Below, one piece after another: positions 1 to 64,000 of a stretch of DNA of 64,000 bases. A model generated the notes under the pieces. The model was not told the DNA's origin. It did no database searches and saw only the letters and a program-made list of their open reading frames with translations. The translations under genes were made by a program, and so were the position numbers. Where the stretch lies: assembly GCF_000304335.1 (NCBI RefSeq), contig NZ_CAJF01000010.1, forward strand, positions 1-64,000, read 5' to 3'. Source of the stretch: Microbacterium yannicii PS01 (GTDB taxonomy: Bacteria; Actinomycetota; Actinomycetes; Actinomycetales; Microbacteriaceae). Every line of letters begins with the position of its first letter. Position 1 is the stretch's first letter.

Positions 1-1428
1 CCGCCCGCGGGGCCGGCCTGGCTCTGGGCCTACGGCGCGTCGGCCGCGGGGCTCGCGCTGCTGCCGACGGCGGCGTTCGCGGCCGGCGGCGTCGTGCTGG
101 CTCAGGGGATGCGGGGAGCGGCCGATCTCGGCGCCGCTCTGGCGGCCGCGCTCGCGTGGCTGATCCCGGCGACCCTCACGGTCGGCCTCGTCTTCGCCGG
201 TGCGGTGGTGATCCTGGTGAGGCTGCTCTCGCTGCGGCTGCCCGCGGGAACGCACCCTGTGCGCAGCCGAGTCGGATGGCAGGCCTGGACCATCGAGCGC
301 CTGCTCGACTCGGCGCGGACCGTGCTGTTCCCGCTCTACTCGAGCCTCTTCACGCCGGTCTGGCTGCGTCTGCTCGGAGCCCGCGTCGGCACGGATGTCG
401 AGGCATCCACCGTCCTGCTCATCCCGTCGATGACCCACATCGAGGACGGCGCCTTCCTCGCCGACGACACCATGGTGGCCTCATACGAGCTTCGCGGCGG
501 CTGGCTGCGCATCGGAGAGGTGCGGATCGGCAAGCGGGCCTTCCTCGGCAACTCCGGCATGGCCCCTCCCGGGCACAAGGTGCCGCGCGACGGGCTGGTC
601 GCAGTGCTCTCCGCGGCGCCGGTCAAGGCCAAGCCCGGCTCGTCATGGCTGGGCTCGCCCGCCGTGCGGCTGCGGCGTCAATCGAACGGCGGCGATCAGA
701 CCCGCACCTATGCACCGCCGATGCGCCTGCGCGTCGCGCGGGCGCTGTGGGAGATCTGCCGCATCGTCCCCGTCTTCATCACGTGCGGGATCGGCCTGCT
801 GGTGCTGTTCGCGCTCGCGGCGCTCGTGCAGACGGCCGGAGTCGTCGTCGCCCTGCTCCTGTCGGGCGTCGTGCTGCTCGTGGCCGGCGCCGTGGGCGCG
901 AGCATCTCGACGGCGGCGAAATGGCTGATCGTCGGCCCCATCCGCGCCGGCGAGCAGCCGCTGTGGTCGAGCTTCGTGTGGCGCACCGAGGTGTCGGACA
1001 CGTTCACCGAGATGGTGGCGGCACCCTGGTTCGCTCGCGCAGCAGCGGGCACGCCGGCGCTCGCGGTCTGGCTCCGCTCGCTCGGCTCTCGAATCGGGCG
1101 CGGCGTCTGGTGCGAGAGCTATTGGCTGCCCGAGCCCGACCTGGTGACCCTCGGCGACGGATCGACGGTCAACCGGGGATGCGTCGTGCAGACGCACCTG
1201 TTCCATGATCGAATCATGAGCATGGACACCGTCGAACTCGAGGCCGGTGCGACGCTCGGTCCGCACAGTGTGATCCTGCCCGCGGCGAGCATCGGCGCGC
1301 ACGCGACGGTCGGTCCCGCCTCACTCGTCATGCGTGGGGAGAGCGTTCCGGTCGGCTCGCGATGGAGTGGCAACCCGATCGGACCGTGGCGCGTCGTCAA
1401 GGTGCGCGCCTATCAGTCGACATCGTGA
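1..1428 (+). CDS. Pls/PosA-type membrane peptide synthetase, C-terminal part (5' cut by window)
   Basis: The reading frame is open from base 1, so the gene begins outside the window and the GTG at 94 is not its start. What is visible is a membrane-embedded C-terminal region with hydrophobic segments near bases 1-240 and 770-950, and two left-handed beta-helix (hexapeptide) stretches: one around bases 380-680 (motifs GARVGTD, RIGKRAFLGNSG, GSPAVRL) and one around bases 1080-1400 (GDGSTVNRG, LGPHSVILP, GNPIG). This tandem layout matches the C-terminus of Pls/PosA-family nonribosomal peptide synthetases, the family of epsilon-poly-lysine synthetase, whose adenylation and carrier domains would lie upstream and cannot be seen. 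The stop overlaps the next gene's GTG start by 4 nt, suggesting translational coupling. The product is unknown; the family assignment rests on the C-terminal architecture. Confidence 0.82.
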   Translation, partial: PPAGPAWLWAYGASAAGLALLPTAAFAAGGVVLAQGMRGAADLGAALAAALAWLIPATLTVGLVFAGAVVILVRLLSLRLPAGTHPVRSRVGWQAWTIERLLDSARTVLFPLYSSLFTPVWLRLLGARVGTDVEASTVLLIPSMTHIEDGAFLADDTMVASYELRGGWLRIGEVRIGKRAFLGNSGMAPPGHKVPRDGLVAVLSAAPVKAKPGSSWLGSPAVRLRRQSNGGDQTRTYAPPMRLRVARALWEICRIVPVFITCGIGLLVLFALAALVQTAGVVVALLLSGVVLLVAGAVGASISTAAKWLIVGPIRAGEQPLWSSFVWRTEVSDTFTEMVAAPWFARAAAGTPALAVWLRSLGSRIGRGVWCESYWLPEPDLVTLGDGSTVNRGCVVQTHLFHDRIMSMDTVELEAGATLGPHSVILPAASIGAHATVGPASLVMRGESVPVGSRWSGNPIGPWRVVKVRAYQSTS

Positions 1429-2732
1429 GCGGCCACGATCCGTACGCCCCGCAGAGCGGCGACCCCACCTTCGATGTCCTCTCGTACGACCTCGACCTCG
1501 ACTACCGCGTTCGCACCAACCGGCTGGACGGCAGGGCCGTGATCAACGCCGTCGCAGCCGAGCGGGTCCGGACGGTCGCACTCGACCTGATCGCTCTGCG
1601 GGCGACCCGCGTCCGCGTCGACGGAAACCCGCGGACGACCTTCCGCCAGGGTCCTCGCACGCTCCGGGTCACGCTTCCGCAGCCGGTCGACGCGGGCGAG
1701 GAGTTCTCGATCGAGGTCGCCTATGCCGGTGCGCCGGCACCGCGCCGATCGCAGTGGGGGACCATCGGCTGGGAAGAGCTCGAGGACGGCTCGCTCGTCG
1801 CGGCGCAGCCCACCGGGGCTCCGACGTGGTTCCCGTGCAACGACCGCCCCGACGACCGGGCGCGGTATCGCATCGCCGTGACGACCGAGTCGGACTACAC
1901 CGTCGCCGCCACCGGGGTGCCGAGACCTCCGGTCACCGTCGGCGGGCGCCTGCGCTGGGAGTTCGTTTCGGAGGTGCCCACCGCGACGTATCTCGCCGCG
2001 GTCCATATCGGCCGGTATCGCGAGCAGCGGATCGGCGCCGCCCGATTCATGCAGCCCGCCACGCTGAGAGCCGAGGTCAAGCGCGCGTTCTCGGACGTGC
2101 CCCGCATGCGGGCGTGCTTCGAGGCGGCGTTCGGTCCCTACCCCCAGGAGGAGTGCACATTCGTGGTGACGGCCGATGCGCTCGAGATCCCGCTCGAGGC
2201 CCAGGGCCTCATGGTGTTCGGCGCGAATCACCTCGACGACGAGTCGGCCCGGCTGATCCCGCACGAACTGGCTCATCAGTGGTTCGGCAACAGCGTCGGC
2301 GTGGGCGTGTGGCGCGACATCTGGCTCAATGAAGGTTTCGCGTGCTTCGCAGAATGGGTCTGGTCGGAGGCGTCGGGAGGACCGACGATCGCCCAGCTCG
2401 CGGCTCTGCACCACTCCCGGCTGAGCGGGCTGCCGCAAGACCTCGTGCTCTCGGATCCGGGCTCGGCCATGATGTTCGACGACCGTGTCTACAAACGCGG
2501 AGCGCTCCTGCTCGAGGCGCTGCGGCGCACTCTCGGAGGCGACACGTTCGGTGAGCTTGTGCGTCGCTGGGCGCGCATCCATCGCCACTCAGTGGTCTCG
2601 ACCGAGGACTTCCGTGCGTGCGTCGAGCTGGTGACGGGCGAGACCCATGCGGCGCTCCTCGACGCCTGGCTGGATCAGCCCGCGCTCCCGTCGCTGCCTC
2701 CGGCGGGGCCCGGAGACTCGGTCAGGGGCTGA
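1425..2732 (+). CDS. M1-family metallopeptidase (short, single catalytic domain)
   Basis: The GTG at 1425 overlaps the upstream stop (GTGA), giving 435 residues; an in-frame ATG at 1362 would bury 60 nt in the previous gene and is less likely. The protein has an M1 N-terminal beta domain (about residues 10-190) and a gluzincin catalytic domain with HELAH at 280-284 and the third zinc ligand Glu at 303 in WLNEGFA, spaced as in the family. The usual GxMEN exopeptidase loop is replaced by a QGLMVFG-like segment, so N-terminal aminopeptidase specificity is not assured. It lacks the long C-terminal helical domain of aminopeptidase N. Translational coupling to the Pls/PosA synthetase suggests a role in trimming or detoxifying that peptide, which is inference. 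Its 3' end overlaps the convergent phosphopantetheinyl transferase by 11 nt. Confidence 0.88.
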   Translation: MSGHDPYAPQSGDPTFDVLSYDLDLDYRVRTNRLDGRAVINAVAAERVRTVALDLIALRATRVRVDGNPRTTFRQGPRTLRVTLPQPVDAGEEFSIEVAYAGAPAPRRSQWGTIGWEELEDGSLVAAQPTGAPTWFPCNDRPDDRARYRIAVTTESDYTVAATGVPRPPVTVGGRLRWEFVSEVPTATYLAAVHIGRYREQRIGAARFMQPATLRAEVKRAFSDVPRMRACFEAAFGPYPQEECTFVVTADALEIPLEAQGLMVFGANHLDDESARLIPHELAHQWFGNSVGVGVWRDIWLNEGFACFAEWVWSEASGGPTIAQLAALHHSRLSGLPQDLVLSDPGSAMMFDDRVYKRGALLLEALRRTLGGDTFGELVRRWARIHRHSVVSTEDFRACVELVTGETHAALLDAWLDQPALPSLPPAGPGDSVRG

Positions 2733-3282
2733 CGCCGGAAACGCCGCCTCGACGCACCGCGACACTGATCGTCACGCCCGCGGGTGCCGCGGCATCCCAT
2801 CCGTCGATCTCTCCGCCCCCGGGCACGCGAGCCGTCCACCCTCGGGACCCGTCCTGGACCTGCACCCGCGCCGGATCGACGCGCAGCCCGCGCCCGTCGG
2901 CCTTGAGCGCTGCTTCGACGCGCGTCCATTCGCGTACCGTCGCATCGCCGTCGCCGCCGAGCACGCCGCGCAGCCCTGCCGCGTCGCGACGCCGATCGAC
3001 GTCGGGCTCGGCGTCCACACCGATCGCGCTGATCTCCTCGGTGCGAGGCGATACCGCGACGACCGCGAGGTCGCCGGCGTACGACACGCTCGCCACGAAG
3101 GGCGCGTTCTCGACGATGATCGCGCCGTGCCGGCCGCCGCATCGCACGCACGGGTTGTCCAGTCGTGCACCGGAGGGAAGCATCTCGTACAGCAGCGCCC
3201 ACGCGACGTGGCGTCGCGGAATGTCCGGCGGTATGCGTCGCCACGCGATATGTACGCCCGGGGGCGGATTCGAGTGGTCCAG
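2722..3282 (-). CDS. 4'-phosphopantetheinyl transferase superfamily protein
   Basis: This Sfp-type enzyme would attach phosphopantetheine from CoA to carrier domains. Visible family marks are the N-terminal DNPCVRCGGRHG segment, the Mg-binding IGVDAEPD motif and WTRVEAALKADGRG, the actinobacterial form of the WxxKEA motif. The start is not resolved. Family-like sequence (GVHIAW, AWALLYEM) begins before the first ATG at 3183, and upstream in frame there is no ATG, GTG or TTG that fits; the box uses a CTG at 3282, 1 nt past the stop of the NUDIX gene and preceded by AAGG. The ATG at 3183 would give 153 residues and lose conserved sequence. The neighbouring Pls/PosA synthetase needs exactly this activation, so it is the likely client. 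The gene is last in a reverse-strand operon with mutT1 and ppk1. Confidence 0.82.
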   Translation of the reverse strand: MDHSNPPPGVHIAWRRIPPDIPRRHVAWALLYEMLPSGARLDNPCVRCGGRHGAIIVENAPFVASVSYAGDLAVVAVSPRTEEISAIGVDAEPDVDRRRDAAGLRGVLGGDGDATVREWTRVEAALKADGRGLRVDPARVQVQDGSRGWTARVPGGGEIDGWDAAAPAGVTISVAVRRGGVSGVSP

Positions 3283-3283
3283 C

Positions 3284-4222
3284 TCAGACCTTGGGTTGAT
3301 GCGTCTCGATGGCCACGATGCCGGAGCCGGGATTGTCGACCGAGAGGTGCACGACCGAGAACGCCGCCGGATCCAGAGCCGACGCGCTGCCGAGGTAGGA
3401 GCCGCGCAGCGTGCCGGTCGCCAGCGCGATCTCGGTGAGGATCTCGGGGAGCACCGGGCCATGGCTGCACAGCACGGCGGCCTTGCGGGCGCGCACGCGC
3501 TCACCGACCACGGCGCGGGCGTCCGAGGTGCCGGTCTCCCAGGCGTCCTGACTGATCCGCTTCGTGGTGTGGATCTTGCGTCCGAGGTTGGCCGACAGCG
3601 GCTCCAGCGTCTTCACGCACCTGACCGCCGGGCTCGAGATCAGCTTGCGCGCGCCGAAGGCCAGGAGCGGGCCGACGATCGATTGCGACTGCTTCCTGCC
3701 CCGCGGGGCGAGGGGCCTGTCGGCATCCTCTCCGTCCCACTCCTCCCTGCCCAGCGCCTTGCCGTGCCGCAGCACGATGAGCGGGAAGGTGCTGAGCACC
3801 CCCTCCTCGACGATCCGGACGAAGTTCTCGAGGATCTCCACGTCCACGGGGTAGCTGAGCCGGGCGAGCGCCTTCTTGGGCGTCATCCACTCCAGCGCGG
3901 CGATCTCTCTGTTCGGCAGGAACGTCGAGGCGCGGATGGCGTCGTCGGTCGCCTCGGCGGCCCAGTAGTGCACGATCTTCGTGCGCTTGCTCGGCAGGCG
4001 GTAGCGCGAGACGCCGACCGGGATGCCGAGCACGACACGGATGCCGGTCTCTTCGTGGATCTCGCGCGCCGCGGTCTCGGCGAGCATCTCGCCGGGATCG
4101 ACCTTGCCCTTGGGCAGCGTCACGTCGCGGTACTTGGTGCGGTGGATCAGGAGCACGCGGAGCTTGCCGTCGACGAGACGCCAGACAACCCCTCCCGCCG
4201 CGTAGACCGCGGTCTCGGTCAT
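3284..4222 (-). CDS. mutT1: MutT1-like NUDIX hydrolase fused to histidine phosphatase
   Basis: This 312-residue protein joins two enzymes. Residues about 5-135 are a NUDIX domain with the box starting at Gly39 ([15 protein letters not shown]). Residues about 145-310 are a histidine-phosphatase domain with the catalytic RHG at 152-154 and a second active-site His in a SHGPVLPE segment near 260. The same fusion in mycobacterial MutT1 hydrolyses 8-oxo-dGTP and diadenosine polyphosphates. ATG at 4222 overlaps the ppk1 stop (ATGA), so the two are translationally coupled. Placement after polyphosphate kinase is conserved in Actinobacteria and fits a nucleotide or polyphosphate housekeeping role. 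Confidence 0.92.
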
Positions 4223-6384
4223 CGCACCGCCCGGGCGCGACGCCGCCTCTGGACGTTCGTCATGGTGCGATCCTGCAGGTCGACGAGGAGCTTCCCGTCC
4301 TCGCCGACGTTGTGACGCACCCACTCGCCCTCGGGTCCGAGGTGCCACGAGCTGGTCGTGTCGCTCATCGCGAGCGTGAAGAGGTCGTCGAGCTCCTTCA
4401 GGTGCGGCGGCGAGACCACGCGCACCAGCGCTTCGACTCGGCGGTCGAGGTTGCGGTGCATCATGTCCGCGCTGCCGATGTAGATCTGTGGGTCGCCGTC
4501 GCTGTGGAACGCGAAGATCCGCGAATGCTCCAGATAGCGGCCCAGGATGCTGCGGACGGTGATGTTCTCGCTCAGTCCGGGCACCCCCGGCTTGAGCGAG
4601 CAGATCCCGCGCACCCACACCTCGACCTTCACGCCGGCCTGGCTGGCCCGGTACAGCGCGTCGATGATCTGCTCGTCGACCATCGAGTTGACCTTGATGC
4701 GCACCCGTGCGGTCTTGCCCGCGAGCGCATTGCGGCGCTCTTTCTCGATGAGGCGGAGAAGTCCCTTGCGCAGGTGCAGCGGGGCGACGAGGAGCCGCTT
4801 GAACTTCTTCTCGATGGCGTAGCCGCTGAGCTCGTTGAACAGGCGCGTCAGGTCGCGTCCGACGAGGTCGTCGGCGGTGAACAGCCCGAAGTCCTCGTAG
4901 ATGCGGCTGGTCTTGGGGTTGTAGTTGCCGGTGCCGATATGGCTGTAGCTGCGCAGCACGCCGCCTTCCTCGCGGATGACGAGTGCGAGCTTGCAGTGGG
5001 TCTTGAGGCCGACGAGGCCATAGACGACGTGGACGCCGGCCTTCTCGAGCTTGCGCGCCCAGACGATGTTGTTCGCCTCGTCGAAGCGTGCCTTGATCTC
5101 GACCAGGGCCAGCACCTGCTTGCCGGCCTCGGCGGCGTCGATGAGCGCCTCTACGATCGGGCTGTCGCCCGACGTGCGGTACAGCGTCTGCTTGATGGCG
5201 AGCACGTGCGGATCCTTCGCAGCCTGCTCGAGGAACGCCTGCACGCTCGTGGCGAAAGACTCGTACGGGTGGTGGACCAGCACGTCGCCCTTGCGGATCG
5301 AGGCGAAGATGTCGGCGCGCTCGTTGTTGTCGCCGGGCTGGAAGGCGAGCGCCGTGGTCGGCACGTGCGGCTTGTACTTCAGATCCGGACGGTTGATGCG
5401 GGCGAGGTCGAAGAGACCCCGCAGGTCGAGCGGCCCGGGGAGCCGGTAGACCTCCTGCTGAGTGATGTCGAGCTCCTTGAGCAGGAGGTCGAGCGTCACG
5501 TCGTCCATGTCGTCGGTGATCTCGAGGCGGATCGGCGGGCCGAAGCGGCGGCGAAGCAGCTCGGCTTCGAGGGCCTGGATGAGGTTCTCGGTCTCGTCCT
5601 CCTCGATCACGACGTCCTCGTTGCGCGTCAGGCGGAACGCATGGTGGTCGAGGACCTCCATGCCCGGGAAGAGGTCGTCGAGGTGGTTCGAGATCAGGTC
5701 CTCGAGCGGGAGGTAGCGCACCACGCCGTCGACGGGCGGCAGCTCCACGAACCGCGGCAGCATCGGCGGCACCTTCAGGCGCGCGAACTCCTGGCGGCCG
5801 GTGCGCGCATTGCGGATGCGGATGGCGAGGTTCAGCGAAAGGCCCGAGATATAGGGGAACGGGTGGGCCGGGTCGACCGCGAGCGGCATCAGGACCGGGA
5901 ACACCTGCTTCTGGAAGTACTCGTAGAGGTCGGTGCGCTCGTCGCCGTCCAGCGCGTCGTACGAGACGATGCGGATGCCGGCGTCGGCCATCGCCGGCTT
6001 GACCATGGTGGTCCAGGCCGCCGCGTGGCGCACCTGCAGCCGGTGGGCTTCGGCCGAGATGTCGCCGAGGACGTCGCCCGGGGTACGGCCCACGTTCGTC
6101 GGAACGGCGAGCCCGGTGACGATGCGGCGCTTGAGGCCCGCCACCCGCACCATGAAGAACTCGTCGAGGTTGCTGGCGAAGATCGCAAGGAAGTTGGCCC
6201 GCTCCAGGACCGGCAGGTTCGGGTCCTCGGCGAGCTCGAGCACTCGCTGGTTGAACGAGAGCCAACTGACCTCGCGGTCGAGATAGCGGTGGTCGGGCAG
6301 CTGCGAGTCGAACGCCTCCGTCACATCGAAGTCGTCGTCATCGGCGTCGCCCAGACCGGCGTCGAGCACCTCGGGTTCGATCAT
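4219..6384 (-). CDS. ppk1: polyphosphate kinase 1
   Basis: This 721-residue enzyme reversibly polymerises the terminal phosphate of ATP into polyphosphate. It shows the full PPK1 order: an N-terminal helical domain ([18 protein letters not shown] near residue 34), a head domain, and two phospholipase D-like C-terminal domains. The phosphorylated histidine is expected to be His463 in GLKTHCKL, and the SHIGTGNYN and FGLFTADD segments follow as in the family. The acidic leader (DADDDDFD) is variable in homologues. It lies 47 nt downstream of the GlnR-like regulator and is coupled to mutT1. Two PHO-box-like half-sites precede its start, so phosphate control is plausible. Confidence 0.97.
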
Positions 6385-6405
6385 CCCCTCATCATTGCAG
6401 GGTCA

Positions 6406-6423
6406 CGTGACGAGAGTGTGAAC
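6406..6423 (-). promoter_or_regulatory. possible PHO-box-like site upstream of ppk1
   Basis: On the reverse strand two 7-mers, GTTCACA (6423-6417) and CGTCACG (6412-6406), lie 11 bp apart, the spacing and sequence type of actinobacterial PhoP/RegX3 boxes (GTTCACC repeats). They end about 22 nt before the ppk1 ATG. ppk is a known PhoP target in Streptomyces. Only two units are present and one is imperfect, so this is tentative. Confidence 0.35.
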
Positions 6424-6431
6424 GAGGGAGC

Positions 6432-7130
6432 TCAGGCCTGGCTGCGGTCGCGCGGGGCGGGCACCTGATCGTCTTCGTAGACGTTGAACCGGTAGCCCAC
6501 GTTGCGGACGGTGCCGATGAGCTGCTCGAGGTCGCCGAGCTTGGCGCGCAGGCGCCGCACGTGGACGTCGACGGTGCGGGTGCCGCCGAAGTAGTCGTAG
6601 CCCCACACCTCGCTGAGCAGCTGCTCGCGGGTGAAGACGCGCGACGGGTGCGTCGCGAAGAAGTGCAGGAGCTGGAACTCCTTGTAGGTGAGGTCGAGCG
6701 GCTTGCCGTGCACCTTCGCCGAGTAGGACGATTCGTCGATCGTGATGCCGGAGGTCTGGATGCGGGTCGAGACCTGCTCGGCCGTCTGACGCCCGATGGC
6801 GAGGCGGATGCGCGCGTCCACCTCGGCGGGGCCGGCGGTCACGAGAATGACGTCGTCGACGCCCCAGTCCGTCGACACCGCGGTGAGGCCGCCCTCGGTG
6901 ACCACGAGCACCAGGGGTGCGTCCAGTCCGGTGGTGTTGAGGATCTTGCACAGCGACTTGGCGCCGACGAGGTCCACGCGCGCATCGACGAAGATGACGT
7001 CGGCGCTCGGGGCGTTCACCAGCTGCGCCGGCTCGGCCGGGATCTGGCGCACGCGATGACTCAGCAACTCGAGCGAGGGCACGACGGGGCCTCCGCCCTG
7101 CGTCGAGCTCAGTACCAGGAGCTGTGCCAA
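6432..7130 (-). CDS. GlnR-like OmpR-family transcriptional regulator
   Basis: The protein has an N-terminal receiver-like domain (about 1-115, with [11 protein letters not shown] and EGGLTAV segments) and a C-terminal winged helix (about 140-225, with [45 protein letters not shown] and [10 protein letters not shown]). The receiver has diverged, as in the orphan GlnR group of actinobacterial nitrogen regulators. The start is a TTG at 7130 preceded by GGGAAGG about 8 nt upstream, giving 232 residues; a longer in-frame extension upstream has no family resemblance. No kinase gene is adjacent, consistent with an orphan regulator. It heads the reverse operon that includes ppk1 and mutT1, linking nitrogen or general nutrient control with polyphosphate. 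Confidence 0.85.
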
Positions 7131-7265
7131 TGCATCGCCTTCCCGCGCGTGAGGGTGCGCGTCGTGACCCCAGTGTAGGGCGTGCGCGCCCGGCGTTCCG
7201 TGCCCCGGACGCCCCACGAGACGGCGGTCCGTGCATCGGGGGCGGCATTGCGAGAGGATGGGGGA

Positions 7266-7556
7266 GTGGCCGTGCCCGAACTCGCTCCTCGTCGCACCAT
7301 CGGCGGCGTCATCGCCGTGTGGGTGATCGCAGCGCTCATCGGCGTCGTCGTCGGGATCTTCGCGAGCGCCGAGTGGCGGGGTGCGTGGCTGGGTGTCGGG
7401 CTCGGCGGATGCCTCATCGCGGCGTTCGCGATCCAGCTCTGGTCGGGGAGGTCGCAGGGGTTCACCGAGCGCGTCGCGGCCAGCGTCCTGGGTGCCGCGG
7501 TGGTGATGGGCATCATCAGCCTGGGTTTCGGTCTGGCCTCCATCGTTCCCGGCTAG
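7266..7556 (+). CDS. small three-helix membrane protein, unknown function
   Basis: From the GTG at 7266 this gives 96 residues; a second GTG at 7272 is equally possible. Three hydrophobic segments are clear, roughly residues 12-32, 40-58 and 70-93, with a basic PRR before the first. No enzymatic motif is seen. It is transcribed away from the GlnR-like gene, and the 37-codon gene starts 11 nt after its stop, so the two probably share a transcript. I do not recognise a characterised family; it resembles small conserved membrane proteins found in Microbacteriaceae. Confidence 0.7.
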
Positions 7557-7566
7557 ACTTCCTCTC

Positions 7567-7680
7567 ATGGATCTCGTGGCGCTCGAACTCTTCTACGTGG
7601 GCCTGCTGGGCCTCGCTTCGCTCGCGATCGTCTTCGTCTCCGCGGTCGTCGTGAAGAACCTGTACCGCGGCCAGCGCTGA
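7567..7680 (+). CDS. 37-residue single-span membrane protein
   Basis: An ATG at 7567 opens a 37-codon frame ending at TGA 7680, exactly between two better supported same-strand genes. The peptide has an acidic start ([10 protein letters not shown]), one strong hydrophobic helix of about 20 residues, and a basic tail ([10 protein letters not shown]), giving a plausible N-out/C-in single-span topology. The frame fills the gap with 10-11 nt on either side. It is too short for family assignment; tight packing and membrane-like composition are the reasons for calling it. Confidence 0.6.
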
Positions 7681-7691
7681 CGGGTCGTCTC

Positions 7692-8294
7692 GTGATCGAG
7701 CTGCCGACCGACCTGCCCGCCGACCTCGTGCCGCTGTCGTGGCTTCTCGGCGTATGGGAGGGCACCGGCGTCATCGACTACGGCGACCACGCGTACACCG
7801 GTGAGTTCACTCATCGGGTGAGCTTCAGCCACGACGGCGGCGATTACCTCAACTACTCGGCCGAGGCTTGGCTGCACGGTACCGGGGACTCCTCCGAGCG
7901 CATCCGCCTGGTCGCCGAGATGGGCTACTGGCGGCTTTCGCGCTCTGCGACCGATGCCGATCCCGGACCGGGGCTCCTTCCGCCGTCGGCGCCGGCGGCC
8001 GCCCGTACCGCGGACGACGTCGAGCGTCAGCGCAACCCCGAGGGCGGGTTCGACATCGAAGCCGTGATCGTGCACTCCGACGGGGTCAGCGAGCTGTACC
8101 TCGGGCAGATCCGTGGGCCGCGCATTGACATCGCCACCGACGCGGTCGTGCGCACCGCCGGCGCGAAGACCTATGCGGCGGCGACCCGGATGTACGGCCT
8201 GGTCGAGAACCACCTGCTGTGGGCCTGGGACATCGCTGCCCTCGGTCACGAACTGGGAGCGCACGCGTCGGCGCGCCTCGCGCGGGCCGAGTGA
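7692..8294 (+). CDS. nitrobindin-type FABP-like heme-binding protein
   Basis: This 200-residue protein belongs to the bacterial/plant nitrobindin family (THAP4-like beta-barrels that bind ferric heme and react with nitric oxide or peroxynitrite). The diagnostic GxWxGxG motif is at residues 20-26 (GVWEGTG), and the barrel pattern continues to a C-terminal LWAWDIAALGH segment. The GTG start at 7692 follows the small membrane gene closely. Its stop overlaps the ATG of the ygfZ-like gene (TGATG), indicating an operon, and both products are associated with redox or metal-cofactor handling. Confidence 0.86.
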   Translation: MIELPTDLPADLVPLSWLLGVWEGTGVIDYGDHAYTGEFTHRVSFSHDGGDYLNYSAEAWLHGTGDSSERIRLVAEMGYWRLSRSATDADPGPGLLPPSAPAAARTADDVERQRNPEGGFDIEAVIVHSDGVSELYLGQIRGPRIDIATDAVVRTAGAKTYAAATRMYGLVENHLLWAWDIAALGHELGAHASARLARAE

Positions 8295-9415
8295 TGGATG
8301 TCGGTTCTGCCGCTCCGCCCTTCACCGGGCTTCCGGGCGCCGTCCTCGACGAGGGGGGCCTGCAGCACCTCGGCAGCCCGCTGGTGGAGCAGCGCCGGCT
8401 GAGTGCCGGTGAGGCGATCGCGCCACTCGGCGATCGCGCGATCATCGCGGTCGCGGGAGAGGACCGGCTGTCCTGGCTGGACTCGCTGTCGTCGCAGGCG
8501 CTCACCCGGCTGACGCCCGGCGTGAGCACCGAGATGCTCGTGCTCGATCCGCAGGGACACGTCGAGCACGCGGCAGCCGTCGTGGACGACGGCGAGACCG
8601 CCTGGCTCATCGCCGACCGCGCCGACGCCGAGGGACTGCTCGGCTGGCTGCGCAAGATGCGGTTCCGGCTTCGTGTCGAGCCGCGCTCCGCCGACGACGA
8701 GTACGCCGTGATCGGCGGCGCGCCGTCCGCTCTCGATCGCCTCACCCCTGCCGCGCCCGCGGGTGTGCCGCTGGTCTGGACCGACCCCTGGCCCGACGTC
8801 GCACCCGGAGGGTACGCCTACGCGGCCGTCGACCCGCATCCGGGGCTCGAGCGTGAGTGGGCCGAGGCGATCGTCACCCGTGACGAGGAGCGCAGGATCG
8901 CTGATGCCGCGGCCGCCGGCGACATCGCCCTCGCAGGCCTCGCCGCCGTCGATGCGCTGCGCATCGCGGCCTGGCGGCCTCGCTGGACCAGCGACGTCGA
9001 CGAGCGGGCGCTGCCGCACGAGCTCGACTGGCTGCGCACGGCGGTGCACCTCGAGAAGGGCTGCTACCGGGGGCAGGAGACGGTGGCGAAGGTGCACAAC
9101 CTCGGCCATCCGCCCCGTCGCCTCGTTGCGCTGCAGCTCGACGGAAGCGACAGCACGCTGCCCGCACGCGGCGCGGCCGTCCGGGCGGACGGCGACGACG
9201 TCGGCATGGTGACATCGGCCGCCCTGCACTACGAGGAGGGCCCGATCGCGCTGGCGATCGTGCGCCGGTCGGTCCCGGTCGACGCGCCGCTGACCGTCGA
9301 CACCGGCGATGGTCCGATCGCCGCCACGCAGGAGGTCGTCGTGCCCCCCGACGCCGGCAAGGCCGCGAATGTGCCGCGCCTGACGCGGCTCTCGCGTCGC
9401 CCGGCGGCGCAGTAG
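8294..9415 (+). CDS. ygfZ: YgfZ/GcvT-fold folate-binding protein
   Basis: The 373-residue product has the aminomethyltransferase-like fold of YgfZ proteins, which bind tetrahydrofolate and help maintain iron-sulfur enzymes. The signature KGCYRGQE begins at Lys255 with the conserved Cys at 257, followed by VHNLGHPPRRL and a C-terminal beta domain. ATG 8294 overlaps the previous stop; longer in-frame extensions lie inside the nitrobindin gene and were rejected. GcvT itself lacks the KGCYxGQE signature, so YgfZ is preferred. Confidence 0.92.
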   Translation: MDVGSAAPPFTGLPGAVLDEGGLQHLGSPLVEQRRLSAGEAIAPLGDRAIIAVAGEDRLSWLDSLSSQALTRLTPGVSTEMLVLDPQGHVEHAAAVVDDGETAWLIADRADAEGLLGWLRKMRFRLRVEPRSADDEYAVIGGAPSALDRLTPAAPAGVPLVWTDPWPDVAPGGYAYAAVDPHPGLEREWAEAIVTRDEERRIADAAAAGDIALAGLAAVDALRIAAWRPRWTSDVDERALPHELDWLRTAVHLEKGCYRGQETVAKVHNLGHPPRRLVALQLDGSDSTLPARGAAVRADGDDVGMVTSAALHYEEGPIALAIVRRSVPVDAPLTVDTGDGPIAATQEVVVPPDAGKAANVPRLTRLSRRPAAQ

Positions 9416-9422
9416 GCGCGCC

Positions 9423-10535
9423 GTGAGCGGTGACGCCGACTCCGCTCCGGTGACCCGGGCCATCCCCACCGGCTGGCGCGCCCGCCTGGACCTGCGGCCG
9501 CCGCTTCTGCGAGCACGCGACTCGGCGATCGCGATCGTGCAGATCGTCGTCGCCGCCACCGCCGCGTGGGCCTTCGCGCACTACGTCCTCGGGCATGGGG
9601 CGCCGCTGCTCGCCGCGACCGTCACGATCTCGAGTCTCGGACTGGTGCGCGACGCCCGGCCCCGGCGGGTGATCGAGACTGTGATCGGGATGCTGGTGGG
9701 CATCCTGGTCGCGGAGGGCTTCGTGCTCGTCGTCGGACCGGGATGGTGGCAGCTCGCCCTGGCCCTCGGTGCGACCCTGTTCGTCGCCCGGTTCCTCTCG
9801 CCGTACCCGCCGTTCGCGATCATGGCTTCGATCCAGGCGGTGATCGTCATGTCGCTCCCCACGACCGAGCCGTTCGCGCGCCTCGTCGACGGGATCGTGG
9901 GCGGCGTCGCGGCGCTCGTGGTCACCGCCCTGATCCCGCGCAATCCTCGGCGCGAGGAGGTGCGCGACGGGCGCGCCGTGTTCACGGCCGCCGACGATGC
10001 GGCGCGGACGATCGCACAGGGGCTGCGCCGCGGAGACGCGCTGCGCGCCGCGCGGGGACTGGAGAAGGCGCGCGCGATCGCGCCGCACGTCGACAACTGG
10101 CGCGCTTCGCTGGACTCCAGCCTTGCGGTCGCGGCGTACTCGCCGTGGCTGCGTCCGCAGCGGGCAGAGCTGCGGCGGCACCGGGCGGTGCTCGATGCGA
10201 TGGACTTCGCCACGCGCAATCTCCGCGTAGTGGCCCGGCGGGCGGCCTACCTCTCCGACGACGGGGTCCGCAGGCCGGTGCTCGCGGAGCTTCTCGCAGA
10301 GCTGATGCGAGCGGCGACGCTCGTCGAGGAGAGCCTCGACGACATCGCGCTGCAGCCCGCGGCGCGCGAGGCTGTTCGCGCGGTCGCCGCGCGGCTCGAC
10401 CCGCTGGCGATCCTGCCGGACGGGTCGGTGAGTGAGCAGAACCTCATCACCGCGCTGCGTCCGCTTGCGGTCGACCTCCTCACCGCGACGGGGATGACCT
10501 CCTCCGACGCCCGCGCCGTGCTGCCGCGCGTCTAG
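9423..10535 (+). CDS. FUSC-family membrane protein
   Basis: The N-terminal half (about residues 35-165) carries five to six hydrophobic helices including HGAPLLAATVTIS and a PRRVIETVIGMLVG turn, the pattern of FUSC/aromatic-acid exporter-type proteins. The C-terminal half is a soluble alpha-helical region rich in Arg, Ala and Glu. At 370 residues it is a single FUSC module rather than the double-length form. The GTG start at 9423 lies 7 nt after the ygfZ stop. Substrate is unknown. Its stop overlaps the convergent methyltransferase stop by 4 nt. Confidence 0.85.
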   Translation: MSGDADSAPVTRAIPTGWRARLDLRPPLLRARDSAIAIVQIVVAATAAWAFAHYVLGHGAPLLAATVTISSLGLVRDARPRRVIETVIGMLVGILVAEGFVLVVGPGWWQLALALGATLFVARFLSPYPPFAIMASIQAVIVMSLPTTEPFARLVDGIVGGVAALVVTALIPRNPRREEVRDGRAVFTAADDAARTIAQGLRRGDALRAARGLEKARAIAPHVDNWRASLDSSLAVAAYSPWLRPQRAELRRHRAVLDAMDFATRNLRVVARRAAYLSDDGVRRPVLAELLAELMRAATLVEESLDDIALQPAAREAVRAVAARLDPLAILPDGSVSEQNLITALRPLAVDLLTATGMTSSDARAVLPRV

Positions 10536-11380
10536 CTGCGCCCGTGACCCTGCGGTCGAGGTGCGACGGCGTCCCACGGCACGGTCACCTCGCCCAGGCG
10601 CCAGCGCGCCCGTTCGCGCAGTGGCCAGCCGGACGCCTCGACCGCCTCCAGGGTCGTGCGCCACCGGTGCTCGGGGCCGAAGGGCGACACCGCGGCGGCG
10701 CGCTCCCACTCCAGATCGAGCGCGGCCAGGAGCGCGTGCACGCGCTCACCGGGAACATTCCGGTGGATGAGCGCCTTCGGCAGCCGCTCCGCGGCGACGG
10801 ATGGCCGCTCCATCCCCGCCAGTCGAAGCGAGATCGTGAGTGTGCGCGGCTCCGCGTTCTCGCCGACCGCGACCCAGGTGACGACCCGGCCCAGCTCGTC
10901 GCACGTGCCCTCGACGAGAAGGCCGCCCGGCGCGAGCCGCGATGCCATCGCCTGCCAGGCCCCGCCGACATCATCCTCGGAGTACTGCCGCAGGACGTTC
11001 ATGGCGCGGACGACCGCCGGGCGCCGTCCACCCGGCACCGGAACCTCGAATCCGCCGCGCGCGAACGACACCTTCGCGTCGGCGGCGAAGGATGTCGCAC
11101 CCGCGCGCACCGCCGTGAGCTGCGCGTCCGCCCGCGCGACGCGCGCGGGGTCGATCTCGAGGCCGAGCACCTCGACGTCGGGTCGCGTCCGCGCCAGCCG
11201 CGCATGGAGCTCGAGTGCCGTGACACCGCTCGCTCCGTAGCCGAGGTCGACCACGAGGGGGTCAGGTGCGCGGCGGAGAGCAGAGTGGCGCGCGATCCAG
11301 CGATCGACCCGGCGCAGGCGGTTGGTGCCCGTCGTTCCCCGGGTGATCTGCCCCACCACCGGTGCGCGCGCCGAGCCCAT
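10532..11380 (-). CDS. class I SAM-dependent methyltransferase-like protein
   Basis: The 282-residue product has a Rossmann methyltransferase core: motif [11 protein letters not shown] at about 43-52, an acidic strand end GLEIDPARV after about 80, and [14 protein letters not shown] and [13 protein letters not shown] as later core strands. The C-terminal third lacks a recognised substrate domain. The start chosen is ATG 11380 (MGSARAP) with GATGGAGC just upstream; a longer frame reaches 11482 but overlaps the gpmA promoter region. Substrate is not predictable. It diverges from gpmA with about 100 bp between starts. Confidence 0.78.
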
Positions 11381-11480
11381 CGCTCCATCGTGCCAAACGA
11401 TGGGCGCGTCCGTCCGTGCACGGGCGGGCCGGCCGTCACGCGGCGGGGACCGCAGGCGCCCCGCCGATATCATGGGGCGC

Positions 11481-12230
11481 ATGACCGCGCCCTACACGCT
11501 GATCCTCCTCCGACACGGCCAGAGCGAGTGGAACAAGACCAACCAGTTCACCGGCTGGGTCGATGTCCGCCTCACCGACCAGGGCAAGACCGAGGCCCAG
11601 CGCGGTGGCGAGCTGCTCGCCGAGTCCGGCATCCTTCCCGACGTGCTGCACACCTCGGTGCTCAGCAGAGCCATCCAGACCGCCGACATCGCCCTGGACG
11701 CGGCTGACCGCCTCTGGATCCCCGTGAAGCGCTCGTGGCGCCTCAACGAGCGTCACTACGGTGCGCTGCAGGGCAAGGACAAGGCGCAGACGCTCGAGGA
11801 GTTCGGGCAGGAGCAATTCATGCTGTGGCGCCGGTCGTTCGATGTGCCGCCCCCCGCGCTGCCCGCTGACGACCAGTACAGCCAGGTCGGCGACCCGCGC
11901 TACGACGGCATCGACGGCGAGGTGCCCGACACCGAGTCGCTCAAGATCGTGATCGATCGCATGCTGCCCTATTGGCACAGCGACATCGTGCCCGATCTCC
12001 TCGCCGGCAAGACGGTGCTGGTCACCGCTCACGGCAACTCGCTGCGCGGCCTCGTCAAGCACCTCGACGGCATCAGCGACGCCGACATCGCCGAGCTGAA
12101 CATCCCCACCGGCATCCCGCTGGTGTACCGCCTCGACGAGGACCTCAAGCCCGTCCAGCCGGGCGAGTACCTCGACCCGGAGGCCGCCGCCGCCGGGGCT
12201 GCTGCGGTCGCCAATCAGGGCAAAGGCTGA
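11481..12230 (+). CDS. gpmA: 2,3-bisphosphoglycerate-dependent phosphoglycerate mutase
   Basis: This glycolytic enzyme interconverts 3- and 2-phosphoglycerate. The catalytic [10 protein letters not shown] motif puts the phosphorylated His at residue 12, and the second active-site His is 184 in [22 protein letters not shown] and [10 protein letters not shown] complete the dPGM signature. ATG 11481 gives 249 residues, the normal length; an in-frame ATG three codons upstream (11472) is an alternative. A strong hairpin terminator follows. Confidence 0.97.
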
Positions 12231-12244
12231 CAAGCTCCAGGAAA

Positions 12245-12293
12245 CGACAAGAGAGCGGATGCCTACCCCCCGGGGGCATCCGCTCTCTTGTCG
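12245..12293. terminator. bidirectional hairpin terminator between gpmA and phoU
   Basis: A perfect 19-bp inverted repeat (12245-12263 with 12275-12293) encloses an 11-nt C/G-rich loop. It sits between the convergent stops of gpmA and phoU and would serve both. There is no long U tract, as is usual in actinobacteria. Confidence 0.85.
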
Positions 12294-12318
12294 TCGGCGC
12301 AGCCGCGCCCCGAGTTCG

Positions 12319-12996
12319 CTAAGCCGGCGAGACGACGTCGATGGCGTCGGTCGTGGCGGTCCACTCTCCCGTCGAGAGGTAGGCCACCTTCTTCGCCACA
12401 GAGACGGCGTGGTCGGCGAAGCGCTCGTGGTAGCGGCTGGCAAGTGTTGCGTCGACCGTAGCGGAGGCCTCGCCCTGCCAGCTGTCGCTGAGGACCTTCT
12501 CGAACACCGAAAGGTGGAGCTCGTCGAGCCGGTCGTCCGCGTTGCGGATCGACTCGGCCACGGCGAGATCCTGGGTGCGCAGCAGCTCGGCGAGCTGGCG
12601 CGAGACCTCGACGTCGAGCTCGCCCATCTTGAGGAAGGTCGACTTCAGGCCCTTGGGGATCGCGCGCTCGGGGAACCTCATGCGGGTGAGCTGCGCGATG
12701 TGCTCGGCGATGTCGCCCATCCGCTCGAGCGACGCGCTCATGCGCAGGGCGCTCACCACGATGCGCAGGTCGCGGGCGACCGGCTGCTGGCGGGCGAGGA
12801 TCTCGATGGCCAGCTCGTCGAGGGCGACGGCCTTCTCGTCGATGACGGCGTCGGCTTCGATGACCTCCTCGGCGAGCGACACGTCGCTCGTGCCGAAGGC
12901 CCGCGTCGCCTTGTCGATCGCCACCGTCACGAGCTCGGCGATCTCGACGAGACGTCCCTGGACGTCCTCGAGCGACTGGTGGAACACTTCGCGCAT
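12319..12996 (-). CDS. phoU: phosphate signalling regulator PhoU
   Basis: The 225-residue protein has the two three-helix-bundle repeats of PhoU, with metal-site motifs EADAVIDE and RMGDIAEHI in the first repeat and RNADDRLDELH and ERFADHAVSVAKKV in the second. PhoU restrains the SenX3/PhoR-type kinase when phosphate is plentiful. The start ATG at 12996 is placed by an AGGAAAGG ribosome site 9-10 nt upstream; earlier in-frame codons lie on top of that site. It diverges from the histidine kinase gene across a PHO-box array. No pst transporter genes are in the window. Confidence 0.95.
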   Translation of the reverse strand: MREVFHQSLEDVQGRLVEIAELVTVAIDKATRAFGTSDVSLAEEVIEADAVIDEKAVALDELAIEILARQQPVARDLRIVVSALRMSASLERMGDIAEHIAQLTRMRFPERAIPKGLKSTFLKMGELDVEVSRQLAELLRTQDLAVAESIRNADDRLDELHLSVFEKVLSDSWQGEASATVDATLASRYHERFADHAVSVAKKVAYLSTGEWTATTDAIDVVSPA

Positions 12997-13060
12997 CCGA
13001 TTCACCTTTCCTGATTCGGGCACGCATCTGCCCCGCGCCTCGGCGATTGTCGCCAGCGAA

Positions 13061-13089
13061 GGTTAACGAATGGTGCCGCCGTGGTGAAT
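13061..13089 (+). promoter_or_regulatory. three-unit PHO box between phoU and senX3-regX3-like genes
   Basis: Three 7-mers GGTTAAC (13061), GGTGCCG (13072) and GGTGAAT (13083) are spaced exactly 11 bp apart, matching the direct-repeat architecture of PhoP/RegX3 operators (GGTGAAC, the complement of the Streptomyces GTTCACC unit). The array lies about 65 bp from the phoU start and 73 bp from the kinase start, so it could control both directions. Confidence 0.65.
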
Positions 13090-13161
13090 AGTAGTGGGCT
13101 TGCGGTCTCCGTCCGGGGAGCACGTTCCGACCGGCCTTCAGCCTGCCCGTACGCTGTTCCC

Positions 13162-14400
13162 ATGAACACGACGCAGCTCGCGCTGCTCGCGCTCGCAGCG
13201 GGAATCGTCATCGGCGGCTCGATCGCGGCGGTCATCGTCGCCTCGCTCCGGGCTCGCGATCGCGCACGCGCCGAGACCTCGCTGCATGTCCCCGACGGAG
13301 TGCGCGAGGTCCTGCACGGCATGGACGACGCGGCCGTCGTCGTCGACGCGTCGTCGACCGTTCTCGCCGCCTCGGCGGCCGCCGTCCCCTTCGATCTCAG
13401 CGAGGGCAGCACCCTTCCCGCCGACGAGCTCCGGACGCTCGCCCGGCGCGTACGGACCGCCGAGACCACGGCGACCGAGACCCTGCGGCTACGCCGCGGC
13501 GCACCGCCCGCGGAGCCCCGGGTCGTCGTCGTGCGCGCGAGCCGGATCTCGCCCAGGCTGACCCTCCTCGTGCTGCGCGACATCACCGAGCGCGAGCGCG
13601 TCGAGGAGATGCGCCGCGACTTCGTCGCGAACACGAGCCACGAGCTGAAGACCCCCGTGGGTGCGGTGAGCCTTCTTGCCGAAGCCATCGAGTCGGCGGC
13701 CGACGATCCGCCGCAGGTGCGCATCTTCGCCGCCCGGCTCTCGGCCGAGGCATCCCGTCTCGCCCTTCTCACGTCGCGCATCATGAACCTTTCGCGCCTG
13801 CAGGCCTCCGACGAGCTCACGCAGCGCGACGTGTCGATCGACGAGGTCCTCGCGTCCGCGCTGGACGCCCACGCGATCCAGGCCGACGGCGCCGGTGTCG
13901 AGGTGGTGCGCGGCGGCGCGCGCGGCATCTACGTCCGTGGCGACGCGCAGGTGCTGAGCGAAGCGGTCGGAAACCTCATCGCCAACGCCATCGCCTACTC
14001 GCCGCGTGGATCGAGCGTGGGGATCGGGGTGCGAGCCGCCGACAACATCGTCGAGATCGCGGTGACCGATCGCGGCATCGGCATCGCCGAGGGCGACCAG
14101 GACCGCGTCTTCGAGCGCTTCTACCGGGCTGATCCGGCCCGCGCCCGTCGCACGGGAGGAAGCGGTCTGGGGCTGTCGATCGTGAAGCATGCGGTGCAGC
14201 GGCATGGCGGAGACGTGCGACTCTGGTCGCGTCCCGGCCGCGGTTCGACGTTCACGATCCGGCTTCCGCAGATCGAGGCGCCATCAATGACGGAGCCGAT
14301 CCCCAAGCGCACCCGCAAGAAGAAACGGCCGGTGGCCGGCGCCGGCCCGCGCCCCGTGCCGACCAACCCCGCAGCCGGTATGAACGGAGACCCCGTATGA
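13162..14400 (+). CDS. senX3: SenX3-like phosphate-sensing histidine kinase
   Basis: The 412-residue kinase has one N-terminal membrane helix (about 5-27), a PAS-like linker (about 45-145), HisKA with the phospho-acceptor His160 in NTSHELKTP, and HATPase motifs NLIANAIAY, DRGIGIAEGD and GGSGLGLSIVKHA. The single short membrane helix without a periplasmic sensor domain is the SenX3/PhoR type that senses phosphate through PhoU and the Pst transporter. A basic tail (RTRKKKRP) follows. ATG 13162 is preferred over upstream in-frame codons, which are in the promoter region. The stop overlaps the response regulator start (ATGA), and phoU is divergent, supporting the assignment. Confidence 0.9.
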   Translation: MNTTQLALLALAAGIVIGGSIAAVIVASLRARDRARAETSLHVPDGVREVLHGMDDAAVVVDASSTVLAASAAAVPFDLSEGSTLPADELRTLARRVRTAETTATETLRLRRGAPPAEPRVVVVRASRISPRLTLLVLRDITERERVEEMRRDFVANTSHELKTPVGAVSLLAEAIESAADDPPQVRIFAARLSAEASRLALLTSRIMNLSRLQASDELTQRDVSIDEVLASALDAHAIQADGAGVEVVRGGARGIYVRGDAQVLSEAVGNLIANAIAYSPRGSSVGIGVRAADNIVEIAVTDRGIGIAEGDQDRVFERFYRADPARARRTGGSGLGLSIVKHAVQRHGGDVRLWSRPGRGSTFTIRLPQIEAPSMTEPIPKRTRKKKRPVAGAGPRPVPTNPAAGMNGDPV

Positions 14401-15080
14401 CCCGCGTTCTGATCGTCGAGGACGAGCCCGATCTCGCCGACCCGCTCGCCTACCTGCTGCGGCGCGAGGGGCACGATGTCGAGATCGCCGAGGACGGCCC
14501 GGCGGCCCTGACCGCGTTCCGCGAGCGCGGCGCCGACATCGTCCTGCTCGACCTCATGCTCCCTGGGATGCCGGGGACGGAGGTGTGCCGGCAGATCCGC
14601 ACCACCTCGGCCGTGCCGATCATCATGCTGACGGCGAAGGACTCCGAGGTCGACATCGTGGTGGGCCTCGAGCTCGGCGCCGACGACTACGTCACCAAGC
14701 CGTACTCCGCTCGCGAGCTTCTCGCGCGGATGCGCGCGGTCCTGCGGCGGTTCTCCCAGGTCGACGCCGATCTCGAGGATCGTGTGCTGGAGGGCGGACG
14801 CGTGGTGCTCGACATCGACCGCCACACGGTCGCGGTGGACGGCGGCGAGATCAACATGCCGCTGAAGGAATTCGAGCTCCTCGAGGTGCTCATGCGCAAT
14901 GCCGGCCGCGTGCTCACCCGCGGCCAGCTCATCGACCGCGTATGGGGGAGCGACTACTTCGGCGACACCAAGACGCTCGACGTGCACATCAAGCGCATCC
15001 GCTCCCGAATCGAGACGAACCCCAGCTCTCCCGAGATGCTGGTCACGGTCCGCGGACTGGGGTACCGCTTCGAAGGCTGA
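14397..15080 (+). CDS. regX3: RegX3-like OmpR-family response regulator
   Basis: A 227-residue regulator with a receiver domain (phospho-acceptor Asp52 in LLDLMLPGMPG, Lys in VTKPYS) and an OmpR winged helix (NMPLKEFELLEVLM, RVLTRGQLIDRVWG, KTLDVHIKRIRSRI, TVRGLGYRF). It is translationally coupled to the kinase and is the predicted binder of the PHO box upstream of the operon and possibly of the site before ppk1. A long hairpin terminator follows. Confidence 0.93.
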   Translation: MTRVLIVEDEPDLADPLAYLLRREGHDVEIAEDGPAALTAFRERGADIVLLDLMLPGMPGTEVCRQIRTTSAVPIIMLTAKDSEVDIVVGLELGADDYVTKPYSARELLARMRAVLRRFSQVDADLEDRVLEGGRVVLDIDRHTVAVDGGEINMPLKEFELLEVLMRNAGRVLTRGQLIDRVWGSDYFGDTKTLDVHIKRIRSRIETNPSSPEMLVTVRGLGYRFEG

Positions 15081-15108
15081 CCTCTTTGCGGCGACGAATG
15101 CCCCGGAC

Positions 15109-15150
15109 GCGACGAAGGGCCGCCCTCCTGGGAGGGCGGCCCTTCGTCGC
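15109..15150. terminator. hairpin terminator after regX3-like gene
   Basis: A 20-bp perfect inverted repeat (15109-15128 with 15131-15150) around a 2-nt centre lies between the convergent regX3-like gene and the lipoprotein gene. In practice the innermost pairs must open to form the loop. It can act in both directions. Confidence 0.82.
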
Positions 15151-15174
15151 GACCGCCGTTCGCGGCTTCGGAGG

Positions 15175-15648
15175 TCAGGGAGCCAGCGGCGCCAGGTAGT
15201 CGAGGGTTCCGTCGAGCACCGGAACCGAGACGAGCACGCCCTCGGCGTCGCCCGATTGGAAGTAGCCGTCGATGTCGGCGCCGGGCAGGGTGTCGAGATC
15301 CTCGACGAGGATCGGGTCCTCGCCGTCCGCGCCCAGGCTCAGGGTGGTGTTCGCGGGGACGCGCACCGTCAGCGTGATGTCGGACTCCTCACCGCCGAAC
15401 TCGATGTTGAGGGTCTGCGATTCGTCGGTGTCGTTGACCAGCGCGGCGACGAAGTTGCCTTCGGATCCGTCCTCGGTGGCGACGATCTGCGCGTTGCGCA
15501 CGGCGACGGGGCCGGCGCCGTAGACATTCGTCCCCTCCGCCGCCGAGTACTCCAGCGTCGTCGCCTGCGGCGAGACCATGCTGCAGCCGGTGGTGGTCAG
15601 GACGAGCGCGGCTCCGATGGCGAGCGACGCGAAGAGGCGCGATTTCAC
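15175..15648 (-). CDS. secreted lipoprotein, unknown function
   Basis: Starting at GTG 15648 (GGGAG ribosome site 6-8 nt upstream) the protein has 157 residues. It begins with a basic KSR, a hydrophobic signal core (LFASLAIGAALVL) and a lipobox TTTGC with Cys near residue 21, so it should be lipidated and held on the outer face of the membrane. The rest is a beta-rich domain of alternating strands (VRNAQIVATEDG, AALVNDTDESQTLNIEF), reminiscent of DUF4352-like or copper-chaperone-like extracellular beta-sandwiches, but no metal-binding Cys/Met/His cluster is visible. Such lipoproteins commonly lie between regX3 and carD in Microbacteriaceae. Function is not assigned. Confidence 0.8.
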   Translation of the reverse strand: MKSRLFASLAIGAALVLTTTGCSMVSPQATTLEYSAAEGTNVYGAGPVAVRNAQIVATEDGSEGNFVAALVNDTDESQTLNIEFGGEESDITLTVRVPANTTLSLGADGEDPILVEDLDTLPGADIDGYFQSGDAEGVLVSVPVLDGTLDYLAPLAP

Positions 15649-15804
15649 AGGATCTCCCAGGACGGATGACGGCTTCCCATGCATTCTATGGGCTGGCCGT
15701 CACCCGCGTGGGACGACGCTGTGAGGCCCGCCCAGGCCTGGGGCGGAGAACCTTAGCGTATTTCTCCTGTGGTATCCTGGAGGTTGCCGAAAGGACATAA
15801 CTCC

Positions 15805-16287
15805 ATGCTTTTTGAGGTTGGCGAGACGGTCGTTTATCCCCACCACGGTGCGGCGACGATCATCGAGGTCAAAGACCGGATCATCAAGGGCGAGACGAAG
15901 AAGTACCTGAAGCTCAATGTCACGCAGGGCGACCTCATCATCGAGGTTCCCGCTGAGAACGTCGATCTCGTCGGCGTTCGCGATGTGATCGGCCAGGACG
16001 GACTCGACAGGGTTTTCGAGGTGCTGCGCGCTCCCTTCACGGAGGAGCCGACCAACTGGTCGCGCCGCTACAAGGCTAACCTCGAGAAGCTCGCCTCCGG
16101 TGATGTCATCAAGGTCAGTGAGGTCGTGCGCGACCTGTGGCGCCGCGACCAGGACCGCGGTCTGTCGGCGGGCGAGAAGCGCATGCTCGCGAAGGCCAAG
16201 CAGATTCTCATCTCCGAGCTCGCGCTCGCGGAGAAGACCGATGAAGAGAAGGCCAGCGTGATCCTCGACGAGGTTCTCGCGAGCTGA
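15805..16287 (+). CDS. carD: CarD-family RNA polymerase-binding regulator
   Basis: The 160-residue protein has an N-terminal RNA-polymerase-interacting Tudor-like domain ([17 protein letters not shown], ending around residue 55) and a C-terminal helical DNA-binding domain containing [13 protein letters not shown] and [15 protein letters not shown]. In mycobacteria CarD binds the beta subunit, stabilises the open complex at rRNA and other promoters, and is essential. ATG 15805 follows GAAAGGAC; the upstream in-frame codons lie in the leader. It is followed by a terminator and then ispDF, an order conserved in actinobacteria. Confidence 0.96.
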
Positions 16288-16304
16288 CGGATCTTCCGCT
16301 CTGC

Positions 16305-16333
16305 AGGCCCCCGCGTCACGGACGTGGGGGCCT
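16305..16333 (+). terminator. hairpin terminator after carD
   Basis: A 13-bp stem (16305-16317 with 16321-16333, one G-T pair) with a 3-nt loop begins 18 nt after the carD stop, just before the ispDF start at 16352. Confidence 0.75.
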
Positions 16334-16351
16334 CGCCGGTAGCGTGGGACG

Positions 16352-17557
16352 GTGAGCATCACTCCCGTTCCGCGCATCGGCGTGATCGTCGTCGCCGCTG
16401 GCTCCGGCACCCGCCTCGGCGCGGGAGGGCCGAAGGCGCTCGTCGGCATCGACGATCACACGATCCTCCGTCATTCGCTGACGCGGGTCCTCGCGGGTCC
16501 TCCGGCGCAGATCGTCGTGGTGGCGCCACCCGGTCGCGAAGGAGATGTGCTCAGCGACGCCCTCGCCGCCTCTGGTGAGCGACGTGATCTGCTGTCGATC
16601 GTCACCGGGGGAGCCACGCGCCAGGCGTCTGTCGCCGCCGGCCTGGCCGCACTGTGGGCCGATATCGAGGTCGTGCTCGTCCACGATGCCGCGCGCGCCC
16701 TCACGCCTCCCGAGGTGTTCGAGCGGGTCGTCGCGGCGCTCGACGCCGGTGCCGCGGGCGTCGTCCCGGTGCTGCCGGTGATCGATACGCTCAAGCGCGT
16801 CGCGGGAGACGAGATCGTCGCCGCCGTGGATCGGTCCGAGCTCTCGGCCGCGCAGACACCGCAGGGCTTCCGGCGTGATGTGCTCGACGCGGCATACGCC
16901 GGCGCCGCAACCGACTTCACCGATGACGCCGCCCTGGTGGCGACCGCGGGGCATGCCGTATCGGCCGTGCCGGGGCATCCGCTCGCCTTCAAGATCACCA
17001 CCGCCGCCGACCTCGATCGAGCCCGGCACCTCGTGGGGGACGCACCCATCCCGGCCACCCCGTCCCACCTCGAGCGGCGGCCGCCCCTTCCCCGGGTGGG
17101 AGTCGGCACGGACGTCCATGGCTTCGGCGGTGAGGGCGTGCTCTGGCTCGCCGGTCTGGAATGGCCGGGCGAGCCGGCGCTCTCGGGGCATTCCGACGGC
17201 GATGCCGTCGCCCATGCGATCGTCGACGCGCTGCTGGCCGCCGCCGGTCTCGGCGACATCGGCACCCACTTCGGCACCGACCATCCCGAGTACGCCGGCG
17301 CGCACGCCGATGTCTTCTTGGCGCACACCCTCGGCATCCTCGGCGCGGCGGGCTGGCGCGTGGGCAATGTGTCGGTGCAGGTGCAGGCGAATCGTCCGCG
17401 GTTCGCTGCCCGCCGCTCGGAGGCCGAGCAGGCGCTGTCGGCCGCACTGGGGGGAGCGCCGGTGTCGGTCTCGGCGACGACGACCGATGGCCTGGGCTTC
17501 ACCGGCCGCGGCGAAGGCGTCGCAGCGTTTGCGGTCGCGCTCGTCGAGAGGGCCTGA
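16352..17557 (+). CDS. ispDF: bifunctional IspD-IspF isoprenoid enzyme
   Basis: The 401-residue protein fuses two steps of the MEP isoprenoid pathway. Residues about 1-230 are IspD (MEP cytidylyltransferase) with the nucleotide loop [16 protein letters not shown] and [10 protein letters not shown]. Residues about 243-400 are IspF (MEcPP synthase) with metal ligands in [22 protein letters not shown] and DIGTHF, and the closing [15 protein letters not shown] proline-rich linker joins them. The GTG start at 16352 fits the IspD N-terminus. The order carD-ispDF-cysS-rlmB is a familiar actinobacterial arrangement, here interrupted by two reverse-strand genes. Confidence 0.96.
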
Positions 17558-17578
17558 CCCGGTCGCTGCTTGCTGAGG

Positions 17579-18046
17579 TCAGAGCGCGCGCGTCAGGAAC
17601 ACCGAGAACGGGTCGAGCACGTAGTCACCGAACGGGCCGCACACCGCGAACCCTTCGCTCTCGTACAGGCGCTGCGCCGGCACGAACTCTTCGGTGTTGC
17701 CGGTCTCGAGCCACAGGCTCGTCATTCCGCTCGAGCGGGCGTGCGCCATGATGTGCCGGAGCAGTGCGCGACCGACGCCTGATCCGCGGAAGCGGTCGTC
17801 GACGCGCATCGACTTCAGTTCCCCGCGGTCGTCGTCGAGCGCCTTGAGCGCGCCGATGCCGGCCAGTTCGCCGTCGATCCACGCCGACCAGACGGCGATG
17901 GACGGATGCCGGAGCGCGTCGATACCGAGCGCGTGCACGCTCTCAGGGGGAGAGGTGTCGTGCATGCCGGCCAGATGGAAGGCCACCAGCCGTCGTGAGG
18001 CTTCGGTGGAGAGGTCGTCCGGGCGGATCTCGATGGTGCGCTGCAT
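17579..18046 (-). CDS. GNAT-family N-acetyltransferase
   Basis: A 155-residue acetyltransferase with the GNAT acetyl-CoA motif RVDDRFRGSGVGRALLRHIMAHAR near residues 85-105, preceded by the beta4 strand ELKSM and followed by LWLETGNTEEFVPAQRLYESEGF, the typical motif B. ATG 18046 (MQRTIEIRP) is preferred because the first beta strand begins directly after it; an extension to 18079 has no homology-like features. Substrate is unknown. It ends 22 nt from the convergent ispDF stop. Confidence 0.86.
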   Translation of the reverse strand: MQRTIEIRPDDLSTEASRRLVAFHLAGMHDTSPPESVHALGIDALRHPSIAVWSAWIDGELAGIGALKALDDDRGELKSMRVDDRFRGSGVGRALLRHIMAHARSSGMTSLWLETGNTEEFVPAQRLYESEGFAVCGPFGDYVLDPFSVFLTRAL

Positions 18047-18119
18047 ATCGGTGATCAGTGTTCCACGCTCGCGTTGCAACCGTGTTTCGCCGTCTTGTGC
18101 GCGCGCCGAAGAGCGCGGC

Positions 18120-19070
18120 TCACGCTTCGACGGCGAAGGGGGCGGGGTCGCGCGGCGTGCGTGAGCCCCAGGCCAGGAGCGCGAGGCCCGCGGCGAGCAC
18201 TCCGAGACCCACGAGCGCCAGCACCGACAATCGCTCGCCGAGCACGGTGATGCCGAGGATGCTCGCCGTGAGCGGCTCGCCGAGGGTCAGGGTCGCCGCG
18301 GTGGCGGCGGTCAGGCCGCTGAGCCCCCACGTGAACATGATGTACGCGATCGAGATGGTCGCGAGCCCGAGCCACAGGGCCATGATGAGGCCGCTCGGTG
18401 TGCCGAGCCAGCCGACGTCGACGAACGGCAGCGCGAGCGCGCACAGGATCGCCGAGCTCGCTCCCATCCCGCCGACGACGGTGAAGGGGTCCCACCCCTC
18501 GTCGAGCAGCCGGCGCTGTGCGTTGGCGATCACGGCGAACGACGCGCCCGCTCCGACAGATCCCAGCAGACCCAGCGGGTCGGTGCCGCCCGAGCCGGTG
18601 GCGTCGCCTCCGAAGCCGAGCAGCACCACGCCCAGCGTCGCGAGCGCGGTCGCGCACATCCAGGTGGGCGACGGCATCCGCCGTGTGAGCGCCCACTCGA
18701 GCAGCCCGGCGAGGATGGGGGCCGACCCGAGCGCCACGACGGTGCCCACGGCCACGCCGTTGCGGGCGGTGCCGAGAAAGAACAGCGGCTGGTAGACGGC
18801 GATGCACACGCCGGTGAGGGTCATGAGCGCCAGAGGCCGGATGCCGCCCGCCGACAAGCGCAGGGACCGCAGGCCCGGAGAGCCCGGGGGCCGGGAGCGG
18901 GCGTGACGGGCGGCGAGCACGAACGCGATCGCGGCGAGGCCGGTGCCCCCGATGACCATCCGCATGACGCCGATGGACAGCGGCGTCGTGCCCTCGGGGC
19001 CGAGCGCCTGCGACGTACCCGTCGTGCCGAAGAGCACGGCGGCAGCGAGGACGGCGAGGACGTGCAGCAC
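18120..19070 (-). CDS. EamA/DMT-superfamily transporter
   Basis: The 316-residue protein has ten hydrophobic helices arranged as two EamA repeats (first begins LHVLAVLAAAVLFGTTGTSQA, second begins around DPLGLLGSVGAGASF). This is a drug/metabolite exporter fold, substrate unknown. The start is a GTG at 19070 placed at the beginning of the first helix. The gene is transcribed away from cysS, about 95 bp separating the two starts. Confidence 0.87.
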   Translation of the reverse strand: MLHVLAVLAAAVLFGTTGTSQALGPEGTTPLSIGVMRMVIGGTGLAAIAFVLAARHARSRPPGSPGLRSLRLSAGGIRPLALMTLTGVCIAVYQPLFFLGTARNGVAVGTVVALGSAPILAGLLEWALTRRMPSPTWMCATALATLGVVLLGFGGDATGSGGTDPLGLLGSVGAGASFAVIANAQRRLLDEGWDPFTVVGGMGASSAILCALALPFVDVGWLGTPSGLIMALWLGLATISIAYIMFTWGLSGLTAATAATLTLGEPLTASILGITVLGERLSVLALVGLGVLAAGLALLAWGSRTPRDPAPFAVEA

Positions 19071-19166
19071 CCTACTGTCTTATACCAATCGGTGGCCCTC
19101 GAACTGCCTGGCCCCACTGCCTCCGCGCACCCGGGTCCTTCAGGTGCCCGCCGGTAGGCTGGTGCA

Positions 19167-20636
19167 GTGACGGTTCAGCTCTATGACACCAAGGCGCAGG
19201 CGATGCGCGACTTCGAGCCGCTCGACCCCGGGAACGTCACCATCTACGTCTGCGGTCCGACGGTGCAGTCCGGCCCGCACATCGGCCACCTGCGCGGTGC
19301 GCTGAGCTTCGACATCCTTCGCCGGTGGCTGATTCATCGCTTCGGGCGCGTGACCTTCGTGCGCAACGTCACCGACATCGACGACAAGGTGCTCGCCAAC
19401 GCGACCGCCGCCGAGCCCTGGTGGGCCCTCGCGTACCGCATGGAGCTCGAGTTCACACGCGGCTACTCGGCGATCGGCATCCTCCCGCCCACGTACGAGC
19501 CGCGCGCGACCGCCTCCATCCCGCAGATGCTCGACATCATCGAGCGTCTCGTCGAGGCCGGTCACGCGTATGCCGCCCCCGGCGACCCTTCGACGGGCTC
19601 AGGGACCGACGGGGCCGGCGACGTGTACTTCGACGTGAGGTCCTGGCAGACCTACGGGGAGCTCACGAGGCAGACGCTCGATGCGATGGAGCCCGCCGCA
19701 GACGCGGATCCGCGCGGCAAGCGCGACCCCCGCGACTTCGCGCTGTGGAAGGGCGCAAAGCCGGATGAGCCGTCGTCGGCCACCTGGGAATCGCCGTGGG
19801 GAGCGGGCCGCCCGGGCTGGCACATCGAGTGCTCGGCGATGTCGCGCCGCTACCTCGGACCGGAGTTCGACATCCACGGCGGCGGGCTCGACCTCCGCTT
19901 CCCGCATCATGAGAATGAGCTCGCGCAGTCCACCGCGTCGGGCGACGCCTTCGCGCGGTACTGGGTGCACAACGGCCTGGTGACGGTCGGCGGCCAGAAG
20001 ATGTCGAAGTCGCTGTTCAACTTCGTGCTCGCCGAGGACGTCCTCCGCGAACGCGACCCGCTCGTCGTGCGCTACGCGCTCGCCGCGGCGCACTATCGCT
20101 CGAACCTCGACATCACGGACTCGTCCTTCGACGAGGCCGAGGCGGCCATCGACCGCATCCGCACGTTCCTCGAGCGCGCGCTGCGCACGCTGCGCGAAGA
20201 CGCCGAAGACGTCCGAGTGGACGCCGACGTGCCCGAGCGCTTCGCGGCCGCGATGGACGACGACCTCGGCGTGCCGCAGGCGCTCGCCGTCGTGCACGAG
20301 AGCGTGCGCGACGGCAACAGCGCCCTCGACGCCGGGGATCGCGAGGGCGCGCTGCGGGCGTTCTCGGAGATCGCGGTGATGACGGGGATCCTCGGGATCG
20401 ACCCGCTCGACCCGCAGTGGAGATCGGTGGATGCCTCCGCCGAGGCATCCGCTCTGGACACCCTGGTGCAGACGATGATCGTGCAGCGCGCCGAGGCGCG
20501 CGCGGCGAAGGACTGGGCGAGCGCCGACCGCATCCGCGATGCGATCGCGGCGGCGGGCATCGCCCTCGAAGACAGCGCGGACGGGACGCACTGGACGTTG
20601 TCCGGCGATCGTCCGCAGATGAAGGAGAACTCATGA
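19167..20636 (+). CDS. cysS: cysteinyl-tRNA synthetase
   Basis: The 489-residue class I synthetase charges tRNA-Cys. Cys29 in YVCGPTV starts the zinc site, the HIGH motif is at 38-41 (HIGH in PHIGHLRG), WHIECSAMS and HHENELAQS supply further zinc and substrate residues, and KMSKS is at 278-282. The DALR anticodon domain lies after about residue 350. Full-length catalytic core plus DALR domain argues for CysS rather than the related ligase MshC. Near residue 141 there is a short extra segment (DPSTGSGTDG) encoded by a copy of a dispersed repeat. ATGA overlap couples it to rlmB. Confidence 0.95.
   Translation: MTVQLYDTKAQAMRDFEPLDPGNVTIYVCGPTVQSGPHIGHLRGALSFDILRRWLIHRFGRVTFVRNVTDIDDKVLANATAAEPWWALAYRMELEFTRGYSAIGILPPTYEPRATASIPQMLDIIERLVEAGHAYAAPGDPSTGSGTDGAGDVYFDVRSWQTYGELTRQTLDAMEPAADADPRGKRDPRDFALWKGAKPDEPSSATWESPWGAGRPGWHIECSAMSRRYLGPEFDIHGGGLDLRFPHHENELAQSTASGDAFARYWVHNGLVTVGGQKMSKSLFNFVLAEDVLRERDPLVVRYALAAAHYRSNLDITDSSFDEAEAAIDRIRTFLERALRTLREDAEDVRVDADVPERFAAAMDDDLGVPQALAVVHESVRDGNSALDAGDREGALRAFSEIAVMTGILGIDPLDPQWRSVDASAEASALDTLVQTMIVQRAEARAAKDWASADRIRDAIAAAGIALEDSADGTHWTLSGDRPQMKENS
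19586..19608 (+). repeat. copy of short palindrome-derived repeat inside cysS
   Basis: The 23 bases contain TTCGAC, a GG pair and GCTCAGGGACCG, the half-element that also forms the core of the arrays at 54.2 kb and 57.0 kb. Here it is read in frame as part of a surface-loop-like Gly/Ser/Asp segment of CysS. Confidence 0.6.
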
Positions 20637-21631
20637 CCAAGCCAGGACGCCCCGGCGCGAGCAAGGGCAAGAAGAAGGGCCCCACGAAAGGCACCGGCGG
20701 CAAGAACAAGCGCTCGCTCGAGGGTCGCGGGCCGACCCCGAAGGCCGAGGACCGCGCGTGGCACCCGGCGGGTAAGCGCAAGGCGGCCGCAGAGCGCTAC
20801 GCCGCCGCCGGCGGCAAGGGAGCGCCGGGATCGGCTCCCGCGCGTTCGTCGCGTCCGGCGAAGAAGGACGACGACACCGAGACGGTCACCGGCCGCAACT
20901 CGGTGCTCGAGGCGCTGCGGGCGAAGATCCCCGCCACGGCGTTCTACATCGCACAGCGGGTCGAGATGGACGACCGCGTCAAGGAGATGCTGTCGATCGC
21001 CACCCACCGCGAGATCCCGGTGCTCGAGGTCACGCGACCCGAGCTCGATCGCATGGCGGGTTTCGACGGGGTCCACCAGGGCGTCGCCCTCAAGGTCCCG
21101 CCGTACGAGTACGCTCACCCGCAGGATCTGCTGGAGCAGATCATCGACCGCGGCCAGACGCCGCTGCTGGTGGCACTGGACGGCGTGACCGACCCGCGCA
21201 ACCTCGGGGCGATCATCCGCTCCACCGCCGCCTTCGGGGGGCAGGGCGTCATCCTTCCCCAGCGCCGCTCGGCGAGCGTGAACTCCGCCGCCTGGAAGAC
21301 CAGCGCCGGCGCGGCCGCGCGCGTCCCGGTCGCGATCGCCGCCAACCTCACCGCCATGCTCAAGGAGTTCAAGAAGCAGGGGGTGTTCGTCCTCGGACTC
21401 GACGGCGGGGGCGACGTCTCGCTTCCCGCCCTCGAGCTCGCCGACCGCCCCGTCGTGATCGTGGTGGGGTCGGAGGGCAAGGGCCTCTCGCGTCTGGTCA
21501 CCGAGACGTGCGACCAGATCGTCTCGATCCCGATCTCGGCCTCCACCGAGTCGCTCAACGCGGGGATCGCAGCATCCGTCGCCCTCTATCAGGTCGCGAC
21601 CACCCGGGCTCAGCGCACGAGCGAGGCGTGA
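20633..21631 (+). CDS. rlmB: 23S rRNA 2'-O-methyltransferase of the SpoU/TrmH family (RlmB-like)
   Basis: The 332-residue protein has a long basic N-terminal tail (about 1-80, rich in Lys, Gly, Arg), a substrate-binding domain (VTGRNSVLEALRA onward) and a SPOUT knot with the three SpoU motifs NLGAIIRSTAAFG, VGSEGKGLS and SLNAGIAASVALY. RlmB methylates G2251 in the 23S rRNA peptidyl-transferase centre; exact target here is by family. ATG 20633 overlaps the cysS stop (ATGA). A hairpin terminator follows within 6 nt of the stop. Confidence 0.93.
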   Translation: MTKPGRPGASKGKKKGPTKGTGGKNKRSLEGRGPTPKAEDRAWHPAGKRKAAAERYAAAGGKGAPGSAPARSSRPAKKDDDTETVTGRNSVLEALRAKIPATAFYIAQRVEMDDRVKEMLSIATHREIPVLEVTRPELDRMAGFDGVHQGVALKVPPYEYAHPQDLLEQIIDRGQTPLLVALDGVTDPRNLGAIIRSTAAFGGQGVILPQRRSASVNSAAWKTSAGAAARVPVAIAANLTAMLKEFKKQGVFVLGLDGGGDVSLPALELADRPVVIVVGSEGKGLSRLVTETCDQIVSIPISASTESLNAGIAASVALYQVATTRAQRTSEA

Positions 21632-21636
21632 GCCCG

Positions 21637-21659
21637 TCCCCCGAAGAGTATTCGGGGGA
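21637..21659 (+). terminator. hairpin terminator after rlmB
   Basis: Perfect 9-bp stem (21637-21645 with 21651-21659) closed by a 5-nt GAGTA loop, starting 5 nt after the rlmB stop. Confidence 0.72.
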
Positions 21660-21718
21660 ATGAACCGGCACACGCCGGGCTTGCTGTCTTCGTACGTTCG
21701 CCCCTCGAAAGGAACATC

Positions 21719-22360
21719 ATGGCTCGCATCGCCGTCATCGGAGGAACCGGCTACGCCGGCAGCAACATCGTCGCCGAGGCGGTGCGGCGCGGTCATACGG
21801 TGGTCTCCGTCGCACGCTCAGTGCCCGCTGAGCGGATCGAGGGAGCCACGTACGTCGAGGGCACGCTGCTCGATGTGCCGAGCCTGGTGGCCGAGCTCGA
21901 GGGGGTGGACGTCGTCGTCTCGACCGTTCCCGCTCGTGGCGACATGGTCGGCCAGGTGCGGAACAACGTGGCCGAGCTGGTCGCGGAGCTTCCCGAGAAC
22001 GTGCGTGTCGGCGTCATCGGCGGTGCGGGCGGCAGCCTCATCGCCCCCGATGGCGAGCGACTGATCGACCAGCCGTCTTTCACGGAGGAGTACAAGCCCG
22101 AGGCGCTCGAGGCGATCGGCATCCTGGAAGACCTGCAACAGGGCCCCGCGACGCGCGACTGGTTCTACGTGCACCCGGCCGGCGGCTTCGGAGTCTGGAA
22201 TCCCGGAGAGCGCACCGGCTCGTACCGCAAGGGCGGCGACGTGCTCGTGACCGACGCCGAGGGCGAGTCGTTCATCTCCGGCGCGGATCTCGGTGTGGCG
22301 GTCCTCGACGAGATCGAGAACCCCGCGCACTCGCGCGAGCGTTTCACCGTCGGCTACTGA
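21719..22360 (+). CDS. NAD(P)-binding atypical SDR / NmrA-like oxidoreductase
   Basis: A 213-residue Rossmann protein with the nucleotide loop GGTGYAG at 8-14, an R-containing strand (VVSVARS) suggesting NADP, and VVVSTVPARGD as the third core strand. It is shorter than a full epimerase and lacks the YxxxK pair of classical SDRs, placing it among NAD(P)H-binding YesF/NmrA-like proteins. The ATG at 21719 is preceded by GAAAGGAAC. It is flanked by terminators on both sides, so it is monocistronic. Confidence 0.85.
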   Translation: MARIAVIGGTGYAGSNIVAEAVRRGHTVVSVARSVPAERIEGATYVEGTLLDVPSLVAELEGVDVVVSTVPARGDMVGQVRNNVAELVAELPENVRVGVIGGAGGSLIAPDGERLIDQPSFTEEYKPEALEAIGILEDLQQGPATRDWFYVHPAGGFGVWNPGERTGSYRKGGDVLVTDAEGESFISGADLGVAVLDEIENPAHSRERFTVGY

Positions 22361-22378
22361 TCACGCACCGTCTCGCGA

Positions 22379-22412
22379 AAGGGGAGGTCGCCGCGCGCGG
22401 AGACCTCCCCTT
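22379..22412. terminator. hairpin terminator, oxidoreductase / DUF4032 junction
   Basis: An 11-bp stem (22379-22389 with 22402-22412), loop 12 nt of alternating C/G, between two convergent genes; the A and T ends make it bidirectional. Confidence 0.75.
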
Positions 22413-22445
22413 CCACATCGGTGAGCGGGCTGCGACGGATCGGGC

Positions 22446-23753
22446 TCAGACCAGGTCGCGCCAGTCGATGTCGTCATCCTCGTCGTCGACGACGGGGGTG
22501 CTCGCGGTGATGACCGAGAGCGACACGGTCTCGGTGGGCGGTCCCATCAGCGTGGCCTCGTCGCGCCGGTGGCGTAGCACGTCGTCGATGTAGCCCGACA
22601 GTGCCTCGGCGAGCGGCACCGACTTGCCCTTCGCCTGCGACAGATACCAGCGGTGCTCGAGCACCTGGTGGAAGACCTCGGCGGGTTCGAGCTTGGCGCG
22701 CAGATCCCACGGGATCGCCTTCACCACCGGCTCGAACACCCGGGTGAGCCACTCGTGCGCCACCATCTCTTCGTCGTCGCCGAGCCGTGAGATGCGGGCG
22801 CGGAACTCGTCGAGGTCGTTGAGGAGCCGCCGGGCCTGGTTCTCCTCGACGTCGAGCCCGGTGAGACGGAGCAGGCGGCGCTGGTGGTGGCCTGCATCGA
22901 CGACCTTGGGCTGGATCGACACCTTGGCGCCGTCGGAGGTGGTCTGGATCGACATCTCGCCGATGTCGAAGCCGAGCTCGTTGAGCCGCTGCACGCGCTC
23001 GGTGAGGCGCCACGCCTCGTCGGTGCGGAACGTCTCGGTGTCGGTGAGTGCTGCCCACAGCGAGTGGTACGACGAGACGATGCCGTCGGCGACCGCGACG
23101 GCGTCGATGCCGCCCTCCAGACGGCCGCCCGCCTCGAGGTCCATGATCTCGCCCGCGATATTCGTGCGCGCGACATCGAGGTCGTGCGCGCGCTGACCGG
23201 GTGTGAGCCCGCTCTCGTGCAGCTCGCCCGTCTCGGCGTCGACCAGGTACGCGGCGAAGGCGCCGGCGTCTCGGCGGAAGAGCGTGTTCGACAGCGACAC
23301 ATCTCCCCAGAAGAAGCCGACGTTGTGCAGGCGCACGAGAAGGACCGCGAGGGCGTCGACCAGGCGGGTGGCGGTATTCGGCCGGAGCACCTGCGTGAAC
23401 AGCGCACGGTAGGGGAGTGAGAACTTGAGGTGCGCTGTCACCAGCACGGCGGGTAGAGGATCGCCCGCGGCATCCTTCCGGCCGGCGATCACCGCCACGC
23501 GATCGACGCACGGGACATCCAGGCGTGCCAGGTTGCCGAGCATGTCGTACTCGCGCCGAGCCATGGCCTCGGTCGTCTCCTTGACCGCGACGACCCGGCC
23601 CGACAGGTTGGCGAAGCGGACGAGGTGCCGCGAGATGCCCTTGGGCAGGTAGACGATGTGACTCGACGGCCAGTCGGCCAAAGTCGTCGACCACGGCAGG
23701 GTCAGCAGGCCCGGGTCGACGCTGCTCGCCGTGATGCTCAGTGCGTCGGGCAC
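22446..23753 (-). CDS. DUF4032 protein with kinase-like N-terminal region
   Basis: This 435-residue protein is a recognisable DUF4032 family member. The N-terminal half resembles lipopolysaccharide-kinase/protein-kinase folds: VVAVKETTEAMARREYDM looks like the Lys/Glu pair, FFWGDVSLSNTLF resembles the catalytic loop and YLVDAETGELH the metal-binding loop. The C-terminal half is the DUF4032 domain (EVFHQVLEHRWYLSQ), ending in an acidic tail VDDEDDDIDW. Activity has not been shown for the family to my knowledge. It lies next to an ABC ATPase gene on the same strand but is separated from it by a terminator. The GTG at 23753 is the likely start. Confidence 0.85.
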   Translation of the reverse strand: MPDALSITASSVDPGLLTLPWSTTLADWPSSHIVYLPKGISRHLVRFANLSGRVVAVKETTEAMARREYDMLGNLARLDVPCVDRVAVIAGRKDAAGDPLPAVLVTAHLKFSLPYRALFTQVLRPNTATRLVDALAVLLVRLHNVGFFWGDVSLSNTLFRRDAGAFAAYLVDAETGELHESGLTPGQRAHDLDVARTNIAGEIMDLEAGGRLEGGIDAVAVADGIVSSYHSLWAALTDTETFRTDEAWRLTERVQRLNELGFDIGEMSIQTTSDGAKVSIQPKVVDAGHHQRRLLRLTGLDVEENQARRLLNDLDEFRARISRLGDDEEMVAHEWLTRVFEPVVKAIPWDLRAKLEPAEVFHQVLEHRWYLSQAKGKSVPLAEALSGYIDDVLRHRRDEATLMGPPTETVSLSVITASTPVVDDEDDDIDWRDLV

Positions 23754-23790
23754 GTGACTCCTCGGATTCGGACGGGGCCGGAAAAGCGCA

Positions 23791-23824
23791 ACGGCGCGGG
23801 GGGATCTTCTCCCACCCGCGCCGT
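23791..23824 (-). terminator. hairpin terminator after the sugar ABC ATPase gene
   Basis: A 10-bp stem (23791-23800 with 23815-23824) extended inward by four more pairs around a single bulged A. It lies 12 nt past the stop of the reverse-strand ATPase gene. Confidence 0.72.
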
Positions 23825-23836
23825 CGCGATGCTGCG

Positions 23837-24940
23837 TTACGCCGAGAGGACCGGCTTGTCGTTGAGGCGCTCGCCCGTCTCGAGGTCGAAGGCGTGCACG
23901 TGGCCCGACTTCGCGGCCAGCGTGACCGTCTCGCCCGCGTTCGGGTGGCTGCGGCCGTCGACGCGCGCGACGATGTCGGTGCGCTTGCCGGCGATGTCGA
24001 CGTGACCGTAGAGGTAGCCGTCCGCGCCGAGCTCCTCGACGAGGTCGACGACCACGGGAAGACCCTTGCCGTCAGCGGGGCCGACCTCGATGTCTTCGGG
24101 ACGGACGCCGATGGTGACCTGGCTGCCGTGCGCACGGCCGACGGTGTCGCGGTCGAGCGGCACGACCTCCGAGCCGAACTGCACGCCGCCCTCGGCGAGG
24201 TCGGCGGGGAAGAGGTTCATCGCGGGGGAGCCGATGAAGCCGGCAACGAACACGTTGTTCGGCTTCTCATACAGGTCGCGCGGGGTGCCGACCTGCTGGA
24301 GCAGGCCGTCCTTGAGGACCGCGATGCGGTCGCCCATGGTGAGGGCCTCGGTCTGGTCGTGCGTCACGTAGACGGTGGTGACGCCGAGGCGACGCTGCAG
24401 CGACGCGATCTGCGTACGGGTCTGGACGCGGAGCTTGGCGTCGAGGTTCGACAGCGGCTCGTCCATGAGGAACACCTGGGGCTGGCGGACGATCGCGCGG
24501 CCCATCGCGACACGCTGACGCTGACCACCCGAGAGCGCCTTCGGCTTGCGGGTCAGGTACTCCTCGAGGTCGAGGAGCTTCGCGGCCTCGAGCACGCGAG
24601 CGGCGCGCTCTTCCTTGCCGACGCCGGCGATCTTCAGGGCGAAGCCCATGTTCTCGGCGACGGTCATGTGGGGGTACAGCGCGTAGTTCTGGAACACCAT
24701 CGCGATGTCGCGGTCCTTCGGCGGGACGTCGGTGACGTCGCGGTCGCCGATGAGGATGCGGCCAGAGTTGACCTCTTCGAGGCCGGCCAGCATGCGCAGC
24801 GAGGTGGACTTACCGCAGCCCGAGGGGCCGACGAGAACCAGGAACTCGCCATCGGCGACCTCGAGGTTGAGCTTGTCCACGGCGGGGCGCGTGCCCCCGG
24901 GGTACAGGCGGGTTGCGTTGTCGAACGTGACGGACGCCAT
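23837..24940 (-). CDS. ugpC: UgpC/MsmK-type sugar ABC transporter ATP-binding protein
   Basis: A 367-residue ABC ATPase with Walker A GPSGCGKST at 38-46, Q-loop VFQNYALYPHM, signature LSGGQRQRVAMGRA, Walker B FLMDEPLSNLD and H-loop YVTHDQTEA, then a C-terminal OB/TOBE regulatory domain (about 240-367) typical of the MalK/UgpC/MsiK group. In actinobacteria a single MsiK-like ATPase commonly energises several sugar importers, and no permease or binding-protein gene is adjacent here, which fits a shared ATPase. ATG 24940 has GAAGGAGAAG upstream; the longer in-frame extension is not conserved-looking. Confidence 0.93.
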   Translation of the reverse strand: MASVTFDNATRLYPGGTRPAVDKLNLEVADGEFLVLVGPSGCGKSTSLRMLAGLEEVNSGRILIGDRDVTDVPPKDRDIAMVFQNYALYPHMTVAENMGFALKIAGVGKEERAARVLEAAKLLDLEEYLTRKPKALSGGQRQRVAMGRAIVRQPQVFLMDEPLSNLDAKLRVQTRTQIASLQRRLGVTTVYVTHDQTEALTMGDRIAVLKDGLLQQVGTPRDLYEKPNNVFVAGFIGSPAMNLFPADLAEGGVQFGSEVVPLDRDTVGRAHGSQVTIGVRPEDIEVGPADGKGLPVVVDLVEELGADGYLYGHVDIAGKRTDIVARVDGRSHPNAGETVTLAAKSGHVHAFDLETGERLNDKPVLSA

Positions 24941-25161
24941 TGCTTCTTCTCCTTCACCGGCAGGTACGTGCCGGACGATCCGTAGTGATGGATAGCGGGG
25001 GCTTTCCCGCGCGCCCGCCATCGGGCGCAAGCAACAGTATGACACGGGCTCCACGGAGGTTGCGTCTGGGCATTTCCCAGGGTGGCTGACTAGCATCGAG
25101 GACGGTCGCCTTCCGTGCGACCTCCGCCGATCACCGGCCCACGTCCGCCCCGAGAGGTTCC

Positions 25162-26124
25162 ATGTCGAGCGACGAGTCTTCGAACGCCGCGACCAGCGAG
25201 CGCCGCGATGCCGTGCGCGAAAAAGCGCTGCAGGTGAAGGCGCGCCAGTCGCGGGCGCGCATCATCCGCCGCGCGTCGCTGGCCATCGGCGTCCTCGCCG
25301 TCGTCGCCGTCACCGCCATCGTGGTGACCTGGACGGTCTCGTCGAGCGCCTCGCGCCCGATGATGAGCCCCGCGAACGTCGTGGACGACGGCTTCATGGT
25401 GACCGGTGTTACCGGAGTGGGACTCACGACCGAGGACTCCAGCGCGAGCGGTGCCGTGCAGGGATCAGCGACTCCGGCGCCCGACCCCGCTGAGGCCGAG
25501 CCGACCCCCACCGCGTCGCCCACGGACGCCGCCGCCGTCGACATCCGCGTCTATGTGGACTATCTGTCGACCGGATCGCGCGAGTTCCAGGTGGCCAACG
25601 TCCAGCAGCTGTCGGACTGGGTCGACGAGGGCGCCGCGACGCTCACCTACTACCCGGTGGCGATGCTCACCGCGAAGTCGAACGGAACCAAGTACTCCCT
25701 CCGTGCCGCCGGCGCCGCCGCGTGCGTGGCGCAGCACTCGCCCGACTACTTCTTCGCGTTCAACAACGCACTGCTGAAGGAACAGCCCGACGTCGACTCG
25801 GACGGCTTCACCGACAGCGCGCTGGCCGACCTGGCGATCGCCACGGGCCTGGATGGCCCCAAGGTCGTGCGTGGATGCATCGAGGATCAGTCCTACGCCA
25901 CGTGGGCCAAGACCGCGACCGAGCGCGCGCTCGACGAGCTTCCCGGCACCGACGGCGTCGCCCTGACGGGCACCCCGATGGTGCTGGTGAACGGCACCCA
26001 GTACGTCGGTGCGCTGGACGATCCCAAGGAGTTCGCGCAGTTCGTGCTCACTGTGGCCAGCGATTCGTACTACAAGTCGACGCCGTCGCCCACGGCCACG
26101 CCCACGCCGACACCCGCCTCCTGA
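25162..26124 (+). CDS. membrane-anchored DsbA-fold protein lacking the CxxC motif
   Basis: The 320-residue protein has a short basic cytoplasmic tail, one membrane helix (about 36-58), a Pro/Ala/Thr-rich linker (about 100-125), an extracytoplasmic thioredoxin/DsbA-like domain (about 128-305) and a Pro/Thr tail. The first strand reads VYVDYLSTGSREF, where DsbA relatives carry VDYxCxxC, so both active-site cysteines are replaced. The cis-proline loop TGTPMVLVNG is kept. Only two cysteines remain in the domain (AAACVAQ, VRGCIED); they could form a structural disulfide. It therefore is unlikely to be a thiol oxidase in the usual way and may be a chaperone or binding domain. The ATG at 25162 follows GAGAGG. 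Confidence 0.82.
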   Translation: MSSDESSNAATSERRDAVREKALQVKARQSRARIIRRASLAIGVLAVVAVTAIVVTWTVSSSASRPMMSPANVVDDGFMVTGVTGVGLTTEDSSASGAVQGSATPAPDPAEAEPTPTASPTDAAAVDIRVYVDYLSTGSREFQVANVQQLSDWVDEGAATLTYYPVAMLTAKSNGTKYSLRAAGAAACVAQHSPDYFFAFNNALLKEQPDVDSDGFTDSALADLAIATGLDGPKVVRGCIEDQSYATWAKTATERALDELPGTDGVALTGTPMVLVNGTQYVGALDDPKEFAQFVLTVASDSYYKSTPSPTATPTPTPAS

Positions 26125-26162
26125 CGAAGACGGTGCACCGGCGCCGGTAGACTGGGCGCCCT

Positions 26163-26235
26163 GCCGGCTTGGCGCAATTGGTAGCGCACCGTACTTGTAA
26201 TACGGGGGTTGCAGGTTCAAGTCCTGTAGCCGGCA
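26163..26235 (+). tRNA. tRNA-Thr (anticodon TGT)
   Basis: A full cloverleaf can be drawn: acceptor GCCGGCT with AGCCGGC (26163-26169, 26228-26234), D arm GCGC/GCGC, anticodon arm CCGTA-CTTGTAA-TACGG, 5-nt variable loop, T arm GCAGG-TTCAAGT-CCTGT, discriminator A. The anticodon TGT reads ACA threonine codons. Total 73 nt; CCA is not encoded. A duplicated 3' half follows at 26253. Confidence 0.97.
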
Positions 26236-26252
26236 CAACGAGAGGCGTCGAC

Positions 26253-26303
26253 CCGCACTTGTCACGCGGGGGTTGCAGGTCCAAGTCCTGTAGCCGGCAC
26301 AAC
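26253..26303 (+). pseudogene. duplicated 3' half of the tRNA-Thr
   Basis: These 51 nt match 26189-26239 of the intact tRNA region at 46 positions, from the start of the anticodon stem through the 3' end and the following ACAAC. The D arm and 5' acceptor strand are absent, so it cannot fold as a tRNA. Differences fall in the anticodon arm and the T loop (TTC to TCC). A tRNA 3' half as a direct repeat is what integrase-mediated insertion leaves, but no integrase gene is nearby. The gap between copies is 13 nt. Confidence 0.85.
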
Positions 26304-26331
26304 AACGGATCATGCCCTCGGTCGGGACGGC

Positions 26332-26994
26332 CTACTCGGCGGGCGCGAAGGTGACGGTGACCGGGGTCGCTCCGGTGTCGCGGTCGAACACGAGCTCGCC
26401 CGTGACCACGGCCTCCCCGTCAGAGGACGGGCCGATGGTCGCGGTGAAGGTCTCGCCCTCGCCCGACCGGTTGAACTCGGCGAGCTCCGCCTCGAGTCCG
26501 TCCAGCTGCGTAGCATCCCAGCCGAACTCCTCGCCCAGCGCCTGCAGGTACGCGACGGCGCCCACCCAGCCGCGCACCACGTCCGGTCGGAGCGTCACCG
26601 CGGTCACTCGATCATCGGCCGCGGTGGCGGTGAGCCCCGCGATGTCGTTGAGCACGTGGACCTCTTCGCCGGCCGCGATGATCGCGCGCACGGGACGCCG
26701 GAACTCCGCCGTCTTGTCGCCGTCGGCCGGGAGACCGAGCTCGGTCGCCGAGAGGCCGCCGTCGCCCACGCGGACGCGCACCACGCCCTCGACGTTGACG
26801 TAGTCGAAACCCGCGTCGGTGAGCATGCTCGACCCGTCGGACGCCTTCTGGTCCGGGGAGGCATCGGGGGCCTCCTCTGTCCACCAGGAGCCCTGGATCG
26901 CGAGCGAGGCGACGACCACGCCGCCGATGATGAGCACGAGCAGGGCAGCGGGCAGCCACGCCAGAAGCGTGCGAGTGCGAGCGGAGACGGCCAC
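26332..26994 (-). CDS. membrane-anchored protein of unknown function
   Basis: The 220-residue product starts at GTG 26994 and has a single N-terminal membrane helix (about 10-33, LLAWLPAALLVLIIGGVVV) followed by an extracytoplasmic domain with many acidic residues and regular beta-strand pattern. No catalytic motif is visible and I do not recognise the family. It runs toward the tRNA-Thr locus and diverges from the DMT transporter gene with 57 bp between starts. Confidence 0.72.
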   Translation of the reverse strand: MAVSARTRTLLAWLPAALLVLIIGGVVVASLAIQGSWWTEEAPDASPDQKASDGSSMLTDAGFDYVNVEGVVRVRVGDGGLSATELGLPADGDKTAEFRRPVRAIIAAGEEVHVLNDIAGLTATAADDRVTAVTLRPDVVRGWVGAVAYLQALGEEFGWDATQLDGLEAELAEFNRSGEGETFTATIGPSSDGEAVVTGELVFDRDTGATPVTVTFAPAE

Positions 26995-27051
26995 AGTTCA
27001 GGGTAACCGGGCCGATTCGTCCGCGGACTCCTGCCACGGCAGGATAGGCGG

Positions 27052-27999
27052 GTGACAGCACGCCGACTTCCCGCCGGGCTCGCGCTCGGCGCAGCCGGTG
27101 CCATCGGAGTGATGACGGCGGTGCAGGCTCGCATCAACGGCCAGCTCGGAGTGCGCCTCGACGACGGCTTCGCCGCGGCGGTCGTCTCGTTCGGCTCGGG
27201 ACTGGTCATCCTCATCGTGCTGTCGGCGGTGCTTCCCTCCGGGCGCGCCGGGTTCGCCCGCCTCGTCTCCGGCATGCGGGAGAAGTCCATCCCCTGGTGG
27301 ATGCTCGCGGGCGGTGCCGCCGGTGCCCTCACTGTGGCGACGCAAGGCCTGGCGGTCGGGCTCATCGGGGTGTCGCTGTTCACCGTCGGCGTGGTCGCCG
27401 GGCAGACCGTGAGCGGTCTGCTGCTGGATCGTGCGGGGTTCGGGCCTGCCGGCGTCGTGGCCGTCACCGTGCCGAGGCTGCTCGGAGGAGCGCTCGCGCT
27501 CGTCGCCGTCAGCCTCGCCCTGACGGGTGACGGGCTGGCCGGCATCCCGCTGTGGATGGCTGTGCTCCCGGTACTCGCGGGCGCCGGCATCGCGTGGCAG
27601 CAGGCGACGAACGGCCGGCTCCGGCAGCGGGTTCAGACGCCGCTCACTGCGACCCTCGTCAACTTCACGGGCGGGACGCTGCTGCTCGGCGTCGCGGCGG
27701 CCATCCATGTAGCCGTCGCGGGTCCGCCGGCACCCTTCCCGCTCGACCCGTGGCTCTACGCAGGCGGTGCGATCGGGGTGGTCTACATCGCGCTCGGCGC
27801 CGCGATCGTGCAGCACACGGGCGTGCTGCTGCTGGGCCTCGGCGCCGTTGTCGGTCAGCTGGTGACGTCGCTGATCCTGGACCTTGCCTGGCCCGCGCCG
27901 GCCGGGCCGGGCCTGGTCCAAGAACTCGCGATGGTGAGTGTGGCGCTCGTCTCGGTCATCGTCGCGGCGGTGCCATGGCGACGGCGGCGACGCGTCTGA
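27052..27999 (+). CDS. DMT-family transporter with two DUF606 (YdcZ-like) repeats
   Basis: A 315-residue integral membrane protein of ten predicted helices built from two homologous halves; both halves show the family pattern of an N-terminal GAxxAxQxxxNG-like turn (AVQARINGQLG in the first, AWQQATNGRLR in the second). Such proteins belong to the drug/metabolite transporter superfamily with unknown substrate. GTG 27052 is preceded by AGGATAGG. The C-terminus is strongly basic (RRRRRV). Its stop abuts the convergent nitroreductase gene, 3 nt apart. Confidence 0.87.
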   Translation: MTARRLPAGLALGAAGAIGVMTAVQARINGQLGVRLDDGFAAAVVSFGSGLVILIVLSAVLPSGRAGFARLVSGMREKSIPWWMLAGGAAGALTVATQGLAVGLIGVSLFTVGVVAGQTVSGLLLDRAGFGPAGVVAVTVPRLLGGALALVAVSLALTGDGLAGIPLWMAVLPVLAGAGIAWQQATNGRLRQRVQTPLTATLVNFTGGTLLLGVAAAIHVAVAGPPAPFPLDPWLYAGGAIGVVYIALGAAIVQHTGVLLLGLGAVVGQLVTSLILDLAWPAPAGPGLVQELAMVSVALVSVIVAAVPWRRRRRV

Positions 28000-28002
28000 G
28001 CG

Positions 28003-28611
28003 TCAGTCCTTCGTCGGCTTCGGCATCCGTGAGACGTGTGTGCGGGCGTCGACGGCCTTGCGGCGCTCGAGGCGGCTGCGCGACGGCTTGCCGCCGACAT
28101 AGAGCCAGCCGAGCAGCTCTTCGTTCTTCTTCAGCCCGTGCGCCTTCGCGACCGCCTTCGAACGCGTGTAATGGCCGGTGCGCCAGATGACACCCCACCC
28201 CGCCTCGTCCAGCAGCAGGCTCAGAGCGTGCGCCACTCCCGAGGCGACGGCCTCCTGCTCCCAGCGCGGGACCTTCTCGCTCTTGCTGTAGGTCGCGACG
28301 ATCGCGATCAGCAGTGGCGCGCGCAGCGGCTTGGACGACGAGCCCTTGTCGCCCTCGGCCTTGCTGATCGCGCGGCCCAGACGCTCACGGTCGGTGCCGC
28401 GCAGCTCGATCAGACGCCAGGGCCGCAGTGACGAGTGGTCAGCGACGCGGCCCGCCGCCGACACGAGCCTCAGCAGCTCATCGTGGGTGGGGGCCTCGTC
28501 GGTGACCTTCGACCACGAGCGCCGTGCGCTCATCGCCTCGAGTGCGGAGCCCACGCGCCCGGGAGCCGCACCTGACGCGTCGGCGTGGGGAGCGGGAGGC
28601 GGAACCGTCAC
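28003..28611 (-). CDS. nitroreductase-family flavoprotein
   Basis: From GTG 28611, which overlaps the msrB stop (GTGA), the protein has 202 residues. Nitroreductase features include RRSWSKVTDEAPTHDELLRLVSAA, the FMN-contact region VADHSSLRPWRLIEL, and the C-terminal WGVIWRTGHYTRS and LLGWLYVGG segments. Members use FMN and NAD(P)H to reduce nitro-compounds or quinones; the physiological substrate is unknown. Coupling to methionine sulfoxide reductase suggests co-expression in oxidative stress. Confidence 0.87.
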   Translation of the reverse strand: MTVPPPAPHADASGAAPGRVGSALEAMSARRSWSKVTDEAPTHDELLRLVSAAGRVADHSSLRPWRLIELRGTDRERLGRAISKAEGDKGSSSKPLRAPLLIAIVATYSKSEKVPRWEQEAVASGVAHALSLLLDEAGWGVIWRTGHYTRSKAVAKAHGLKKNEELLGWLYVGGKPSRSRLERRKAVDARTHVSRMPKPTKD

Positions 28612-29015
28612 GCGCTCGCCTCGGGCGTGAAGCCCAGCGAGAGCGAGTTCATGCAGTAGCGATCGCCGGTGGGCGTGCCGAAGCCGTCGGGGAACACGTG
28701 GCCCAGGTGCGAGCCGCAGTTCGCGCAGCGCACCTCGGTGCGCACCATGCCGTGGCTGCTGTCGTCGATCAGCTCGACCGCCTCGGGCCGGATGGACTCG
28801 TAGAAGCTGGGCCATCCGCAGTGCGAATCGAACTTGGTGCCGCTCTGGAACAGCTCCGATCCGCATGCGGCGCACGTGTAGAGGCCCGCGCGCTGCTCAT
28901 CCAGCAGCTCGCCGGTCCAGGGACGCTCGGTGCCCGCCTGGCGCAGCACTGCGTACTGCTCCGGGGTGAGTTCTGCGCGCCACTCGGCGTCGGACTTCTC
29001 GACGGAGTACGTCAT
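28608..29015 (-). CDS. msrB: peptide-methionine (R)-S-oxide reductase MsrB
   Basis: The 135-residue enzyme repairs methionine-R-sulfoxide in proteins. It has the structural zinc cysteines at 48, 51, 97 and 100 (CAAC, CANC), the HCGWPSF motif near 66-70, and the catalytic Cys121 in DRYCMNSLSL. The start ATG 29015 is fixed by a strong GAGGAGGAAG ribosome site; upstream in-frame sequence is not needed. It forms an overlapping pair with the nitroreductase. Confidence 0.96.
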   Translation of the reverse strand: MTYSVEKSDAEWRAELTPEQYAVLRQAGTERPWTGELLDEQRAGLYTCAACGSELFQSGTKFDSHCGWPSFYESIRPEAVELIDDSSHGMVRTEVRCANCGSHLGHVFPDGFGTPTGDRYCMNSLSLGFTPEASA

Positions 29016-29152
29016 GGCTTCCTCCTCTGCGCCGGTTCGGCCTCGGGGCGGCTCGAACCGGCATACCCCTCTATTCAACCTCAGCGGAGCGGGGCACGCC
29101 TCGCCGGGGCTGGGGGTTCGCCGCGAGCGCGGCCGTGCACGAGGATGAGCTG

Positions 29153-30196
29153 ATGGGCATCGAAGAGCGTCCCGCCTCCTGTGCGCACGAGGCGGCTACG
29201 GATGCCGCGGCCGTCGTCGATCGCTACGCCCGGTTCGCTCACGACGAGGCGCCGGGCCGTTCTGCGCTCTACGCGGAGTGGGCGGCCGGCGTCGCGGCTG
29301 ACTCCGCGCTGGCCGACATCCTCGCGGCGATCCCCGCGGACCGGCGGCAGCCGCCGCTGGTGTTCGCGGTGACCCGGATGCTCGGCGCGCCGGAGGCCGG
29401 CATCGAGGAATGGGGTCCGTGGCTGCGTGGGCATGCCGATGAGGTCGTCGCCGAGGCATCCGCTCGCCGTCTGCAGACGAACGAGCCGCAGCGCTGCACG
29501 GCGCTGCTGCCGGCGCTTGCGGGGGTGACCGGGCCGATCGCGCTGCTGGAGGTCGGCGCGAGCGCGGGACTGTGCCTGTACCCGGACCGGTACTCGTACC
29601 TGTTCCGCGACCGCGAGACGGGATGCGAGCGCAGGCTGGATCCCGTCGGCGGTCGGTCGCCGGTGCTGCTCGAGAGCGAGGTCTCGGGGGCGCCGCCGCT
29701 GCGCATGCCCGAGATCGTGTGGCGGGCAGGCATCGACCTTGCGCCCCTCGATGCGGCGGATCCCGCCGACCGCGCCTTCCTCACGAGTCTGGTGTGGCCG
29801 GGGGAGGCGGGCCGTCGTGAGCGGATCGTCGCGGCGCTCGAGGTCGCGGCGGTGGATCCGCCGATCATGATCACGGGCGATGCGTCCGATCCGGCGCTGC
29901 TCCAGGCGGCCGCCGCGCGGGCGCCCCGCGGCGCGACGCTCGTCGTGACGACGCCCGGCGTCCTGCCGCATATCCCGCGCGCGGGACGCGAGCGGCTGAT
30001 CGGTGCCCTTCGGGCACTGGACGCGGTGTGGATCTCGATCGACCCGCCGGGGCTGCACGAGGCGTGGCGACCACCCGTCGATCCGGACACCTGGGGCGGC
30101 TTCGTCCTCGGCCGCGACGGCGTTCCGCTTGCCGCGGTCGACCCACTCGGCGCGTTCGTGGAGTGGCGCGCGGGAGAACCGGATGCCGCGCGTTAG
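29153..30196 (+). CDS. DUF2332-family protein
   Basis: The product of 347 residues (from ATG 29153, with GAGG 8 nt upstream; a GTG at 29135 is possible) matches DUF2332: an N-terminal segment RYARFAHDEAPGRSALYAEWAAGVA, LLEVGASAGLCLYPDRYSY resembling a methyltransferase-like motif I, and a central VWRAGIDLAPLDAAD. Function is not known; the glycine motif hints at a Rossmann-type ligand site. It is followed 9 nt later by the DUF3263 gene and is likely cotranscribed. Confidence 0.82.
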   Translation: MGIEERPASCAHEAATDAAAVVDRYARFAHDEAPGRSALYAEWAAGVAADSALADILAAIPADRRQPPLVFAVTRMLGAPEAGIEEWGPWLRGHADEVVAEASARRLQTNEPQRCTALLPALAGVTGPIALLEVGASAGLCLYPDRYSYLFRDRETGCERRLDPVGGRSPVLLESEVSGAPPLRMPEIVWRAGIDLAPLDAADPADRAFLTSLVWPGEAGRRERIVAALEVAAVDPPIMITGDASDPALLQAAAARAPRGATLVVTTPGVLPHIPRAGRERLIGALRALDAVWISIDPPGLHEAWRPPVDPDTWGGFVLGRDGVPLAAVDPLGAFVEWRAGEPDAAR

Positions 30197-30205
30197 CGTG
30201 GCCGC

Positions 30206-30469
30206 GTGCCCCTCGACGACCGCGACCGCGCCATCCTCGATTTCGAATCGCAATGGTTCGTGGCTCAGTGGCGGCGCCAGGCGGGTGCCAAGGAGGAGGC
30301 CATCCGCGCCGACCTCGGGATCTCGCCGGCGCGCTACTACCAGCTGCTGGGCCGCCTGATCGACACCGCCGAGGCGCAGCAGCACGACCCGATGCTGGTC
30401 AAGCGGCTGCGACGGCTGCGGGATGCGCGCATGGCGGCCCAGGCCAGCCGCGCCGCCGACGTCCGCTGA
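30206..30469 (+). CDS. DUF3263-family small helix-turn-helix-like protein
   Basis: An 87-residue protein beginning LDDRDRAILDFESQWF, with a central helix-turn-helix-like stretch KEEAIRADLGISPARYYQLLGRL and a basic C-terminus (KRLRRLRDARM). This is the DUF3263 family, conserved in actinobacteria and usually next to a LytR_C gene, as here. DNA binding is likely from the sequence but unproven. Start is GTG 30206. Confidence 0.88.
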   Translation: MPLDDRDRAILDFESQWFVAQWRRQAGAKEEAIRADLGISPARYYQLLGRLIDTAEAQQHDPMLVKRLRRLRDARMAAQASRAADVR

Positions 30470-30528
30470 CCGGCTCGGCCCGGCTCGGCGCGCACGGGCC
30501 TCTCCGCTTCGCCCGGTAGCATCGACGG

Positions 30529-31098
30529 GTGCCGAGATCGACCTTCCCCCGGGATCGCTTCGACGACCTTCCCGAGACGGACCGGGTCGGCGCTCATCGT
30601 GCGGAGAACCCCCGCATGCGCGGATGGCTGGTGCTGCTGTGGGCGGCGCTCGCCACGATCGTCCTGATCGCGCTCGGCATCTTCGGCACGCTGCTCGCCT
30701 CGGGTCGGATCGAGCTGTTCCCCGAGCCCACGCCTACGGCGACCCCCGCGCCGCAGGTCACCCCGGTGATCGACCAGTCCTACCAGGTGCAGATCCTCAA
30801 CGCGACTCCGGAGCAGGGGCTGGCGACCCAGATGAAGGACACCATCGTGGGCGCCGGCTGGGCGGACGAGAGCGTGCTCGCCAGCGGCGCCGGCTCGGAG
30901 GACTTCCCCGAGACCACCGTCTTCTACGTGAACGACGAGGACGAAGCGGCCGCGGCGGGGCTCGCCGGTGTCATCGGCGGCGCGAACATCGAGCAGAGCG
31001 ACGCATACCCGCCCGTGGACCCGGCGACGAAGCAGCTCACCGTGGTCATCGGGCTCGATCGCACCGCTGCCGGCCAATCGCCGGCACCTACTCCCTGA
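30529..31098 (+). CDS. membrane-anchored LytR C-terminal-domain protein
   Basis: The 189-residue product (GTG 30529) has a basic/acidic cytoplasmic leader, one membrane helix at about 31-53 and, after a Pro/Thr spacer, a LytR_C domain (about 83-178) beginning YQVQILNATPEQGLATQMKD. Without the catalytic LytR-CpsA-Psr domain it cannot transfer wall polymers and probably acts as a cell-envelope binding or accessory protein. The DUF3263, LytR_C, cold-shock and groL order is conserved in the family. Confidence 0.88.
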   Translation: MPRSTFPRDRFDDLPETDRVGAHRAENPRMRGWLVLLWAALATIVLIALGIFGTLLASGRIELFPEPTPTATPAPQVTPVIDQSYQVQILNATPEQGLATQMKDTIVGAGWADESVLASGAGSEDFPETTVFYVNDEDEAAAAGLAGVIGGANIEQSDAYPPVDPATKQLTVVIGLDRTAAGQSPAPTP

Positions 31099-31173
31099 GC
31101 CGCTTGCCCTCGGCTTTCCGCGTGCGTGTTTCGCGCCGGTAAACGTTTGCGATCCTGCGTGTCAACAAGTGCG

Positions 31174-31195
31174 GATCCGGCCGGGCGGCCGGATC
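31174..31195 (+). terminator. hairpin between LytR_C gene and cold-shock gene
   Basis: A perfect 9-bp stem (31174-31182 with 31187-31195) with a GGGC loop lies 75 nt after the LytR_C stop and 50 nt before the csp ATG. It could be a terminator or part of the cold-shock mRNA leader; sequence alone does not decide. Confidence 0.4.
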
Positions 31196-31244
31196 GGCGG
31201 TGCATACGATGAAGCCCAGTACCGCCGGCAACAGGAGATCTCGC

Positions 31245-31445
31245 ATGACCCAGGGCACCGTCAAGTGGTTCAACGCCGAGAAGGGATTCGGCTTCATCAC
31301 CGTCCCGGACGGCCAGGACGTCTTCGTCCACTACTCGAATATCGACATGAGCGGCTTCCGCGTCCTCGAAGAGGGCCAGACGGTCGAGTTCACCGTCGGC
31401 AGCGGCCAGAAGGGTCCGCAAGCAGAGTCGGTGCGGGTGGTCTGA
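31245..31445 (+). CDS. cold-shock domain protein (CspA-like)
   Basis: A 66-residue single OB-fold RNA chaperone with RNP1 KGFGFITV and RNP2 VFVHYS, beginning [16 protein letters not shown] 31245 is placed by ACAGGAGATC 7-8 nt upstream. It has its own hairpin terminator, so it is likely transcribed alone before groL. Confidence 0.95.
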
Positions 31446-31467
31446 CCCCGGACCGGCTTCGATTCGC

Positions 31468-31497
31468 GAAACGGGATGCCGTGAGGCATCCCGTTTC
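31468..31497 (+). terminator. hairpin terminator after the cold-shock gene
   Basis: A perfect 13-bp stem (31468-31480 with 31485-31497) with a GTGA tetraloop, 22 nt after the csp stop and about 30 bp before the groL promoter. Confidence 0.85.
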
Positions 31498-31524
31498 CGT
31501 GCGTTTCGGCATCCGTCACCGCGG

Positions 31525-31551
31525 CTTGCACTCGATAGGTGCGAGTGCCAG
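31525..31551 (+). promoter_or_regulatory. imperfect upstream CIRCE operator of groL
   Basis: The arms CTTGCACTC and GAGTGCCAG are separated by 9 nt, matching CIRCE (TTAGCACTC-N9-GAGTGCTAA) except at two positions in each arm. It overlaps the predicted -35 box, so HrcA bound here would block polymerase. Confidence 0.7.
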
Positions 31552-31555
31552 AATG
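31526..31555 (+). promoter_or_regulatory. predicted groL promoter
   Basis: A -35 TTGCAC (31526-31531) and a -10-like CAGAAT (31550-31555) are spaced 18 bp. The -35 lies inside the upstream CIRCE copy and the perfect CIRCE falls at the expected transcription start. Confidence 0.55.
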
Positions 31556-31557
31556 AT

Positions 31558-33241
<1,684 letters not shown>

Positions 33242-33273
33242 TCCAGAAGCCGTAGCGCGACTCGCGTCAGAAT

Positions 33274-33303
33274 GATGGGCCCCTCCTTCGGGAGGGGCCC
33301 ATC
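33274..33303. terminator. hairpin terminator after groL
   Basis: A perfect 13-bp GC-rich stem (33274-33286 with 33291-33303) closed by the very stable TTCG tetraloop, located between the convergent groL and WXG100 genes. Confidence 0.9.
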
Positions 33304-33309
33304 GTCGTC

Positions 33310-33597
33310 TCAGCGGAACAGGCTGGTCGCGGCGAGCTCCGTATCGGCGTACTGACGACCGGCGGCCGCCAGAGCGGCGTTTATGCCGGCGAGCGACTCC
33401 TCGACCTGCCGCTGGGTCGCGCGCCACTGGTCGACGACGCCGTGGAACGCGATCGAGGCCGACCCCGTCCAGGTCGACTGCAGCTGGGTGAGCTGCGACA
33501 TCATCGCTGCGGACTCGGCCTGCAGGCGCTCGATCGTGCCGCGGACGGTCGCCGTGCCGGCGAGGACGGCGTCGCTGTCGACGGAGAAGACGGCCAT
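33310..33597 (-). CDS. WXG100-family (ESAT-6-like) protein
   Basis: A 95-residue helical-hairpin protein with the W-x-G turn at Trp43 (STWTGSAS) between two amphipathic helices. Such proteins are substrates of ESX/type VII secretion. A YxxxE-like signal is seen as YADTE near the C-terminus, which fits an export signal. It is a single gene, without a partner or EccC-type ATPase nearby. The ATG at 33597 follows GAAGGGAGC. Confidence 0.88.
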   Translation of the reverse strand: MAVFSVDSDAVLAGTATVRGTIERLQAESAAMMSQLTQLQSTWTGSASIAFHGVVDQWRATQRQVEESLAGINAALAAAGRQYADTELAATSLFR

Positions 33598-33734
33598 GGT
33601 GCTCCCTTCGAGGGGCGGGACGGATGCCGCGCCTCCTTCTCACGCCACGCTAGAGACGGACGAGACCGGTCCGGCCTGCCCTTTGCGGGTCGGTGGATGA
33701 GCGGCTTCGGGGCATGCGTGGGGAGGAGCCGGCG

Positions 33735-35513
33735 TCACTCGATCGGACGTGTGCCGGACGTGCGCTGGCGCGACATGGGCTGGGTCTGAAGGTCGAGGTG
33801 CTCGTCCGGGCTCCGGCCCTCGGCCAGGGGCAGCGAGACGCGGAAGGTGGCACCGCCGCCAGGCGTGTCCACCACGTCGACGCCGCCGTGCAGAGCCTCG
33901 ACGATCGAGGCCACGATCGACAGGCCGAGGCCCGAGCCGCCGGTTTCGCGGGTGCGCGACGTGTCGGCCCGCCAGAACCGCTGGAAGATCTTGTCCTTGA
34001 TCTGGTCGGGCACCCCTTCGCCGTGATCGATGACCTCGATCCAGCCCATGCGGGAGGGTACATCGACTCCCACACGCAGCTCGATGGGGGAGTCCGCCGC
34101 TGTGAAGCGCCGTGCGTTTCCGAGAAGATTCGTCACGACCTGCCGGATGCGATTCTCGTCACCGAGCACAATCGGCGGCAGCGGATGGCTCGTCTCGACC
34201 GCATCCGCGGAGGGAAGCGCCGAGGACTGATCCTGCGGGTCCGAGCCGTCCACGTCGGAGGCCGGAAGAGGCTTGGGGCGCCGCCGCAGCAGAGACCGTC
34301 CCGTCGCCCGGGAGATGGCGGTGGTCCCGGTGCGTCGCTTGGGCTCCTTCTCCGTCGACTCGGCACGGACGACCGGGACGAGGGCTTCGTCCGTCGTGTC
34401 GATGACGGCGACCGGACGCAGTGGCGATGTCGCGCGGACGTCCATCGCGGCGTCCCTCGCGACCGGGCGCAGATCGACCGGGCCGATCACGACATCCCGG
34501 CGCTCGTCGAGTCGTGCGAGCGCGAGAAGGTCCTCGACCAGCAGCCCCATGCGGATCGCCTCCTTCTCGATGCGGTCCATCGACTGCGAGATGTCCTCCT
34601 CGCCGCGGACGGCCCCCATGCGGTACAGCTCCGCGTAGCCGCGGACGGTGACCAGCGGGGTTCGCAGTTCGTGGCTCGCATCACCGATGAAGCGGCGCAT
34701 CTGGCGCACGGTCGAATCACGCTGCGAGATGGCGGCGTCCACGCGGTCGAGCATGGCGTTGATCGCCGTCTTGAGGCGCCCGACCTCGGTCGTGGTCGGC
34801 TCGATATCGGTCATGCGCTGGCTGAAGTCGCCCTTGGCGATGGCGTCCGCAGTCGACTCCACCTGTCCCAGGCTGCGGAAGGTCAGCGTCACCAGGAACC
34901 GGGTGGCGACGGCGCCGGCGACGAGGATGAGGAGGGCGAGGATCGAGTAGATGCCGACGTAGTTCGCGATCGTCCGGTTCACGGTCGACAGCGGCGCCGC
35001 CACCAGCTGGGGGTAGAGAATGCTCGCGCCTTCGTACTGCTGATTCGACGCGGTGGCCAGGAATGTCACCTCGCCGTCCGCGGAGGTCAGCTCGGTGATC
35101 TGCAGCTCCTGGGTCTGCGCGGTCTGCAGCGTGAGCACCTCGGGAACGACGGGTGCCGGACCTCCGCGTCCACCGACCACGGCGAGCAGATTGCTCTCGT
35201 GCAGCTCGGGATCGTGGATCGGGTCGTAGACCGCGACGAAGTAGTCGACGGCGGGCGCGTCTTCCTTCTCTCGAACGTTCAGCTCGCCGTCGCGCACGGT
35301 GAAGTCCAGCAACGGGGCGCCGGCTTCACTGCGAGCAAGCGCCACGATCTGAGTCTCGACGCCGTCGATGAGCGAGTTGCGAAGGAACACGGCGGTGCCG
35401 AACCCGGCTACGATCAGCCCGACCGCGAGAAGCGCGACGATGACCCCGGTGACCTTCGCGCGCAGGCTCGTGCCGCGCCACCACCGGGTGACCGCATCGG
35501 GCTTGTGCGCCAG
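33735..35513 (-). CDS. HAMP-domain sensor histidine kinase
   Basis: The kinase has two membrane helices flanking an extracytoplasmic sensor (about residues 45-180), a HAMP domain, HisKA with His281 in GDASHELRTP, and HATPase motifs NLLGNARRF, DHGEGVPDQ and GGSGLGLSIVAS. About 70 mostly polar residues (around 34165-34380) are inserted inside the ATPase domain before the N box. Start: the first GTG (35390) would remove the first membrane helix. In-frame coding-like sequence (TRWWRGTSLRAKVTGVIVA) continues upstream to a CTG at 35513 that has GAGGGGGG about 6 nt before it, so CTG is chosen (592 residues). It lies 25 nt downstream of its response regulator. Its stimulus is unknown. Confidence 0.85.
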   Translation of the reverse strand: MAHKPDAVTRWWRGTSLRAKVTGVIVALLAVGLIVAGFGTAVFLRNSLIDGVETQIVALARSEAGAPLLDFTVRDGELNVREKEDAPAVDYFVAVYDPIHDPELHESNLLAVVGGRGGPAPVVPEVLTLQTAQTQELQITELTSADGEVTFLATASNQQYEGASILYPQLVAAPLSTVNRTIANYVGIYSILALLILVAGAVATRFLVTLTFRSLGQVESTADAIAKGDFSQRMTDIEPTTTEVGRLKTAINAMLDRVDAAISQRDSTVRQMRRFIGDASHELRTPLVTVRGYAELYRMGAVRGEEDISQSMDRIEKEAIRMGLLVEDLLALARLDERRDVVIGPVDLRPVARDAAMDVRATSPLRPVAVIDTTDEALVPVVRAESTEKEPKRRTGTTAISRATGRSLLRRRPKPLPASDVDGSDPQDQSSALPSADAVETSHPLPPIVLGDENRIRQVVTNLLGNARRFTAADSPIELRVGVDVPSRMGWIEVIDHGEGVPDQIKDKIFQRFWRADTSRTRETGGSGLGLSIVASIVEALHGGVDVVDTPGGGATFRVSLPLAEGRSPDEHLDLQTQPMSRQRTSGTRPIE

Positions 35514-35538
35514 TTCGCCCCCCTCGTACGCCGCCGGG

Positions 35539-36231
35539 TCAGGCGGTCTTGCCGGCCTTCAGCATGTAGCCGAAGCCGCGCTTGGTCTGGATGAGCGGCT
35601 CGGTCGAGTGCGGATCGATCTTGCGCCGCAGGTAGGAGATGTAGCTCTCCACGATGCCGGCGTCGCCGTTGAAGTCGTACTCCCACACATGGTCGAGGAT
35701 CTGCGCCTTCGACAGCACCCGGTTCGGGTTGAGCATGAGGTAGCGGAGCAGCTTGAACTCGGTCGGGCTCAGGTCGATCGAAGCCTCGCCCACCTGCACG
35801 TCGTGCGTGTCCTGGTCCATCGTCAGCTCGCCCGCACGGATCACGGACTCCTCGTCGGCCTGCATGGTGCGGCGGAGGATCGCCTGGATGCGCGCGACGA
35901 TCTCATCGAGGCTGAAGGGCTTGGTGACGTAGTCGTCACCGCCGGCGTTGAGTCCCGTGATCTTGTCCTCGGTCTCGTCCTTGGCGGTGAGGAACAGGAT
36001 CGGCGCGGTGTAGCCGGCGCCTCGCAGGCGTTTGGTCACGCTGAACCCGTTCATGTCGGGAAGCATGACGTCGAGGATGATGAGGTCCGGCTCCTCCTCC
36101 AGGACGGCTGAGATGGTCTGGGCACCGTTGGAGACGGCCCGGACCTGGTATCCCGCGAATCGCAGGCTGGTGATCAGCAGATCGCGGATGTTCGGTTCGT
36201 CGTCCACGACGAGAATGCGCGGTGCGGTCAT
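35539..36231 (-). CDS. OmpR-family response regulator
   Basis: A 230-residue regulator with receiver (Asp54 in IILDVMLPDMNG, Lys in VTKPFSLDE) and winged helix (DLSPTEFKLLRYLM, RVLSKAQILDHVWEYD, VESYISYLRRKID, TKRGFGYML). The RR-then-kinase order and the YDFNGDAGIVESYISYLRRKI segment place it in the TcrA/MprA-like actinobacterial group. It pairs with the kinase directly downstream. Targets cannot be inferred from the window. Confidence 0.93.
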   Translation of the reverse strand: MTAPRILVVDDEPNIRDLLITSLRFAGYQVRAVSNGAQTISAVLEEEPDLIILDVMLPDMNGFSVTKRLRGAGYTAPILFLTAKDETEDKITGLNAGGDDYVTKPFSLDEIVARIQAILRRTMQADEESVIRAGELTMDQDTHDVQVGEASIDLSPTEFKLLRYLMLNPNRVLSKAQILDHVWEYDFNGDAGIVESYISYLRRKIDPHSTEPLIQTKRGFGYMLKAGKTA

Positions 36232-36298
36232 GCCCTCATTATGTCGGCGGATCCGATGCGATGTCTGGATATCCGTCGGTTCGCCGGTGATGGGCGAC

Positions 36299-36850
36299 TC
36301 AGGCCATCAGGCAGCCGCGCACGGCGACGTCGACGCTCGTCCGCACGGGCGCGCGCGGGTCGACGCTCAGACGGTGCAGGATGATGCCGTCGCCGAATGC
36401 CATGAACGCGTGCAGCGCAACGTCCGGGTGCGCGGCGCCGAGCGTGACGAGCAGGCTCCTGGCCCAGGCCGCGATGCCTTCGCGCTGCGCGCGGAGCGGC
36501 GCGAAGAGCTCCGGGTCGGAGGCCGCCTCCAGAAAGAGGGCATACCGGGCCCGGGTCCTCACGGCGTGCGGTCCGGTGAGCAGCTCGATCACGGAGCTGA
36601 AGACATCGATGAAGCCGTCGAGGTCGTCGAATCGCCGTTCGAGAACGCCACCGAGGTCGCGGGTCTCATGTTCGGCGATCCATGACGACACGCCTGCTGT
36701 CAGTGCGGCGCGTGTGCGGAAGTGATTCGATGTCGAGCCGCGAGGGAGGCCGGCTTCGGCATCCACCCGTACATGCGTCAGCGCGCGGATGCCCTGCGTC
36801 CCCACCAGCTGGACCGCCGCGTCGAGGGCTCGTTCCCGGGTGCTCGTCAT
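36299..36850 (-). CDS. TetR-family transcriptional regulator
   Basis: The 183-residue repressor has an N-terminal TetR helix-turn-helix (RERALDAAVQLVGTQGIRALTHVRVDAEAGLPRGSTSNHF in parts) with the typical second helix replaced by VRVDAEAGLPRGSTSNHFRT, and a C-terminal ligand/dimer domain. It diverges from an epoxide-hydrolase-like gene, and two palindromes between the genes are its likely operators. The ATG is at 36850. Confidence 0.9.
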   Translation of the reverse strand: MTSTRERALDAAVQLVGTQGIRALTHVRVDAEAGLPRGSTSNHFRTRAALTAGVSSWIAEHETRDLGGVLERRFDDLDGFIDVFSSVIELLTGPHAVRTRARYALFLEAASDPELFAPLRAQREGIAAWARSLLVTLGAAHPDVALHAFMAFGDGIILHRLSVDPRAPVRTSVDVAVRGCLMA

Positions 36851-36875
36851 CTTCCCGACCCTAGATCTCCGCTGA

Positions 36876-36913
36876 TACTACGAATGTAGTGACACGCTAC
36901 TACGAACGTAGTA
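36876..36913. promoter_or_regulatory. tandem palindromic operators for the TetR regulator
   Basis: Two related palindromes, ACTAC-GAAT-GTAGT (36877-36890) and TACTAC-GAAC-GTAGTA (36898-36913), have centres about 22 bp apart, two helical turns. They lie in the divergent tetR/hydrolase interval, and the second occupies the spacer of the hydrolase promoter. Confidence 0.75.
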
Positions 36914-36917
36914 TTCT
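36889..36917 (+). promoter_or_regulatory. predicted leaderless promoter of the hydrolase gene
   Basis: GTGACA (36889-36894) and TATTCT (36912-36917) are separated by 17 bp. Transcription would begin at or next to the ATG at 36924, giving a leaderless mRNA; no ribosome site precedes the ATG. An operator palindrome fills the spacer. Confidence 0.6.
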
Positions 36918-36923
36918 CGTGTC

Positions 36924-37802
36924 ATGACCGACATCACCGGCATCCGCTCGCGGACGGTCACCGCCAACGGACTGCGCATGCATGTGACCCGGGCCGGTTC
37001 GGGAGCGCCGGTGCTGATGCTTCACGGCTTCCCGGAGAGTTCTCGGGAATGGGCGAAGGTCATGCGCTTGCTGTCCGACCGAGCTCATCTGATCGCGCCC
37101 GACCTCCGCGGAGCGGGTGACACCGAAGCGCCCGACTCCGGATACGACTCGGCCACCGTCGTCGGCGACATCATCGCGCTCCTGGATGAACTGCAACTCG
37201 ATCGCGTCGACGTGGTGGCCCATGACTGGGGCGCCCTCGTCGGCTTCGACCTCTGTCTGGATCACCCCGACCGCGTCCGCCGGTACGTTTCGATCGCGGT
37301 GCCGGCGCCGTACCTGCGGATGAATCGGGCGCTCGCCATCGGCCTGCTCAGGGCCATGCCCCACCTGTGGTTCCAGTGGGTCGTCGCTGCGCCCGGCCTC
37401 GGGCCGCGCCTCCTTTCTCGAGGGCGCCAGCGGCTGGCACATTTCATCATCCATGCCTACGAGGTCTCGCCGAAGGACGATGCCGACGTGGCGGCCTACC
37501 TCTCCGCGCTTCGCGAGCCCGCTCGTGCACGGGCGGCGTCGAGGCTCTACCGCGCCCTCATCCTCCCCGGTTTCATGAAGGTGGTGAGAGGCGCGTACAA
37601 GGGGCGCGTCCTCCGCACTCCCACGCTCGTTCTCTTCGGAGCAGACGATGCGCTGCTGCCGAGGGACGCGCTCGAGGTCAGCCGCGAGGACGCGCCGAAT
37701 ACGACGGTGGGATTCGTTCCCGGTGGAGCGCATTACCTCGTCGACGACAATCCGGACGAGGTCGCCCGACGCATCGCGGAATTCCTCTTCACCGAGGCGT
37801 GA
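36924..37802 (+). CDS. epoxide-hydrolase-like alpha/beta hydrolase
   Basis: A 292-residue alpha/beta hydrolase with the oxyanion motif HGFPESS (34-40), nucleophile Asp101 in AHDWGALVG, acid in LFGADDALL and catalytic His near 270 in GGAHYLVDD. An Asp nucleophile in HDWG with an HGFPE loop points to an epoxide hydrolase or haloalkane dehalogenase-like enzyme rather than an esterase. Divergent TetR and operator palindromes suggest induction by a small hydrophobic substrate or its precursor. Confidence 0.88.
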   Translation: MTDITGIRSRTVTANGLRMHVTRAGSGAPVLMLHGFPESSREWAKVMRLLSDRAHLIAPDLRGAGDTEAPDSGYDSATVVGDIIALLDELQLDRVDVVAHDWGALVGFDLCLDHPDRVRRYVSIAVPAPYLRMNRALAIGLLRAMPHLWFQWVVAAPGLGPRLLSRGRQRLAHFIIHAYEVSPKDDADVAAYLSALREPARARAASRLYRALILPGFMKVVRGAYKGRVLRTPTLVLFGADDALLPRDALEVSREDAPNTTVGFVPGGAHYLVDDNPDEVARRIAEFLFTEA

Positions 37803-37860
37803 TCCGGCTCGGCGTCACGCATCCCGCCGACCAGTCGTTCGTGCTCCGTCGCCCCGGCGG

Positions 37861-39078
37861 TCAGGCTCTCGCCGGGCCGAGCGACGACGTCTCGACCGTG
37901 AACCGGTGCTGTCGCAGGCGTTCGGCGAGCGCGTCGCCCATGGCCACCATCGGTGTGAGCACGCCCGCGCGCTCGGGAAGATCGTCGAACGCCAGGCTCA
38001 AGGCGGACTGCCCGAGCATCACGGCGGTGCCGCGGTAACCCGGGTCGTAGGGCGCCGCGAACCGGGTGCGCACCGGCGCCCCGGTCACTGGATACACATC
38101 GACGTCGATCGCGAATCGACCGGCGTTCATCGTCTTCTCCGAGGGCCCTTCGCCCGGCGCAGGCAGAGCACGATCGAGGAGCGCCCGAGTCGGAGGGAAC
38201 AGCAGCCCGGCGACGAGCGCGTCACTCGCCGTCGCGACGCCGGCGGCCTGAAGTCTGCCCCGCAGGCCGCTCTTCGTGTCGACCACCTCGCGGTACCGCA
38301 TCAGCTGTCCGTAGCTCCAGCCGGTGAGAAAGCTCGACCGCTGCACGATCTGCTGGTTGTATCCGGCCATGACGAAAGGCGCCTGCCACCTGCCGCTGCT
38401 GTCTTGACGAAGTCCCCGCGGTCGGCTGCTGCGCGGGAGCCGCACAGAAGGTCCGCCGGTGAGCGAGAAGGGGTCTGCCATCGTCTTTCGCAAGGAGGGG
38501 TCCGACTGAGCCGCCGCGAGCTGCTGCCGCAGGGAGTCGACCGTCCCCCCGCTGATCCCGCCGCGGAGCGAGCGCACCTGCACCGTCGCCTCCACGAGTG
38601 GCACTGCTCCCGCTGCGGCATGGGCGAGGCCCACGCCCAGGTCCGATGGCACGGAGTCGAACCCGCACGAGTGGACGATACGGGCACCGGTGCCCTGGGC
38701 GAGCTCGTGTGCGCGCTCGATGCTGCGCGCGACGAAGACGCTCTCGCCCGAGAGGTCGGCGTACGACGTCCCGGCTGCGGCACACGCCTCGACGACAGGG
38801 AGGCCGTGACGGAGATAGGGGCCGACCGTCGTGGCGACGACGGCGGTCGATTCGGCGAGGCGGCGGACAGCGCCGCCGTCTGTCACGTCCACCTCGACGG
38901 TGGGCCAGGCGACCCCCAGGTGGTTCCGCAGCTGCTCCAGGCGCTCGGTGGAGCGCCCTGCGATCGCGATGCGTGCACCGTCCGGTGCCGCGTCGGCCAT
39001 ATGTTCGGCGGTCAGGCGACCGACGAAGCCGGTCGCCCCGAGGAGTACGACGTCGAAGGTCCTGTCGGAGGGTGCCAT
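37861..39078 (-). CDS. saccharopine-dehydrogenase-family / trans-acting enoyl reductase-like protein
   Basis: From ATG 39078 the protein has 405 residues. It opens with a Rossmann loop GATGFVG (14-20) and GRSTERLEQL, then YADLSGESVFVARSIERAHE and HSCGFDSVPSDLGVG, which are signatures of the saccharopine dehydrogenase C-like family including mycobacterial trans-acting enoyl reductases of lipid synthesis. No polyketide synthase is present, so its substrate is open. It faces the hydrolase gene convergently with 58 nt between stops. Confidence 0.88.
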   Translation of the reverse strand: MAPSDRTFDVVLLGATGFVGRLTAEHMADAAPDGARIAIAGRSTERLEQLRNHLGVAWPTVEVDVTDGGAVRRLAESTAVVATTVGPYLRHGLPVVEACAAAGTSYADLSGESVFVARSIERAHELAQGTGARIVHSCGFDSVPSDLGVGLAHAAAGAVPLVEATVQVRSLRGGISGGTVDSLRQQLAAAQSDPSLRKTMADPFSLTGGPSVRLPRSSRPRGLRQDSSGRWQAPFVMAGYNQQIVQRSSFLTGWSYGQLMRYREVVDTKSGLRGRLQAAGVATASDALVAGLLFPPTRALLDRALPAPGEGPSEKTMNAGRFAIDVDVYPVTGAPVRTRFAAPYDPGYRGTAVMLGQSALSLAFDDLPERAGVLTPMVAMGDALAERLRQHRFTVETSSLGPARA

Positions 39079-39125
39079 GAGCGCGAGCCTACGCACGCAC
39101 CGCCCGTCCGACCCGGGGCTTGACG

Positions 39126-40793
39126 TCAGGCCGCGAGCGAGTGGGCGTCGAGGATCGTGTAGGCGTAACCCTGTTCGGCGAGGAAGCGCTGCCGGTTCTG
39201 CGCGAAGTCCTGGTCGACCGTGTCGCGCGCGATGAGGGTGTAGAAGCTGGCGGTGTTGCCCGACTTCTTCGGGCGCAGCAGGCGTCCGAGCCGCTGGGCT
39301 TCCTCCTGGCGCGAACCGAACGATCCCGACACCTGGATGGCGACGGATGCCTCGGGCAGGTCGATCGAGAAGTTCGCGACCTTCGACACCACGAGCACCG
39401 AGATCTCGCCCACGCGGAACGCCTGGTAGAGCTCCTCGCGCTCGTCGACCGGGGTCTGGCCGGTGATCTTCGGTGCGTTCAGCGCATCGGCGAGCACGTC
39501 GATCTGGTCGAGGTACTGGCCGATGATGAGGATGCGCTCGCCCTCGTGCCGCTCGACCAGCTGCCGCACGACGCCGATCTTCGCGGGCGCCGTGGCGGCG
39601 AGCCGGTAGCGCTCGTCGTCGGCGGCCGCCGCGTACTCGAGCCGATCGCCGGCGGGAAGATCCACCCGCACCTCGTAGCAGACGGCGGGGGAGATGAAGC
39701 CCTGCGCTTCGATCTCCTTCCACGGCGCGTCGAACCGCTTGGGACCGATCAGGCTGAACACGTCGCCCTCGCGACCGTCCTCGCGTACGAGGGTCGCCGT
39801 GAGCCCGAGGCGCCGGCGGGCCTGCAGGTCGGCGGTGAGCTTGAAGACCGGCGCGGGCAGCAGGTGGACCTCGTCGTAGACGATCAGTCCCCAGTCGAGG
39901 GCGTCCAGCAGCGCGAGGTGGGCGTACTCGCCTTTTCGCTTCGCGGTGAGGATCTGGTACGTCGCGATGGTGACCGGCTTGATCTCCTTGGCCTGACCGG
40001 AGTACTCGCCGATCTCCTCGGGAGTCAGCGACGTGCGGCGCAGCAGCTCGTCGCGCCACTGCCGCGCGCTCACGGTGTTGGTCACGAGGATGAGTGTCGT
40101 GGTCTTCGTCTCGGCCATGGCGGCCGCGCCCACGAGCGTCTTGCCGGCGCCGCACGGCAGTACCACGACGCCCGAGCCGCCCTCGGTGAAGATGTCGACG
40201 GCCTGTCGCTGGTAGGGGCGCAGCGTCCACTCCGCACCCTCGCCCTCTTCGGCGAGGTCGATGGGGTGGGGGGTGCCGGGCGTGTAGCCGGCGAGGTCTT
40301 CGGCGGGCCAGCCGATCTTCAGCAGCTCCTGCTTGATCTGACCGCGCGCCCACGCATCGATGACGTACGTGTCAGGGGAGGGGTGGCCGATGAGGAGTGG
40401 CTGGATCCGCTTGTTCTTCGACACCTCGGCCAGCACCGCGGCATCCGTCGACCGCAGGATCAGCTCGCCCTCTCCGCCGTCCTCGACGCGGTTGCGATCG
40501 ATGACGAGCCGCCCGTAGCGGCCGACGGTCTCGGCGATGTCGATGGAGACCGAGGGCGGCACCGGAAAACGCGACCAGCGCTCAAGGGTGGCGAGCATGT
40601 CGGCGGCGTCGTGCCCGGCGGCGCGGGCGTTCCAGAGACCGAGCCGCGTGACGCGGTAGGTGTGGATGTGCTCGGGAGCACGTTCCAGCTCGGCGAAGAT
40701 CGCCAGCTCGTGCCGCGCGCTCTCCGCGTCGGGGTGCGCGACTTCGAGCAGCACAGTGCGATCGCTCTGAACGATGAGGGGGCCGTCAGCCAT
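39126..40793 (-). CDS. XPB-type DNA helicase
   Basis: A 555-residue superfamily-2 helicase of the bacterial XPB type. After an N-terminal helicase-associated region (about 1-185) come RPYQRQAVDIF, Walker A LPCGAGKTLVG (Lys218), Walker B DEVH at about 307-310, LGLTATLVREDGREGD, and C-terminal motifs VSGSFGSRQEEAQRLGRLLRPK. XPB proteins unwind DNA 3'-5'; in mycobacteria the homologue is a DNA-dependent ATPase with a presumed repair role. ATG 40793 is chosen at the start of the conserved part (MADGPLIVQSD). The upstream gene encodes its usual partner. Confidence 0.93.
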   Translation of the reverse strand: MADGPLIVQSDRTVLLEVAHPDAESARHELAIFAELERAPEHIHTYRVTRLGLWNARAAGHDAADMLATLERWSRFPVPPSVSIDIAETVGRYGRLVIDRNRVEDGGEGELILRSTDAAVLAEVSKNKRIQPLLIGHPSPDTYVIDAWARGQIKQELLKIGWPAEDLAGYTPGTPHPIDLAEEGEGAEWTLRPYQRQAVDIFTEGGSGVVVLPCGAGKTLVGAAAMAETKTTTLILVTNTVSARQWRDELLRRTSLTPEEIGEYSGQAKEIKPVTIATYQILTAKRKGEYAHLALLDALDWGLIVYDEVHLLPAPVFKLTADLQARRRLGLTATLVREDGREGDVFSLIGPKRFDAPWKEIEAQGFISPAVCYEVRVDLPAGDRLEYAAAADDERYRLAATAPAKIGVVRQLVERHEGERILIIGQYLDQIDVLADALNAPKITGQTPVDEREELYQAFRVGEISVLVVSKVANFSIDLPEASVAIQVSGSFGSRQEEAQRLGRLLRPKKSGNTASFYTLIARDTVDQDFAQNRQRFLAEQGYAYTILDAHSLAA

Positions 40794-40867
40794 AACGGGC
40801 AATTCTACCGGGGCTCGAAGGCGGCCGGATCGTGCCGGTGGCAATCCGCCGATCGCAGCGCCGCTTC

Positions 40868-42583
40868 TTACAGCGCGCGCACGCTCACGATGCTCGACAC
40901 GGGAAGAGTGCGTTCGATGTCGGCGGCGCGGTCGCGACCCCGCAGCCTGCCACCGCCGAGCCCGGCGGCCTCGAGGGTCAACGCGCGCTCCGAGCCGTCC
41001 GGCATTCGCACGACGACCTGGATCTCGGCCCGCGCACGGACCGCCTGCTCGAGCTCGCGCTCGAGCCACCCCGCCTCGCCGTCGGTGCCGTGACCGCCGC
41101 GGAGAGTCGCGATCAGTCGCGCGTACGTCTGTGCGGGTGCGCCGGTGGCGGCGGTCGGCGCGAGGGTCACCCGCCGATGAACCGACTCGGCGGCGCCCGA
41201 GTCGTCGACCGCCACGACGGGGTAGCGCGCGTCGGCCAGGGTCCAGTAGACGGCGTCGCGGGCGACTCGCGACGTCAGCCCTCCCTCGGCGGGAAGCAGA
41301 CCGAGCGGGCGAAGCGACTGGTCGACGGCGATCGTCTCGAGCAGGGAGGGATCGGGGCTCTCGACAAGGGTGCGGCCGGCGGCTTCATCGGCGCGTACGC
41401 GCACCAGGCCGTGGCGGGCGGCCGTGCTCTCGATCAGGTACTGAAGAGGCTGCGGGATGCCGGTGAGCGAGAGTCCTGCGAGGAACTCGCGCACCGAGTC
41501 CGCCGTCTCGCCTTCGGTCATGCCCGCGCCCAGCGACGCCGCGGTGAATCGGTACGTCGAGGCTTGGGCGCGCGATTCCCGGAGGGCGATCGAGCGGAGC
41601 CGCAGGTCGAGGGAGGGTGCCAGCGGTCCCGGGGCGATCGCGGTGAGGTCGGCCTGCAGGTAGACGCGGTCGATCTCGGCGGGCAGGTGCTCGGCGATCG
41701 CCGCGGCATCGGCCGGAGCGCCCGAGCGGAGGGACGCCGTCCACGGGAACTCCTCGCCGCCCTGGCCGATCAGACCCCAGCGCGCCGCGATCCGCCGCAG
41801 CCCGGCAGCACGATCCGGCCAGTCGGGGTCGAGAGGATAGGCGTCCGGCCACACGACCGACGGGATGATGCCGCCCTCGGGGGTGCGCAGTCCAGGGGGC
41901 AGGTGCGAGCGGAAGCCATCGGCGATCTGCGCCCACCGCTGCGGGGTCGGCGTCTGGAGCCACTCCTGGCCGGCGTCGGTCACCGCCCACTCGCGATCGC
42001 GGGCGTCTGCCAGACGCGCGGCCTCGGCCGAGGCGAGCAGATCGTCGAGGTCTTCCGGCGCCGCGATGGCCCCGGCATCCGTCAATCGCCGACGATCGGC
42101 GGCGCTCACGGTTCCCGATCCGGTGCGGCCGAGGGGCGCGTGCAGGCAGGCGAGCAGGACGTCGGCTAAGGAGCCGGCCGTGTTGAACGCCCGCTCGGCG
42201 GCCGCAGCGACCGCCTGGGGGTCGGCGGGTGCGTGCTCGTGCGGATGGTCCGCCGGCACGAACGCCTCCGGCCTCGCCGCTGCGGCCGCATCGAGACGCT
42301 CGCGGACTGCTCCGAACGGACGGCCGGAGTCGTCGACCAAGGCGAGCTGTGCCGCGGTGCCGTCGGGAGCGGCGGCGCCTGTCGCGAGTGCGATCAGTTC
42401 CCCCCGCGCGAGGCGGGTGAGGGCCCGGTCCACCGATGACGGCTCGAGCAGCCCTTCAGCGGCGTCGAAGAGGTCGTGCCACCCGCTGGAAGCCGACACC
42501 CCTCGGGAGGCCAGCGCGGCTGCGAGCGCGACGTCGTCGCGAGCTGCGAGCCACGTCGCGAGAGCGCGCGCGTCGGAGGCCAA
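40868..42583 (-). CDS. helicase-associated-domain protein, XPB partner
   Basis: A 571-residue protein with no helicase motifs. It has an Ala-rich helical N-terminal half with winged-helix-like stretches and, in the C-terminal third, the helicase XPB/Ssl2 N-terminal-like domain (DLTAIAPGPLAPSL, TYRFTAASL, YLIESTAARHG, RTLVESPDPSLL). It almost always precedes the XPB gene in actinobacteria and presumably forms a complex with it. The start is a TTG at 42583, 5 nt after the upstream gene's stop. Confidence 0.85.
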   Translation of the reverse strand: MASDARALATWLAARDDVALAAALASRGVSASSGWHDLFDAAEGLLEPSSVDRALTRLARGELIALATGAAAPDGTAAQLALVDDSGRPFGAVRERLDAAAAARPEAFVPADHPHEHAPADPQAVAAAAERAFNTAGSLADVLLACLHAPLGRTGSGTVSAADRRRLTDAGAIAAPEDLDDLLASAEAARLADARDREWAVTDAGQEWLQTPTPQRWAQIADGFRSHLPPGLRTPEGGIIPSVVWPDAYPLDPDWPDRAAGLRRIAARWGLIGQGGEEFPWTASLRSGAPADAAAIAEHLPAEIDRVYLQADLTAIAPGPLAPSLDLRLRSIALRESRAQASTYRFTAASLGAGMTEGETADSVREFLAGLSLTGIPQPLQYLIESTAARHGLVRVRADEAAGRTLVESPDPSLLETIAVDQSLRPLGLLPAEGGLTSRVARDAVYWTLADARYPVVAVDDSGAAESVHRRVTLAPTAATGAPAQTYARLIATLRGGHGTDGEAGWLERELEQAVRARAEIQVVVRMPDGSERALTLEAAGLGGGRLRGRDRAADIERTLPVSSIVSVRAL

Positions 42584-42587
42584 CCGG

Positions 42588-42854
42588 TCAGCCCCCTCGG
42601 TTCGCCCGCGCCCTTCGCACGAAGCTCATGATGAGAACGGCCAGGAGCAGCGCGAACGCCACGATCGGCGCGATGTACACCAGGACGCCGACGAGGGGCC
42701 AGATGCCGGATCTCATGTCCGCGTCCGCGGCAGAGGCGATCATGATCGCGAAGAAGCTCACGATCGAGAGCACGAGCAGGCCGAGCGACATGAACGCAAG
42801 AATGCGGTCGATGCGGCGGACGGGAAGGTCCTCGCCGGGAGACTTGGTGCTCAT
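42588..42854 (-). CDS. small two-helix membrane protein
   Basis: From ATG 42854 this is an 88-residue protein with two hydrophobic helices (about 21-42 and 52-77) and a basic C-terminus (RRARANRGG), hence both ends likely cytoplasmic. It is 4-5 nt upstream of the XPB-partner gene and should be cotranscribed. No motif suggests a function. Confidence 0.75.
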   Translation of the reverse strand: MSTKSPGEDLPVRRIDRILAFMSLGLLVLSIVSFFAIMIASAADADMRSGIWPLVGVLVYIAPIVAFALLLAVLIMSFVRRARANRGG

Positions 42855-43042
42855 CGGGCTCAGCCTACCGGCTGAGTGCTCCCTCTCGAACGGGCGCGCG
42901 GCGAGGCGAGACGCCGCGTGCGACTTCATGGGCCGGTGCCGGATGCCGAGCCGGTAGGCTGGAGGAGTGGGAATCACCCACGTTCGTCATGCAGTTTTTC
43001 CGCCCGCGCCCGTTCGCGAGCGCCGTCATCAGCGAGGTTCGG

Positions 43043-43426
43043 ATGCCCACCGGCAAGGTCAGGTTCTACGACGAGGAGAAGGGGTTCGGCTTCATCGCGT
43101 CCGATGACGGCCAGGACGTCTTCCTGCACGCCACCGCCCTTCCCGCCGGCACACCTGCGCCCAAGCCGGGTGCACGGCTCGAGTTCGGCGTCGCAGACGG
43201 CAAGCGCGGCCCGCAGGCTCTCTCGGTGCGTGTGCTCGAGGCGCCGGTGAGCCTGGCGAAGAAGTCGCGCAAGCCCGCCGACGACATGGCGATCATCATC
43301 GAGGACCTCGTCAAGCTGCTCGACAGCATCGGCGGAGACCTGCGCCGTGGCCGGTACCCGAGTGGCGCTCACGCCAAGAAGGTCTCGGCCGTTCTGCGCA
43401 AGGTGGCCGATGAGCTCGACGCCTGA
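43043..43426 (+). CDS. cold-shock domain protein with helical C-terminal extension
   Basis: The 127-residue protein starts with a CSD (PTGKVRFYDEEKGFGFIASDDG, RNP2-like VFLHATAL) and continues after residue 66 with an alpha-helical tail (DDMAIIIEDLVKLLDSIGGDLRRGRYP). The tail makes it different from the 66-residue CspA at 31.2 kb. ATG 43043 follows GCGAGG; an in-frame ATG at 42989 is less likely. Its end overlaps the DUF3027 gene by 17 nt, a pairing common in Microbacteriaceae. Confidence 0.9.
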   Translation: MPTGKVRFYDEEKGFGFIASDDGQDVFLHATALPAGTPAPKPGARLEFGVADGKRGPQALSVRVLEAPVSLAKKSRKPADDMAIIIEDLVKLLDSIGGDLRRGRYPSGAHAKKVSAVLRKVADELDA

Positions 43427-44492
43427 GCCGGCCGAGAGTGCCGCCGACGCCGCTCCCGCCGAGTTCGAAGCTCCTGATTTCGGAGCCGCTGATCTGAGCG
43501 CCTCGGACTCCGAGCCGACGGTGACGGATGCCGCGGCTGCCGCCGATTCCACGCCCGAGACGCCTCGAGCGGAGTCTGACGCCGAGCCCGAGGCGACGGA
43601 TTCCGCCGCTTCCGCAGACGCCGGCTCGATCGAGACCGACGCCGACGCCGACCCCGAGGCATCCGCGGCTCCTGATGAGACCGACGTGATCGACGAAGAC
43701 TTTGTCGAGGCGACTCCGGTCGAGCCCGACCCGGCTCTGCTGGAGTCGCGCGACCTCGCCCTCGCGGCGCTGCACGAGATCACCCCCACGTGGACGGTCG
43801 GTGATCCCGCCGACTACCGCGTCGAGCGCGACGGCGTCGTGTCGCTGCGCTTCGCGAACCGCCTGCCCGGCTACCCGGGCTGGCTCTGGACGGTCAGCCT
43901 CGCTCGCGTCGAGGGCGCCGAGCCGACCGTGCTCGAAGTCGAGCTGCTTCCCGCAGACGGCGCGCTGCTCGCGCCGGACTGGGTGCCGTGGGCAGAGCGC
44001 CTCGCCGACTATCACGCGGCGCAGGCGGCGCTCGCCGAAGCGGCGCACTTGGCCGGCGAAGAGGCGGCCGACCAGGACGTCGACGACGAGGACGATGAGG
44101 ATCTCGACGACGTCGACGACCTCGACGCCGCGGACTTCGACCAGGACGGGTCGCGCATCCTGCACGCTGGCGATGTCGACGGTGTCGACATCGACGAGCT
44201 CGCCGATGACGACGCGGAGGACGACTTCGACGACTCGGACGTCGACGACTCCGACGAGGACGACTCCGACGATGACTCTGATGACGATTCCGACGACGAG
44301 GACTTCGACGACGACGACGATTCCGACGACGAGGACTCCGACGACGACGATTCGGACGACGAGGACGACGAGGACTCCGACGACGAGGACGACGAGGACT
44401 CCGAAGACGGCGGCTCGGATGAGGACGACGACGACCGCGATGAGGACGATGACGACTCGGACGATGACGACGAGGACCGTTCGGGCGCCTAG
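43410..44492 (+). CDS. DUF3027 protein with extreme Asp-rich tail
   Basis: The 360-residue product has an acidic, Ala-rich leader, a DUF3027 core (about 105-215: RDLALAALHEITPTWTVG, RVERDGVVSLRFANRLPGYPGWLW, PDWVPWAERL) and a C-terminal tail of about 130 residues dominated by Asp, Glu and Ser from about 44070 on. DUF3027 has no defined biochemical role; in related organisms it pairs with a cold-shock protein. The tail is simple-sequence and may expand or contract. ATG 43410 is preceded by AAGGTGG. Confidence 0.87.
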   Translation: MSSTPEPAESAADAAPAEFEAPDFGAADLSASDSEPTVTDAAAAADSTPETPRAESDAEPEATDSAASADAGSIETDADADPEASAAPDETDVIDEDFVEATPVEPDPALLESRDLALAALHEITPTWTVGDPADYRVERDGVVSLRFANRLPGYPGWLWTVSLARVEGAEPTVLEVELLPADGALLAPDWVPWAERLADYHAAQAALAEAAHLAGEEAADQDVDDEDDEDLDDVDDLDAADFDQDGSRILHAGDVDGVDIDELADDDAEDDFDDSDVDDSDEDDSDDDSDDDSDDEDFDDDDDSDDEDSDDDDSDDEDDEDSDDEDDEDSEDGGSDEDDDDRDEDDDDSDDDDEDRSGA

Positions 44493-44671
44493 TTCATGAC
44501 TTCTCGCCAGGGCGGACCGGCATCGAGTCGCGCTCTACATCGCTCTCGCGCCATCTGACCTCGACGGGACCGAGGCAGGCCGTAACCCGCTGCGACGAGG
44601 ATCACTCTGTGTGTGAGCCGCTCGCTGATGGCGCCGGTGCCCTCGCCCTTGCGTGAGCGCCGGCGTGCCTC

Positions 44672-45811
<1,140 letters not shown>

Positions 45812-45913
45812 CTAGAGAGCGGGCGTGGCCACCCTTCGCGCGTGACGTGCCGTGACGCCCGGCATCCGCTCTCGTCCTCTCTTCGGTGCCGGCGGCTCGG
45901 TGGGCGTGCCCGT

Positions 45914-45985
45914 CAACAGGTCAACCGGCGCTCCGCAGGAGGGATATGCGCGCGAACCTCCTGCGAAAGGCTGGTGGACCTGTTG
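45914..45985 (+). repeat. 72-nt double-stem palindromic repeat, copy A
   Basis: Outer 13-nt arms (CAACAGGTCAACC and GGTGGACCTGTTG, one mismatch) surround inner 7-nt arms CAGGAGG and CCTCCTG in a fixed 13-9-7-14-7-9-13 layout. It lies in the 428-nt gene-free interval 45803-46230, which otherwise holds copy B and no recognisable gene. Confidence 0.85.
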
Positions 45986-46062
45986 CCGCGCGGACGGGGG
46001 AGCGAACAGGCGGTCTCCGCTGTCGCCATCCGTTTCCCCTCATCCACACCCCGCCCGCCCTT

Positions 46063-46134
46063 CAACAGGTCAACCGGGGTTCGACAGGAGGAATGTGCGC
46101 GCGAACCTCCTGCGGAAGGCTGGTTGACCTGTCG
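46063..46134 (+). repeat. 72-nt double-stem palindromic repeat, copy B
   Basis: The same layout as copy A, with nearly perfect outer arms (CAACAGGTCAACC, GGTTGACCTGTCG) and identical inner arms CAGGAGG/CCTCCTG. It ends about 97 nt before the GTG of the DUF559 gene and is in the same orientation as A. Confidence 0.88.
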
Positions 46135-46230
46135 GGCGCAGGTTCCTCTACAGCCGCTACGCCACGCGCGTTGTCCACCGATAAGGGTTCCGCGGTCCGG
46201 CACAGCCCGCGCGCATCCCACGATTGCTGC

Positions 46231-47058
46231 GTGCAGGATCTGATGAAGGCAGTCGGGGCCGCGGGCGGCATCGTGCGAGTATCCGTGCTGGTCGACGCCG
46301 GGGTCGGCCGACGCGCGATCTCGCAGGCCGTGGCGCGCGGATGGCTCACCATCCCGAAGCGTGGATGGGTCGCCGACAAGGCCGCCGATCCCTCTCTCGT
46401 CGCCGCCGCGCGGGCCGGGGTCGTGCTGACCTGCATCACCCAGGCGAAGCGACTCGGACTGTGGGTGCTCCAAGAGGACCGTCCGCATGTCGGCGCGGCG
46501 TCGTCCGCCTCGCGGCTGGCGCTGCCCGATGTCAGAGTGCACTGGAGTCTGCCGGTCGTGCCGTGGGCTCCCGGCACGCTGGAGGACGGCATCCTGAACA
46601 CGCTCCTCCTGGTGGCGAGCTGTCAGCCGTACGAATGCGCGCTCGCCGTCTGGGAGTCGGCGCTCAACCGTGGACTCGTCGCCAAGGAGGAGCTGGCACG
46701 ACTCCCGTTGCGGCCTCGTGCTCGACGCCTGCTGGGCGACGCCTCGCCCTTCTCGGACTCGGGTCTCGAGACGATCGTCATCGTGCGCTTGAGGTGGTTG
46801 CGGGTCCCGATCCAGCCGCAGATCTGGATCACTGGGCACCGCGTGGACTTCCTGATCGGCGACCGGCTCGTGCTGCAGGTGGATGGCGGACATCACGTCG
46901 GGCTGCAGCGGGCGGAGGATGTCGCGCACGACGCGGCGTTGACCCTGCTGGGCTATCACGTGATCCGGGTCACCTACGTCCAGGTGGTGGAGCGTTGGCA
47001 CGAGGTGCAGGACCTCATCACGCGAGCCATCGCGCAAGGGCTGCATCGTGCGGCATGA
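46231..47058 (+). CDS. DUF559 / AbiEi-N-terminal-domain nuclease-like protein
   Basis: From GTG 46231 (ATG 46243 is possible) the protein has 275 residues. An N-terminal winged helix (AAGGIVRVSVLVDAGVGR, AVARGWLTIPKRGW) resembles the AbiEi antitoxin N-terminal domain. The C-terminal part is DUF559-like with a restriction-endonuclease core: RVDFLIGDRLVLQVDGG, then HHVGLQRAED and LLGYHVIRVTYVQV. The expected catalytic Glu of the E/QxDG strand is Gln here, as I recall from other actinobacterial members. Such proteins are Vsr/PD-(D/E)xK related, but function is unproven. The gene is bracketed by three copies of a palindromic repeat, two upstream and one 10 nt after the stop. Confidence 0.83.
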   Translation: MQDLMKAVGAAGGIVRVSVLVDAGVGRRAISQAVARGWLTIPKRGWVADKAADPSLVAAARAGVVLTCITQAKRLGLWVLQEDRPHVGAASSASRLALPDVRVHWSLPVVPWAPGTLEDGILNTLLLVASCQPYECALAVWESALNRGLVAKEELARLPLRPRARRLLGDASPFSDSGLETIVIVRLRWLRVPIQPQIWITGHRVDFLIGDRLVLQVDGGHHVGLQRAEDVAHDAALTLLGYHVIRVTYVQVVERWHEVQDLITRAIAQGLHRAA

Positions 47059-47068
47059 ACTGGAGGTT

Positions 47069-47140
47069 CAGCAGGTCAACCGCGGTTCCACAGGAGGATG
47101 CCGCGGCCGAACCTCCTGCGAAAGGCTGGTTGTCCTGTCG
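47069..47140 (+). repeat. 72-nt double-stem palindromic repeat, copy C
   Basis: The same 72-nt layout, directly downstream of the DUF559 gene and in the same orientation as A and B. The inner arms CAGGAGG/CCTCCTG are unchanged; the outer arms pair at 10 of 13 positions. Confidence 0.83.
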
Positions 47141-47264
47141 AGCAGCCGTCCGAACCGCGGGCCGCACACCCCAAGGCCCTTGCCCCGCACACCGCGCGCC
47201 GCCTGGGGGTCAGTGGCGGAAGATAGGCTGTCCTTACCCTTCCGAGCATCGAGGACACCGCGAC

Positions 47265-47966
47265 ATGACAGACCTGATCGACACCACCGAGATGTACCTG
47301 CGCACGATCCTCGAGCTCGAGGAGGAGAACATCGTGCCGCTGCGGGCTCGCATCTCGGAGCGCCTGGGCCACTCCGGTCCGACGGTGTCGCAGACGATCG
47401 GGCGCATGGAGCGCGACGGGCTCGTGGTGGTGTCAGAGGACCGCACGCTCGAACTGACCGATGCCGGGCGTCAGAAGGCCGTCGACGTGATGCGCAAGCA
47501 CCGTCTCGCCGAGCGGCTCCTCTCCGATGTCATCGGCCTGGACTGGGCGTACGTGCACGAGGAGGCGTGCCGCTGGGAGCACGTCATGAGCGAGCAGGTC
47601 GAGCGCCGCCTCGTCGAGCTGCTCGGCCACCCCACCGAGTCGCCGTACGGCAACCCGATCCCCGGGCTCGATCAGCTCGGCGATCTGCCGGCGAACAACT
47701 TCGAGCAGGGCGTGGTGGGCCTCGTCCGCCGCCTCAACGACGCGGGCGAGCCGATCACCGGCACTGTCCGCCGCCTCGCCGAGCCGGCCCAGGTCGACCC
47801 CGAGCTGCTCCAGCAGCTGAAGGGTGCAGGCGTCATCCCGGGCGCGACCGGAGACTACCGCTACAACGAGGGCTACGTGCTCGTGCAGATGCACGGGAAC
47901 GACGAAGGGCTGGAGCTTCCGGTCGAGGTCGCGTCGCACATCTTCCTCGTCGACGAACTGCGCTGA
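47265..47966 (+). CDS. DtxR/IdeR-family metal-dependent regulator
   Basis: A 233-residue regulator with N-terminal winged helix (DLIDTTEMYLRTILELEEE, HSGPTVSQTIGRMERDGLV), a metal-binding/dimer domain (LAERLLSDVIGLDW, EEACRWEHVMSEQVERRLVE, HPTESPYGNPIPG) and a C-terminal SH3-like domain (from about 150). The Cys, Glu and His ligands of the IdeR/DtxR metal site are present, so iron is the likely cofactor, with manganese possible. ATG 47265. No iron-uptake gene is adjacent, which suits a global regulator. Confidence 0.93.
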   Translation: MTDLIDTTEMYLRTILELEEENIVPLRARISERLGHSGPTVSQTIGRMERDGLVVVSEDRTLELTDAGRQKAVDVMRKHRLAERLLSDVIGLDWAYVHEEACRWEHVMSEQVERRLVELLGHPTESPYGNPIPGLDQLGDLPANNFEQGVVGLVRRLNDAGEPITGTVRRLAEPAQVDPELLQQLKGAGVIPGATGDYRYNEGYVLVQMHGNDEGLELPVEVASHIFLVDELR

Positions 47967-48152
47967 CGATTGCGGATTCCTCGGCGCTCAGCATCCGTCA
48001 CCGTCTCGTCCAGGGGACTGCCAGGCGCCCAGCGTGACATATTCGTTACCTTCGGGTAGCCTCGGAAAGTCCACCAGGCGAGAAGCTCGCCGACCGGACC
48101 CCGTGTGAATTGCCTCTCCGGCTCGTCGTTCACGCGGTGAAGCCCGCATATC

Positions 48153-49127
48153 GTGCCCCGAACATCGAGTGCTGACGAGCCAGGCGCCCTCGGCGCAGAG
48201 GCGCCGGAGGACAAAAGTTTGGCTGAAGAGATCGAGTCGCCCGCGAACGAGCAGGACGTCACCCGTCTTTCCCGTCGCACGCGACACCGGGAAACCGCAG
48301 CGCGCCGCCCCCGAGCCGCTGCACCCGCGAAGACCGCACCCGCCACGACGACCGCCCGATCGGCGTCGTCGCCGGTCAAGGCCCCGAACCGCGCGATCAA
48401 GCCGTTGCGCAGCCTGGTGATCCTGAGCATGGTCGGCGGACTCGTCGCCACGGTCGCGATTCCGGCGTTCGCCGCGGCGCGCCCCACCGACGAAGCCGTC
48501 ACCATCCAGCAGATGGCGGCCGACGACGCTCAGTCGTTCGTCGCCGCATCCGACGCGAACGCCACGCAGCTGTCGCGTGAGAGCTACTCGGCCACGACCG
48601 CCGAGGAGATCGAGAAGAAGAAGGCAGCCGAAGCCGCTGCTGAGCGGGCCCGCCTCGCGGCGCAGGCCGCAGCCGCGTCGGCATCGCGCCCCGGCATCAA
48701 GGTCGACCTCAGCATGGTCGCTCCCGGAACCGGTGCGGTGCGGTGGCCTCTGACGAACTTCACCATGGGTGAGGGATTCGGCACACGCGGCGGCGCCCAC
48801 ATGGGCATCGACATGCTCGCCTCCGGCGGAACGCCGATCTATGCCGCCGCCGCCGGTGTCGTGAAGGTGTCGCAGGAGAGTTACGGCGGCTACGGTGTCG
48901 CGGTCACGATCGACCACGTCATCAACGGTCAGCGCGTCGGCACCCTGTACGGCCACATGACCTACGGCAGCCGTCAGGTCGTCCCGGGCCAGACGGTCGA
49001 GGCGGGTCAGATCATCGGTCTCGTCGGCAGCACCGGCCGCTCGACCGCCAACCACCTGCATTTCGAGACGTACCTCAACGGCTCCAACATCGACCCGCTC
49101 GCCTGGCTGCAGCAGAACGCCGGCTGA
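48153..49127 (+). CDS. M23-family peptidoglycan endopeptidase
   Basis: The 324-residue protein has a basic cytoplasmic leader, a membrane anchor or signal helix (about 85-110, LVILSMVGGLVATVAIPAFAAA), a coiled-coil-like Ala/Glu/Lys segment (about 145-172, EEIEKKKAAEAAAERAR) and a C-terminal LytM/M23 domain with zinc ligands His216 and Asp220 (HMGIDML) and His301/His303 in HLHFET. It should cleave peptidoglycan cross-bridges or act as an activator. The GTG start at 48153 has a 187-nt leader upstream with a small GGCGAG/CTCGCC hairpin; no known riboswitch consensus was recognised in it. Confidence 0.92.
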   Translation: MPRTSSADEPGALGAEAPEDKSLAEEIESPANEQDVTRLSRRTRHRETAARRPRAAAPAKTAPATTTARSASSPVKAPNRAIKPLRSLVILSMVGGLVATVAIPAFAAARPTDEAVTIQQMAADDAQSFVAASDANATQLSRESYSATTAEEIEKKKAAEAAAERARLAAQAAAASASRPGIKVDLSMVAPGTGAVRWPLTNFTMGEGFGTRGGAHMGIDMLASGGTPIYAAAAGVVKVSQESYGGYGVAVTIDHVINGQRVGTLYGHMTYGSRQVVPGQTVEAGQIIGLVGSTGRSTANHLHFETYLNGSNIDPLAWLQQNAG

Positions 49128-49357
49128 CGAGGCGCACAGTCACAGCAGAACGGATGCCGCAGCCCATCGGGTGGTGGGCCCACGCGCCCCGAGGCTCCGC
49201 GCAGCGCGCCAGCGCTGTGTGGAGAGGGCGTGGGGAGCATCCGTTCGCTGGCGCGCAACGCGCCGTTCACGATCGTTTCGGCCTTCTTCGTTGCACCGTG
49301 GGTTACCCTGAATCTCGACGCTGAGAGAAGCGGAGGGAGCTGATGGACTGCCAACCA

Positions 49358-49468
49358 CGCATCCGAACCATGGATGCGCTTGGACGACTCGTCCTTCGGC
49401 ATTGCACGAACGGATGCCGCGGCTCTGCCGTGGCGCCCAGGCGCTGTCTGTAGACAGCGCCTTTTTTC
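49358..49468 (+). ncRNA. candidate structured RNA ending in a strong terminator
   Basis: Within a 414-nt gene-free interval (49128-49541) a row of stem-loops is seen: 7 bp at 49358-49378, 4 bp at 49382-49394, 6 bp at 49397-49419 or an alternative 7 bp at 49417-49433, then a terminator. The true 5' end is unknown and may be near 49310. No ORF fits. This may be a small RNA, or the 3' end of a leader for the HNH gene; no known RNA family is recognised. The rest of the interval shows nothing clear. Confidence 0.45.
49439..49468 (+). terminator. intrinsic terminator with U tract
   Basis: An 11-bp stem (49439-49449 with 49452-49462) around GT is followed by a run of T to 49467. This is the only hairpin in the window with a classical U tract. 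It lies 80 nt before the HNH gene and over 300 nt after the M23 gene. Confidence 0.88.
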
Positions 49469-49541
49469 ATACCCCTGCGCGCCTCGAATCGTCGAAGTCG
49501 AATCACCGGGAAGCCGTCCCGGCCGTTCGAGAGGATGATCA

Positions 49542-50039
49542 ATGCGCACTCTGGTGCTGAATGCGGGCTATGAGCCGCTCGCCGTCGTGTCGTTCAAGCG
49601 GGCCCTTGTGCTCGTGATGAACGAGAAGGCCACTGTGATCGAGCACACCGAGACGGAACCGGTGTGGGGCACGAGACGCGCGTATGAGCGCCCGGCGGTG
49701 ATCATCCTGACGCGGTATGTGCGCGTTCCGGGAGGCCGCCGCGTGCCGGTGACGCGGCGTGGCGTGCTGCGTCGCGACAATCACCGCTGCGCGTACTGCG
49801 GAAAGGCCGCCTCGACGATCGACCACGTGCTGCCACGCTCGCGCGGGGGAGCGGACTCGTGGGAGAACCTCGTGGCCTGCTGCCTGCGCTGCAACAACAT
49901 GAAAGGCGACCGCACGCCGCAGGAGATGCAGTGGGAGCTGCGCTTCACCCCGCACCCGCCGCGCGGGGGGCAGTGGACGGTGCGCGGCACCGAGCGCACC
50001 GACCCGCGGTGGGAGCCGTATCTCGCGCTGGCGGCCTGA
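49542..50039 (+). CDS. HNH endonuclease-family protein
   Basis: A 165-residue protein with an N-terminal MRTLVLNAGYEPLAVVSFKRA segment typical of the actinobacterial HNH family, and an HNH core: CAYCG and CLRCN zinc cysteines around IDHVLPRSRGGADSWENLVA. Function in these housekeeping HNH proteins is not well defined; a DNA-repair or processing role is possible. ATG 49542 follows GAGAGGATG. Confidence 0.9.
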   Translation: MRTLVLNAGYEPLAVVSFKRALVLVMNEKATVIEHTETEPVWGTRRAYERPAVIILTRYVRVPGGRRVPVTRRGVLRRDNHRCAYCGKAASTIDHVLPRSRGGADSWENLVACCLRCNNMKGDRTPQEMQWELRFTPHPPRGGQWTVRGTERTDPRWEPYLALAA

Positions 50040-50090
50040 TCGCTCCGCTCCACGACCCCCGTTCAAGACGCCTGGCCGCTGCCGGCTGCT

Positions 50091-51329
50091 TCAGGCCTCC
50101 GCCTCCGTCGTCACTTCCCGCGCGGTGTCGGACGGCGCCTTCTCGGCGCGGCTGAGCAGGATGAACGGCACGGCGACCGCCGAGATCACACCGCTCCAGA
50201 TCATCGAGGCGCCGTAACCGCCGACATCCGCGACGCGTCCCAGCACCGGCTGGAAGACGACCCCGCCTCCTGAGCCCATGAGCGAGTCGAACGAGAGCAC
50301 GGTTGCGCGCTGCTTCGACGGGATCATGTCATTGAGGTACGCGCGGTGGACGGGGTCATCGATCGCCGAGCAGATGCCCCACAGGGCTACCAGCGCGAGG
50401 GCGAACCAGAAATCGCGCACCAGCCCGAGACCGATCAGGACGGCCGCACTCGAGATGGCGGCCAGCAGGATCGCCGATGTGCGGCGACGGAAGAGTCTGC
50501 GCACCCAGGGCGCGAGGGCACCGCCGAGAATCGACGCACCCGACAGCAGTGCGGCCGCCAGACCTGCGATGGAGTATGCCGTCTCGTCGCCCCACAGCTC
50601 CAGCAGATAGGGCTGCAGGGCGTAGAACACGTAGATTCCCACGCCCGCCGTGAAGGGGCTGGTGAGCATGAGCCAGCGCACCGGTCGATTGCCGAGGCCG
50701 TAGCGGATGGATGCGCGGAAGACGGTGCGTGTCGCCTGCAGCGGTTTCTGCTGGCGGTCCGGCGTGAACCCGAGGTCGCGCATCAGCAGGAGTGCGACGA
50801 CGAACATCACCAGCAGGATGCCGCCCCGAATCAGGAAGGGAACGCCGAGATCCGTCAGCTGGGCGATGACGCCGCCGAGTACCGACCCCGAGAGCATCGC
50901 GATGCCGCCGACGATCTGAGCCCGCCCGAACACCGTCTCGAGGCTGCCTCGGTAGCCGGTCGCCTTCAACGCGTCGACGAGCCAGGCATCCACGGCGCCC
51001 GAGAAGAACGTGAACCCGAGGCCGAGAAGCACCGACACGACGGCCCAGGCCCAGAACGGCGATTCCCACACCCAGAGCAGCCAGTACAGAACGGTCGTCG
51101 CCGCCAGCGTCACCGTGCCGAGCAGGTACGACGCGCGCCGCCCGACGGTATCAGCCACCACGCCCGTCGGGATCTCGAAGATCAGCATGCCGGCGGTGAA
51201 GAACGCATTCGCCGCGAACGCCTCGAGATTCGAAAGGCCGGCGTCCAGCAGGAACAGCGTGTTGATGCCCCAGATGAACGACGCGGCGAGCGTGTTGCCG
51301 AGCATCAGCGTGTAGTAGGTGCCCTGCAC
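50091..51329 (-). CDS. MFS transporter
   Basis: A 412-residue major facilitator protein with about twelve hydrophobic helices, motif-A-like GVVADTVGRRASYLLG between helices 2 and 3 and a loop RRLFRRRTSAI at the centre. Substrate unknown. The GTG at 51329 keeps every helix. In-frame coding-like sequence (ATPKPAPALPTPRR) continues upstream without an ATG, GTG or TTG, so the true start is uncertain. It diverges from the SOS-controlled imuA' gene. Confidence 0.88.
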   Translation of the reverse strand: MQGTYYTLMLGNTLAASFIWGINTLFLLDAGLSNLEAFAANAFFTAGMLIFEIPTGVVADTVGRRASYLLGTVTLAATTVLYWLLWVWESPFWAWAVVSVLLGLGFTFFSGAVDAWLVDALKATGYRGSLETVFGRAQIVGGIAMLSGSVLGGVIAQLTDLGVPFLIRGGILLVMFVVALLLMRDLGFTPDRQQKPLQATRTVFRASIRYGLGNRPVRWLMLTSPFTAGVGIYVFYALQPYLLELWGDETAYSIAGLAAALLSGASILGGALAPWVRRLFRRRTSAILLAAISSAAVLIGLGLVRDFWFALALVALWGICSAIDDPVHRAYLNDMIPSKQRATVLSFDSLMGSGGGVVFQPVLGRVADVGGYGASMIWSGVISAVAVPFILLSRAEKAPSDTAREVTTEAEA

Positions 51330-51546
51330 GCGGCGCGGCGTGGGCAGCGCGGGCGCGGGCTTGGGGGTGGCGATGGCGGCTCCGTCTCTTCCATGAGATC
51401 GTCGACACCGCGACAGTATCCCGTCCGTGCGACACCGTCGACCCGTCGCTCATTCCCTCGGCACCGAACACGCGACGGCAAGCCGTTCGCCCTCTCGTTT
51501 CTCGAACATAACTGTCGGAACCGAGAGGTAATCTCATTACCTGCGG

Positions 51547-51575
51547 TTGAAGGCATAGAACACATGTTCTATTCT
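51547..51575 (+). promoter_or_regulatory. predicted promoter of the imuA'-imuB-dnaE2 operon
   Basis: TTGAAG (51547-51552) and TATTCT (51570-51575) are spaced 17 bp. The predicted start lies at the ATG of imuA' (51582), so the mRNA is probably leaderless. The LexA box covers the spacer. Confidence 0.75.
51555..51572. promoter_or_regulatory. LexA (SOS) box
   Basis: An 18-bp palindrome with arms ATAGAAC and GTTCTAT around ACAT, matching the GAAC-N4-GTTC core of actinobacterial LexA boxes. It lies between the -35 and -10 of the mutasome promoter, so LexA would block it until DNA damage. Confidence 0.9.
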
Positions 51576-51581
51576 GGGGAA

Positions 51582-52412
51582 ATGAGGGCGGTTGTGCAGC
51601 TCACGGCACAGCAGGTGCACGAATCGGCCGAACCCGGGCGCATGGAGTCGATCTCGGGGTCGATCAGTTCAGCGCCGACCGGCTCCGCGCCGGTCAGCTC
51701 AGCGCCGATCAGCACCGTAGCGCGGCTGCGTGCTCAGGTCGAGCGCGTGCAGGGCCGCCGCCTCGATGCGTCGGTGCTGCCGGTGCACCCGGCCCTGTCG
51801 TCGCTGCTTCCGGGCGGCGGTCTGCGCGCCGGGTCGGCGTACTCGCTGCCGCGCTCGACCTCGCTGCTCCTGGCGCTGCTCGCACAGCCCACGCAGGCCG
51901 GCTCGTGGTGCGGTGTGGTCGGGATGCCGCGGCTCGGCGCCGAGGCGGCCGAGGGACTGGGTGTCGATCTGTCGCGGCTCGTGCTCATCCCCGATCCGGG
52001 TGCGCGCTGGCTCGCTGTGACCGCGACCATCGCCGAGGTGCTGCCGGTGGTGGCCGTCCGTCCCGCCGGACGTGCGGCGGACGGCGAGATCTCGCGCCTG
52101 GCGGCGCGGCTGCGGGATCGCGGTGCCGTGCTGCTCGTGCAGGGCCCGTGGCCGCAGGCCGAGGCGGTGCTCGAGGTCGGCGACCCGGTGTGGGAGGGAG
52201 TGGGGCGCGGGCACGGGTATCTTGCGGGGCGCGAGGTCACCCTCACCGCGTCGAGCCGGCGCTGGCCCCGACCGCGGCGTACCCGCGTGATGCTCCCCGA
52301 TGCGGCGGGGCATGTCTCCGCCATGGAGTCGGCGCGCGGAGTGCAGCCGGTGCGTGCCGGGGCCGACATGGATCAGGGCGTCTTCCCTCTCGAGGCGCGG
52401 GCGGTCGGCTGA
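51582..52412 (+). CDS. imuA': ImuA'-like mutasome accessory protein
   Basis: The 276-residue protein has a low-complexity Ser/Ala/Pro leader and a RecA-like remnant fold (LSSLLPGGGLRAGSAYSLP, SWCGVVGMPRLG, RLVLIPDPGARW, GRAADGEISRLAARLRDRGAVLLVQ) in which the ATP-binding loop is degenerate. Position directly before imuB and dnaE2 identifies it as ImuA', the RecA-interacting scaffold of the damage-inducible translesion complex. ATG 51582 coincides with the predicted transcription start. Stop and imuB start overlap as TGATG. Confidence 0.85.
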   Translation: MRAVVQLTAQQVHESAEPGRMESISGSISSAPTGSAPVSSAPISTVARLRAQVERVQGRRLDASVLPVHPALSSLLPGGGLRAGSAYSLPRSTSLLLALLAQPTQAGSWCGVVGMPRLGAEAAEGLGVDLSRLVLIPDPGARWLAVTATIAEVLPVVAVRPAGRAADGEISRLAARLRDRGAVLLVQGPWPQAEAVLEVGDPVWEGVGRGHGYLAGREVTLTASSRRWPRPRRTRVMLPDAAGHVSAMESARGVQPVRAGADMDQGVFPLEARAVG

Positions 52413-53999
52413 TGACGCTGAGGTCTCCGGTGCGCAGTCTCGTGCTGTGGTTCCCCGATTGGCCGGTCACGGCGCTGACCCGCGAGGGCACCCCACCGCT
52501 CGACCCGTCGCGGGCGATCGCCGTCGTCGAGCGCAATCTCGTGGTCGCGTGCTCGGCGGCCGCGCGCGTCGACGGCGTGCGCCGGGGTCAGCGCCGCCGT
52601 GACGCGCAGGCCCGGTGCCCGGGACTGACGGTGGTGCCCGCCGACGCCGTGCGCGATCATCGCGCGTTCGCGCCGATCGTGTCGCTCATCGAAGAGAAGG
52701 CGCCCGGTGTGCAGCTGGTGCGCGCGGGACTGTGCGCGCTGCGCGCCCGCGGACCCGCCCGGTACTACGGCGGCGAGACCGAGGCGGCGCACGTGCTGAT
52801 CGAGTCGCTGCGCGGCCTCGGGCTCGCCGATGTGCGGGCGGGCATCGCCGATGGGCCGTTCACGGCCGAGCAGGCGGCGAAGGCCGCGAACGCGCGGGAT
52901 CCGGTCTTCGCCGTGCCCGCCGGGGGCGCCGGCGGTTTTCTCGCGCCGCTGTCGGTCGCGGTGCTCGATGCCTCATCGTTCCCGGGCGCCGAGACCACTG
53001 ACCTCGTGGGCCTCCTCGCCCGCCTCGGCGTGCAGACCCTCGGCGCATTCGCTGCGATGGAGCCCGACCGGGTGCGCGAGCGCTTCGGAGAGCGCGGCAT
53101 CCGTCTGCACTCCCTGGCCGCCGGACGCGACTCGCAGCCCGTCGAGCCGCGCACCCCGCCACCCGAGCTGGAGCGCGAGGTCGCGTTCGAGCCGCCGCTC
53201 GAGATCGCCGACCAGGTCGCCTTCGCGATGCGTCTGACCGCCGACGACTTCATCACGGGGCTCGGCGCGATGGATCTGGTGTGCACCGAGCTGCGCGTCG
53301 AGCTCGTCGGCGACCGGGGCGAGCGCAGCGAGCGGGTGTGGCTGCACCCGGGCTCGTTCGACGCGGCTGCGGTCGTGGACCGAGTGCGCTGGCAGCTCGC
53401 CGAAGACCAGGAGGGGCTGCGCAGCGGGGTCGCGCTGGTGCGGATCTCTCCCGAAGCGGTGGACGCGGCATCCCATCACGCCCCAGCCCTGTTCGGCGGC
53501 GGGCCTGAAGAGCGCGTGCACCACGCACTGTCGCGCGTGCAGGCGATGCTCGGCCATCGCGGCGTGCTGACCCCGGCGATCGGCGGAGGCCGCTGGCTTT
53601 CCGAGCGGCAGGTGCTCAGTTCCCTGGGGCGACCGGCACGCGAAGGGGCCCGAGGGTCTCGCGGCGCAGCGCGCCCGCCCGTGGCCGGGAAGCCTGCCCG
53701 AGCCGCTGCCCACGACGGTGTTCGCCGATCCGGTGCCGGTCGACGTGCGCGCACTGGGAGGCGAGCTCATCGACGTCGATGAGCGGGGGAGCGTCTCGGC
53801 GGTGCCCGCCTATCTCGTCGAGAGCGGTCGCCGACGCGGCATCGAAGCGTGGGCGGGGCCGTGGCCGGTGGTCGAGAGGGGATGGGATGCCGCGCGTGCG
53901 CGTCGTGCGCACCGGTTCCAGGTCGTCGACGCCGACGGTGGCGCCTGGCTGCTCGTGTGCGAGGGCGACGTGTGGACCGCGGAGGCCACCTATGACTGA
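52412..53999 (+). pseudogene. imuB: imuB, Y-family polymerase-like mutasome hub, frameshifted at 53618
   Basis: The frame from ATG 52412 encodes a Y-family-like protein (LVLWFPDWPVTALTREG, GVQLVRAGLCALRARGPARYYGGE, VRAGIADGPFTAEQAAKAA, ERFGERGIRLHSLAAGRD) whose catalytic acidic residues are absent, as in ImuB, which scaffolds DnaE2 and the clamp. The frame runs on to 53782 with a basic, non-family tail. From about 53619 a different frame encodes a typical ImuB C-terminus (VPWGDRHAKGPEG, WPGSLPEPLP, FADPVPVDVRALGG) ending at 53999. Removing A53618 joins them into a 528-residue normal product. It may be a real mutation or a sequencing error. If real, the truncated form lacks the C-terminal interaction region. 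Confidence 0.85.
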
Positions 54000-54002
54000 C
54001 AG

Positions 54003-54200
54003 CCGGTCCCTGAGCCCGCACTGGCCGCCGAGCCCGTGCCGGTCCCTGACCTCGTGCCGGTCCCTGAGTCCGCGCCGGCCTCCGAGCCCGCGCCGGTCCC
54101 TGAGCCCGCACCGGCCCCTGAGCCCGCGCCGGCCCCCGAGCCCGCGCCGGTCCCTGAGCCCGCGCCGGTCCCCGAGCCCGCGCCGGTCCCTGACCCCGCG
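54003..54200 (+). repeat. 18-nt tandem repeat, 11 units, between imuB and dnaE2
   Basis: Eleven units of CCGGTCCCTGAGCCCGCG-type sequence, with point differences, end exactly at the core palindrome at 54208. The frame across it spells a Pro-Glu-Pro-Ala repeat, but there is no separate gene support. Confidence 0.9.
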
Positions 54201-54207
54201 CCGGTCC

Positions 54208-54242
54208 CTGAGCTTGTCGAAGGGCCGCTTCGACAAGCTCAG
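54208..54242. repeat. core palindrome of dispersed element
   Basis: A perfect 15-bp inverted repeat (54208-54222 with 54228-54242; arms CTGAGCTTGTCGAAG and its complement) around GGCCG. It may also act as a hairpin. Its halves are the seeds of both neighbouring tandem arrays and of the repeats in dnaE2 and cysS. Confidence 0.88.
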
Positions 54243-54366
54243 CGACCAGCCGGATGAGCTCAGCGACCGGCCGGATGAGCTCAGGGACCGGCCGGATGAG
54301 CTCAGCGACCGGCCGGATGAGCTCAGCGACCAGCCGGATGAGCTCAGCGACCGGCCGGATGAGCTC
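54241..54366 (+). repeat. 21-nt tandem repeat, 6 units, before dnaE2
   Basis: Six units of the type AGCGACCGGCCGGATGAGCTC, with a partial seventh, run from the core palindrome to 24 nt before the dnaE2 ATG. It separates dnaE2 from imuB by about 390 nt in what is normally a compact operon. Confidence 0.9.
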
Positions 54367-54389
54367 AGCAACCCGTCGGGGCTGTGCTG

Positions 54390-57300
54390 ATGGGGTTCAA
54401 CAATCCCGGGGTGCCGTGGTCCGAGATGGAGCGCGTGCTCAGTGGCCGACGCCGACCCGACGTGCGGCCCGCGGGCGCCGACGGCGGCGACAGCCCGGCG
54501 TGGTCGCATAAGCGAGGCCCTTATGTTCCGCCCGCCATCTCACGCCCGGCCGAGGTCATCCCGTACGCCGAGCTGCACGCACACTCGTCGTTCTCGTTCC
54601 TCGACGGCGCGTCCTCTCCCGAAGAGCTGACCGAAGAGGCCGAACGGCTCGGGCTGCACGCGCTGGCGATCACCGACCACGATGGCTTCTACGGCATCGT
54701 GCGGTTCGCCGAGGCCGCCGAGTCGCTCGAGCTGAAGACCGTGTTCGGCGCCGAGCTGTCGCTCGAGCTTCCCAAGCCGCAGAACGGCGAGCCCGATCCG
54801 GTGGGGTCGCACCTGCTGGTGCTCGCGCGCGGCGAAGAGGGCTACCACCGGCTGGCCGCCGCGCTCACGCACGCGCAGTTGCAGGGCTCAGAAAAGGGGA
54901 GGCCGCGCTACGACCTCGACGAGCTCGCCGCGCAGGCGGCCGGCGAGTGGGCGATTCTCACCGGCTGCCGCAAGGGCGCGGTGCGGCGTGCGCTGGCGTC
55001 GGCGCCGGGAACGGCGGGAGCGGATGCAGCGGCGAGGGAGCTCGACCAGCTTGTGAGGCTGTTCGGGCGCGACGCCGTGCACGTCGAGCTCATGGACCAC
55101 GGCAATCCGCTCGACACCCGCGACAACGACGTGCTGGCCGGGCTCGCGCGCGAGCGCGGTCTGCCGCTGCTCGCGACGAACAACGTGCACTATGCGGTGC
55201 CGCGGCGGCAGCTGCTGGCCGCCGCAGTCGCGGCGGTGCGCGCCAACCGTGGGCTCGACGAGCTCGACGGGTGGCTGCCGTCGCACGCCGGCGCCCACCT
55301 GCGCTCGGGTGCCGAGATGGCGGAGCGGTTCGTGAGATACCCCGATGCCGTGGCCCGCACCGTGACGCTCGCCGATGAGCTCGCCTTCCCGCTGCGTCGT
55401 GCCAAGCCCGCGCTGCCGAAGCAGAAGGTTCCCGAGGGGCACACGCCGATGTCGTGGCTGCGGCACCTGGTGTGGGAGGCGGTGCCCCGCAAGTACCCCG
55501 ATCTGCGACCCGAGGACCGCGACCGCATCGAGCGCGAGCTCGGGGTGATCGAGCTGAAGGACTTTCCCGGGTACTTCCTGATCGTCTACGGCATCGTGCA
55601 AGAGGCACGGCGCCGCGGCATCCTGTGCCAAGGTCGCGGCTCTGCCGCCAACAGTGCGATCTGCTACCTGCTCGACATCACCGCGGTGGACGCGATCGCC
55701 TACGGTCTGCCGTTCGAGCGGTTCCTGTCGAGCCTGCGTGAGGAAGAGCCCGACATCGACGTCGACTTCGACTCCGACCGCCGTGAAGAGATCATCCAAT
55801 GGGTCTACGCGACCTATGGGCGCGAGCGCGCGGCGCAGGTCGCGAACGTGATCCAGTACCGGCCCAAGAACGCGGTGCGCGACATGGCCAAGGCGCTCGG
55901 GCACTCGCCCGGCCAGCAGGACGCCTGGTCGAAGCAGGTGGAGCGGTGGGGCGCGATGCTCGACACCGGCGACGACCACGACATCCCCGATCAGGTCATC
56001 GAGTTCGCCTCCGAGCTGCTCAAGGCGCCGCGGCACCTCGGCATCCACTCCGGCGGCATGGTGCTCACCGACCGCCCGGTGGGCGAGGTCGTGCCCATCG
56101 AGCACGCCCGCATGGAGAACCGCACGGTGATCCAGTGGGACAAGGACGACGCCGCCTGGATGGGGCTGGTCAAGTTCGACCTGCTGGGATTGGGGATGCT
56201 GGCAGCCCTGCAGTACTGCTTCGACATGATCCGCGCCTCGACGGGCGAGGAGTGGGAGCTGTCGACGCTCCCGAAGGAGGAGCAGGCGGTCTACGACATG
56301 CTGTGCCGCGCCGATTCGATCGGGGTGTTCCAGGTCGAGTCGCGCGCGCAGATCGGCCTGCTGCCCCGGCTGCAGCCGCGACGGTTCTACGACCTCGTGA
56401 TCGAGATCGCCCTCATCCGGCCCGGACCCATCCAAGGCGGCGCGGTGCACCCGTACGTGCGGCGCAAGATGGGGCTCGAGAAGGTCACCTATGCGCACCC
56501 GAAGCTGAAGCCGGTGCTCGAGCGCACGCTCGGCATCCCGGTGTTCCAGGAGCAGCTCATGCAGATGGGGGTCGCCGTCGGCGACATCAGCGGCGAGGAC
56601 GCCGACCTGCTGCGCCGGGCGATGGGTTCCAAGCGCGGCATCGAGCGCATCGAGTCGCTGAAAGAGAAGCTGTACGCCGGCATGGCGAACAACGGACTGG
56701 TGGGGGATGCCGCGGATCAGATCTACGCGAAGATCCAGGCGTTCGCGAACTTCGGCTTCGCGGAGTCGCACTCGCTGTCGTTCGGGCTGCTCGTGTACGC
56801 CAGCTCGTGGATCAAGCTCCACTACCCGGCCGCATTCCTGGCCGGACTGCTGCGCGCTCAGCCGATGGGCTTCTACTCACCGGGAACACTCGTCGCCGAC
56901 GCCCGGCGCCACGGCGTCGAGGTGCGTCGCCCCGACCTGCACCTCTCGGGCGTCGAAGCCCTTCTCGAACCGGTCGAGGGCGCTTCGACAGGCTCAGCGA
57001 CCGGGGTGGGCTCAGCGACCGGGGTGGGTTCAGCGACCGGGGTGGGTTCAGCGACCGGGGTGGGTTCAGCGACCGGGGTGGGTTCAGCGAACGGGGTGGG
57101 TTCAGTGAACGGGGTAGGTTCAGTGAACGGGGTGGGTTCAGCGAACGGGGCGGGCTCAGCGAGCGAGGGCTCGGCGGGTGGGGTTCGACCGCCGACGGGG
57201 ATGGACTCGTGCGCGAACCGGCACCAGCCGCCGGTGGGCGAGTTCGACCGCGAGGCGCCCGACGAGTCCGCCGCGCATCGTCGAGACGGCGGCTTCGCGG

Positions 57301-57998
57301 TCCGGCTCGGACTCGCCGGGATCAAGGGGATCGGCGCCCCGGTCGCCCAGCGCATCGTCGCCGCGCGCGACGAGGGTGGGGCGTTCCGCGATCTGCGCGA
57401 CCTCGTTCGCCGCACCGGCCTCACCGCTGCGCAGGTGGAGGCGCTGGCGACGGCCGGGGCGTTCGAGAGCCTGGGGCTCGCCCGTCGCGAGGCGATCTGG
57501 CTCGCCGGCTCGGCCGCACAGGATCGGCCAGAGTTCCTGCCCGACTCCCTGGTCGCGGTGCAGCCGCCGCTGTTCACCGATCCCAGCAGCTACGAGATCC
57601 TCGCCGCCGACCTGTGGGCCACCGGCGTCTCGACCGACGACCATCCGATGACGCACTACCGCTCGGGGCTGGACGCACGCGGGATCCTGACCTCTCACGA
57701 GCTGCGCAGTCATGAGACCGGGCGCCGCGTCGAGGTCGCAGGACTGGTGACGCACCGGCAACGGCCGGCCACGGCATCCGGAGTCACCTTCCTCAATCTC
57801 GAGGACGAACACGGGCTGGTGAACATCGTGTGCTCGGTGGGGGTGTGGAACCGGTATCGCCGCATCGTGCGGGATTCGCCCGCGCTGATCGCGCGGGGCA
57901 TTCTCGAGCGCTCGGCCGAAGGCGTGACCAACCTCGTCGCCGACCGGTTCGAAGACCTGCGGGTCGGCGTGCAGCACCGCGCGCGCGACTTCCGCTGA
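54390..57998 (+). CDS. dnaE2: error-prone DNA polymerase DnaE2
   Basis: The 1202-residue C-family polymerase has an N-terminal PHP domain (YAELHAHSSFSFLDG, LAITDHDGFYGI), palm with the catalytic DIDVDFDSDR beginning near Asp455, and fingers/clamp parts (QGRGSAANSAICYLLD, LRRAMGSKRG, FGFAESHSLSFG), then HhH and OB segments (GLAGIKGIGAPVA, RVEVAGLVTHRQRP). It is the translesion polymerase of the mutasome. At about residues 868-928 a run of ten Gly-Ser-Ala-Thr/Asn-Gly-Val-like units is encoded by an 18-nt tandem repeat, just before the HhH region. ATG 54390 is preferred; an in-frame GTG at 54384 is possible. Confidence 0.96.
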   Translation: MGFNNPGVPWSEMERVLSGRRRPDVRPAGADGGDSPAWSHKRGPYVPPAISRPAEVIPYAELHAHSSFSFLDGASSPEELTEEAERLGLHALAITDHDGFYGIVRFAEAAESLELKTVFGAELSLELPKPQNGEPDPVGSHLLVLARGEEGYHRLAAALTHAQLQGSEKGRPRYDLDELAAQAAGEWAILTGCRKGAVRRALASAPGTAGADAAARELDQLVRLFGRDAVHVELMDHGNPLDTRDNDVLAGLARERGLPLLATNNVHYAVPRRQLLAAAVAAVRANRGLDELDGWLPSHAGAHLRSGAEMAERFVRYPDAVARTVTLADELAFPLRRAKPALPKQKVPEGHTPMSWLRHLVWEAVPRKYPDLRPEDRDRIERELGVIELKDFPGYFLIVYGIVQEARRRGILCQGRGSAANSAICYLLDITAVDAIAYGLPFERFLSSLREEEPDIDVDFDSDRREEIIQWVYATYGRERAAQVANVIQYRPKNAVRDMAKALGHSPGQQDAWSKQVERWGAMLDTGDDHDIPDQVIEFASELLKAPRHLGIHSGGMVLTDRPVGEVVPIEHARMENRTVIQWDKDDAAWMGLVKFDLLGLGMLAALQYCFDMIRASTGEEWELSTLPKEEQAVYDMLCRADSIGVFQVESRAQIGLLPRLQPRRFYDLVIEIALIRPGPIQGGAVHPYVRRKMGLEKVTYAHPKLKPVLERTLGIPVFQEQLMQMGVAVGDISGEDADLLRRAMGSKRGIERIESLKEKLYAGMANNGLVGDAADQIYAKIQAFANFGFAESHSLSFGLLVYASSWIKLHYPAAFLAGLLRAQPMGFYSPGTLVADARRHGVEVRRPDLHLSGVEALLEPVEGASTGSATGVGSATGVGSATGVGSATGVGSATGVGSANGVGSVNGVGSVNGVGSANGAGSASEGSAGGVRPPTGMDSCANRHQPPVGEFDREAPDESAAHRRDGGFAVRLGLAGIKGIGAPVAQRIVAARDEGGAFRDLRDLVRRTGLTAAQVEALATAGAFESLGLARREAIWLAGSAAQDRPEFLPDSLVAVQPPLFTDPSSYEILAADLWATGVSTDDHPMTHYRSGLDARGILTSHELRSHETGRRVEVAGLVTHRQRPATASGVTFLNLEDEHGLVNIVCSVGVWNRYRRIVRDSPALIARGILERSAEGVTNLVADRFEDLRVGVQHRARDFR
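56992..57171 (+). repeat. 18-nt tandem repeat inside dnaE2, ten units
   Basis: Units of the form GGTTCAGCGACCGGGGTG, with drift toward the 3' end, follow the half-element CTTCGACAGGCTCAGCGACCG at about 56984. All are multiples of three, so the frame stays open and encodes GSATGV-type hexapeptides. Confidence 0.92.
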
Positions 57999-58182
57999 CC
58001 GGGCAACACCTGGCGGGCACTTCTCCGTAGCGGTGACCGGCCATCGTCGCAAGCCCCTACGGCGTGGGCGACGCGGCCCGTAGCGTCGCAAGCATCGAAA
58101 GGAGTCGCGATGCCTGAGCACCCGCCATCACGGATGGCGGGAAGACGCAGACGTCCACTCGGGGGGAGTGGTGAGGAAGGTG

Positions 58183-58452
58183 ATAGTGACGACCCGGCAC
58201 CAGCTGGTCATCAACGGCCATACGTATCCACTCGTCGACGACGCTCAGGTCGTCGACGCCAAGCGAACCATTCTCACCGCCATTCATGACGGCGGCGCTT
58301 TCGTCGAGGTGCCGGCCGGGTCGATCACGACAGCCGAGGTGCTGATCACCTCCGCGACCTCGATCGTCATCGAGCACATCGACGTTCCCGACTCGGCTCC
58401 CGAAGAGGGCGCCCCGTCATCGGACTCCGACGGGACGGAATTCTGGCTGTGA
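58183..58452 (+). CDS. small protein of unknown function
   Basis: From GTG 58183 (AGGAAGG at 58171-58177, 5-6 nt upstream) this gives 89 residues; GTG 58168 and 58177 are in frame too. The sequence MTTRHQLVINGHTYPLVDD, IHDGGAFVEVPAG and SIVIEHIDVPD suggests a small beta-rich domain with an acidic Ser/Asp tail ending EFWL. It looks like a UPF-type small binding fold, but I do not recognise it. The next small acidic gene follows 39 nt later. Confidence 0.68.
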   Translation: MVTTRHQLVINGHTYPLVDDAQVVDAKRTILTAIHDGGAFVEVPAGSITTAEVLITSATSIVIEHIDVPDSAPEEGAPSSDSDGTEFWL

Positions 58453-58491
58453 ACGGCCGTTCCGATCAGATGCAGCGAAAGGATGAACAGC

Positions 58492-58665
58492 ATGAACCGT
58501 GACGCGACCGATCAGCCGTCGGAAGACCAGGTCGAAGGAACGCCGAAGCCCGGTGGCCTCGGCCAGGACGGCACCATCCCGAACGACCCCGACGGCGTCG
58601 CCGCCGGTCACACCGGTGAGATGTCGACCTTCGAGCCGGAAGAGGACGAGGACGCGCCGGAGTAG
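58492..58665 (+). CDS. small acidic hydrophilic protein
   Basis: A 57-residue product (ATG 58492 with AAAGG upstream; ATG 58483 is possible) rich in Asp, Glu, Gly and Pro and with no hydrophobic core (DPDGVAAGHTGEMSTF, EEDEDAPE). It is likely intrinsically disordered. Short proteins of this sort occur in many Microbacterium genomes; function is unknown. Confidence 0.6.
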   Translation: MNRDATDQPSEDQVEGTPKPGGLGQDGTIPNDPDGVAAGHTGEMSTFEPEEDEDAPE

Positions 58666-58682
58666 CGCGATGGGTCCGTGCC

Positions 58683-59288
58683 TCACGAACGCTCGCCCGG
58701 GTACAGCGACCGGATGCGGTGACGCTCGTAGCGAAGAGTGGCGATGAGCACCGCCAATCCGAGGGCGATCCCGACCAACGTCGCCGGCACGGTGGGAAGG
58801 CCGAGCCCGACCGTGAGCGCCAATGTCACCAGCGCACCACCGAGGACGGCGTTCACCGCACCGATCATGCTGGCCATCGTGAAGAGGTAGGAGGACTTGG
58901 AGTACCGCACGCCGAGCTCGCCGGTGACTCGTGGGTCGTCCAGGGCGATCAGCGACGGGCCGATCGGGTCGAGTGCGGCGAAGTACTCCCGGATGCGAGC
59001 CATCCGGCGCTTGGCGGTGATGTTCTCGACACTGGTGTCGACGAGCCGCACGACGGTGAACCACCCGAGCATGAAGACCGTGGGGAACACGGTGAACGTG
59101 AGCACCGCGAGCAGCGACGGCGATGAACCGGCGAAGCCGACGGCGACGAGCCCGCCGGACAGCGTCGACAGGTAGATCGTGGATCGTGTCCCGGCCTCGC
59201 TGATCGTCGAACTCGCCGCGGACTGCAGCACGAAAAGCTCTGTGCCGAGGGCTCCCCGCAGTGCGGCGGAGTCGTCGGGCTCGCTCAT
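58683..59288 (-). CDS. integral membrane protein, unknown function
   Basis: From ATG 59288 (GAGGAGAAG ribosome site) the protein has 201 residues. It has four hydrophobic segments (about 40-60, 65-85, 138-158 and 163-183) and a soluble stretch between the second and third. No catalytic motif is visible. Short membrane proteins of this pattern are common in Actinobacteria. It is the first of several reverse-strand genes in this accessory region, 34 nt downstream of the hydrolase gene stop. Confidence 0.76.
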   Translation of the reverse strand: MSEPDDSAALRGALGTELFVLQSAASSTISEAGTRSTIYLSTLSGGLVAVGFAGSSPSLLAVLTFTVFPTVFMLGWFTVVRLVDTSVENITAKRRMARIREYFAALDPIGPSLIALDDPRVTGELGVRYSKSSYLFTMASMIGAVNAVLGGALVTLALTVGLGLPTVPATLVGIALGLAVLIATLRYERHRIRSLYPGERS

Positions 59289-59322
59289 TCCGCTTCTCCT
59301 CTTTCTCGTGTGACGAGGCGTG

Positions 59323-60252
59323 TCACGGTGTTCCGGCGCCGTCGCCGGGGGGTTCAGCGACCGCGAAGATCGCCTCGGCGAAAGCGTGGGGTGCTTCGGC
59401 GGGCAGATGGTGTCCCGCACCGGGCACGAGCCGGTGCTCGCGTGGTCCGGTGAAGAGATGCGCGTGCTGCGTTCCATCCGTGGCAGGAAAGTTGCCGTCG
59501 GCCGTGCCGTCGAGCGTGATCGTGGGGACGCTGATGACAGGTGTCGTGGCGAGCAGCCGTTCGATGTCGTCGTATCGCGGGGCGCCCGGGGCCAGACCGA
59601 GCCGATGGCGGTACGAGTGGATGACGACATCGACGAAGTCCGGGTTCTCGAATGCACGGGCTGCTCGTGCGAGGTCTTCGTCAGCGAACGCCCATTCGGG
59701 CGAGTTGCGCCGCCAGATGACGTCCGCCACCTCGCGCCGGTTCAGTTCGAGCCCGCGTCGACCGCGTTCGGTCGCGAAGTACCAGAAGTACCAGAGGCCG
59801 GCTTCCAGGTCGGGTCGGCCGGGCTTCTGCGATGCCGCGATCTCTTGGATGAGGTATCCGTTCACCGACACCAAGCCAGAGATCCGCCCGGGATGCAGCG
59901 CCGCGACCACGCATGCCGCTCGGCCACCCCAGTCGTACCCCGCGAGAACCGGCTGTTCCAGCTGGAGTGCGTCGAGGAACGCGATCACGTCTGCGCCGAG
60001 AGCAGCCTGCTGACCGGTGCGACTGCTGCGCGCGTCGAGGAACCGGGTCGGTCCGTGGCCCCGCAGGTAGGGGACCAGAACACGGAATCCGGCGTCGATG
60101 AGCAGCGGTGCTACTTCGCTGTAGCTGTGGACGTCATACGGAAAGCCGTGCAGCAGCACGACCGCCTCGTCGGCGGGGTCGCCCAGGTCGTAGTAGGCAA
60201 CCGAGAGTTCGCCCGCGTCGACCCGACGCAGGAGGGGAGTAGGTGTGATCAT
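59323..60252 (-). CDS. alpha/beta hydrolase (epoxide-hydrolase-like)
   Basis: From ATG 60252 this 309-residue enzyme has HGFPYDVHS as the oxyanion loop, nucleophile Asp107 in AGYDWGGRAA, an acidic residue in LDGTADGNFP and the closing His in GAGHHLPAEAP. The Asp nucleophile and WYFWYFATERG cap region fit epoxide-hydrolase/dehalogenase-like enzymes. It stands 80 nt downstream of another hydrolase gene and may be cotranscribed. Substrate is unknown. Confidence 0.87.
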   Translation of the reverse strand: MITPTPLLRRVDAGELSVAYYDLGDPADEAVVLLHGFPYDVHSYSEVAPLLIDAGFRVLVPYLRGHGPTRFLDARSSRTGQQAALGADVIAFLDALQLEQPVLAGYDWGGRAACVVAALHPGRISGLVSVNGYLIQEIAASQKPGRPDLEAGLWYFWYFATERGRRGLELNRREVADVIWRRNSPEWAFADEDLARAARAFENPDFVDVVIHSYRHRLGLAPGAPRYDDIERLLATTPVISVPTITLDGTADGNFPATDGTQHAHLFTGPREHRLVPGAGHHLPAEAPHAFAEAIFAVAEPPGDGAGTP

Positions 60253-60332
60253 GCGCTTCTGTGCCTTCTCTTCGGGGACGGAGGAGGTGGCGCCCCGCAC
60301 GCCGGACCCGGGTGCGGAGCGCCACGGATCAC

Positions 60333-61076
60333 TCACGCGGCGTTTGCCTCGACGCCGGCGACATACGCCTTGCCGGCCTCGGCGATCACGGCGGCGACGG
60401 CGTCGGGCTGCGAGACCGAGATGGCGTGAGATGCTCCTGCGATCTCGTGAATGCCGCGGGATGCGGCTCGTTCGGCCCCGGCACGGTGGACGGCGACGGG
60501 AATGTTCAGGTCCTGGTCTCCGAAGACGTGCCACGACGGGATGCTCTTCCACGCCGGTCGCGGTGTGGGAAGCCCTTCCGAGAGCGCGGCTTCGGTGACG
60601 GGGCGCTGGGTCGCCGCCATGAGGGCGGTCTCGGCCTCATCGACATCGGCCGCGAACTGGTGGTGGAACGCGTCCGGGCGGATCGCGAACTCGTTCCCGC
60701 CGCCGGCAAGCGGGTATGCGGCGAGGGCGTCGCCCAGCGTGCTCCCGGGCGCGCTCGTCGACAGCTCGAACGCGCTCTGCCCGGTGTCGGGCACGAACGC
60801 GCAGACGTAGACCAGACCGACCACAGCGTCGTTGTCAGCCGCGGCCTCGGTGATCACCAGCCCTCCATAGGAGTGACCCACGAGGATGACGGGACCGCCG
60901 ACGGAGGCGATGACGTCGCGGACGTAGGCGGCGTCGCCGGCGACGCTACGCAGCGGATTGGCGACCGCGACAGCGGTGACGCCATGACCCTGCAGTCGGG
61001 CGATGACGCCGTTCCAGGAGGCGGACTCCGCGAAGGCGCCGTGGACGAGGACGATGGTCGGTTTCTGAGCGGTCAT
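60333..61076 (-). CDS. alpha/beta hydrolase (methylesterase/salicylate-esterase-like)
   Basis: A 247-residue hydrolase beginning PTIVLVHGAFAESASW, with nucleophile Ser69 in VGHSYGG, the acid in VFGDQDLNI and His in GASHAISVSQP. The VHGAF-GHSYGG form is that of plant methylesterase-like and bacterial RutD/pyrethroid-hydrolase-like enzymes. It precedes the other hydrolase gene by 80 nt. No pathway context is available. Confidence 0.88.
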   Translation of the reverse strand: MTAQKPTIVLVHGAFAESASWNGVIARLQGHGVTAVAVANPLRSVAGDAAYVRDVIASVGGPVILVGHSYGGLVITEAAADNDAVVGLVYVCAFVPDTGQSAFELSTSAPGSTLGDALAAYPLAGGGNEFAIRPDAFHHQFAADVDEAETALMAATQRPVTEAALSEGLPTPRPAWKSIPSWHVFGDQDLNIPVAVHRAGAERAASRGIHEIAGASHAISVSQPDAVAAVIAEAGKAYVAGVEANAA

Positions 61077-61121
61077 GATCTTCTCTCTGTTCTTTCTCGT
61101 GTTGGGTGGGTGGTCGGTCGG

Positions 61122-61226
61122 TCAGACTGCGGCGAAGGCCTTGCGGAGAACACGCACGGCCTGCTCGATGGCGGCCGTCGTCGCCGCGGAGGACGTATCG
61201 AGCTCGATGTGTCTGCGGGCGGCCAT
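61122..61226 (-). pseudogene. possible 34-codon gene remnant
   Basis: A frame from ATG 61226 to TGA 61122 encodes a helical Ala/Arg-rich peptide (ARRHIELDTSSAATTAAI, QAVRVLRKAFAAV). It lacks a clear ribosome site and looks like the C-terminus of a larger protein, since in-frame sequence (PVFSG) continues upstream. Family not recognised; low confidence. Confidence 0.3.
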
Positions 61227-61295
61227 GCCAGAGAAGACCGGGCAGCGCGGCGACCTGTGACGGATTTCTCGCATCAGGCATCAGCCGACGGCAAC

Positions 61296-61322
61296 TGTCA
61301 CAGATCGTGAGGCTGCTCGGTC
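61296..61322 (+). promoter_or_regulatory. ECF41-type promoter-like site before sigma-factor remnant
   Basis: TGTCACA (61296-61302), 16 nt, then GGTC (61319-61322). The published ECF41 consensus is TGTCACA at -35 and CGTC at -10, so the -35 is exact and the -10 matches at three of four. A second copy with the same spacing stands before the epimerase gene. Confidence 0.5.
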
Positions 61323-61338
61323 ATACCTGTGAGCACTC

Positions 61339-61521
61339 ATGACTGACAACGACACCCACGCACATCTCGCTGCCTCGCACGCGGCGTTCCAACGTTCCCG
61401 CCGCCGCGCTTTCGGCATCGCGTACCGCATGCTGGGCAGTGTCACCGCCGAAGGGATCACGCGTCTGCTCTGGGTCATGAGCCCGGACAAGCTGCGCCAC
61501 GTCGCGAATGTCGGGGCATGA
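61339..61521 (+). pseudogene. ECF41/SigJ-like sigma factor, internally deleted
   Basis: The 60-codon frame from ATG 61339 has a sigma-2 start (FQRSRRRAFGIAYRMLGS) joined directly to a C-terminal end (ITRLLWVMSPDKLRHV). In full ECF41 factors these lie about 200 residues apart: sigma-2 and sigma-4 first, then a SnoaL-like extension containing NPDKL. The middle, including sigma-4, is missing, so it cannot be a functional sigma factor. It overlaps the next gene by ATGA. Confidence 0.75.
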
Positions 61522-61937
61522 CCTCGTGGTATGCCCGGCGACTGCAGCACCTCCGCCCGGGCCGGGGATCGCAGGCGTCCTCAGCTGGCGCCATCACTGA
61601 AGCACTGCGCCATGCCTGGGAGCAGCGGGACGCGGAGCAGTTGGCGGCCGCCGTGACCCGGCGCGCGACCCTCACCATGGACAGCGGCGGCGAGACGCCA
61701 GGCCTTTCCGGCGTCCTCTCCGGCCGTGCTGAAGTCGGAGCGGCGCTCCTCCGTCTGACCGACACCTACCACCCGGCATCCGTCGAACCGGCTGAGGTCA
61801 ACGGCGGTCCCGGAATCGTCCTCCGTTCGGGCGCCCGAGTCGTGGGTGTGATCGCCGTCGCCATCCGTGGTGGCCGCGTCGATCAACTGTGGGCAGTGCT
61901 CAACCCCGACAAGCTCACGCACTGGAACCTCTGCTGA
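61518..61937 (+). CDS. SnoaL-like ECF41 C-terminal-domain protein
   Basis: A 139-residue product with the SnoaL-like fold pattern of the ECF41 C-terminal extension: HAWEQRDAEQLAAAVTR, LTMDSGGETPG (the DGGGK-like motif position), NGGPGIVLRSGARVVGVIA and the family NPDKL (VLNPDKLTHW). There is no sigma-2/4 domain. It could be a stand-alone regulatory relative or the surviving C-terminus of a second sigma factor. ATG 61518 overlaps the preceding remnant's stop. Its conserved motifs suggest it is still under some constraint. Confidence 0.65.
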   Translation: MTSWYARRLQHLRPGRGSQASSAGAITEALRHAWEQRDAEQLAAAVTRRATLTMDSGGETPGLSGVLSGRAEVGAALLRLTDTYHPASVEPAEVNGGPGIVLRSGARVVGVIAVAIRGGRVDQLWAVLNPDKLTHWNLC

Positions 61938-61948
61938 ATCCGCCGGTC

Positions 61949-61975
61949 TGTCACAACGACGAGGTCGCCCTTGTC
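61949..61975 (+). promoter_or_regulatory. ECF41-type promoter-like site before the epimerase gene
   Basis: TGTCACA (61949-61955), 16 nt, then TGTC (61972-61975), the same spacing as the site at 61296. It lies 50 nt before the epimerase start. A small GGGCGTC/GACGCCC hairpin (61985-62003) follows in the leader. Confidence 0.5.
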
Positions 61976-62024
61976 ATAGCTGGTGGGCGTCACAACGACG
62001 CCCGCTCACTCGGAAGGCATGGAC

Positions 62025-62780
62025 ATGGCACGAATCGTCGTCATCGGAGGCACCGGCCTCATCGGCTCTAAGGTCGTCGCAAAGCTCACCGAACACGGGC
62101 ATGACGCCGTCGCGGCGGCTCCCAACACCGGGGTCAACACCATCACCGGCGAAGGATTGGCCGAGGCGCTGACCGGCGCGAACGTCGTCGTCGACGTGTC
62201 CAATTCGCCTTCCTTCGCTCCGGACGATGTCATGAACTTCTTCACGACCTCGACGAGCAACCTGCTGAAGGCGGAAGCCGAGGCGGGGGTCACGCACCAC
62301 GTCGCACTGACGATCGTGGGCACGAACCGCCCACAGAGCATCCCGTACTTCGCGGCGAAGGTCGCTCAAGAGAAGCTGATCCGCGAGTCGGGAATTCCGT
62401 ACTCGCTCGTGCACGCGACGCAGTTCTTCGAGTTCGTCGGAAGCATCGCCGACATCTCTACCGAAGGCGAGACGGTCCGCCTTCCCGGTGCCCTCGTGCA
62501 GCCCATCGCGGCGGAGGATGTCGCCACTGCCGTCGCCCGCACGGCGGCCGGCAGCCCCGTGGGCGACGTCGAGATCGCGGGGCCGGAGGCGTTCGGCATG
62601 GACGAGTTCATCCGACGCGGCCTGAGCTTCCGCAAGGACTCTCGTACGGTGGTCCGCGACGACACAGCGCCGTACTACGGCGCCGTCGTGGAGGAGCGCA
62701 CCCTCGTTCCCGTCGACGGAGCGCAGATCTTCGAGACGCGCCTCGAGGAGTGGCTTCCCCTGAACCCGCCGCGCGCCTGA
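62025..62780 (+). CDS. NAD(P)-dependent epimerase/NmrA-like SDR of ECF41 locus
   Basis: A 251-residue atypical SDR with GGTGLIG (8-14), HVALTIVG and YFAAKVAQEKLIRESGIPYSLVHATQFFEF, the NmrA/epimerase pattern. ATG 62025 has GGAAGG 7-8 nt upstream. ECF41 sigma factors are known to be linked with carboxymuconolactone decarboxylase, oxidoreductase or epimerase genes, and this is such an epimerase next to an ECF41 remnant. Substrate unknown. Confidence 0.88.
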   Translation: MARIVVIGGTGLIGSKVVAKLTEHGHDAVAAAPNTGVNTITGEGLAEALTGANVVVDVSNSPSFAPDDVMNFFTTSTSNLLKAEAEAGVTHHVALTIVGTNRPQSIPYFAAKVAQEKLIRESGIPYSLVHATQFFEFVGSIADISTEGETVRLPGALVQPIAAEDVATAVARTAAGSPVGDVEIAGPEAFGMDEFIRRGLSFRKDSRTVVRDDTAPYYGAVVEERTLVPVDGAQIFETRLEEWLPLNPPRA

Positions 62781-62787
62781 ACCTGCG

Positions 62788-62829
62788 CCATGATGCTCCG
62801 CCGGCCGGTCCGCCGACGGAGCATCATGG
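62788..62829 (+). terminator. long hairpin between epimerase and hydrolase genes
   Basis: A perfect 13-bp stem (62788-62800 with 62817-62829) with a 16-nt G/C loop begins 8 nt after the epimerase stop. Its 3' arm overlaps the GGAG ribosome site of the next gene, so it may terminate and also mask translation. Confidence 0.7.
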
Positions 62830-62833
62830 AGCC

Positions 62834-63634
62834 ATGACGATGCGCGTGCAGCTGAGTCCGACGGCGACACTGGCCTACGACGCGATCGGGAGCGGTATTC
62901 CGCTCCTGGCGCTGCACGGTGCGTACTCGGCACGTGCCGAAGTGCGGGGCTTTCTCGAGCCGATGCTCGCCGAGCGGCCGGTGCGCCGGATCTATGCGGA
63001 TCTGCCGGGCCACGGCGAGTCACGGCCTTCCAGCGGACTTCGAACTCCGGATGACGTCCTCGACCTCGTCGACCGATTGTTGGAAGCCGAGACGTCCGGC
63101 GGCCGGTTCCTCGTTCTCGGGCACTCTTTCGGGGGCCATTTCGCACGGGCGATCGCCGCGCGGCATCCCGACAGGGTCGCCGGGATGGCGCTCATTTGCT
63201 CGTTCGTCGCGGGGGAGCAGCGCACCGCCGAGAGCCGGGTGGTTCGTGACGACGGAGCGTCAGCCGCCCTCGACCCTGACCGGCGGAGCGAATACGAGGG
63301 CTACTTCGTCGTGCGGACGGCGGACACCCTCGAGCGCTTTCGAAGGGCGGTCATACCGGCCACCGGCGATGTGGACGACGAGACTCTCGAGGTCGCCATC
63401 GCCGCAGGACCCCACGCTGCGGACCCGGATGAGGTCGCCGTCGACGCCCCGGTGCTCGTGATGTCGGGACGACACGACAGCTGGGTGGGGTGGGAGCGCC
63501 AGGAGCGCCTCGGCGATCTCTATCCGCATGCCACTGTCGTGACTGCCGCCGACGCAGGCCACGCGCTGCCGCACGAACGTCCCGGTCTGGTTACGGCGCT
63601 CCTTTGCGACTGGCTGGACGAGATCGGCGTGTGA
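62834..63634 (+). CDS. alpha/beta hydrolase
   Basis: A 266-residue hydrolase with ALHGAYSAR as the oxyanion loop, nucleophile Ser98 in LGHSFGGH, acid in MSGRHDSWVG and His in DAGHALPHE. The pattern fits proline-iminopeptidase/3-oxoadipate-lactonase-like enzymes, but substrate is not predictable. ATG 62834 follows GGAG closely, within the hairpin arm. Its stop abuts the convergent gene's stop (TGA-TCA). Confidence 0.87.
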   Translation: MTMRVQLSPTATLAYDAIGSGIPLLALHGAYSARAEVRGFLEPMLAERPVRRIYADLPGHGESRPSSGLRTPDDVLDLVDRLLEAETSGGRFLVLGHSFGGHFARAIAARHPDRVAGMALICSFVAGEQRTAESRVVRDDGASAALDPDRRSEYEGYFVVRTADTLERFRRAVIPATGDVDDETLEVAIAAGPHAADPDEVAVDAPVLVMSGRHDSWVGWERQERLGDLYPHATVVTAADAGHALPHERPGLVTALLCDWLDEIGV

Positions 63635-64000
63635 TCAGCGGGCTTCGTCCCACCACTGCAGCACGCGTGTTCCGAAGAGGGTGAGCCACCGCGACGGCTC
63701 GCCCTCGGCGACGTCGACATCGAACCACGTTCGGCCGGCGAGCGCCGCTCCCTGCAACCAGGTCCCGTCCGGTTGCCGGGCCTTCCGTACGACCTCGACG
63801 GCGTCGGCCAGTCGAGGATCGGGTGGGATGCCGTCGTGCAGGGCTGCCTCACGGAAATAGTCCAGCGCAGCCAGGGCGCTGTACCGGTGCCGGTTGGGGT
63901 AGACGAACTCCGTCGCGAAGTCGCCGACCAGCGCTCCGGTACTCGCGCGGTAGAGCAGGTTGCGGGAGAGAAGGTACTTCTCACCGAGTCGCCGCGTCTC
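63635..64000 (-). CDS. partial protein, C-terminal end (terpene-cyclase-toroid-like repeats)
   Basis: An open reverse-strand frame from the right edge to TGA at 63637-63635 encodes 121 residues; the 5' end is beyond the window. The peptide includes RHRYSALAALDYFREAALHDG, DPRLADAVEVVRKARQPDGTW and WFDVDVAEGEPSRWLTLFGTRVLQWWD. Repeats such as LAALDYFREA and QPDGTWLQ resemble the alpha/alpha toroid of squalene/prenyltransferase-type proteins. No stop interrupts it and it is arranged convergently with the hydrolase. Function is uncertain. Confidence 0.78.
   Translation of the reverse strand, partial: ETRRLGEKYLLSRNLLYRASTGALVGDFATEFVYPNRHRYSALAALDYFREAALHDGIPPDPRLADAVEVVRKARQPDGTWLQGAALAGRTWFDVDVAEGEPSRWLTLFGTRVLQWWDEAR

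Follow-up and report, generated by a model that had tools for sequence, protein, structure and literature searches.

REPs are thought to be the non-autonomous offspring of RAYTs. In REPtrons palindromes are dispersed between genes, some of them in close pairs, and bracket the gene of a dedicated enzyme, each enzyme type having a repeat of its own (PMC8266576, PMC3733652); the copies of a REP are reported to number in the hundreds (PMC8266576). Here we describe a locus of Microbacterium yannicii PS01 at which a nuclease gene is bracketed by 72-nt palindromes, and which is probably a small mobile unit, REP/RAYT-like in logic, with the nuclease gene lying between its own four-half-site palindromes. 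It resembles the REP/RAYT systems in its dispersed intergenic palindromes, some of them in close pairs, in having the enzyme gene between the same palindromes and in having one repeat per enzyme type, but it differs in its enzyme (a wHTH-DUF559 nuclease rather than an HUH tyrosine transposase), in its elements (approximately 72 nt with four half-sites, where REPs are 20-50 nt long and have GTAG or CGTC at the foot) and in having been found here in Actinomycetes. Many dispersed intergenic copies were found together with copies flanking the enzyme gene, as in a REPtron, and so the system may be called a REPtron by logic, though not by the tests of enzyme and element. None of the 13 aligned PS01 copies has a GTAG/CGTC foot, their feet being of the ACAGG type (in copy A and in the copy at C4:107037 CGTC directly precedes the palindrome by chance), and the 13 strong copies in PS01 are fewer than the hundreds of REPs given in the extract of PMC8266576. 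A search of PS01 for a Y1 transposase (PF01797) gave no matches, compared to matches in 5 of 14 control genomes by the same search, and a RAYT origin was rejected. The first, sequence-only reading of this DNA had proposed a logic like that of REPs and RAYTs with another nuclease family, and this fits the findings below.

Table 1. Features of the palindrome-bracketed nuclease locus of M. yannicii PS01 (positions within the window)
Feature	Position	Strand	Remark
Left neighbour, class-V aminotransferase, presumably serC-like	44672..45802	-	conserved junction flank
Proposed mobile unit: palindromes, nuclease gene and palindrome, serC-dtxR junction	45914..47140	+	
Copy A, 72-nt four-half-site palindrome (R1 family)	45914..45985	+	upstream end of unit
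Copy B, R1 palindrome	46063..46134	+	upstream of gene
DUF559 / Vsr-type nuclease gene, N-terminal AbiEi-like winged helix, 275 aa	46231..47058	+	GTG start, alternative ATG 46243
Winged-helix domain, residues 1-60, proposed half-site reader	46231..46410	+	AbiEi_4, AF2, Foldseek
Nuclease domain, residues 176-275	46756..47055	+	conserved residues, profile and fold matches
Copy C, R1 palindrome	47069..47140	+	downstream end of unit
Right neighbour, presumably a DtxR/MntR-like regulator gene	47265..47966	+	conserved junction flank

The window is the whole 64 kb stretch of PS01 DNA that was analysed. Three 72-nt repeats of equal length and orientation had been proposed to bracket the gene, and both the coordinates and a repeat search agree with this; in the latter, copies B and C were 88% and 76% identical to copy A (76 nt compared). 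Copy C does begin 10 nt past the stop codon of the gene (47056-47058), and a covariance model built from 13 copies of the PS01 genome, copies A, B and C among them (R1), matches only these three copies within the 64 kb, as the claim that the repeat occurs nowhere else in the window had it. The outer arms of each copy are complementary to one another and so are the inner arms, though imperfectly. Four half-sites fit the copies better than the claimed 13-9-7-14-7-9-13 design, in a layout resembling ACAGG...ACAGG...CCTGT...CCTGT with two half-sites per arm about 19 nt apart. The energy fold of copy C as a single strand differs from the palindrome arms. Copies A and B lie 149 nt apart from start to start, similar to the 152-153 nt at two other R1 loci of the PS01 genome. 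No target duplication was seen for the PS01 unit, whose exact ends are only approximate, and comparison of positions 44500-48500 with known RNA families gave just two weak miRNA matches, far under gathering scores.

The protein matches DUF559 in Pfam at 28.9 bits (cut-off 20.6), with matches below the cut-offs to the MTES_1575 REase (20.8 bits) and, across residues 12-45, to AbiEi_4 (18.2 bits); of the proposed AbiEi-like winged helix and DUF559 core, it is thus the DUF559 part that lies above its cut-off. Across 42 family members DUF559 was matched in all 42, MTES_1575 in 36 and AbiEi_4 in 24, and in the alignment of 42 homologs E180, Q197, D206, D218 and D230 are invariant with H221 and D234 near-invariant. 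Among solved structures the profile matched 3hrl (E 4.8e-9) and I-Bth0305I, a homing endonuclease (3r3p, E 7e-4). Four sequences went into an AF2 model, which was weak overall (pLDDT 58) and better in its winged-helix and nuclease parts, and the top Foldseek folds were I-Bth0305I (3r3p, rank 1, prob 1.00, E 0.049), 3hrl and AbiEi (6y8q, E 0.43), all at E of 0.049 or above. The closest solved nuclease folds are therefore 3r3p, the EDxHD homing endonuclease I-Bth0305I, and 3hrl, and the target of nearly 60 bp on which I-Bth0305I dimerises, according to the extract of PMC3943268, is comparable to the 72-nt elements here. Caulobacter VsrA likewise belongs to the DUF559 / PD-(D/E)XK superfamily and is tied to cytosine methylation and predicted T-G repair, but the available extract of that work mentions no palindromes (PMC12907096). 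The gene shares an N-terminal winged helix with the AbiE type IV toxin-antitoxin systems, but its neighbours are the serC-like and dtxR-like genes with no AbiEii partner beside it, and its C-terminal part is a nuclease. The winged helix of residues 1-60 is a putative reader of the half-sites.

Of the 149 genomes sampled in the genus 144 hold DUF559 relatives, as do 28 of 296 in a class-wide sample, and we know of no role for these relatives. Phage or plasmid carriage was considered and rejected: viral contigs gave no match to exact peptide patterns of the window protein, which detect close relatives only, phage records gave no match, and among 72,556 plasmid records a single one, that of a Tsukamurella plasmid, held a relative, annotated as a “type IV toxin-antitoxin system AbiEi family antitoxin domain-containing protein”, that lacks shared flank repeats.

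Bracketing across these relatives was assessed by a flank test, scoring the best direct or inverted match between the 300 nt upstream and the 300 nt downstream of a gene. In a first set from the genus the 45 DUF559 genes had a median score of 43 and the 87 control genes, all taken at these genus loci, one of 14, and 39 of the 45 lay above the 99th percentile of the controls (22.4). The palindrome score alone separated the two groups only weakly: 25 of the 45 upstream and 10 of the 45 downstream flanks exceeded the 95th percentile of the controls, and both flanks did so in 7 of the 45 genes as against 1 of the 87 controls. Shared flank repeats above the 99th percentile were found for 72 of 96 DUF559 genes (26-100% identity; five actinobacterial families), these 96 being the genes with fetched flanks, mostly the best-scoring and some chosen from R1-rich genomes, and so not a random sample. 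Matches that ranked lower or were fragments, at least five of them from other genera and several from this one, were left out; rows L245 and L246 were dropped as duplicates of L129 and L133, and L271 for lack of a tblastn match. Outside the genus 14 of 25 genes exceeded the control 99th percentile, and under a stricter null, in which the upstream flank of one gene was paired with the downstream flank of another, the 99th percentile was exceeded by 13 of the 25 outside the genus and by 39 of 61 within it (below 64% identity). Shared flank repeats within 300 nt were absent from 24 of the 96 genes, including the PS01 paralog C4:81530. The locus is therefore one member of a broad family of palindrome-bracketed DUF559 genes and not a local curiosity. 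Three further DUF559 relatives in PS01 (L039, L040 and L043, at C8, C34 and C4:60377) have shared flank repeats of non-R1 sequence. Another, at C30:24201-24856 (L051/L038), is broken into two reading frames; the one palindrome detected beside it lies downstream, and we read it as a decaying unit.

The palindromes of these genes share a geometry. Among 36 palindrome cores of 55-115 nt, taken from 51 loci with a repeat score of at least 30 and including R1 only once, a strong dyad is present in 30, compared to 1% of shuffled ones. Mean arm pairing over these unrelated sequences is 0.27-0.53 up to 9 nt from the centre, peaks at 0.77-0.97 between 10 and 14 nt, dips at 15-18 nt and peaks a second time at 28-34 nt (0.70-0.97). 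When the inner block of each arm was compared with the outer block, identity was 47 and 51% at lags of 18 and 19 nt compared to 21-34% at the other lags from 12 to 26. This is what four half-sites would leave as a signature, the two in each arm being separated by slightly less than two turns of the helix, and as the geometry is conserved while the sequence is free, it points to palindromes that are recognised by a protein.

All nine sampled orthologs of the gene (64-100% identity) sit at the junction of the two neighbouring genes, which we take to be serC-like and DtxR/MntR-like, with R1 copies on both sides, a count that includes PS01, whose own copies supplied the R1 model; a tenth ortholog, in sp. 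Leaf288, also has R1 copies on both sides. The proposed tie between the nuclease gene and its own palindromes is upheld by these nine orthologs and by the flank repeats of the 72 relatives. A survey of the best 80 of 582 named loci found via the dtxR-like protein matched both neighbours in 78, of which 74 hold no DUF559 gene, with gaps of 69-215 nt and one of 433 nt (at a junction where serC was matched only in part). The junctions of M. trichothecenolyticum, sp. Leaf288 and sp. Root180 are filled, and the remaining one, in sp. 2FI, holds a truncated gene with a weak R1 copy. Junctions with and without the unit, the existence of which had been put forward as a check, are thus both found. No R1 match (E up to 0.1) was found in the fetched stretch of any of the 74 gene-free junctions, and so repeats at this locus in strains lacking the gene, a finding that was to count against the sequence-only reading, were absent.

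At one such junction the insertion itself can be seen. In genome G064 a stretch of 48/49 nt occurs on both sides of the unit, its two copies agreeing in 47 of 49 columns, and the palindromes lie 7 and 11 nt inside the inserted piece; M. jejuense, which is very similar to G064 in both flanks, has one related copy of the stretch and no unit, giving one filled and empty site with a target duplication in keeping with the suggestion that the unit is mobile. With annotated ends, the target-duplication score was 43 for G064 and 7-12 for the nine other R1 units (1 of 10 positive), and we take these nine insertions to be older or imprecise, or else of a different type. When 71 units were scanned more widely no further case came up, but that of G064 itself was missed too, as the alignment ran into the duplication, and so the scan is insensitive as a negative. 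A tree of serC and dtxR, made for 24 selected loci, has filled and empty species interleaved, with sister pairs G064/M. jejuense (support 100), G101/M. ureisolvens (100) and Root180/M. flavescens (93), and the DUF559 tree, in which several nodes are weak, conflicts with it, for example in joining Root180 and G101 (81). Gene identity for the pair M. trichothecenolyticum and Leaf288 is 96.1%, above that of the flanks (93.3 and 94.4%), and for the pair G048 and G100 it is 85.8%, far below that of the flanks (96.6 and 96.1%). We read these comparisons of sequences as suggesting repeated arrival, or conversion, at one junction, and there may have been repeated loss in older cases. Recurrent occupation of one junction recalls homing endonuclease genes, but the nine sampled orthologs here are intergenic rather than in an intron, intein or conserved gene, and they have palindromic ends, lone palindromes elsewhere and, in one case, a 48-nt target duplication. 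A DNA transposon or insertion sequence has terminal inverted repeats and a target duplication of fixed length; the units here have palindromic ends, with a 48/49-nt duplication in one case and none in the nine other R1 units.

Two further observations were made at this junction. The ortholog of G100 (L107:4256-5438) has an in-frame TGA, and its serC-side flank carries several tandem half-palindromes of the left arm only, as if arms had been cut or had slipped during repair. The serC-dtxR locus of record JASDDH010000016.1 (L173), titled Planococcus sp. APC 4015, groups inside the Microbacterium loci, and the record is probably mislabelled.

The repeat is not confined to the locus and is dispersed across the PS01 genome. 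A search of the 3.95 Mb assembly (67 contigs) gave 13 R1 copies above 60 bits, namely copies A, B and C and ten at six other loci (three on contig C48, two each on C11 and C4 and one each on C9, C6 and C54), with one 40-bit match (C36) and a few lower. None of the ten dispersed copies has a DUF559 gene next to it (the C9 copy sits 316 nt from a contig end, so that one side is not visible), the nearest above-cut-off DUF559 gene being 25 kb away and a below-cut-off match lying 13 kb from the C11 copies. Whether copies cluster at DUF559 genes had been put forward as a check; they do so in the bracketing of the nine orthologs and not in the case of these ten. Scatter independent of DUF559 genes had been named as evidence against the sequence-only reading and scattered copies away from such genes were indeed found; they are nonetheless compatible with it because a REPtron-like system expects them and high copy number tracks the cognate gene. 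Paired copies in PS01 have spacers of 77-81 nt, and a conserved spacer was rejected as these are alike in length and differ in sequence, the tandem C48 array excepted.

R1 has at least one match in 39 of the 149 genomes of the genus, and the copies dispersed in PS01 and across the genus exclude a chance or purely local repeat. Counting both strands, so that copy number is about half, and among the matches listed, ten or more R1 matches were found in 9 of 9 carriers of the ortholog compared to 2 of 140 other genomes (G027 and G086), and five or more in 9 of 9 carriers compared to 6 of 140 others, a test inflated by the relatedness of the genomes and by the training of the model on PS01. Genome G027 has at least 16 matches (both strands) and no ortholog of the gene, and G086 at least 10, and so copies persist or spread without this gene; those of G027 may be a relic population or may be mobilised by another protein. 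At least nine matches were listed in G129, which holds a split relative of the gene. In G064, locus L118 has double-stem palindromes of other sequence near an R1 copy (approximately 3634-3702 and just 3′ of 4238), which perhaps belong to the families of that genome's other DUF559 genes.

Could the palindromes instead be operator sites, through which the winged helix autoregulates its own gene, the scattered copies being a small regulon or leftovers? AbiEi autoregulates its own gene, an AbiEi-like wHTH is present here, four half-sites on one dyad resemble a protein-binding site, and upstream copies often lie about 90-270 nt ahead of the start. Equal copies are also found downstream of the gene, however, and none of 28 dispersed R1 clusters lies in a divergent (promoter-only) gap, compared to 40 of 131 background gaps, while 18 lie in convergent and 10 in tandem gaps (background 33 and 58) and none within genes. 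These clusters came from 27 fetched loci outside the window, with 8 clusters beside DUF559 genes set aside and genes taken from a simple codon-score caller; several of the clusters have orthologs among the others, in different genomes, and so are not independent, and two of the matches are weak. At the junction, moreover, unit and repeats are gained or lost together, and an operator would need neither dispersal nor insertion. We consider this explanation unlikely.

Each type of gene has a repeat of its own. Among 63 genes the likeness of repeats has a median of 30 for proteins above 70% identity and of 9-11 below, repeats being alike mainly among proteins above approximately 65-70% identity, and in a Mantel test of repeat against protein similarity 0 of 300 permutations reached the observed value. 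This shows divergence in step and does not tell which domain decides the sequence, as common descent predicts it too. A second model, R2, was made from the palindromes of DUF559 genes in G030, G118 and G066 and run on 40 chosen genomes, giving 33, 25 and 44 matches in these three, 22 in G024, 53 in G053, 1-14 in 20 of the remaining genomes and none in 15 (G000, G051 and G073 among them). Among the matches listed, R2 brackets DUF559 genes outside its training set in G053, G024, G097 and G010, and lies on one side only of that in G012. The gene of G097 (L143) is one of the 24 that failed the flank test, yet R2 copies bracket it farther out, one of them about 0.8 kb off with another open frame between. 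The 14 fetched loci with a lone R2 copy gave no DUF559 match. In another family, the DUF559 gene of G276 is bracketed by a palindrome of its own, which is also found at two further places in that genome and in none of five other genomes searched.

These differences bear on whether the repeats are REP- or MITE-like and spread by another enzyme, with the DUF559 gene as a passenger or hitch-hiker. Copies do flank other genes: in PS01 two opposite R1 copies lie around an alpha/beta hydrolase gene (L044:4038-5453; C4:107037-108452), showing that an unrelated gene can be bracketed by R1, and in G112 two R2 copies 1 kb apart (L300, C1:1240966-1242073) surround a 286-aa open frame with no recognised domain, which is not DUF559 by Pfam or tblastn. 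G027, with many copies and no gene, fits the same explanation. Against it, the repeats differ in sequence between gene types, flank repeats are shared at 72 of the 96 genes across five families, and the PF01797 search of PS01 gave no Y1 transposase, and so we think this quite improbable.

It is very improbable that ordinary duplication has multiplied palindromes which serve as bidirectional transcription terminators or as hairpins at mRNA ends. Most copies do form strong hairpins, the dispersed ones prefer convergent gene ends and avoid genes, and some two-sided compensatory changes occur. There is no T run in the 8 nt after the copies examined, however, the primary sequence is mostly invariant rather than covarying, and the association with DUF559 genes, the lag between half-sites (18-19 nt) and the insertion together with the gene are left unexplained. 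Compensatory changes had been proposed as a check on the arms, and the two-sided signal was weak on 13 copies (2 pairs, with the primary sequence largely invariant) and modest on 54 copies (8 pairs and 13 cells, where 500 shuffles reached at most 5 and 7); RNA-type covariation was rejected.

The palindromes are associated with the DUF559 genes, are paired around them and are dispersed through the genomes, and from this we infer that they are bound and cut by the nuclease and that their movement is driven by it rather than by another enzyme. The gene of a protein that joins an AbiEi-like winged helix to a nuclease of the Vsr/EDxHD type would thus lie between copies of the element which that protein recognises. 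The element is a 72-nt palindrome with inverted arms, each of them carrying two half-sites in direct orientation at a spacing of 18-19 nt. The protein would most likely bind the element as a symmetric multimer and might then cut or nick the element or an adjoining target, and repair of the break could copy the whole unit, or a lone palindrome, into new intergenic sites, so that the scattered lone palindromes would be non-autonomous offspring of the unit. More widely, we lean towards a class-wide actinobacterial mobile family, of Vsr/EDxHD nucleases with winged-helix readers, palindromic ends of their own and dispersed lone palindromes, in which new recognition sequences have repeatedly evolved while the geometry was kept, and which would be an independent REPtron-like invention with an unrelated nuclease.

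To our knowledge no enzyme of this class owns dispersed palindromes, and in the extracts of open-access literature searched no description of DUF559 genes with palindromic repeats was among the matches listed; we therefore call this ownership new, the overall strategy being already known. If the proposal is true, many DUF559 relatives would gain a role, each with a built-in substrate, and REP-like repeat families could arise without HUH transposases. The dozens of natural pairs of protein and element, with a geometry in common and a sequence that is not, would then form a set for learning how this class of nuclease reads DNA.
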